DNA of 34,753 bases from positions 1 to 34,753 of the forward strand of contig JALVFK010000099.1 in assembly GCA_027030065.1 (NCBI GenBank), in the 5' to 3' direction. This document shows, in pieces, positions 1 through 34,753 of the stretch. The stretch comes from Desulfurococcales archaeon (GTDB taxonomy: Archaea > Thermoproteota > Thermoprotei_A > Sulfolobales > WANQ01). The translations under genes were made by a program, and so were the position numbers. A model generated the notes under the pieces. The model saw nothing but the letters and a program-made list of their open reading frames with translations, had not been told where the DNA came from and did not search any database. The number at the start of each line of letters is the position of its first letter. Position 1 is the first letter of the stretch.

Positions 1-542
1 TATTTTACTAGGTAATTGTAGGGTATTATGCCCGTGTAGGTTATTGAGTTATTTCTTGGTAGAAGTTCGATAAAGATATTGTTAACTTTAATTCTTTGAG
101 GCATAAAGTCTATCTTGGATTCAGCATCGTAGATATGTATAATTATGTAATTGTAGGCTGTGTGGTCTATGAGTAATGCGGTCTCATTCACAATAGTAGT
201 GTTTAATATAAACGTTTTTGAAAAGTTAGAGTAGGGCTCAGAGATGAAGATAGTCCAGGTCTCATTTTTCCTTAACGCATTTAAATAGGTATTCCTAGCT
301 TCTTCTAGTATCTTCTTCAACTCCTCTACTGCGAGTCTATATGTATGGTTCTCATTAACTATGCTGATATTAGTTGTGGCTCTGGATTGTCCGCTACTAG
401 TATTTGTGACAGTATATTTAGTTGTAAGAGGATGCCCATGGTTGAAGCCATTCAATAGTATGATAGAGACGACTAGTACAATAATAATTGTAAAAATAAT
501 AATAATTAATGTTAGTTTGTTAGAAATCAGTGTAGTCACCAA
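1..542 (-). CDS. Membrane-anchored hypothetical protein, C-terminus truncated by window edge
   Basis: Minus-strand frame is open from a TTG/GTG start at 542/539 to the window edge. Translation: (M)VTTLISNKLTLIIIIFTIIIVLVVSIILLNGFNHGHP...ETALLIDHTAYNYIIIHIYDAESKIDFMPQRIKVNNIFIELLPRNNSITYTGIIPYNYLVKI. One N-terminal TM helix. Not in supplied ORF track. Confidence 0.7.
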   Translation of the reverse strand, partial: MVTTLISNKLTLIIIIFTIIIVLVVSIILLNGFNHGHPLTTKYTVTNTSSGQSRATTNISIVNENHTYRLAVEELKKILEEARNTYLNALRKNETWTIFISEPYSNFSKTFILNTTIVNETALLIDHTAYNYIIIHIYDAESKIDFMPQRIKVNNIFIELLPRNNSITYTGIIPYNYLVK

Positions 543-601
543 ATCTTTTAATTACTAAAGTAAGTTTACACTCTACCTTGCAGTCTAATACTTTTCCCGA
601 G

Positions 602-751
602 CTAATTAATTTTATCTGCATGTTCCTTCCATATATCTTCCAGTATATTATAGTAGCTACCTCTATTCACGTTTATGAAAGCATAGGTGTTGGGCAATTC
701 AGCTGGAGTCCATGGCTCTATTCTAATTAGCATTTTCTGTCTTAAAGACAT
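602..751 (-). CDS. Short ORF (49 aa), possibly a gene remnant
   Basis: MSLRQKMLIRIEPWTPAELPNTYAFINVNRGSYYNILEDIWKEHADKIN*; protein-like composition, in-frame stop shortly upstream. Confidence 0.3.
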   Translation of the reverse strand: MSLRQKMLIRIEPWTPAELPNTYAFINVNRGSYYNILEDIWKEHADKIN

Positions 752-840
752 TATTGTCTCTAATTTGAGAAGTTCTCATCGATCATATAAGCTTCTAATA
801 TGCTGTTTACTCCTATTGACGTTGTTATACTTAAGGTAAA

Positions 841-1665
841 TCAATAATTAATAATAGCAATAGCTTGAAGTACTTTATAATTTGCTGTTTTCCTAGACGA
901 TAGTTTGATTGTTGATAACTTGTAGGTTATGATTCCTCCAGTATTCATAGCTGAGTGGGCTACTATGACTGGAATTAGTGAGTTAGTTGTGGTTCTTAAG
1001 TAGCTTAGCAGTAATCCCGTTATGAATACTTCTGATAGTAAAATAGCATGCTTCTTTAAGGGCTGTAAATGGACTAGCATGAATAATAGTGCTGGTATGA
1101 TGACTGTAACATAGATTGGCTCTTTATGTATTATTAGGTAGCCTTCAAGTAAGCCTCTAAAGAGGATTTCCTCGCCTAATGGAGCTATAATCAATAATGT
1201 AAGTGTGGTTAGTGTTTTGTTTTTGTTGAATAACTGTGTTGGGACTAGGTCTGTATTGGCGGTGTATTTCTTGTTTATATAATTCATTATAAGTGATACT
1301 ATCAGTAGAGAAGTAGATGCAATTAAGCAAATAATCAAACTTTTTTGGTCAATAGTGAAAGTCATTGTATTATTTAATTTGAATAAATAAGCGATGAAAA
1401 AAGATAGGACTATAAACAAGATCTGTGTAATGAGTCCACTGCTTAGAACACTCTTATCCTCCGAGGTTATTCTGGAACCTATAATTCCTCCAAGTATCGA
1501 TGAAGGTATAAACACTATAGTCCATAGGAATACAGCATACGTAATATCGGATACCATTGTATTTAATGACATTTTCTTCACCAGAGTGTCATTCTCTTCC
1601 ACACGTATAGGGGATGGTATAAGAACTAATAATGGGGCTAGAAAGTTTGTAGTCCAGACAATCAT
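841..1665 (-). CDS. CPBP family intramembrane glutamic endopeptidase (CAAX-protease-like)
   Basis: Multi-TM protein with EEILFRG motif, H at LVHLQP and AHSAMN motif typical of CPBP/Abi proteases. Confidence 0.85.
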   Translation of the reverse strand: MIVWTTNFLAPLLVLIPSPIRVEENDTLVKKMSLNTMVSDITYAVFLWTIVFIPSSILGGIIGSRITSEDKSVLSSGLITQILFIVLSFFIAYLFKLNNTMTFTIDQKSLIICLIASTSLLIVSLIMNYINKKYTANTDLVPTQLFNKNKTLTTLTLLIIAPLGEEILFRGLLEGYLIIHKEPIYVTVIIPALLFMLVHLQPLKKHAILLSEVFITGLLLSYLRTTTNSLIPVIVAHSAMNTGGIITYKLSTIKLSSRKTANYKVLQAIAIINY

Positions 1666-1715
1666 GCTATTATAAAGCTTGAACTAGGAGATTATACTGT
1701 AAGTGGTGTTAGAGA

Positions 1716-2315
1716 ATGTCTTCGATTGAAGATTTAAGAGAGGCTTTGAGACAAGTAGAGAAGCATCTCGATTTTGCTAGGCTAATATATAGGAGTCTTC
1801 CCTTCGTGTTTTGGGCGGGCTTCATACCATTACTATACATAGCTGCATCGCTTGCTACAAGCAGTATAGGTCAAACAGCACTAGGCATAAGTATAGGCAT
1901 AAGTCTATCCCTATGGTTTCTCCTAGAGGAGCATTCAGCCTACAAAGTGTTAGAAAAACTAGATACCGTGTTAGGCAGACATATCGAAAACCCTAAGCTA
2001 TACATAATACTCCAGCTTGTATCATGGCCTATTGCAGCATTCATTGCCTATATATCCGTATATATGATTGGACTTATAGAATCAGCATGGCCGCTAGTAT
2101 TCTTCAGTAGCGGTATAGGATTACTCATATTCATAGATAAAGTCTTCAGAAGAACCTATGACAAGGAAATGCTCACTGTTTTCGGATTACCACTCATATC
2201 AATACCAGTAATAAACCATGTACCATTGCCGAAAGAGGACTTTGCAATAATGATCATATCCTCCTCAATGGCATTAACGGGATTCCTATACATTAGGAGG
2301 GCTTTCAGAACTTGA
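1716..2315 (+). CDS. Multi-TM membrane protein, unknown function
   Basis: 199 aa with about 5 hydrophobic segments; stop overlaps the start of the downstream HTH gene (TTGA). Confidence 0.75.
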   Translation: MSSIEDLREALRQVEKHLDFARLIYRSLPFVFWAGFIPLLYIAASLATSSIGQTALGISIGISLSLWFLLEEHSAYKVLEKLDTVLGRHIENPKLYIILQLVSWPIAAFIAYISVYMIGLIESAWPLVFFSSGIGLLIFIDKVFRRTYDKEMLTVFGLPLISIPVINHVPLPKEDFAIMIISSSMALTGFLYIRRAFRT

Positions 2316-2632
2316 AAAACAACAAAGAAGACGCAAAAATCCTCCGGGAAATCTCTGAAAGCCCGTTAGGTAATCCAGTCAGACTAGCCGTAGCACTCTA
2401 CCTCCTACCAAGAAAAGGAGCATACTTCACAGCAATAGCTAAAGCACTAGGTTTAACAAAAGGAAACTTAAGGCACCACCTTAACATAATGCTAAAACAA
2501 GGCCTAATAGAAGAAAAATACGTTCTAAGCAACAGACCAAGAAAATACATATCCCTTACAACAAAAGGTGCTGTAGAACTAAACAAGATCCTTAATCTAT
2601 TGGAGAAATTATTAGGAATGACTAGATCTTAA
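2312..2632 (+). CDS. Winged-helix transcriptional regulator (ArsR/MarR-like)
   Basis: AVALYLLPRKGAYFTAIAKALGLTKGNLRHHLNIMLKQGLIEEKYVLSNRPRKYISLTTKG; TTG start, 4-nt overlap with upstream membrane gene. Confidence 0.8.
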   Translation: MKNNKEDAKILREISESPLGNPVRLAVALYLLPRKGAYFTAIAKALGLTKGNLRHHLNIMLKQGLIEEKYVLSNRPRKYISLTTKGAVELNKILNLLEKLLGMTRS

Positions 2633-3210
2633 AGGACAATTATATTTAATAAAAATCCATTAGTAATAATAAGATATAAAAGTACTGTCTAGATAGTATT
2701 GTTTAGCAGTGACTGGTATTGGTTCTCCTGCCTGGTTATAAGGGACTTGAAATAATGTTCAATATAAGTGACAATAGACCTACTGTAAGGTATACGAGGT
2801 ATTTGCCGATAATATTCTGAAACGCTTGCAACTGGCTGGAAAAACCATTGGTGATTAATAAAGAACGTTTTTAAAACTCTGCCTCATACCTTCCTGTTCT
2901 CGACGAGTAATCGGCGTGAGAGACGATGCCCGTGCAATATTTCTCTAGACCTCATAAATGTTCTCCATAATGCTGAAGGGATCTTAAAGGATTTAGATGA
3001 GCTCAGAAGAAGCGATTATCAAATTAAGATAATATCGCTTATAGATGTTTCTATTATCAAATAATAGCTTGAAGTTGTGAAGACGTAACTTAGCGGAAAT
3101 ACGAAAATTAATTAAAGAGATAAATCTTATAAGAAAGCGTTTATGAATTAAGATATATGTAATATTATACATAAGTGGACTATTAGCTCTGGGCTATTAC
3201 TTCTGTTATA

Positions 3211-3447
3211 GTGCTTATAATGAATTATATAAATAATAGAAGTAAAAAGACTATTGACGTGTTACAGGTGACTCTATTGCTGGTTCTAGGAGCACTATTT
3301 GCTATTCAAGGCTATTATGAGCTGTTAGGAGCAATCTCATGGATAGACGAGGCTACCCTATCCATTACGATAGTTATCTTAAGCCTTGCGCTGGTAGTCT
3401 ATAATATTAAGAAGAAACTCTCTTTGAAGCGTAGCCGACCCATATAA
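3211..3447 (+). CDS. Small two-TM membrane protein, hypothetical
   Basis: 78 aa, two hydrophobic helices, Lys/Arg-rich C-terminus. Confidence 0.45.
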   Translation: MLIMNYINNRSKKTIDVLQVTLLLVLGALFAIQGYYELLGAISWIDEATLSITIVILSLALVVYNIKKKLSLKRSRPI

Positions 3448-3594
3448 CAAGTTTTACTCTTTAGAGACCAGCGTTTCCTCATCGAACACCCTTGAGACGC
3501 TTCCATGTATCTTTTTGAGCATACCAGTGGGATTGCCTATTTAGGGAGTTCTTGCTTTACAAAAATACAAGGAAATGCTTGTGCGGCAAACTCT

Positions 3595-3632
3595 GCAGGG
3601 ATTTAAACCCGGGATCATTATGGCTCCGGAGG
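3595..3632 (-). pseudogene. Truncated tRNA-Arg(CCG) 3' fragment (anticodon loop to T-arm), candidate distal att site
   Basis: + strand GCAGGGATTTAAACCCGGGATCATTATGGCTCCGGAGG versus intact tRNA GCCGGGATTTGAACCCGGGACCTCCGGCTCCGGAGG (4557-4592); same orientation, no 5' half recognisable. Confidence 0.7.
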
Positions 3633-3773
3633 AGTAAGAATGAGAAACAAATATTTCTGGAAGAAATCACTAGGTTAGAAACATTATTCACATAAAGTTA
3701 TCTCTCTGAAATATAATTACTGATAATCTGGAAACACCAAGCTTACAGGAAAGGCTTATTGCCTCAACATTCT

Positions 3774-3785
3774 AAGCATATGCTT
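3774..3785. promoter_or_regulatory. Palindrome upstream of DUF104 antitoxin (possible TA operator)
   Basis: AAGCATATGCTT, perfect 12-bp palindrome 11 nt before the antitoxin ATG. Confidence 0.4.
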
Positions 3786-3796
3786 GGGGCTAGGAT

Positions 3797-4003
3797 ATGT
3801 CTAAGGTTATTAGAGTGAAGTACGAGAATGGAGTCCTCAAACCTCTCGAACCTTTGGATTTAGAAGAAGGAGAGGTTCTGCTAGTATCAATTAAGAAGCC
3901 AGTAAGAGAACTCTTCGGGGTTCTCAAGAGAAGGAATCCCCGAGTCCAGCCTGAGGATGTTGAGAGGGTTATAGAGGAGGTAGAGATTGAAGGTCCTTTG
4001 TGA
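3797..4003 (+). CDS. DUF104 (AF2212-like) antitoxin of a VapBC-type module
   Basis: MSKVIRVKYENGVLKPLEPLDLEEGEVLLVSIKK is characteristic of DUF104; overlaps a downstream PIN-domain ORF. Confidence 0.85.
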   Translation: MSKVIRVKYENGVLKPLEPLDLEEGEVLLVSIKKPVRELFGVLKRRNPRVQPEDVERVIEEVEIEGPL

Positions 4004-4419
4004 CTCCAATATACTAATAAAGTATCTAGTTGGAGATGAGAAGGCAAGAACCCTAGTAGAGAAAGTGATTAACAGTGAGTGGAGCGGGTATATAGCAGGG
4101 ACAATAGCCAGCGAGACTATCTACGTTTATCTAAGACTTGCATTAGATGTCTCCCGCTATAAGCTCAAAGAGCTAATTACTAAGAAAGACGGAAAGGTTA
4201 AGAATCTTCTAGAGGAGGATGTAAGACCTCTACTCTTCGCTCTTCAACCTGATAACACTGGAAACCAGCGTCGAGGAACTCTTAAGCCTAGTAGAAAGCT
4301 ATGGACTGCTACCTAACGATGCATTAATAGCTGTAGCTGCACTCAAACACGGTATAAGCACAATTGCTACTTTCGATGAGGACTTCAGACGAGTACCATG
4401 GCTAAGAGTTATTTCTTAG
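3987..4419 (+). pseudogene. PIN-domain (VapC-type) toxin with an internal frameshift
   Basis: TTG start, MKVLCDSNILIKYLVGDEKA...LEEDVRPLLF; near 4235-4247 the homologous reading moves to +1: LFNLITLETSVEELLSLVESYGLLPNDALIAVAALKHGISTIATFDEDFRRVPWLRVIS* ending at 4419. Confidence 0.8.
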
Positions 4420-4549
4420 TTTCATGAGAAATTATCAATTAGGATTATCAGCGATGAAACTCGGGAATTACCCGGTTTCTTATCCAGTTTATGATTCATA
4501 GTTTTGCCATAAATAAAGGAGAGGCTTTATATAGGAGGTATTTAAGTGG

Positions 4550-4624
4550 CGGGCCCGCCGGGATTTGAACCCGGGACCTCCGGCTCCGGAGGCCGGCGTC
4601 CTTTCCAGGCTGGACGACGGGCCC
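4550..4624 (-). tRNA. tRNA-Arg (anticodon CCG)
   Basis: Cloverleaf by eye: GGGCCCG TC GTCC-AGCCTGGAAA-GGAC G CCGGC-CTCCGGA-GCCGG AGGTC CCGGG-TTCAAAT-CCCGG CGGGCCC G; all stems pair. Confidence 0.95.
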
Positions 4625-4633
4625 TTTCTTGTT

Positions 4634-6619
4634 TTACATGCGTGGTGGGGCTTTTATTCCTAGGGTTTCTAGTGTGTTTGCGAGTACTATTTTTACTGCG
4701 TAGGTTATTGTTGTTTTTAGGTTTCTTTTTCTTGGGTTTGGTTCGTGGATTACTGGGTCTTCTTGGTACCATGAGTTGAAGGTGTCGGCTAGTTTGTTTA
4801 TGTAGTCTACTAGGATTTCTGGTTTTAGGTCGTCTGCTGCTTTTGCTTGTGTGGATGGGTATTTTGCTATTAGTTTGATTAGTTTTGCTCGTTTCTTGTT
4901 TTCTAGTATTGCGTTGTAGTCTATGTTGTCCCATTGTATTGGCCCGTATTTTTCTTCGTGTTTTCTTAGTATGCTTGATGCTCTAGCGTGAGTGTATTGG
5001 ATGTAGGGGGCCGCATTTGTTTCGAAGCTAAGGGCTTGTTCCCAGTTGAAGGTTATTGGTTTGTTTGCTGCTGTTGAAACTAGTGTGTATCTTATCGCGC
5101 CCACTGCTACTGCTTCTATTACTTGTTTTTTCTCTTCTTCTGTTTCAAGTGTTGTTCTTTTTAGTACTTCTTTTTCGGCTCTTAGCTTGGCCTCCTCTAT
5201 TATTTCGTCGAGAGTAATGTATTTTCCCAGTCTACCACTCATTTTCATTCCGGGTATGTTTACCATCTCGTATGAGTAGTGGATAAGGTTTTCAGCTTCT
5301 CTCTTATAGCCTAGTGCGTAGAGTGCTAGTTTTAGCTGTGCTTGGGGGAGTTTTTGCTCTGCTCCAATAACGTTTATTACCTTATCTGCTTGGAAGTCAC
5401 GGAACTTGTATAAAGTATACGCTAGGTCCTTGGTTGTATAGAGGGTTGTACCATCGCTTCTCTGAAGTATTAGTGGTGGTATTTCAAGAGATAATGTTAT
5501 ACCTAGTCTCCTATACAGTTCTTTTGATGCAAGTCTTGGTAGGTCTAGAGCTGGTGCGCCTTTATGGATGGTAAAGTATGGTGATTTTCTGGCCTCCTCT
5601 AATATCTTCTTTACGAGACTACTCCATACTATATGGCTTTCATAATCCCATTTATCGAAGTCTATATCTAGTTCTCTAAGTGTTTCTTTAAATCCTTGTA
5701 GGCATATTTCAACTACTTCTCTTAACTTCTCTTTAACTTCCTGGTCACCGGCCTCCATTTTCTTCATGAGGCTCTGTATTTCTTTCTCATTGTCTTTTTC
5801 CTTTAGTTTATTAGCTAAGTAGTCGAATAATTCTCTATTTTTTTCACGCAACTCGTTAGCAGAAGCAACTAAGCTGTCTAGTTCTCTAACAAGTTCTCGG
5901 TATAATTCATTATCGCCCTTATTTATGGCTTCGCTTATCTTTTTCTTAAGCTCATATATTTCTATTAGTGTATGAGTTATCGCGTAGAGTATTCCTATCC
6001 AGTGATCGGGTTTAACATCTGTGGACCTCATTGTCTCCGGTAGGTTTAGGTAGCCGTAGAGCATTATTGCTACCTGTCTTCCAAGATCGTTTACATAGAA
6101 TCTTCTTTGAACAATATGGCCCCTCCTAGACAATAACCTGTATAGCGTGTCTCCTAAGACAGCGTTTCTAGCATGACCTATATGTAATGGATGAATAGGG
6201 TTAGCACTAGTGTGTTCTACAACTATTCTTAGAGGCTTATCAACGGGTAGGTAACCATACTTTTCTCCTAGACTCCTAATACTATCTAAGGTTAGCTTTG
6301 TTAGACTGGGATAGTCTAAGAAGAAGTTTATGTAGCCAGAAACATTTTTGATATCTTTAATGTAGGGAATACCGTCTATACTAGTGGCTATTTCTTCTGC
6401 AAGTTTAACTGGGTTTACTTTTAATGGACGCGCTAATCTAAATAATGGGAGACTTAGATCTCCGTAAGCTTCTACAGAGGGTTCTTCTACAAGCGATCTA
6501 AGAAACTCTTTTCCGATTGTACCATAGTTTTCTTCTAGGTACTCGTGGATTTTCTCAACTATAGTGTTAATAATGTGTCCATATGGGTCCAGTATTTCCT
6601 TAGAGTTCTCCGAAACCAT
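4634..6619 (-). CDS. argS: Arginyl-tRNA synthetase
   Basis: HTSANPIHPLHIGHARNAVLGD (HIGH motif), GMKMSGRLGKYI (KMSKS-type), C-terminal YIQYTHARASSILRK (DALR domain). Likely start is MVSENSKEILDPYG at 6619; the ORF track extends to 6703. Confidence 0.95.
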   Translation of the reverse strand: MVSENSKEILDPYGHIINTIVEKIHEYLEENYGTIGKEFLRSLVEEPSVEAYGDLSLPLFRLARPLKVNPVKLAEEIATSIDGIPYIKDIKNVSGYINFFLDYPSLTKLTLDSIRSLGEKYGYLPVDKPLRIVVEHTSANPIHPLHIGHARNAVLGDTLYRLLSRRGHIVQRRFYVNDLGRQVAIMLYGYLNLPETMRSTDVKPDHWIGILYAITHTLIEIYELKKKISEAINKGDNELYRELVRELDSLVASANELREKNRELFDYLANKLKEKDNEKEIQSLMKKMEAGDQEVKEKLREVVEICLQGFKETLRELDIDFDKWDYESHIVWSSLVKKILEEARKSPYFTIHKGAPALDLPRLASKELYRRLGITLSLEIPPLILQRSDGTTLYTTKDLAYTLYKFRDFQADKVINVIGAEQKLPQAQLKLALYALGYKREAENLIHYSYEMVNIPGMKMSGRLGKYITLDEIIEEAKLRAEKEVLKRTTLETEEEKKQVIEAVAVGAIRYTLVSTAANKPITFNWEQALSFETNAAPYIQYTHARASSILRKHEEKYGPIQWDNIDYNAILENKKRAKLIKLIAKYPSTQAKAADDLKPEILVDYINKLADTFNSWYQEDPVIHEPNPRKRNLKTTITYAVKIVLANTLETLGIKAPPRM

Positions 6620-6752
6620 AGTGTATTGCACCGAGGCTATTCTAGCTAGTTGTAGCGTGAGATCTTGGCAGTCTATTATATGTTTCCTAGTCCTTAAAAA
6701 CAATAATACTTATACTCGCTTAGTGAAGCGTTATATTGGGATACTGGTAGCC

Positions 6753-7529
6753 TTGGAGTGGTTTAACCTAGTTGATAGAGACCTCTATTGTAAGAGGGAC
6801 GAAAAAGTAATAGAGTGTATATCAAGAGCCTATGATTACGGTTTACTCCACATACCATTAGTTGAAAGCAATGAGCTACTAGGACTAATAGACTTTTACA
6901 AGTTGGCTGGAGTAATAAGTATCTATAAGAACAACTTCTCTAAGATAAGCTGCAAGGATATAAGAAGCACTATCTCTAGAACAAAGGTTTCAGTTAAAGA
7001 GAGCTTGAATACAGTAATTAGACGTATGACGATGGGCAATTATACGTCGATGGGAGTTAGCAGTAAGCCTAAGGTGTTTGAGGGAACCATTACAGCCAAA
7101 TCAATAGCCCTACAATTACTACATAAGTTCGAGAACATGAGAGTCGGAGAAGTCGCGTCATCACGTGTCGGTATTGTTGGATCAGGTGCAGACTTATATC
7201 AAATACTGTCAATTATATCACGCAGGAGGCAACCATGCGTAATAGTATTTGATGGCTACGATGTTGAAGGCATAGTATGCCTTGACGATGTAATGTACAT
7301 GTTATCACAGTTTGAAGGAACCCTACCACTCTATGAGTCGACGACGAGAGACGTGATAAGATCACCAAAAATAATAGATGCTGAAAGCAAGCTAGGAGAA
7401 AAAGGACCACAAATACTTGATGCTCCTCTACTAGTCAGTGAGAATGGTGAAATTGCTGGGCTATTAAGTATAGAAGACATACTATTATATGCAAGAAGAA
7501 AATTTACAACTCAACATTCACTACAGTGA
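6753..7529 (+). CDS. CBS-domain-containing protein
   Basis: Repeated CBS-like units (DYGLLHIPLVESNELLGLIDFYKL; LDAPLLVSENGEIAGLLSIEDILLYARR). Start placed at TTG 6753 (LEWFNLVDRDLY) rather than track start 6564, which runs antisense to argS. Confidence 0.7.
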   Translation: MEWFNLVDRDLYCKRDEKVIECISRAYDYGLLHIPLVESNELLGLIDFYKLAGVISIYKNNFSKISCKDIRSTISRTKVSVKESLNTVIRRMTMGNYTSMGVSSKPKVFEGTITAKSIALQLLHKFENMRVGEVASSRVGIVGSGADLYQILSIISRRRQPCVIVFDGYDVEGIVCLDDVMYMLSQFEGTLPLYESTTRDVIRSPKIIDAESKLGEKGPQILDAPLLVSENGEIAGLLSIEDILLYARRKFTTQHSLQ

Positions 7530-7534
7530 TATAA

Positions 7535-7678
7535 TTGTACGATATAGCTAGGATTCTAGCAGATAATCCGAAAACACTTCTAATGCTTGCTACTATCTTT
7601 CTACTCGTTGGTTTAATCCTGTTACTTACTGCTTTTTTGAAAAATAGTAGTAAAAAGATTAGGTTCGATAAAAAATAG
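7535..7678 (+). CDS. Small single-TM membrane protein (47 aa)
   Basis: TTG start: MYDIARILADNPKTLLMLATIFLLVGLILLLTAFLKNSSKKIRFDKK*; clear TM helix with basic C-terminus; below the track's length cutoff. Confidence 0.55.
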   Translation: MYDIARILADNPKTLLMLATIFLLVGLILLLTAFLKNSSKKIRFDKK

Positions 7679-7721
7679 TTTAATATTTCCCGGATAATAA
7701 AATAAACTGGTGTACTCCGAA

Positions 7722-8735
7722 ATGGTTAAGCCAAAAGTTTTCATAACACGTCAAATACCCGAAAAAGGAATAGAGATGATAAAGGAATACTATGACGTAG
7801 AGGTTTGGCCCGAATACACGCCTCCTCCAAGAGAGGTCCTATTAGAAAAAGTTAAAGATATTGATGCTTTAGTCTCGTTGCTAACGGACAAAATAGACTG
7901 CGAGCTGTTAGATAATGCTCCAAGACTAAGAATAGTTGCTCAATATGCAGTAGGATTCGATAACATAGACCTTGAATGTGCTACCAAGAAGGGAGTATAT
8001 GTCACGAATACTCCTGGAGTATTAACTCAAAGTGTTGCAGAATTCACATGGGGGCTAATCTTAGCAGTTACAAGACGAATAGTAGAAGCAGACAACTTTG
8101 TACGTAGTGGTGAATGGTGGAATACAAAAACAGGTTGGCATCCTCTAATGCTATTAGGAATGGAGCTTAAAGGAAAAACACTCGGTATTATAGGAATGGG
8201 TAGAATAGGAAGAACTGTTGCAAAAATAGCAAAAGGATTTGATGTCCGAATATTATACTATGATGTACGCCCACTACCCGAGGAGATAGAGAAAGAACTG
8301 GAAGCAAAATATGTTGACTTAGACACGTTATTAAAGGAAAGCGATATAGTAAGCGTACACGTACCATTAACACCACAAACTTATCACTTGATAGGAGAAA
8401 GAGAGTTAAAGTTGATGAAGAAAACCGCTTATATAATTAACACGGCACGAGGAAAAGTAATAGACACACAAGCATTGGTAAAAGCATTAGAGGAAGGATG
8501 GATAGCTGGTGCAGGACTAGACGTATTTGAACAAGAGCCACTACCACCAGACAACCCATTAACAAAGTTCAAAAACGTGGTACTAGCGCCACATATTGCA
8601 AGTGCAACGATAGAAGCAAGAACAGGCATGGCTGAACTAGTTGCAAAGAACCTCATAGCTTTCTACAAGGGAGAAATACCGCCAACACTAGTAAACAAAG
8701 ACGTCGTTAAAGTGAGATCTCCTGGCTTCAAGTAA
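7722..8735 (+). CDS. gyaR: Glyoxylate reductase / D-2-hydroxyacid dehydrogenase
   Basis: [20 protein letters not shown]..., [16 protein letters not shown] Rossmann motif, [24 protein letters not shown]; typical archaeal GyaR. Confidence 0.9.
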
Positions 8736-8928
8736 ACATAATGGAATGTAGACTATAGTTTAAGTCCTATATAAACAATCCCCCACTTATATTTTTAGAC
8801 TAATTACGCCCTAGTTTTAAATACTCAGATAAAATGCTCCTTTTAAATCTCTAGTAAAAACCCTAGAGAACACCATCAGCTCTCCAGCTTTACTCTCTCG
8901 ACTCCTCACTACTTCTTGGTAGACATTT

Positions 8929-9972
8929 ATGGAAAAACAGAACATATTGTTAAAAACAAGTATGCTTATAGCATTATTATTAATAGTTACAAGTCCAGCA
9001 TCATTATCAATTATAGCTGAAGGTAAAGGTGGGATTACTCCTCCAGAAACCTTAATTCCGCCAGAGAAAAGCAATATAAAGTTAGTATCCGCAACGAATT
9101 CCGGATACGAAGATCTAGTACACTTACTAGTAGCAAGACCTAGACTTATAGGCTTCATAGATTTTAGTGCAGTTACAAATAAATTCCTTCCACAAATACT
9201 AAAGAGAACTACGTATTCGTATAGTGTATCTATACCATCGAATAAAGTATATGTCAAAGACGGCGAGCTTTACGTAACGGGCGTTAATCATTTAATAGTT
9301 GAAGAAAAAGCGTTCAAAATACTGGGATTCGATAAAGTAGACTTAAAAGACAATATAGTCGTTGTCGCATATATTAGAATACTAAGCGGTAAAAGTTATA
9401 GTTATGCACGTGGAGGCATAGGATTCTTCGGTAAAACAAGATTTGTGTCAAGTAGGAACCACTATCTTGGTACAACTTATTGGTTAAGTGTTCTAGGATC
9501 CTTTACTGGTAAAAAACTCTCATACGACTTCGAAGGTCATTGGTCAAAACTTAATGGTAGATGGTTCTCTTCCTCAACTTATAGGAAATTTACGTACAAG
9601 TATAACAAAACATACATTCTATGGATAGCAAAGGTTGGAAACTATATAGTAGGAGGAATAATTGATGAACAAGGAAGGAGTATAACAACAAGGAAGTTAA
9701 TATCATCGATGAAGTCATACATTAAAGAAGACAACGTATATAAGATAGATATAACAGCATATAATTCAAAAATAGCTATAAAGAGAATAGAAGTGTACAA
9801 GCTAGAACCAATACCAAATCCTATCAATACTAGTATAAAACTGGTTAAACCAGTAATATACTCGCCGAGATATGCTCTACTACAACCAATAAAGAACAAG
9901 GTAGTAGAGTTCACATTCTATAAGAATAATAACATAATAGAGTTTAAAGCATCGATAAGAACAAAAACATAA
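8929..9972 (+). CDS. Secreted/surface protein of unknown family (paralog of 20990..22015)
   Basis: N-terminal signal peptide-like hydrophobic segment; ectodomain shares RGGIGF(F/Y)G, YWLSV(L/I)GSF, YDFEGH, IPSN(K/Q)VYV(K/R)DG with the gene at 20990. Confidence 0.8.
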   Translation: MEKQNILLKTSMLIALLLIVTSPASLSIIAEGKGGITPPETLIPPEKSNIKLVSATNSGYEDLVHLLVARPRLIGFIDFSAVTNKFLPQILKRTTYSYSVSIPSNKVYVKDGELYVTGVNHLIVEEKAFKILGFDKVDLKDNIVVVAYIRILSGKSYSYARGGIGFFGKTRFVSSRNHYLGTTYWLSVLGSFTGKKLSYDFEGHWSKLNGRWFSSSTYRKFTYKYNKTYILWIAKVGNYIVGGIIDEQGRSITTRKLISSMKSYIKEDNVYKIDITAYNSKIAIKRIEVYKLEPIPNPINTSIKLVKPVIYSPRYALLQPIKNKVVEFTFYKNNNIIEFKASIRTKT

Positions 9973-10032
9973 TGAGAGTCTAAGTAGTAGTCATTACAAA
10001 CATCTTTTAAACCCAGATACATTTCTAGCTTA

Positions 10033-10284
10033 ATGGGAACAAGTATGAATGATATGAGTGATAAGCCTCAAGAGGAAGCCAAGGAATACAAAATAGGTAA
10101 CTTAGATAAGATATGGTTTGAATACGATAGTCAAAATGATATATTGTATATAAATTTTGGCCTAGATATAGAAGAAGCTGATGAAAGCTTCTTAACAGAT
10201 GACAACATAGTTATACGGTTAAGAAACGGAAAGGTTATAGGAATAACAGTATTCGACTTCATGAAGAGGATAGGACAAAGGTGA
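10033..10284 (+). CDS. DUF2283 family protein
   Basis: KIWFEYDSQNDILYINFGLDIEEADESFLTDDNIVIRLRNGKVIGITVFD is the DUF2283 pattern. Confidence 0.8.
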   Translation: MGTSMNDMSDKPQEEAKEYKIGNLDKIWFEYDSQNDILYINFGLDIEEADESFLTDDNIVIRLRNGKVIGITVFDFMKRIGQR

Positions 10285-10300
10285 ACGATTAGATAAGAAG

Positions 10301-10738
10301 TTAGGCTGTGATGACCTGTGTTTCGGCTGAACTTAATGATGTTTCGCCACGGACTGAGCTTCTAGGCTTACTACTCCGGTCTGCATAGTTTACTGTGTAG
10401 TCTTTTGGTTTTAGTTTTCCTAGTATGTAGTTGAATGCTTTCCATGGGTTGCTTTTTGCTCCACATGTATATATGTCTATTGTAGCATACTGGTATTCAA
10501 CCCATGTGTGGAGAGCAATATGGCTCTCCAAGACAAGAGCAATAACCGAAACACCACCCTTCAAACCACCAAAACGCCAAGACCTAACATCAACTAAAGT
10601 CATGTTAGCGAGTCTTGCTGCCTCCACTACGATATTCTTGAGTTTCTCTTCATCCACTAAGATTTCTGGGTCTATGTCATATAAGTTCCCGTAGACATGT
10701 CTTCCAACAATTCTATCCTCGAGTCTTTCTCTCATCAT
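10301..10738 (-). CDS. Arginine decarboxylase proenzyme (crenarchaeal AdoMetDC-fold type)
   Basis: [29 protein letters not shown]...[41 protein letters not shown]...NYADRSS; matches the pyruvoyl ArgDC/SpeD family with the ES|HIALHTW processing site. Confidence 0.88.
10308..10357 (+). ncRNA. Candidate C/D-box guide sRNA (antisense to 3' end of the ArgDC gene)
   Basis: C GTGATGA (10308-10314), guide cctgtgtttcgg, D' CTGA (10327-10330), spacer actta, C' ATGATGT (10336-10342), guide ttcgccacgga, D CTGA (10354-10357); flanked by ggct...gctt. Confidence 0.8.
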
Positions 10739-10829
10739 CTCACTTTACCACGTATCATTGTTAAGGACTCTGTCGCTAAAACACAATAGACGGGGGTTTA
10801 AACGGTTTACGTTCCTAAACTATATGGGG

Positions 10830-11564
10830 TTATTCTTTGATGAAGTGAAGGGATATAACAGTTCTCCTCCTCTTCTTACCGTGTCTATCTATTCCTACCT
10901 CTTCAAAGCTCCTCTTCTCCTTAAAGTTTCCAAAATGCTTTAGTATTGAGACAAACTTATTAGCAGCTCCTTTCTCATAGAATAATATGTCAACATTATT
11001 GCCCTTATCAATAATGTCTACTATATTTAATGCTACTTCTTCAGGGATGTGTTTTTCTGCTACTTTTATGAATTGTCTGAAATCTCTTAGAAGATTCTTG
11101 GGTGCTCTCAATTGGACTAATACTGTATAGTCGCCGCTTCTCCTCATGATGCATCGTGGACAAATAGTTGGATTAAGTCTGATAACGACATCGTATTTTT
11201 GTGAAACCTTTCTACTAGCAATAAATGCTGAGATTTCAACTCTTACATGGGTATTCCATGAAGATTTAGTTAAGAACTCTATATTTGAAACATAGGGCTT
11301 CTCTACATAGCTGTAAAGTCCTCTAGGTTTCTCGAGATAACTTTCTATTACCCTTATTACAGCGCTGTCAAAGTCTAATGGCTCAGTCCATTTACCGTGA
11401 AGTTGTACTGCTCCACATACTTTACAATAATTAACTTTAATTATAGAAGGTATTTCAACAATTCTCCTCTCCTTTAGGAGGCAGTTTAAACATAATCCAT
11501 CTATTATTGGATTATCCTCAGATTCCTCTATGCCACATTTAACACAGAATCTCTTAGGCAACAC
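10830..11564 (-). CDS. NMD3-family ribosome export/maturation protein homolog
   Basis: N-terminal double CxxC zinc motifs: FCVKCGIEESEDNPIIDGLCLNCLLKERRIVEIPSIIKVNYCKVCGAVQLHGKW. Confidence 0.88.
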   Translation of the reverse strand: MLPKRFCVKCGIEESEDNPIIDGLCLNCLLKERRIVEIPSIIKVNYCKVCGAVQLHGKWTEPLDFDSAVIRVIESYLEKPRGLYSYVEKPYVSNIEFLTKSSWNTHVRVEISAFIASRKVSQKYDVVIRLNPTICPRCIMRRSGDYTVLVQLRAPKNLLRDFRQFIKVAEKHIPEEVALNIVDIIDKGNNVDILFYEKGAANKFVSILKHFGNFKEKRSFEEVGIDRHGKKRRRTVISLHFIKE

Positions 11565-11657
11565 CCTATACCCTTGTCGGCGTTATTTCATACTAGATAT
11601 GTTCCTGGAGTAAACGTTTAAAAACAGATATAGGAGTCAGAAATTTTGGGATAAGCC

Positions 11658-12014
11658 ATGGCTCGTTTATTATTAAGCAACAAAGTTGAAGGGCCATATG
11701 AATATGTCTTCGAACCGCTCGTTGAAAGTAATGTCAATAAAGCTATAGAGAAATTCCTATCAAGGTATGGCTACGTACGAAGAATACTAGTACATCCATG
11801 TGATAAGAGAAAACGTGTTATCTCATTAATAGTACTAGATAAGGATAAACGCGGAGAATATAAACGGGAGTGCTGTGATGATATAAGACTAGAACATCAA
11901 GAGTTTCTGGTCGATAGGGAGAAGATCAAGAATATCATTACCGAGATGCTAAAGAAAGTAATGGAGGAGTACACGGAATGTGCTAAAAAATATTCAAGTG
12001 AACTTATAATATAG
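11658..12014 (+). CDS. Hypothetical protein
   Basis: 118-aa ORF; stop abuts the convergent stop of the 12015 gene with 0 nt between. Confidence 0.65.
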   Translation: MARLLLSNKVEGPYEYVFEPLVESNVNKAIEKFLSRYGYVRRILVHPCDKRKRVISLIVLDKDKRGEYKRECCDDIRLEHQEFLVDREKIKNIITEMLKKVMEEYTECAKKYSSELII

Positions 12015-13877
12015 TTATTTTAGTTCAATAAGCTTCATGGATTCTAGGATCTTAAAGAATTTCTCTAAGTCTTCTCTTTCAACGGCATCTATACCATATT
12101 CTGCAATTAATACATGATATATTTCTTCAATACTTCTTTTACCGTCAGCTAGATTTAATGCTTCCCTGAATAGGACAGTTGCATATTTATTCTTCTTTTC
12201 CACGAGCTCTAAGAGTTCCATTATTTTATCCTTATATTCATCGTATAGACTTCTAGTAGATAATAACCCTTTGAACAGTTTGTGTGGACGTAGTCCATTT
12301 AATCTATTGTGTTCCCTCTTTATCGATTCCTTTATAAAACGTTCCTTAAAATACGCTGCCTTCTCATACCCGAAATGTTCTCCTACACTATCAAACGCTT
12401 GTGACAAGTATAGTCTTAATGTTCCTTCTATCTCCTCTCGTATTCCTAGTTCTTTCTCACTAGCCCTAAGTAGTCTTTCACTTATAAGGACGTTATAGTA
12501 ATCCGTTAATGCGTATAATAGGTACTCAATTCTATTACTGTCTTTACCGCTTATTGAGGAAACAAAATAAACACTCCCTAGTGCGGCCACACTTATCTTT
12601 GTTAACAGTATTGGATCTATATTCTCTATATCATCCATGTCTGTGTGATAGAATTTATCCGGCCACTGGTTAAGCATTGACGCAGGTATACCGTACGAAA
12701 TGAATACATCGTGGTCGCTCCCACCCTCATATACAGCTCTATCATATTTTATAATAGGTGATCTAGTAAGAGAGGAATAAGTCGATGGTGATGTCAACAT
12801 TATATGTATTGCTTTATCCAGTAATGCATCTAGGTATGACGGTACAGTTATAGACGAATTTATGTGATGTAGAGACGATTCAGTAACTTCAGGTTTAGCA
12901 CCAACCATATCTAAGTTGATAACAGCCCGTATATTTTGCAATAGTTCACTCTTAATAGAGAGAAGCCCTTGAGTGCCTAGGTATTCCGGAACCCACATAA
13001 AATATATTGAATAGTAGATGGAGGGAAGAGAACCATCATCCTCAATAGTCTTTGACAAGATCGTTGCAGCCTCTAATAATGCGGCAACACCACTTCCATT
13101 ATCATGCGCACCAGGTTTCGGATGACACATGTGTGCGATTAGAGCATAGCCTTCACGTTTTTCCCCAGCGTACCTAGCTATAACCACGGGTAGTATCGGG
13201 TTGAAATCATATTCTGTAGCAATCCTTACTCTCAGTACAACTTTCTCTTTTTCCTCTAGATATCTTAGCAGTTGCCTAGCTATCCTATTAGATATGCTTA
13301 AACCTATGGTCTTAGCTTCTCGGGCTTCATCCAATGTTAGGAACAAACCAGCATAGGGTACAGCTTCATCTGGTGCCCCCCGCCTATAATAGATAATCCC
13401 TAGGGCTCCATGTTTTGAAGCTTCCTTATACACATAATAGGGTTGCCCATATGCTAAAACAAACTTGCCTTCAACGTTTTTTCCATTATAGTCTTCGGGC
13501 CTAGTACCTCTTCCGATACTAATAAGTTCGCCTTCAAGCCACCCGTTAGTTGCTGGACTATGAGCTAAAACCATTGTTGGATGATCATCTAGTTTCAACA
13601 GTCTCTGTTGTCTTGGTTTCACAAGCCATAATTCGGCGTCATATATGTTCCAGCCAACTGGTATCTTAAATAATCCTAGATCAATGTTTTTATCAATTCT
13701 AATTAATTCGTTCTCTACATCTAGTTCTTCTAACACGGACACAATATATTTAGCTACCTCCACGAGTCCCTTGGATCCTTGGATTCTATGATACTCAGTT
13801 ATATGTTTCAAATAGCTATAGAGTCTCCTATATGATGAATATTGATACAATTGTTTAAGAATGCTAGTAAAGTTCAA
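12015..13877 (-). CDS. DUF4910/M28-like aminopeptidase with PA-like insert
   Basis: AHMCHPKPGAHDNGSGVAALLEAATIL, VINLDMVGAKPE, YEGGSDHDVFISYGIPASML metal-ligand context; C-terminal winged-helix-like region. Confidence 0.82.
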   Translation of the reverse strand: MNFTSILKQLYQYSSYRRLYSYLKHITEYHRIQGSKGLVEVAKYIVSVLEELDVENELIRIDKNIDLGLFKIPVGWNIYDAELWLVKPRQQRLLKLDDHPTMVLAHSPATNGWLEGELISIGRGTRPEDYNGKNVEGKFVLAYGQPYYVYKEASKHGALGIIYYRRGAPDEAVPYAGLFLTLDEAREAKTIGLSISNRIARQLLRYLEEKEKVVLRVRIATEYDFNPILPVVIARYAGEKREGYALIAHMCHPKPGAHDNGSGVAALLEAATILSKTIEDDGSLPSIYYSIYFMWVPEYLGTQGLLSIKSELLQNIRAVINLDMVGAKPEVTESSLHHINSSITVPSYLDALLDKAIHIMLTSPSTYSSLTRSPIIKYDRAVYEGGSDHDVFISYGIPASMLNQWPDKFYHTDMDDIENIDPILLTKISVAALGSVYFVSSISGKDSNRIEYLLYALTDYYNVLISERLLRASEKELGIREEIEGTLRLYLSQAFDSVGEHFGYEKAAYFKERFIKESIKREHNRLNGLRPHKLFKGLLSTRSLYDEYKDKIMELLELVEKKNKYATVLFREALNLADGKRSIEEIYHVLIAEYGIDAVEREDLEKFFKILESMKLIELK

Positions 13878-14007
13878 GACACACGCACCACACGGCTTGT
13901 ACTTACTTCCATGTATTACATGTTATATAATGTATCTAAAAGTTAATTAATAAATAAGGATAATACATCATAGTGTATATACCCTAGAGTATCAGAGATG
14001 AAAGCCC

Positions 14008-14235
14008 ATGGTTAAACCAGAAGAACTCTTAGAAATGAAGAATCTTGTAAAGAGTGCTATAGAAAAAGCTTATGATACAGAAATAATAGAGATAAAGGTA
14101 ACCGAGCTAGATGCCACAGGAAGAGATAATATCATAACATTGAAAGGTGAATGGGATTCAAAGACAGGCCGTGGCGGAAAATTCGAAGCCCGCATAAGGG
14201 AAGGAGAAGTATTGTTCCTTAAAATAGAAGTCTAA
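14008..14235 (+). CDS. Hypothetical small protein (75 aa)
   Basis: MVKPEELLEMKNLVKSAIEKAYDTEIIEIKVTELDATGRDNIITLKGEW...; coding composition. Confidence 0.6.
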   Translation: MVKPEELLEMKNLVKSAIEKAYDTEIIEIKVTELDATGRDNIITLKGEWDSKTGRGGKFEARIREGEVLFLKIEV

Positions 14236-14248
14236 CTACAATATTCTC

Positions 14249-15265
14249 CTATCGCTGTGCTATCATTTTTCGATGGATTTCCAAGATCTCTCTACTCGTT
14301 ATAGTGTTTTTCTTTAATCTCAGCATATTTACCTTGTATTCAAGGTCTAATTCGGTTGGAACGCCAAGGTTCCTTAATCGTCCTCTAGCTTCGTAAATAC
14401 CATGTGAGCCCTTAAGCGCTTTTGCTATCTTGGAGTGATTGTATACGGATTCTACAGTGAAGAACAAAGTCATCATCATTTCGAGGCCTAATTTAACTTC
14501 TCTCGTTCCTCCCCTAATATTATGGTACCCTCTCTGCCCGTTGAAAACTAGTAATGGCATAAGGCTCGCTTCCGTGTGGGCTTGTCTTACAATGTCTTTG
14601 AGTAATCTATAGTCTTCTAAGGTTAGCGCTAGGGCTCCTACAAATCCCTTAGCTCTCATTAGCTCTGCTACGTATTCTTCTAAAGTATCTTTATCGAGTT
14701 CTCCATCGCCACCAAGACCAAAAACCCCTATGTATCCCCTTATCCCAGTCTCTTTTGCGGCATCGTGTATTGCAGCAAGAGCTAAATGATCTAGTAGAGG
14801 GCTCCATAGTTCTTCCTCAAATCCCTTGGCTAAAACGTCCCCTCCAACATCTATGCCAATAATAGTATCTACACTAAGATATTTTATAGAATTGACTAGC
14901 CCGCTTACTAGACTCTTATATCCTCCAGAAGCATCATAAACTATTATAGGAGTTTTCAAGATCCTCCATACTCTTGAAACCTGGGGAACCACTATAACGC
15001 CCTTATGTACGGCATAGGTTTCGCCGAGAATAATCCCATAATCTTCTCCAAACAATATATTACCATTGAAATCGGCTAGGCTCAGAGGACCAGGTACGGG
15101 ATCAATAACGTATCTCTCCCAAGGTATTGAGGCAAGATAGGCTCTTATACCGTCCCTTCTAAGAGCATTATAGATACTTGAAGCCCCTACTATATCGCCT
15201 CCGCCACCAATTGCGAGAACTATTGCTCGCTTTATATCACCAAAGAGTCCGCTTAGAAAGGTCAT
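14249..15265 (-). CDS. DUF1152 family protein
   Basis: VLAIGGGGDIVGASSIYNALRRDGIRAYLASIPWERYVIDPVPGPLSL is diagnostic of DUF1152. Confidence 0.85.
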   Translation of the reverse strand: MTFLSGLFGDIKRAIVLAIGGGGDIVGASSIYNALRRDGIRAYLASIPWERYVIDPVPGPLSLADFNGNILFGEDYGIILGETYAVHKGVIVVPQVSRVWRILKTPIIVYDASGGYKSLVSGLVNSIKYLSVDTIIGIDVGGDVLAKGFEEELWSPLLDHLALAAIHDAAKETGIRGYIGVFGLGGDGELDKDTLEEYVAELMRAKGFVGALALTLEDYRLLKDIVRQAHTEASLMPLLVFNGQRGYHNIRGGTREVKLGLEMMMTLFFTVESVYNHSKIAKALKGSHGIYEARGRLRNLGVPTELDLEYKVNMLRLKKNTITSREILEIHRKMIAQR

Positions 15266-15801
15266 GCTTGATCATGAATATCAGAGATCCCCCTAACATA
15301 TAAATATATAGTTCCCTGCCATGTACCGTTTCCATCCACGTGAACGGGACTCCATCCGGGAATCTCAAAATCTAATGTTATGATCCTTGTCCCGACCCGT
15401 AGTTCTCTCTTAAGCTTTGGTTTAAGCATATTGTTTACGCTTGTAAGCAAGTACATATAAACTACTGTTGCTTCGCGTAATGGTATTTCGAAGAAGTTTC
15501 CATGGATTATTTCTACAAAGTCTTCTAATCCTTCCTCTCTTACACGTTTTCTCGCCTTCTCTATTAAATCCTTTCTTATCTCAATACATACGGATTTTAC
15601 ACCATATCTTTTTGCAGCCTCTATAGCTACACGTCCATCCCCACAGCCTAAATCGTAGAATACATCATTTTTACCGAGCTTAGCGATACGGAATATCTTG
15701 TCTATTACATGATCTCTTGTAGGCACCCATGGCACATAGGGTTGAGTGGGTATAGTTACGTAGAGAAAGCCTAGTCCCGCTATTGTGTATCGCATACGCA
15801 T
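15262..15801 (-). CDS. aKMT-like SAM-dependent (protein lysine) methyltransferase
   Basis: PYVPWVPTRDHVIDKIFRIAKLGKNDVFYDLGCGDGRVAIEAAK...GNFFEIPLREATVVYMYLLTSVNNMLKPKLKRELRVGTRIITLDFEIPGWSP resembles Sulfolobus aKMT; overlaps the downstream DUF1152 start by 4 nt. Confidence 0.82.
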   Translation of the reverse strand: MRMRYTIAGLGFLYVTIPTQPYVPWVPTRDHVIDKIFRIAKLGKNDVFYDLGCGDGRVAIEAAKRYGVKSVCIEIRKDLIEKARKRVREEGLEDFVEIIHGNFFEIPLREATVVYMYLLTSVNNMLKPKLKRELRVGTRIITLDFEIPGWSPVHVDGNGTWQGTIYLYVRGISDIHDQA

Positions 15802-15938
15802 ATTAGTGTACGCCTCATATTAGTGCTCTCCCGTACTGAAACCAATAGTTTACTTACGCTAGCAATAATTTTAAAACTTTTATAATCGGAGAAAAAGAAG
15901 AATTATAAGATAAGTAAGAGGTTCATTGATAATAGGGC

Positions 15939-17156
15939 TTAGCGGGCTGAGAATTCCTCTATGGCCTGTTTTATTCTCCTTGCACCCTCTCTTATGTCAT
16001 CAAAGCTTGTTGCAAAGCTAAATCGAATAAACCCTTCACCAGCTGTATCAGGGAAGGCTGTTCCAGGCAGTATTACGACCCCATACTTCTCAAGTAATGT
16101 ATCGGCAAATTCCTTAGAATTCTTCATACCAGTTCTGCTTATTGCTTCAGATACATTAGGAAACATGTAGAAGGTACCCGGACTACGCCAAACGTCGAAG
16201 CCAGGTATTTCTCTTAGTAATTCGTAGAGGAGATCTCTTCTCTTCCTAAATATTTCTATCATTTCTCGAACAGGTTTCCAGTCGCCCTTTAAAGCGGCTA
16301 TGCCAGCTTTTTGTGCAAAACTCACAGCACAACTGTAAACGTTTACAGCTAAATCTATGACTCTATCTATTATCTCTTTTCTAACCGCTAAGTATCCGAG
16401 ACGCCAGCCAGTCATAGCAAAGGTTTTGGAGAACCCGTTAACATATACCACATAGTCTCTCCAATCACTAAAAGATAAGACGCTCTTAAATTCTCCATCA
16501 TATACGAAGTTATCGTATATTTCGTCTGCTATTATCACGATGTTCTTTCGTCTCGCGAGTTCTAATAGTTCGTCAACTTGTTTGGGCGTAAAGACAGCGC
16601 CCGTAGGATTGTGTGGATTGTTTAGTACTAGTACCTTGGTCTTACTAGATATCTTATCCTCTATGAGCTCTAAGTCTAGGCTAAACCCTTTAGAACCGCC
16701 TTCCCATTTAAGTGGTACATATACTGGTTTACCATGAAACAACTTTACTACTTGGGCATATGCCGGGTAGCTTGGCTCCGGTATAATTACTTCTACTCCC
16801 TCCTTTACATAAAGCGCTAGTGCTAGTAAAATAGCCGTTTTTGCTCCAGTAGTAACAACTATTTCGTCTGGCGAGAGTTCGGCACCATATTGGTCATTGA
16901 GGTAGTCTGCTATAGCCTGCCTTAACTCAAAAATACCTGCTGTTTCGGTATAACCTGTAAATCCTTCATCAAGAGCTTTCTTTGCAGCTTCTCTGATATG
17001 CTTTGGTGTCGGAAAGTCGGGTTGACCTATACCAAAGCTAACTATCTTCATACCCTTTCTAGCAAGTTCTTTTGCTCTTGCTAGATAAGCGAAAGCACCT
17101 TCACCACTTATATCGTAGAGATGTTTTGAGACTTGTAAAGTAGGTTTCGAAGACAA
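15939..17156 (-). CDS. Class I/II PLP aminotransferase (aspartate aminotransferase-like)
   Basis: SFGIGQPDFPTPKHIREAA, NNPHNPTGAVF, VNGFSKTFAMTGWRLGYLA (PLP lysine), FIRFSFA. Confidence 0.92.
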   Translation of the reverse strand: MSSKPTLQVSKHLYDISGEGAFAYLARAKELARKGMKIVSFGIGQPDFPTPKHIREAAKKALDEGFTGYTETAGIFELRQAIADYLNDQYGAELSPDEIVVTTGAKTAILLALALYVKEGVEVIIPEPSYPAYAQVVKLFHGKPVYVPLKWEGGSKGFSLDLELIEDKISSKTKVLVLNNPHNPTGAVFTPKQVDELLELARRKNIVIIADEIYDNFVYDGEFKSVLSFSDWRDYVVYVNGFSKTFAMTGWRLGYLAVRKEIIDRVIDLAVNVYSCAVSFAQKAGIAALKGDWKPVREMIEIFRKRRDLLYELLREIPGFDVWRSPGTFYMFPNVSEAISRTGMKNSKEFADTLLEKYGVVILPGTAFPDTAGEGFIRFSFATSFDDIREGARRIKQAIEEFSAR

Positions 17157-17330
17157 TAGGCTTTGTCACCGGGAAAACTATTCAGCATACACTTAAATCT
17201 ATTTTACGGTCTATAGATAATGTGATCTTTACTTAGGTAAAATATATTGAATACCTAATACTTAATAAATGTGACGTAAGTACTATACCAATGAACCAAA
17301 CTAAGTGACTCTCAAAGAGAGGCATAGAAA

Positions 17331-17996
17331 ATGAAGAAGCAGAGAGTTCTTCTTAGGGTAAAAGAGTTTGAACCCGTAGAGAAGAAATTCGATGATACGA
17401 GCATCCTACTCTTAAGGCCCGTGAGAGAAGACTGGCTAGAAGAAGTAGTTGAAATAAAAGAAGGAGAAGACGTACACGATAAGCTACACGAACTATTAGA
17501 CCGGAAGTTAAATGAATTTATTCAAGGAAGAAAAGATGTATTCACCGAAATAGAAGCCAGTATGCCGGGCTTAACAGTAAAAGTAGGTGGTGGAGATTAT
17601 ACGGGGAGAATCATAGCTCTTAGTCCACGACCCTCAAAACTATTGAGAATAGGCATCATAGAGGAAAACCAGATGCAATCAAATAAGAACCAGGTTGAAG
17701 GGGGCGCGAGTTCCAATGTTTCTCAAGCATTTAAATTACCTATAGATAAAGCAAAATGGTATGACGTTGACGAGGACCTCTACTTATTTGAGGGATTCGT
17801 ACTATCAAAAAAGCAGTGGAAAGCTATAGTATTCGTAACAGAACACGGTGAGCGGGTACTATTACCAGGCGATTTTGAAACCAAAACAATAGTCTTAGAG
17901 ACAGCTGGGAAAAAGACATCTAGAGCTAAGAAGAAGGCCAAGAGGAAGAAGAGGAAAACTAAAAAGAAACGTAAGAAGAAGAAAGGGAAAGGGTGA
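17331..17996 (+). CDS. Hypothetical protein with strongly lysine-rich C-terminal tail
   Basis: 221 aa; C-terminus GKKTSRAKKKAKRKKRKTKKKRKKKKGKG. Confidence 0.75.
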   Translation: MKKQRVLLRVKEFEPVEKKFDDTSILLLRPVREDWLEEVVEIKEGEDVHDKLHELLDRKLNEFIQGRKDVFTEIEASMPGLTVKVGGGDYTGRIIALSPRPSKLLRIGIIEENQMQSNKNQVEGGASSNVSQAFKLPIDKAKWYDVDEDLYLFEGFVLSKKQWKAIVFVTEHGERVLLPGDFETKTIVLETAGKKTSRAKKKAKRKKRKTKKKRKKKKGKG

Positions 17997-18023
17997 GGAG
18001 AAACCCCGTCTAGGACTAAAAAG

Positions 18024-18078
18024 ATGACCGGGCACCAGTAACCGATTAGGCGATGATGTACGCGCCGGAATCTAACAG
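18024..18078 (+). ncRNA. Possible C/D-like or structured ncRNA (weak)
   Basis: Locally GC-rich stretch with degenerate boxes: AAGATGA-ccgggcaccagtaa-CCGA-ttaggcg-ATGATGT-acgcgccggaat-CTAA. Boxes D/D' imperfect. Confidence 0.3.
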
Positions 18079-18119
18079 AAAACAATTAAGGTGAAGAATG
18101 GCCAGGGGCTGAGCCCTTT

Positions 18120-18776
18120 ATGAAAACCCTCCTAACTGCCTCACGAAATTATAGTATATTATTTCGGGGTAGGCGGAAACTAAAGAGACTATTAGAGGAG
18201 AACGGAGTTGAAATATACGCGTACGATTCATGTTCTCTAATAGATGTAGACTTTAAGGATGCGTTCTTCTACATAAACTCTACTTCACAATTAGATGAAG
18301 ATACGAGAAGATGTATTAGACGAGGCCTAAGGAGGGGTAGTCAAGTAATATTAGAAGTTATTCCTCGCTCGCGTACAGATATAATTCTATTAAACAAGCT
18401 CTTATCATCTTACGGTATAGAGTATACTTGGCTTAAAATATATGATTCAGTAAACAATAACGGTATTCCACTAAACCCGCTAATGGATGCATACTTTCCA
18501 GAATATAGGATAGAGAATATAGTAGTAGAACACGCTTTCCATATTAGAGCGTTTAGTGCATATCATCTTATTAGAGGAAAGAGTACAGCAATAGCGATCG
18601 ATCCAATTACGCAAGAAGCTCTTCCCGTCCCCTCTGGAGAGAATATTTGTGCTGGAGCAATAACATTTAGTAATGGAAATCCTATACTCTACGTCTTTTC
18701 GGGCTACGTGTTTAGTGATACGGCTTTAGAGAATGAAGCTAATTTAAGACTGTTTTTTGAATCCATGTTAAAATAG
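18120..18776 (+). CDS. Hypothetical protein, possibly GATase1/DUF4350-like fold
   Basis: 218 aa alpha/beta-like sequence, coding composition; no diagnostic motif recognised. Confidence 0.65.
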   Translation: MKTLLTASRNYSILFRGRRKLKRLLEENGVEIYAYDSCSLIDVDFKDAFFYINSTSQLDEDTRRCIRRGLRRGSQVILEVIPRSRTDIILLNKLLSSYGIEYTWLKIYDSVNNNGIPLNPLMDAYFPEYRIENIVVEHAFHIRAFSAYHLIRGKSTAIAIDPITQEALPVPSGENICAGAITFSNGNPILYVFSGYVFSDTALENEANLRLFFESMLK

Positions 18777-18980
18777 TTGATTTGATCTCGAAATCAATAT
18801 GCTTTATTTATAAACTTTATTCCTCGTACTACCAGTTTGCCTCAATTAGAGTAATTGTATCCTATGCGGAGCTAGTCAATTAGTTATTAGACAATTACTT
18901 GTAGACTCTCGGAAGTTATTGCGGCGCTCCTCTTAAAAACTATGCATTAAGGATAACTTCTCTATCGGTGCAGGACAAAC

Positions 18981-19634
18981 ATGAGTAAACTCTCATCCTT
19001 CAACAAAATCTGGGCTGGTGAACAAAAACAGAGCTTCATGGACTCACTTAAAGAAGCGCTTCGCGGAAAGGAGCCTATAAGATACAGAATCGCAGTCGCA
19101 TTATACAAGCTTAAGTCAACAATAAACAGGCTAGAAGTATTCTTAAACAAACTTGAAGCACGAGACAAAATGCTCTTCGAGAGAGTAGTTGAAGCACACA
19201 TAGCAAAAGACAAAGCAAGAGCAGCAATGTATGCAACAGAAGTTGCAGAAATAAGAAAAATGGTAAAGACTATACTCTCAACACAGATAGCACTCGAACA
19301 AGTAGCCATAAGACTAGAGACAATACAAGTATTCGGAGACGTAGCGGGTGCAGTCATACCAGTCGTAGGAGTTGTACGCCAGCTCAGAAACGTCATAAAA
19401 GGCATAATGCCAGAATTAGGCTTAGAGCTTGCAGAGGTAGAAGAACTCCTCAACGGGCTAGTAATAGAGGCTGGAGAATTCACTGGATCACCAGCTGGCC
19501 ACGGAGTAGTTACTGGTGAAGCAAAGCGTATACTAGAAGAGGCAGCTATAGTAGCTGAGCAGAGAATGAAGGAGAAGTTCCCCGACCTACCAGTATTTGC
19601 TAAGGCAGGTGAAGCTGAGGGAACAAAGAGTTAA
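18981..19634 (+). CDS. ESCRT-III (Snf7/CdvB-family) paralog
   Basis: RGKEPIRYRIAVALYKLKSTINRLEVFLNKLEARDKMLFERVVEAHIAKDKARAAMYATEVAEIRKMVKTILSTQIALEQVAIRLETIQVFGDVAG; CdvB1/B2-type without C-terminal wH extension. Confidence 0.9.
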   Translation: MSKLSSFNKIWAGEQKQSFMDSLKEALRGKEPIRYRIAVALYKLKSTINRLEVFLNKLEARDKMLFERVVEAHIAKDKARAAMYATEVAEIRKMVKTILSTQIALEQVAIRLETIQVFGDVAGAVIPVVGVVRQLRNVIKGIMPELGLELAEVEELLNGLVIEAGEFTGSPAGHGVVTGEAKRILEEAAIVAEQRMKEKFPDLPVFAKAGEAEGTKS

Positions 19635-19645
19635 AACAACGTATT

Positions 19646-20188
19646 TTAACATACTATACGTTTAGACTTCAAACAGTTTTCTAGTCCTCGTCTAGCGTTT
19701 TTTATTTCGCGTTCAATGCCTCTAAGAGTGTATAATATGTGGTCTAAGTTTCTACGTGCCTCTTCGACATCTCTAAAGGATACTTCTACTTTCACAGTCT
19801 TATACTTTAATATATAACCAGTACCTTTGACGGTGAATTCAAGATTGCCATCTTCCTTAAAGACTACAATATCACCATTATACGATACTGATGCCGCAAT
19901 AGGTTTCAACCTTGTAACAATAACTTCATTCTCTGTTTTTGTACTCCACCAATTAGTGCAAATATTACAAGTTTCCCAGTTCTCCCTCTTATAACATGAT
20001 GCGCTAGCCTTAACTGAACATTCAGCTAGCTCGAAAATCCTTGAAAGCTCTCCGACTAGCTCGTTTAACCTAAAATATGTATTGTATACTTTCTGCCATA
20101 CTACACCCGTAGCTGTTGCAAGTTCTCTTGGTATACTTCTCTCCCTAATGTTATTCAAGAATATTTTTGCCTCACTAAAATCCGCCAT
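19646..20188 (-). CDS. Hypothetical protein (Cys-containing, coiled-coil C-terminus)
   Basis: 180-aa ORF; convergent with the CdvB gene, 11-nt gap. Confidence 0.65.
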   Translation of the reverse strand: MADFSEAKIFLNNIRERSIPRELATATGVVWQKVYNTYFRLNELVGELSRIFELAECSVKASASCYKRENWETCNICTNWWSTKTENEVIVTRLKPIAASVSYNGDIVVFKEDGNLEFTVKGTGYILKYKTVKVEVSFRDVEEARRNLDHILYTLRGIEREIKNARRGLENCLKSKRIVC

Positions 20189-20245
20189 GATTATTACCTA
20201 GCACACCTATGCATTAGAAGAATATATCCCTTACTCTAATCCAAA

Positions 20246-20545
20246 TCACCGAATACCTAAAATTTCCTTAACTCTCTCAACACCATATTTTGCTAAGCAA
20301 TCCTTACAAACACGTATAACTGGTGTTATCTGTACTAGACAATCACTACAACCAAGCCTACCACAAATGGGGCAATAACCTATTGATAGATTCCTTCCAC
20401 AAATCTCACATAAAGCCATTTCACATACACTACATATACCCTTCTTTTTATTAAAATGAAGTGGACATACTAATCTTCCACAAAGCCTACATCTATAAAG
20501 AGCTTCACGTTCTCCACAGATCTCACATTTAACCATATATTTCAC
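20246..20545 (-). CDS. Multi-zinc-ribbon/B-box-like small protein
   Basis: CxxC/CxxH repeats: CEICGEREALYRCRLCGRLVCPLHFNKKKGICSVCEMALCEICGRNLSIGYCPICGRLGCSDCLVQITPVIRVCKDC. Confidence 0.8.
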   Translation of the reverse strand: MKYMVKCEICGEREALYRCRLCGRLVCPLHFNKKKGICSVCEMALCEICGRNLSIGYCPICGRLGCSDCLVQITPVIRVCKDCLAKYGVERVKEILGIR

Positions 20546-20585
20546 GTCAATAGAACTTTAATACTGTAAAAACAATAATAATCTA

Positions 20586-20638
20586 ACGATGAAATCACAT
20601 GCAGGCACTGAACGGTGATGATGCTCGGGCAATTTTGA
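20586..20638 (+). ncRNA. Candidate C/D-box guide sRNA
   Basis: C ACGATGA (20586-20592), guide aatcacatgcaggca, D' CTGA (20608-20611), spacer acg, C' GTGATGA (20615-20621), guide tgctcgggcaatt, D TTGA (20635-20638); TATA-like CTTTAATA about 25 nt upstream. Confidence 0.75.
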
Positions 20639-20639
20639 A

Positions 20640-20957
20640 CTAGCCGCCGATAACACCTAGTGTGTCCCTTATCACTCCTCTTCTCACAAGACTCTCATAG
20701 GTATGCCATATTCTCTTTACTGTTACATGTCTAGTGTCGAATCCTTGATCCTCTAAGATCTTTAACACGAGATCTGGGAACTCATCTGGATGGATTCCTC
20801 GAGCCATTTTCGCTGCCTCAATTACAGCTTCTACTATGTCGCGACTGCTAGGATACGGTGTCTTCTTTTTCATTCTCTGCTTGCGTTCCTCCTCTAGCAC
20901 CTCTTCTAATACATCTTCTGGGATATAATCTAAGTCTATCTTCTTCCCGTTATCCAA
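20640..20957 (-). CDS. Hypothetical archaeal protein (105 aa)
   Basis: KKTPYPSSRDIVEAVIEAAKMARGIHPDEFPDLVLKILEDQGFDTRHVTVKRIWHTYESLVRRGVI; coding composition. Confidence 0.7.
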   Translation of the reverse strand: MDNGKKIDLDYIPEDVLEEVLEEERKQRMKKKTPYPSSRDIVEAVIEAAKMARGIHPDEFPDLVLKILEDQGFDTRHVTVKRIWHTYESLVRRGVIRDTLGVIGG

Positions 20958-20989
20958 TGTTTCAGCCTCTGTAACTTATACTATATACT

Positions 20990-22015
20990 TTATTTTCCAC
21001 TATTATAAATCATTGGTATATTAATATTGTATTTGTATGGTAATAAGAGACAAGTATCAGTCTTCCTTACGAAGAAGAATAGAGTAAATGTTACTGGATC
21101 TTGTCTACCACCGCTAAATATATATTGTCTACAAATATCTTGGCGTAAGTAGACATAGCTTAGATTACTAAAGGTATCAAAGTCTAGCAATGTTGATGGT
21201 AAAATACTTGTCTTAGTCTTTGGTTCTCCCTCACTGAGGTTGTAGAATTCTATTCTCCTTATACATACCGTTCCAGCGTGACTGACAACTTCGGGTAAAT
21301 AATATGTACCATTAATGTAGAATATCCATGATCGAGGATATGCGTTTATTCCACCAATAATATAGTTGTCTATACGTGCAATCCATATCTCGTATGTAGT
21401 ATTATATTTGTAGATTTTATTATTTGCTGATTCACTGAAACCCCACTCTCCTTTAAGCCATGTGATATGTCCCTCAAAATCGTATGAAACGGGTTCGCTT
21501 GTATTAAATGATCCTATAACGCTAAGCCAGTATGGTGCAGCAACATAATAGCCGTTTACTGTATCATAATTTGTTGTGCCATAGAAACCTATACCACCTC
21601 TAGAGAAACCCTCATATCCACCACTCACCCATTTTACAAGTGCTTTAACCAACACATAGTTAGTAGTATTTAGGCCTACGTAGCTTGTATTAATCACTAA
21701 ATGTTCTGTTCCAGTTAAATAAAGACACCCATCTCTAACATAGACTTGATTAGAGGGTATGATAACATTTCTACTATAATAGGTTTTAACAAGAAGTTTT
21801 TGTAACGAACTATTGTCCACATCGTCAAAATCTATTACTTTTATAAGCGTTGGATTTAACACCATTACGTGCGCTATCTTGTATATAAAATCTACTTCAT
21901 TGTCCTCAATATTCCATAGAATAGGCTTTAATATTAGTGAACTCGCAACAATACCGTGAAATATAAGCACTAATAATATTGTTATGATAAAAATATACTT
22001 GTAGTTCCCTAACAT
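20990..22015 (-). CDS. Secreted/membrane-anchored protein of unknown family (paralog of 8929..9972)
   Basis: N-terminal TM/signal; IPSNQVYVRDGCLYLTGTEHLVI, SRGGIGFYGTTNY, APYWLSVIGSFNTSEPVSYDFEGHITWLKGEWG, YEIWIARIDNYIIGGI shared with 8929 gene. Confidence 0.8.
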   Translation of the reverse strand: MLGNYKYIFIITILLVLIFHGIVASSLILKPILWNIEDNEVDFIYKIAHVMVLNPTLIKVIDFDDVDNSSLQKLLVKTYYSRNVIIPSNQVYVRDGCLYLTGTEHLVINTSYVGLNTTNYVLVKALVKWVSGGYEGFSRGGIGFYGTTNYDTVNGYYVAAPYWLSVIGSFNTSEPVSYDFEGHITWLKGEWGFSESANNKIYKYNTTYEIWIARIDNYIIGGINAYPRSWIFYINGTYYLPEVVSHAGTVCIRRIEFYNLSEGEPKTKTSILPSTLLDFDTFSNLSYVYLRQDICRQYIFSGGRQDPVTFTLFFFVRKTDTCLLLPYKYNINIPMIYNSGK

Positions 22016-22068
22016 ACTTGTTCTCCCAAATCATCTTAAATAATCGGATGATAATAAAGTATTTTGGG

Positions 22069-22116
22069 ATGATCGTGGAGACGACTCTGAAAAATGATGA
22101 AGTGGAGCGACAGTGA
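22069..22116 (+). ncRNA. Candidate C/D-box guide sRNA (16S decoding-site guide)
   Basis: C ATGATCG (22069-22075, 5/7), guide tggagacgact, D' CTGA (22087-22090), spacer aaa, C' ATGATGA (22094-22100), guide agtggagcgaca, D GTGA (22113-22116); TATA-like TTAAATAA at ~22036-22043. Confidence 0.7.
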
Positions 22117-22120
22117 CCCC

Positions 22121-23593
22121 TTAATCTTCAATGAGTTCTAAATTAAATACTTGATTTCCTATCTTAACACTATATGAGTCTTCGCCTGCCTCTTCTATTA
22201 TAGCTGTTATCATCTTCTCTCCGATCCTAACATTGTATTCCTTTAATGCCTTCTCTCTAAGCTCTTTGCGATACTTAAAGAATTCTAATGCTTCTTCTGG
22301 GAATAAGGCGTATGTTAGATAGTCTTCTTCTTTTTCTACTAGGTCTCTCGGTAATTCTTTCTTTATCTTTTCATACATTGGTTCTAATAGGTCTGCAGGT
22401 CTAACATCGATAGGCTTCTCGTCTCCTAATACTTTTTTCACAAGCCATTCTTTTATCGGTGCTGGTGGTCTACCATATAGTCCTTTTACGTAGTCTTTTA
22501 CCTCCTTAATTATTATTTTATACCGTTCACCCAAGACAACATTCATTACGGCTTGTGTTCCAACAATTTGGGAAAGCGGAGTAACTAGTGGAGGCCATCC
22601 AAGGTCCTCTCTTACTCTAGGGACTTCTTCGAGGACTTGTTCTAACTTGTCTAGAGCTTTGTATTGCTCTAGTTGCGATATCAAGTTGCTTAGCATTCCT
22701 CCTGGTATCTGGTGTATTATAACTCTTGCGTCGACTACTGGACCCTTGTAGATATAATCGTATTTTCTATACTTTTTACGAACCTCCCAGAAGTATTCTG
22801 CTATTTTTAACACTATATTAATATCAACTCCTGGATCCATGCCTTTTTTCTTCAAAATATACGCTATAGTCTCTGCGGGTGGATGACTTGTAGCCATGCT
22901 CATAGTTGAAACAGCTACATCTAAGAGATCAGCACCAGCTTCAGCAGATTTTATTAGGGTTATAGGGCCGAAACCAGCTGTTGCGTGGCTGTGAACGTTT
23001 ACTGGTAGCCCCACCTCCTTCTTTATCATTTTCACTAACTCATAGGCCGTATAGGGTTCAAGGATCCCAGCCATATCTTTAATCGTTATAGTATCAGCAT
23101 CTAAGGCTTTTGCCTCCTCTGCTAGTTTCCTATAGTATTCTAGAGTATGTACTGGGCTTATAGTATACACTATACATATTTGTACTTCGGCTCCAACCTG
23201 CTTTGCTGTTTTAACACTTGTTATAAGGTTCCTATAATCATTTAATGCATCGAAGATTCTGAAAATATCTATGCCGTTTTCATATGCTTTCTCAACGAAT
23301 TTTTCAACGATGTCATCGGGGTAGTGGTGGTAACCTACGAGATTTTGTCCTCGAAGAAGCATCATTAGTTTGGGGCGCCTTATATTTGCTCTTATGATCC
23401 TTAGTCTCTCCCAAGGGTCTTCCTTCAAATACCTTAGGGGAGCATCAAAGGTTGCTCCACCCCACATTTCTAGGGCATAGAATCCAGCCTTATCAAAGAG
23501 TTCGAGAACCGGGATCATGTCTTCTGTTTTTAAACGTGTTGCGAGAAGGCTTTGGTGAGCGTCACGTAAGGTGAGATCGTTTAATTTTACCAT
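22121..23593 (-). CDS. pycB: Pyruvate carboxylase subunit B / oxaloacetate decarboxylase alpha-type carboxyltransferase
   Basis: LNDLTLRDAHQSLLATRLKTEDMIPVLELFDKAGFYALEMWGGATFDAPLRYLKEDPWERLR; MLLRGQNLVGYHHY; VHSHATAGFG. No biotinyl domain. Confidence 0.9.
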   Translation of the reverse strand: MVKLNDLTLRDAHQSLLATRLKTEDMIPVLELFDKAGFYALEMWGGATFDAPLRYLKEDPWERLRIIRANIRRPKLMMLLRGQNLVGYHHYPDDIVEKFVEKAYENGIDIFRIFDALNDYRNLITSVKTAKQVGAEVQICIVYTISPVHTLEYYRKLAEEAKALDADTITIKDMAGILEPYTAYELVKMIKKEVGLPVNVHSHATAGFGPITLIKSAEAGADLLDVAVSTMSMATSHPPAETIAYILKKKGMDPGVDINIVLKIAEYFWEVRKKYRKYDYIYKGPVVDARVIIHQIPGGMLSNLISQLEQYKALDKLEQVLEEVPRVREDLGWPPLVTPLSQIVGTQAVMNVVLGERYKIIIKEVKDYVKGLYGRPPAPIKEWLVKKVLGDEKPIDVRPADLLEPMYEKIKKELPRDLVEKEEDYLTYALFPEEALEFFKYRKELREKALKEYNVRIGEKMITAIIEEAGEDSYSVKIGNQVFNLELIED

Positions 23594-23726
23594 ATTTTAT
23601 CACCTTTTTTGAAATTTAACATGTTGAATTCTTAGCTTATGCTAACAATAGGTGTTCAAAGTTATTATTCTTTACTTTTGTTTAAAGAATTAGACGTAAT
23701 AGAAAGAGGGTTTACAGTTAATAAAA

Positions 23727-24848
23727 TTACTTAATTTTTTTCTTCAAATTCTCTTTTATCCACTCGTTTGTTAAACGTTTAGTAAATCCTATTGTTAGTT
23801 TTACTGCATTCTCCACATCAGCTAGGCTGAGTACTTCGACTGGTGAGTGAATGTATCTTGTGGGTATAGATATTGTTCCAGCTGGAACACCCTCCTTGTT
23901 CAACTGTATTATTGATGCATCCGTAGTCCCTCCCGTAAGTATTTCTAATTGATAGGGTATGTTCTCCTCCTTTGCTGTTCTTATTAGAAGCTCCCTGACA
24001 GCCGGATGAGCTATTAGCCCAGACCCTCTCCTACCATCCATTATCTTAATAGCTGGTCCCTTACCGATCTTGGTTACTTGTTCATGCTCCTCAACACCTG
24101 GAACATCGCTTGCAACAGTAACATCTAGAGCCAATGCTACGTGTGGTTCAATAGCGAAGGCGGCTACTCTAGCTCCCTTTAATCCTACTTCTTCCTGAAC
24201 AGTTGCTACAGCATAGACGTCTACCTCGTGGTCATCAAGAGCCTTAAAGGCTTCTATCATAGTTGTAACGCCAACACGGTCGTCAAAAGCTCTTCCCGAA
24301 ACTATATCGGGGTTTCCTAGTCTTACAACATCTCTATCTAATACAATAATACTTCCAGGACCTATCCCTAGTTTCTCTGCTTCTTCTCTACTACTAACTC
24401 CTATATCTATGAACAAGTTGTTCATAGGTATAACTTGTTTAGCTTCCTCGGGCTTCATAACATGAGGAGGCTTAGAGCCTATTACACCTCTCACAACATT
24501 CTTTCCACCAAGCGACTTTATGAGTACACGCTGAGCTGGTAGAATACGTTCACTCCACCCACCTATAGGAGCAAACCTAATAAAGCCACGTTCATCTACA
24601 TGAGTTACCATTAACCCTATTTCATCCATATGTGCAGCAACCATGAACCTACCGGAACCACGTGAACCCTTCTTAACAGCTATAACATTTCCAAGACTAT
24701 CAACCCACAGTTCATCGGCATAGGGTTTTAGCTCATCAATTATAAGCCCACGTATCTCTTCTTCATGACCGGATACAGATATAGTAGAACAAAGCCGTTT
24801 AAGTAAGGAGTAAATAGTATCCTTACTATAACGATAACTCAATACCAT
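23727..24848 (-). CDS. M42 family metallopeptidase (TET/deblocking aminopeptidase)
   Basis: FMVAAHMDEIGLMVTHVDERGFIRFAPIGGW; GRAFDDRVGVTTMIEA; ATVQEEVGLKGARVAAF; GGTTDASIIQL. Confidence 0.92.
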   Translation of the reverse strand: MVLSYRYSKDTIYSLLKRLCSTISVSGHEEEIRGLIIDELKPYADELWVDSLGNVIAVKKGSRGSGRFMVAAHMDEIGLMVTHVDERGFIRFAPIGGWSERILPAQRVLIKSLGGKNVVRGVIGSKPPHVMKPEEAKQVIPMNNLFIDIGVSSREEAEKLGIGPGSIIVLDRDVVRLGNPDIVSGRAFDDRVGVTTMIEAFKALDDHEVDVYAVATVQEEVGLKGARVAAFAIEPHVALALDVTVASDVPGVEEHEQVTKIGKGPAIKIMDGRRGSGLIAHPAVRELLIRTAKEENIPYQLEILTGGTTDASIIQLNKEGVPAGTISIPTRYIHSPVEVLSLADVENAVKLTIGFTKRLTNEWIKENLKKKIK

Positions 24849-24869
24849 ATCACCAAGGTATAACTACAC

Positions 24870-24902
24870 AGTCTAAGACTAATAAAATCTGACCCGTCAG
24901 AT
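24870..24902. promoter_or_regulatory. Two adjacent palindromes upstream of the M42 peptidase gene
   Basis: AGTCTAAGACT (24870-24880) and ATCTGACCCGTCAGAT (24887-24902). Confidence 0.35.
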
Positions 24903-24953
24903 CTAAGTCAACTAGAACAAGATTATTTATGGCGGCGGGGGGTCGGTAGCTGG

Positions 24954-25051
24954 TAGCGGGGGGTGGATTCTCCCGGGGCCTATGCCCCGTTTTGAACCAC
25001 CGACCTCGGGGTTATGAGCCCCGCGGGCTAACCTGGCTACCCTACCCCGCT
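24954..25051 (-). tRNA. tRNA-Met(CAT), initiator type, with ~23-nt T-loop intron; CCA encoded (24951-24953)
   Basis: AGCGGGG TA GGGT-AGCCAGGTTA-GCCC G CGGGG-CTCATAA-CCCCG AGGTC GGTGG-TTCAAA[intron]T-CCACC CCCCGCT A CCA. GGG:CCC anticodon-stem pairs and A1:U72 are initiator features. Confidence 0.93.
24968..24990 (-). other. tRNA-Met intron in T-loop (around 57/58 to 59/60; placement ambiguous by 2 nt)
   Basis: Minus strand acggggcataggccccgggagaa interrupts the 7-nt T-loop; contains hairpin CGGGGC-ATAG-GCCCCG. Confidence 0.85.
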
Positions 25052-25103
25052 GTGTTACCCCGCCAGCTATTACTGTTTGTTTGTTGGTCTTTTAAGCTTA
25101 TCG

Positions 25104-25382
25104 TTATTGGTGTGATTTGATAGTGTTGAATGCGGTGAATTGTTTTCTCGGGTTTGTTTCGGATAGTATTTTTTCTATGTTTTTATCTGACAGCTCTGAT
25201 GCTATTACAATGGATTGACCATTTTTTAAGAGGGCTAATGCTTTATCTACTAGTTCGTCTTCGTTCTCAGTCTTTATTATCTTTATGTTGTACTTGTCTT
25301 CAAACAATTCAATATATCTTGGAGGCTCGCATACTGTGTCTTTTATCATTAGCACGTAAATATTCTTTTCACGGTATTCCAT
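25104..25382 (-). CDS. Hypothetical protein (92 aa)
   Basis: ORF with coding composition; KALALLKNGQSIVIASELSDKNIEKIL. Confidence 0.55.
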   Translation of the reverse strand: MEYREKNIYVLMIKDTVCEPPRYIELFEDKYNIKIIKTENEDELVDKALALLKNGQSIVIASELSDKNIEKILSETNPRKQFTAFNTIKSHQ

Positions 25383-25469
25383 ATATGATCACTGTATAAT
25401 TGTTTTCGTCTAGGATAATTATTAATATTGTCTTAATGAATATAGGGTTTCAGCATTGGGAGAAGAGAC

Positions 25470-25733
25470 GTGGCTAAGTTAAGTGATGAGTGGGAGTGGC
25501 TTAGGGATCTATACTTTGAGGCTCGTAGACGCTGGATAGATATAGAAATAGATAAAGTGAAAGTCCGTAGGTCGAAAATAGAAGTGTACATGAGGATTCG
25601 AGGGGAGAATGTTAAAATAATAATATACAATGATGGCAGGGTATGGGTTGTTTCAAGACTAAAGGGTTTGAATATTGCTTTAAAGAGGGTAGTACTACAT
25701 ATATTGGAGAGAAAACGAAAAAAGCAAGACTAA
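25470..25733 (+). CDS. Hypothetical protein (87 aa)
   Basis: MAKLSDEWEWLRDLYFEARRRWIDIEIDKVKVRRSKIEVYMRIRGENVKIIIYNDGRVWVVSRLKG... Confidence 0.6.
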   Translation: MAKLSDEWEWLRDLYFEARRRWIDIEIDKVKVRRSKIEVYMRIRGENVKIIIYNDGRVWVVSRLKGLNIALKRVVLHILERKRKKQD

Positions 25734-25783
25734 AGTCTTTGGAATGTTAGGATAGTTAAAAGAAATAAGTAAAGGGTTGATCA

Positions 25784-26512
25784 ATGAGTTCAAAGACTCA
25801 GAGAAACCCCTATAGGAAGAAAATAAATACGTTGGTAGATTTGTGGACTAAGATTATAGAATACTATGCAGAAGGCGGTGTAAAGAGAAAGGAAATAGAG
25901 GAGTTGCTAAGGAAATACTATGAGGAGCGGCGGATAACACCCTTTAAGGGGAAGGCTACACCCGAGGACCTATATGATAAAGAGCTTACCAGTCTATACA
26001 TAGTGGGTAAATACGGTCTAGGATTAGATAAAGAATACCGTGAAATATTCGATGAAGTATTTTATCACGAGGAGACATTTGAAAGAATAATAGAACTCAT
26101 CTTAAGAGAAGAACACGGTGTAAGAGAACTAGTATTGAACCTACTAGGTGGTTCTCTAGAGCCTAATACTTTAGCAAGAATACTCCGCGTAATGTTCACT
26201 ATGGTTATTCTAGGATTTAGAAAAGAAGAAGAACTCCATAAGCTACTGAGAAAATTTGCAGAATACTTCCCAGAGCATAAGGACACGTTGAGAAAGTATA
26301 CGAGATTCTATATTGCATTCCGTGTTGCAGAAGCAATAGCTAAAGGAGAGGTTAAAAACCGTGTCTCCAAGGAGGCACTAAAACAATCGCTTGCATTGAG
26401 AATAGGGTTCGAGAAATCGATACCCGATGATAAATACGTGTACTCTATTGCAAAAGAAGTATTCAAAGTGCCCTCAAAGATATTGAAGAATATATTGAAT
26501 GTCGAGGAATAA
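25784..26512 (+). CDS. DUF2192-like crenarchaeal protein
   Basis: NTLVDLWTKIIEYYAEGGVKRKEIEELLRKYYEERRITPFKGKATPEDLYDKELTSLYIVGKYGLGLD; recalled DUF2192-like pattern. Confidence 0.65.
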   Translation: MSSKTQRNPYRKKINTLVDLWTKIIEYYAEGGVKRKEIEELLRKYYEERRITPFKGKATPEDLYDKELTSLYIVGKYGLGLDKEYREIFDEVFYHEETFERIIELILREEHGVRELVLNLLGGSLEPNTLARILRVMFTMVILGFRKEEELHKLLRKFAEYFPEHKDTLRKYTRFYIAFRVAEAIAKGEVKNRVSKEALKQSLALRIGFEKSIPDDKYVYSIAKEVFKVPSKILKNILNVEE

Positions 26513-26623
26513 GGGTAATCAATTTTGTTTGTGATAAACCAACTAGTTTATAAATAGGGGTATAATAGATTCTACACGGTCAGACTAGTGAAACATATAC
26601 AAAATATCTAGAGGTGACCGGGA

Positions 26624-27523
26624 ATCCTTTATCGTTTATCATATACTCAACGCGAAGTATTATTCGCACTTATAAAACTTTACAGTAAGCATGGTCGAAT
26701 GATAAAGAGTAGAGACATAGCCGAAATGGTGGGCAAAGACGAGGGAACGGTGAGAAACATAATAGCGAGTCTCAAAGCCATGGGATTTATTGAAAGCAAG
26801 ACAGGTCCACGTGGAGGCTATATGCCAACTCTTAAAGCATTCGAGTACATTAGAATGCCGATATATGCTCATACATATGAGGCGATAAGAGTTACAAAAG
26901 ACGGAAATGAATTGGACATAGGTATATTGGGGATAGAATTACTTGACATAACGAGCCCCATGGGTAATAGAGCGGTACTAAAAGTAGCGGGAGACCTAGG
27001 ATTAATCAAACCGGGAGACAATATAACTCTAGGTCCGACGCCTTCTAATAGACTAGTTATAGAAGGCAAAGTACTATTTGTTGATGAGTTGAGAAAAGAA
27101 ATAGTAATAGACATAAACAGAATAGTAAGCATCCCCCGAGAACCAGTAATAAACATAGCATCAAGAAAACTAGTAACCGTGCCATCAGAAGCAAGTATTC
27201 GTGACGTAGCAAAAGTATTATTCAAACACGGAATACGTGGCGCCCCAGTATTAGACCACAACGGCAACGTCATAGGCCTAATAACCACAGCCGATATAGC
27301 TAAAGCCGTTACCGAAGACAACATAGAAGCAAATGTACAAGAATATATGAGAAAAGAAGTCGTCAAAATAAGAGATAACGAAGATATCCTCGATGCAATA
27401 AAGCTAATGATAGATAAAGGCATAGGTAGACTCCTCGTAATAAACTCCTCCGGAAAACCAGTCGGCATAATAACTCGTACAGATATCCTTAGAAGAATTG
27501 CTGGCCTAGAAAAAATAATATAG
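26624..27523 (+). CDS. HTH-CBS domain transcriptional regulator; probable non-AUG start
   Basis: HTH (SYTQREVLFALIKLYSKHGRMIKSRDIAEMVGKDEGTVRNIIASLKAMGF) followed by paired CBS domains. In-frame homology extends 25 codons upstream of ATG 26699 to ATC 26624, 6 nt after SD GAGGTGA (26611-26617). Confidence 0.75.
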   Translation: MLYRLSYTQREVLFALIKLYSKHGRMIKSRDIAEMVGKDEGTVRNIIASLKAMGFIESKTGPRGGYMPTLKAFEYIRMPIYAHTYEAIRVTKDGNELDIGILGIELLDITSPMGNRAVLKVAGDLGLIKPGDNITLGPTPSNRLVIEGKVLFVDELRKEIVIDINRIVSIPREPVINIASRKLVTVPSEASIRDVAKVLFKHGIRGAPVLDHNGNVIGLITTADIAKAVTEDNIEANVQEYMRKEVVKIRDNEDILDAIKLMIDKGIGRLLVINSSGKPVGIITRTDILRRIAGLEKII

Positions 27524-27542
27524 CAACATAGTTACGGCAGTT

Positions 27543-27596
27543 GTGATGAATACTCCCCAACCAGACACAATGGATGAAGACAATTCCTTTAGCTGA
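27543..27596 (+). ncRNA. Candidate C/D-box guide sRNA (dual 16S guide)
   Basis: C GTGATGA (27543-27549), guide atactccccaac, D' CAGA (27562-27565), C' TGGATGA (27571-27577), guide agacaattcctttag, D CTGA (27593-27596). Guides complementary to 16S UGGGGAGUA and UAAAGGAAUUG (recalled). Confidence 0.75.
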
Positions 27597-27702
27597 GGCA
27601 GTTAGTGAAAGGCTTGTTTTACCCACACAAGCAGAGAAATACGTTGAACTAGTAAAGCTGGTTTTCCGGGATAACTTTCTAGTAATAATGGTATTGGGCT
27701 AA
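27574..27702 (+). CDS. Short ORF (42 aa), possible truncated gene
   Basis: MKTIPLAEAVSERLVLPTQAEKYVELVKLVFRDNFLVIMVLG*; protein-like, but start overlaps the candidate sRNA. Confidence 0.3.
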   Translation: MKTIPLAEAVSERLVLPTQAEKYVELVKLVFRDNFLVIMVLG

Positions 27703-27763
27703 GTATATTGTAATAAAATTCTTATATAGTGGATTAAAGGTAGTAGGGGGAGGGAAATCCGGT

Positions 27764-28027
27764 ATGGTAAAGAGCGTTGCAGTTGAGAAAGTAGAGAAAA
27801 AATACATTGTTAAGAAGGGGGAGGACATATTCTACGTTGAACTAGCTAGAACAGTTGATGGTAAACCAATAGTATCTGTATTCAAGGAGACCCGTCATAC
27901 AATTGTAAAGATGGAGGGTAGACGTAAGGAGAAGGAAGATTGGGAGTACGACTTAGATGATGCTGAAGAGATAGAGTATGAGAAGCTACCAGAAAATATT
28001 AGAAGAGCTTTAAGCCAGCTCATCTAA
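27764..28027 (+). CDS. Hypothetical protein (87 aa)
   Basis: MVKSVAVEKVEKKYIVKKGEDIFYVELARTVDGKPIVSVFKE...; 18-nt convergent overlap with the Lhr gene. Confidence 0.65.
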   Translation: MVKSVAVEKVEKKYIVKKGEDIFYVELARTVDGKPIVSVFKETRHTIVKMEGRRKEKEDWEYDLDDAEEIEYEKLPENIRRALSQLI

Positions 28028-30706
28028 ACCGCTTTTATCTCCTGCAATTATTGTTTTACGAGCAGCTATAACCTCCATTACACGTCTATGGAGTAGTTCT
28101 AGTAGCTTTTTCCTATCCTCCATTAATACTACATCACTATAGCCCTGTGCCACCAGGTTATGTGCAAAGGGGCTTGGCACTGTATTAGGTCCTATAACCT
28201 TTACCTCTATTACGCCGTTATGGAGCCACTTTAATACCTTCTTAGCAGCATTAATGTTCATGTAGTCTTCAAGTATTTCTCTAAAGGTCTCCTTGAGGAC
28301 GGGGAAGTCTGGAACACGCTCTATAATTCTCAGCAATGTCTGCGCATTTACTTGTCTACGGTAGAGACTTGTCTCTACCCCCTTGTAGCGCCTAAGTATC
28401 ATAAAGGATCTTTCAGCACAGTGCCTAAATCTGCGCTTTAAGAGCTCTGTGTACCTTAGAACTTTCCTTAATATATTCTCAATATTGTCTTCTCGTAGAC
28501 TATAAACGAGATCTATTATGTCAACGCTAACGTTATTGTATGGTAGTGTTAGCATGAAGCCATTGTCGGATACAGTTATTCTAACATTGCTATTAGTTCT
28601 CTGTGAAAGAAGGTAGGCGTATGCCCTAGATAACGCGTTATTTGTTCTCCTACCATATAGTGTGTGGAATATAATGTTGAAGGTCTCTCTATCATCCCAT
28701 AATTCTATGAGCAATAATCTATCTGATGGTACTATACCATTAGTAAACAATAGTTGCTCAATAAAATACTCGTATATGGCTTCAGCGGCATGGGGTTCCA
28801 ATAAGTACTCATTGATAAGCCATTCTATAACCTTCTCTCTGGGATACTCTGTGATCATCTCGGATACTATTCTCCTAAATCTTGCAACCTCTAATGCTGA
28901 ATCAAAGGCTAGGGGTAGCATTTCGGAAAACCAGCTTGGCACTGTAGGACGTATTCCTTCAACTCTTCTAACATAGATTCTATTAATATCGCTTCTAACA
29001 TACTCGTATGTTCGTCCTCCTAACACGAATATATCACCAGGTGTTAGGATTTGAGCAAATTCTTCCTCTAAGTCGCCAACATATTTCTTATCGTCTAATG
29101 TAAAGACTCTTATCTTCGCCTCATCGGGTATCGTACCAGTATTCAAATAATATATCATTCTCGAGCCACGACGTCTACCGAAAATTCCTTCTTCTTCGTC
29201 AAACCATATTTTGGCATATACTTTTGAATCCTCGAACAGCTCCCTATACTTTCCCGACAAGTATCTTATGACGTTAATGAAATCACTCCACTCTAAGTTA
29301 TGAAATGTGTAACTCCTCTTCACTAGCTTGTATGCTTCATCTACATGCCACTTCTTTTCAAGAGCCATGCCTACAATATGTTGTGCTAGCACATCAAGAG
29401 GGTTCCTAGGTATTCTTATATGATCTATTTTTCTTTCAAGGGCTGCTTTCACTAGAACAGTATTCTCAACTAAGTCGTCTCTATCAACTACTATAACTCT
29501 GCCCTTACTAACCTGTCTTATATGGTGTCCGCTTCTACCAATACGTTGTAGGAGTCTGGAAACGCTTTTAGGACTGCTTAGCAGTACAACTAGGTCTATC
29601 CATCCTATATCTATTCCTAGCTCTAGGCTTGTAGACGATACAACTACTCTTAATTCTCCCCGCTTAAGCTTCTCCTCTACACTTAGCCTTAGATCCCTAC
29701 TCAAGCTACTATGATGAGCTTCTATTTCATCTGCATCAAGTATGCCTTCTTTCTCAAATATCTTGCGTAGCTTATATACTACCCTCTCGGTAGAACTCCT
29801 CGTATTTGTGAAAATAAGTGTTGTACGATGCTTCTTTATCAAGTCTACTAGGACACGATATATAGCTTCATTTACTTCATCAGCTGGTGTATGTATTAAG
29901 TCCTTTACGGGGCATATAACCCTAATATCCATGGGCTTAGTAAATCTAGCATCTACTATCCTACAAGGACGCGGTGTTCCATCATCATTAAATCCTACAA
30001 GGAATTTTGCTACCTCTTCTAGTGGCGCTATTGTAGCGCTAAGTCCTATCCTAATTAACGGTCTTCCCACAAGGTTTTCAAGTCTTTCAATACTAAGACT
30101 TAAATGACTTCCACGCTTACTGCTAGCTATCTCATGGATCTCGTCAACTACTATCCAGCGAGTATTCCTTAACCTTTCTCTAAACTTTGGTGCCACCAAT
30201 ATTATTGATAGCGATTCAGGTGTTGTTATCAGTATGTGGGGTGGGTTTCTCAGCATTCTCTGCTTCTCTGTAGGACTAGTATCACTTGTCCTCACAGCAA
30301 CCTTTATTTCAGGAATATTAAAGCCCATACGTTCTGCTTCAGCCATAATGCCTTTAATAGGCTCAAGTAAATTTCGATGCATATCATTATTTAATGCACG
30401 AAGAGGTGAAACATATACAACATATATCTGGTCTTCAAGCTCTTTCCGCTCAGCATACTCGTATAGAGTATCTAGTAAGGCTAAGAATACTGCAAGCGTC
30501 TTACCCGTACCTGTAGGGCTAGATATTAAGACACTATTCCCAGCCTTTATCTCAGGTATAGCCATTAGTTGAGGTGGAGTAAACTTCCCGTATCTTTTAC
30601 GAAACCATTCCGCAACATAGGGTCTGAGAAGTCCGTATACTTCTTCATCGCTAGGCATACTGTCTACAAACGATATAGTCACTGTGTCTCCGCCTACTGG
30701 ATACAC
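28010..30706 (-). CDS. Lhr-family ATP-dependent helicase
   Basis: Walker A SSPTGTGKT, DEIHEIASSKRGSHLSLSIERL, GLSATIAPLEEVAKFLVG, LELGIDIGWIDLVVLLSSPKSVSRLLQRIGRSGHH; Lhr-core C-terminal region. Confidence 0.92.
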   Translation of the reverse strand: MYPVGGDTVTISFVDSMPSDEEVYGLLRPYVAEWFRKRYGKFTPPQLMAIPEIKAGNSVLISSPTGTGKTLAVFLALLDTLYEYAERKELEDQIYVVYVSPLRALNNDMHRNLLEPIKGIMAEAERMGFNIPEIKVAVRTSDTSPTEKQRMLRNPPHILITTPESLSIILVAPKFRERLRNTRWIVVDEIHEIASSKRGSHLSLSIERLENLVGRPLIRIGLSATIAPLEEVAKFLVGFNDDGTPRPCRIVDARFTKPMDIRVICPVKDLIHTPADEVNEAIYRVLVDLIKKHRTTLIFTNTRSSTERVVYKLRKIFEKEGILDADEIEAHHSSLSRDLRLSVEEKLKRGELRVVVSSTSLELGIDIGWIDLVVLLSSPKSVSRLLQRIGRSGHHIRQVSKGRVIVVDRDDLVENTVLVKAALERKIDHIRIPRNPLDVLAQHIVGMALEKKWHVDEAYKLVKRSYTFHNLEWSDFINVIRYLSGKYRELFEDSKVYAKIWFDEEEGIFGRRRGSRMIYYLNTGTIPDEAKIRVFTLDDKKYVGDLEEEFAQILTPGDIFVLGGRTYEYVRSDINRIYVRRVEGIRPTVPSWFSEMLPLAFDSALEVARFRRIVSEMITEYPREKVIEWLINEYLLEPHAAEAIYEYFIEQLLFTNGIVPSDRLLLIELWDDRETFNIIFHTLYGRRTNNALSRAYAYLLSQRTNSNVRITVSDNGFMLTLPYNNVSVDIIDLVYSLREDNIENILRKVLRYTELLKRRFRHCAERSFMILRRYKGVETSLYRRQVNAQTLLRIIERVPDFPVLKETFREILEDYMNINAAKKVLKWLHNGVIEVKVIGPNTVPSPFAHNLVAQGYSDVVLMEDRKKLLELLHRRVMEVIAARKTIIAGDKSGLDELA

Positions 30707-30712
30707 TCTGGA

Positions 30713-30754
30713 AGCTATAGCGGGTTTTAGTATATTGCCCTATCCGCTATAGCT
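30713..30754. promoter_or_regulatory. Paired palindromic operator-like sites between lhr and tldD
   Basis: AGCTATAGCGG (30713-30723) and CCGCTATAGCT (30744-30754) form a perfect 11-bp inverted repeat; each contains palindrome GCTATAGC, 32 bp apart. Confidence 0.5.
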
Positions 30755-30818
30755 GGTTTGGTAGTGTAAAACAATGTTTACGGTAAAACCTTATCTAACA
30801 CAAACATATATCTAGTAG

Positions 30819-32225
30819 GTGCTGGTTAAAGACAAGGTGTTCTCTATGCAGGATGTTTTCAACAAGCTAATGGATTATGCTAGATCTCTAGGAGTAGACT
30901 TTGCTGATGCACGTATGGAGAGAGTCGAGAAAACTCTCATATCAATACAGGATGGAGTATTAAAGGAGTTGAAAGCAGGAATAGAGGAGGGCGTAGCTAT
31001 AAGAGTACTATATAGAGGAGCATGGGGTTTTGCATCATCGTCGGAAATAAGTTTTGAATCACTAAAAAAGGCGTTAGATACCGCTTATGCAGCAGCCCGC
31101 ATGTTATCATATCATGTGAAGAAGCCAGCCAGGATAGTAGAACTACCCTCAAAAACTGATATTGTGAGGGCTGTATTGAAGAGAGATCCTAGAGATGTGC
31201 CAGTAGACGTGAAGATAAAAGACTACTTGGAATATGAGAAAATGCTTAGAGGAAAAGAGTATGTTAAGTCAACAACTGTCTACTATGCAGATATAGTGGG
31301 TATAACATTCTATGCGAGTACCGAAGACAGATACATTGAGCAAGAGAAAATTATTACATGGATGTATACGTGGTTAACCGGGAGAATAAACGATATCGTT
31401 GCCTCAGTAAGAGATGAGCGAGGAGCAATAGACGGTTACACAATATGGGATAAATGGGATAAAAACGAGATAGCGAGAAAAGTCATAGATAGACTAGAAA
31501 AACAATTAAAGGCTAAGACACCTAAAGGCGGAGTTTACCCAGCAGTACTAGCTCCGGAAATAGTGGGAGTATTTGTCCATGAAGCCTTCGGTCACTTAGC
31601 TGAAGCAGACCTAACAACTAGTGGAAGCGCTATAAGTGATAAACTAGGAAAAGAAATAGCAAGTCCCCTAGTAAATATCGTGGACGATCCAACCCTACCA
31701 GGAGGATTTGGTACATTCAAATACGATGACGAGGGTGTTGAAACAAGGAAAGCAGTACTAATAGAGAAAGGCGTTGTAAAGGAACTAATGGTAGACCGCC
31801 AGTACTCTGCTCTACTAGGCATAAAACCTACTGGTAACGCGAGAGCAGAATCCTTCAAGGTACCACCATTGATTCGTATGAGAAACACTGTAATGCTTCC
31901 AGGAGATTATAATAAAGAAGAATTATTCGAAGACATAGACTATGGCTACTACCTAGTAAGCTTTAGAGGAGGCCAGGCAAACCTAGATGGAACATTCCAA
32001 GTAGGAGTACAAGAAGCCTACGAAATAGTTAATGGAGAAATAGGAGAACCAGTAAGAAACATGAGCATTAGCGGAAACACATTAGACACGCTCAAAGAAG
32101 TTGATGCAGTAGCAAAAGACTTCGAACTAGAACTAGGAAGATGTGGTAAGGGGCAACTAGCCTATGTATCTGATGGCGGACCACATATACGTGTAAGAAA
32201 AATAGTTATAGGAGGTGCAAGGTAA
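30819..32225 (+). CDS. tldD: TldD-family metalloprotease
   Basis: PEIVGVFVHEAFGHLAEADL (HExxxH), GNARAESFKVPPLIRMRNT; overlaps downstream tldE by 1 nt. Confidence 0.9.
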   Translation: MLVKDKVFSMQDVFNKLMDYARSLGVDFADARMERVEKTLISIQDGVLKELKAGIEEGVAIRVLYRGAWGFASSSEISFESLKKALDTAYAAARMLSYHVKKPARIVELPSKTDIVRAVLKRDPRDVPVDVKIKDYLEYEKMLRGKEYVKSTTVYYADIVGITFYASTEDRYIEQEKIITWMYTWLTGRINDIVASVRDERGAIDGYTIWDKWDKNEIARKVIDRLEKQLKAKTPKGGVYPAVLAPEIVGVFVHEAFGHLAEADLTTSGSAISDKLGKEIASPLVNIVDDPTLPGGFGTFKYDDEGVETRKAVLIEKGVVKELMVDRQYSALLGIKPTGNARAESFKVPPLIRMRNTVMLPGDYNKEELFEDIDYGYYLVSFRGGQANLDGTFQVGVQEAYEIVNGEIGEPVRNMSISGNTLDTLKEVDAVAKDFELELGRCGKGQLAYVSDGGPHIRVRKIVIGGAR

Positions 32226-33574
32226 TGTCAGCTTCAATTATAGAGATAGCTTCAATAACAGTAAAACACGCTCTAAGCCGAGGGGCAGACGAAGCAGAAG
32301 TATTTATTATAAAATCTAAGAACAATAGCGTAGAACTCGAAAACAATACCATAAAACTTGCTCACACTACTGAAGATCGAGGCCTAGGTGTAAGAGTACT
32401 TGTAGGCAAGAAAATAGGTTTCTCATACACGAATAAGCTCGATAAGGAGAGCATTGAGAAAACCGTTGAAAAAGCACTAAGTATCGCTAGATCAGGTAGA
32501 GAAGACCCGTACATGCAGGGCCTACCAGTACCCGCTGAAAAATACCCTAGAGTTGAGGGAACCTACAGTATAGAAATAGCTAATACAAGCCTAGACCATC
32601 TAGTAGAGAAAGCGAGTAGAATGCTCAACATAATAACACATGATAAGAGAATAGTAGTGGTATGGGGCTCCATAACAACATCTTCATGGAACATAGCAAT
32701 AGTTAATAGTAATGGAGTCTACCAACAAGACTTTGGCACAATAGCCTTTATAGGAGCAGAAGTTGTCGCTCGAGAAAATGGTGATGTAACACCAGGTATA
32801 AGTGAATGGGACATATCGCGCACCTCTTTCCCATCAATAGAAAAATTAGCGTTAAGACTCAAAGAGAAGGCTATAAGCAATTTAAAGCCGGTAAAAATAG
32901 ATGGAGGCTCACTACCAGTAATATTAACGGAATATGCTGTAAACTCCCTCTTCGCTTACACCTTCATAGAAGCAATAAAAGGCGATAATGTGGTTAGGGG
33001 AAGAAGCCCCTACAAAGATAAAGTAAACACTAAGGTAGCATCAGAGAGGATAACAATAATAGATGACGGTCTACTCAAAAACGGATTAAATACAAGCATA
33101 TTTGATGGGGAAGGAATTCCAAGAAGAAAAACCGTAATAATAGAACGAGGAGTCTTAAAGAACTTCATCTACGACCACTACTGGGGACTAAGAGCAGGAA
33201 AAGAGAGTACGGGTAATGCCAGTAGAAGCGACTATGCATCAATGCCCAGAGTAGCGCCTTCAAACCTAGTCATAGCTCCAGGAACCTACAACAAAAACGA
33301 GCTTCTAAAGGAAACAGGTAAGGGATTACTAGTAGACGGATTCCAAGGAGCGCATAGCAGCAACCCTGAAACCGGAGAATTCAGTGTAGTAGCTACACCA
33401 GCATGGTATATAGAAAACGGTGAACTAAAAGCAGTAAGAGGGGTAATGATAGCTGGCAACCTATACAAGCTACTAGAAAAAGTTGACGCTCTAACAAAAA
33501 CAAGCCGTCAAGTAGGAACAATAAAATCTCCCTGGATAAGATTCCCTAATGTTAGAGTAATAGTAAAGAAATAA
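32225..33574 (+). CDS. TldE/PmbA-family protein
   Basis: TTEDRGLGVRVLVGKKIGFSYTN; PVILTEYAVNSLFAYTFIEAIKGDNVVRGRS; STGNASRSDYASMPRVAPSNLVIAPG. Confidence 0.9.
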   Translation: MSASIIEIASITVKHALSRGADEAEVFIIKSKNNSVELENNTIKLAHTTEDRGLGVRVLVGKKIGFSYTNKLDKESIEKTVEKALSIARSGREDPYMQGLPVPAEKYPRVEGTYSIEIANTSLDHLVEKASRMLNIITHDKRIVVVWGSITTSSWNIAIVNSNGVYQQDFGTIAFIGAEVVARENGDVTPGISEWDISRTSFPSIEKLALRLKEKAISNLKPVKIDGGSLPVILTEYAVNSLFAYTFIEAIKGDNVVRGRSPYKDKVNTKVASERITIIDDGLLKNGLNTSIFDGEGIPRRKTVIIERGVLKNFIYDHYWGLRAGKESTGNASRSDYASMPRVAPSNLVIAPGTYNKNELLKETGKGLLVDGFQGAHSSNPETGEFSVVATPAWYIENGELKAVRGVMIAGNLYKLLEKVDALTKTSRQVGTIKSPWIRFPNVRVIVKK

Positions 33575-33713
33575 AGAGTAGTAGTCTCCTAATGCTCTTT
33601 TATCATATTATATTTTTACAGGAATCATAGGTTACAACTTATAGGATTTTTAATGGTAACGATAAAGTATTTCTAGCTAGTCTTACAGTAATTATCTATT
33701 AGGTGCATAGACT

Positions 33714-34367
33714 ATGGTAAAAATCACGTGGCATGGTCATGCTTGTTTTCAGATAACAACTGCTGACAATAAGATAATAGTAATAGATCCACATGATGGC
33801 TATAGTATAGGTCTCAAACCACCTAGAGTTAAAGGCGATATAATACTAGTAACACATGACCACTTCGACCATAATGCAGTAGAGGTTGTTAGAAAACCTG
33901 AAAGCATAATATTAAAGGAACATGTTGGAGAGAAGAAAATAAATGGTATCGAAGTTAGAGGCGTAAGAGTATATCATGATAAATCTAGGGGTAGGCTTCG
34001 AGGAGAAATAACAGCCTATAGAATAGTTGTTGATAATATATCAATAGTCCACTTAGGCGACCTAGGACACGTTCTTGAAGAAGACCAGGCTTCAATGCTT
34101 AAACCAGTAGATGTATTACTAGTACCCGTGGGTGGAACCTACACTATAGAGCCTCATGAAGCCGTAGAAGTAATTAAGCAACTAGAACCAAAAATAGCCG
34201 TACCAATGCACTACTGGGTTCCTGGCATAACATTACCGTTAAAGACTATTGAAGACTTTCTCAGCTATGTGAAATATAGGGTTGAACGCTTAGACGATAA
34301 CACGTTCGAAGTATCGCGAGAAACTCTACCAGATAAAACAATAATAAAGGTTTTAAAATACAAGTAA
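33714..34367 (+). CDS. Metallo-beta-lactamase fold hydrolase (UPF0173-like)
   Basis: MVKITWHGHACFQITTADNKIIVIDPHDG; THDHFDHNAVE; VHLGDLGHVL; VPMHYW. Confidence 0.88.
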   Translation: MVKITWHGHACFQITTADNKIIVIDPHDGYSIGLKPPRVKGDIILVTHDHFDHNAVEVVRKPESIILKEHVGEKKINGIEVRGVRVYHDKSRGRLRGEITAYRIVVDNISIVHLGDLGHVLEEDQASMLKPVDVLLVPVGGTYTIEPHEAVEVIKQLEPKIAVPMHYWVPGITLPLKTIEDFLSYVKYRVERLDDNTFEVSRETLPDKTIIKVLKYK

Positions 34368-34390
34368 TTTTTAAAACAAAACAATCATAT

Positions 34391-34564
34391 CTAATAAATC
34401 CTTATTCTATACGTCCGCGCAACCATAGGTTCTTCGTTAGATAATAGCATTTCAAGAGCTCTACGTATTATCTCACTGCGGCTCCTACCAGTTCTTCTAG
34501 CGTATCTGTCAAGCTTTTCTAGTATTGATTCATCTAGTTTGAATGTAACTACTCTCATAGCCAT
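34391..34564 (-). CDS. Ribbon-helix-helix (CopG-like) regulator, 57 aa
   Basis: [57 protein letters not shown]; below track length cutoff. Confidence 0.88.
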
Positions 34565-34636
34565 GGTAATACAGCCTCGTATTATTCCTAGGAAATACTC
34601 TATACACTGCGCATACTTATAGGGCGCACCAGAGAT

Positions 34637-34713
34637 GTACTACAAGAGACTTCTTGTAAAACTCCTCTTGTAAGCCGCGTGTTTAAATACTAGTACTACA
34701 AGAGAAGTACTAG
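34637..34713. promoter_or_regulatory. Operator-like repeat cluster between divergent RHH genes
   Basis: Direct repeat GTACTACAAGAGA at 34637-34649 and 34693-34705; TACAAGA-GACT-TCTTGTA at 34641-34658; CTCTTGTA at 34665-34672; CTAGTACT...AGTACTAG arms at 34690-34697/34706-34713; TATA-like gtttaaatac at 34681. Confidence 0.75.
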
Positions 34714-34726
34714 AAGGAGAGTACAC

Positions 34727-34753
34727 TTGCCGACAATACATTTATCCGTACCG
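34727..34753 (+). CDS. Probable RHH/CopG-like protein, N-terminus only (truncated by window edge)
   Basis: TTG start after AAGGAGA: (M)PTIHLSVP..., typical start of archaeal RHH-type proteins. Confidence 0.5.

Follow-up and report, generated by a model that had tools for sequence, protein, structure and literature searches.

The sRNA gene and its surroundings

The window analysed here is a 34,753-nucleotide contig (JALVFK010000099.1, C99) from the 1.86-Mb metagenome-assembled genome of a Desulfurococcales archaeon. On its forward strand, a gene at 26699..27523 encodes an HTH-CBS protein, which combines a winged helix of the HrcA type with two CBS domains. After a gap of 19 nt from the stop codon of this gene lies a C/D-box sRNA on the same strand, extending from C box to D box at 27543..27596 and reading in full GTGATGA-ATACTCCCCAAC-CAGA-CACAA-TGGATGA-AGACAATTCCTTTAG-CTGA. 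The C box GTGATGA (27543..27549) fits the consensus RUGAUGA and leads into the D' guide ATACTCCCCAAC (27550..27561) and the D' box CAGA (27562..27565), and a degenerate C' box, TGGATGA (27571..27577), precedes the D guide and the D box CTGA (27593..27596). The D guide CAATTCCTTTAG (27581..27592) consists of a core, CAATTCCTTTA (27581..27591), plus G27592. The original prediction of a 54-nt C/D-box sRNA just after the HTH-CBS stop, with GTGATGA and CTGA boxes and degenerate D' and C' boxes, is borne out by direct reading in its boxes, length and position. The arrangement is that of a double guide: a C box (RUGAUGA) and a D box (CUGA) separated by about 50-60 nt, between which lie D' and C' boxes that are degenerate in the window's genus.

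In the list of open reading frames of the window, none of at least 60 amino acids overlaps the sRNA. The folding energy is not unusual (z = 0.56) and there is no stable terminal stem, a result that has no discriminating power for archaeal C/D RNAs of this short kind. An imperfect 14-nt direct repeat ending in GGCAGTT flanks the sRNA at 27529-27542 and 27590-27603 of the window; the downstream GGCAGTT is missing in sister genomes.

The genome encodes fibrillarin (1.3e-105) and, directly upstream of the fibrillarin gene, Nop5 (6.8e-75), as expected of a genome with archaeal double-guide C/D-box sRNAs. The TATA-like stretch AATAATATAG at the CBS stop was considered as a promoter of the sRNA's own and rejected, since it falls within coding sequence and stands at a different distance from the C box in the sister genus (G003). 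Another TATA-like stretch, TTATATAG, precedes the downstream gene at 27764, so the transcript of the CBS gene most likely carries the sRNA. Archaeal C/D sRNAs are as a rule processed out of the transcripts of their neighbours (PMC7994747). The precursor is probably contained in a read-through transcript of the HTH-CBS gene, from which the sRNA would be cut out.

Guide pairing with 16S rRNA

The host genome and its three family members lack a 16S gene by Rfam model and pattern search, and complementarity was therefore tested on the rRNA of relatives. In each of four rRNA operons from the order, the D guide matches best at UUAAAGGAAUUG, with 11 contiguous Watson-Crick pairs and one G-U, and the D' guide at UGGGGAGUA, with 9 contiguous pairs. 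Numbering checked on E. coli rrsH places these segments at 911-922 and 884-892. Positions 27551-27559 of the D' guide pair with U884-A892; C27557, the fifth base upstream of D', lies opposite G886. Pairing of the D guide extends over U912-G922, with an additional G-U at U911, and T27588, the fifth base upstream of D, lies opposite A915. Upstream of both D and D', then, at least 9 contiguous pairs to the relatives' 16S cover the N+5 base. Of 30 16S sequences from the order, 28 have an identical D' target segment and 26 an identical D target segment.

The 11-nt complement with one G-U and the 9-nt complement had both been proposed beforehand, with approximate E. coli positions and with targets near G886 and A915; the complements recur in the four operons, and rrsH confirms U884...A892, A915 and G922 as well as the N+5 register. 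The claim that the sRNA addresses both strands of helix 27 survives in part. In the E. coli secondary structure helix 27 comprises 885-912, and A915 is part of a central-pseudoknot strand, 915-918. G886 lies within the 5' strand of the helix and the D' target alone is a helix 27 strand. The D target overlaps the helix at 911-912 and otherwise runs through 913-922, which takes in the pseudoknot's 3' strand and the beginning of helix 28; A915 is thus 3' of helix 27. The appropriate wording is "5' strand of helix 27 and adjoining central-pseudoknot strand". A reading in which the RNA is no methylation guide at all was set aside, as the guides find their best matches in the rRNA operon at 884-922 with the N+5 register kept.

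Could such a sequence arise by chance within a 3' untranslated region? The C and D boxes are short, and about 0.06 single-guide candidates are expected per window (12 in 200 shuffles). When the window is searched for a C, a D' and a D box combined with a linked pair of 9-bp rRNA matches, the sRNA site is the only one returned, and the same search finds 0 sites in 200 dinucleotide shuffles of the window. When the guides alone are shuffled, a cruder and weaker control that ignores contiguity, an equally good linked pair appears in 5/400 cases, which means that conservation, not a single-sequence statistic, carries the strong evidence. Cross-family conservation, fixed spacing, guide-target co-change and synteny, described below, all contradict a chance resemblance, which we regard as exceedingly improbable.

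Conservation and synteny

The sRNA is found in all three genomes of the window's genus. It was also reached in a second genus of the family (G003), through the neighbouring CBS gene and independently of any similarity between the RNAs. There the two guide cores are identical to those of the window and the D' box is a canonical CTGA, while five bases are lost from the spacer and the flanks are divergent. A search of 197 genomes of the order with a sequence model (R1) yields 49 sequences, from 48/197 genomes, with both guide cores at a fixed distance from the boxes, a near-invariance of the cores that is inflated by the selection of the aligned homologues through those same cores. The length of the D'-to-D spacer varies among homologues; the guides and their spacing to the boxes are constant. 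About half of the genomes of the order have no R1 match or a weak one. With a broader model (R2), the double guide is also seen in other classes of the phylum (G481, G372, G397, G417 and G421).

The upstream CBS gene is a conserved neighbour in families f1 and f7. In seven genomes of f7 the RNA adjoins an orthologous CBS gene, 47-54% identical to that of the window; one of the seven has the RNA on the opposite strand. This synteny points to common descent. A plasmid search for the CBS gene gave distant partial matches only. A separate observation concerns the contig JALVIT010000114.1 (G139:C114; loci L036 and L070), which is of the window's genus, with a CBS gene 97% identical, and is binned in a metagenome-assembled genome of another family that carries its own copy of the sRNA on C80; the contig is probably mis-binned.

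Guide-target co-change and guide exchange

In one genus of the Sulfolobaceae (f11 g34) the 16S reads CUGGGGAAUACGG, with A890 instead of G; in G065 and G095 the target is GGGGAAUACGG. The D' guide of G065, G095 and G186 is TATTCTCCAG, in which a T faces A890 and restores the pair; a second change in this guide gives a G-U at 887, and G886 still faces C at N+5. The 16S evidence comes from G065 and G095, with G186 contributing its guide sequence only, and the co-change is a single evolutionary event. Base pairing would predict just such a change.

Might only the D guide be catalytically productive, with the D' guide mainly an anchor, so that A915 is methylated and G886 is not? The D' pairing of the window's sRNA is just 9 bp long and stands next to a degenerate box (CAGA/NNGA), and the first two positions of the D' box vary widely, GA alone being invariant. 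However, C'/D' normally supports methylation in archaea, homologues keep both the base opposite G886 and the distance from guide to D' box, and it is in the D' guide that the co-change is found. Of 735 guide interactions in a published set, 16 are considered non-productive, though from target mismatch (PMC4644070). Taken together, a D-only activity appears unlikely, and methylation through both guides is the reading that we retain.

In Sulfolobaceae, the copies seen have TCCTTTAAGT as D guide, which shifts the predicted target to U912. The sRNA at 2500-2551 of G041 and G032 has the same D' guide and the same target, G886, as that of the window and differs in this D guide, TCCTTTAAGT, with its predicted target U912; these sRNAs were matched by R2, whose training set contained one such sequence. 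In G041, which we take to be S. acidocaldarius, a separate guide, AAATTCCTTTAACTGA, is aimed at A915. In genus g4 of family f3 (L112, L128, L135 and L136), the A915 D guide is retained and the D' guide is replaced by ACTCCACCCCT; for most members the 16S match of this new guide lies about 22 nt downstream of G916. The f3 g4 sRNAs are a case of guide-module exchange, a process described in PMC4644070. Where the D target itself is altered, in f9 g10 (16S CUCAAAGG) and f5 g25 (CUUUAAGG), model searches return no convincing homologue. Two pattern matches sought there as co-changed guides were rejected: they are without C boxes and look like chance.

Relation to known sRNAs

The best Rfam match of the window's sRNA is the C/D family RF01146 (sR15), at 23.7 bits (E 0.0098), below the gathering cut-off of 40 bits. 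Searched over the order, RF01146 passes its cut-off in one genome only, that of Aeropyrum pernix (as we take G027 to be), at the site also found by R1. This member has the guide cores TACTCCCCA and CAATTCCTTTAG, the same as in the window and at the same spacing. The RF01146 match in S. acidocaldarius has unrelated guides. Judging from these guides, the RF01146 model seems to mix unrelated double guides in a heterogeneous family (L096, L147). The sRNA is thus not new in kind, since in A. pernix it falls into a family that Rfam has already catalogued.

The double guide is also carried by G018, presumably Ignicoccus hospitalis. The C/D sRNAs of I. hospitalis were sequenced by Dennis et al. 2015 (PMC4644070), who single out helices 3, 18 and 27 as the most densely methylated region of 16S. 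The double guides discussed there share with the window's sRNA their architecture, targets within 100 nt of each other and the helix 27 hotspot. There, many conserved sites are reached by otherwise unrelated sRNAs, whereas here a guide pair persists across families. The "A915" assigned in that source to sR17 of N. equitans was considered as E. coli A915 and rejected, since the source uses alignment numbering, in which its G507 corresponds to E. coli G530.

Archaeal C/D guides are held to have a fast turnover, with published sites often shared through otherwise unrelated sRNAs. Against this background a double guide that stays together in many families, with its register fixed and one base co-changing, is unusually well conserved, and singles out helix 27 and the central pseudoknot as a place where selection acts on both pairings jointly.

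Methylation guide or folding chaperone

These observations favour an archaeal double-guide C/D-box sRNA predicted to direct 2'-O-methylation at G886 and A915, to which we assign a probability of about 0.9. Expression, processing, methylation and any effect on folding are inferred. The C/D k-turn and the C'/D' k-loop of the RNA would bind L7Ae, Nop5 and fibrillarin. The D' guide would then pair with the 5' strand of helix 27 and direct methylation of G886, and the D guide would pair with 911-922 and direct methylation of A915, which lies in the central-pseudoknot strand. The two sites are 29 nt apart, and one particle could hold both nascent 16S segments at once. Both pairings are incompatible with a closed helix 27 or a closed central pseudoknot, which suggests that the particle acts on nascent rRNA and would have to leave before these structures close.

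Could folding be the real function, with methylation secondary? The D' guide takes in the 5' arm of helix 27, to which yeast U3 is bound in the 90S particle, and the D guide includes 915-918, which form the pseudoknot's 3' strand; besides contacting this arm, the eukaryotic U3 snoRNA acts on the central pseudoknot as well (PMC5354517). Conservation of the pairing over many families would suit a U3-like chaperone for helix 27 and the pseudoknot, and such roles have been proposed for archaeal double guides (PMC4644070). Yet the N+5 register is strictly kept, as methylation requires; many genomes of the order are without a detectable copy, which means that the RNA is not essential everywhere; and the D register shifts to U912 in Sulfolobaceae while the D' guide is exchanged in family f3. 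A mainly chaperoning sRNA is accordingly doubtful, and a methylation guide remains the preferred account.

A more specific and equally doubtful proposal is that this conserved crenarchaeal double guide functionally stands in for U3, timing the closure of helix 27 and the pseudoknot. It would do so by keeping the helix's 5' arm and the pseudoknot's 3' strand together, and methylation of G886 and A915 would record correct assembly. One review states that neither U3 nor modification-independent folding RNPs are known in archaea (PMC8339473). The locus offers a concrete place to ask whether archaeal guides chaperone the folding of the small subunit.

Additional observations

The 16S gene of A. pernix has about 700 extra nt, an intron near E. 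coli position 908, between the D' and D targets. In this rRNA operon (L146) the intron is thus flanked by the targets of the two guides of one sRNA, and the sRNA particle could act before or after splicing.

The window contains a second likely C/D-box sRNA at 10308-10357 (+), with the boxes GTGATGA, CTGA, ATGATG and CTGA, antisense to the ORF at 10301-10738 (-) over the 3' end of that frame. Against Rfam sR9 it scores 25.3 bits, under the cut-off of 36. In the rRNA operons of four relatives, its D guide forms 9 contiguous pairs with 23S CCGUGGCGA; the match of its D' guide, CUUGAAACACGGG, lies some 26 nt upstream of that segment.
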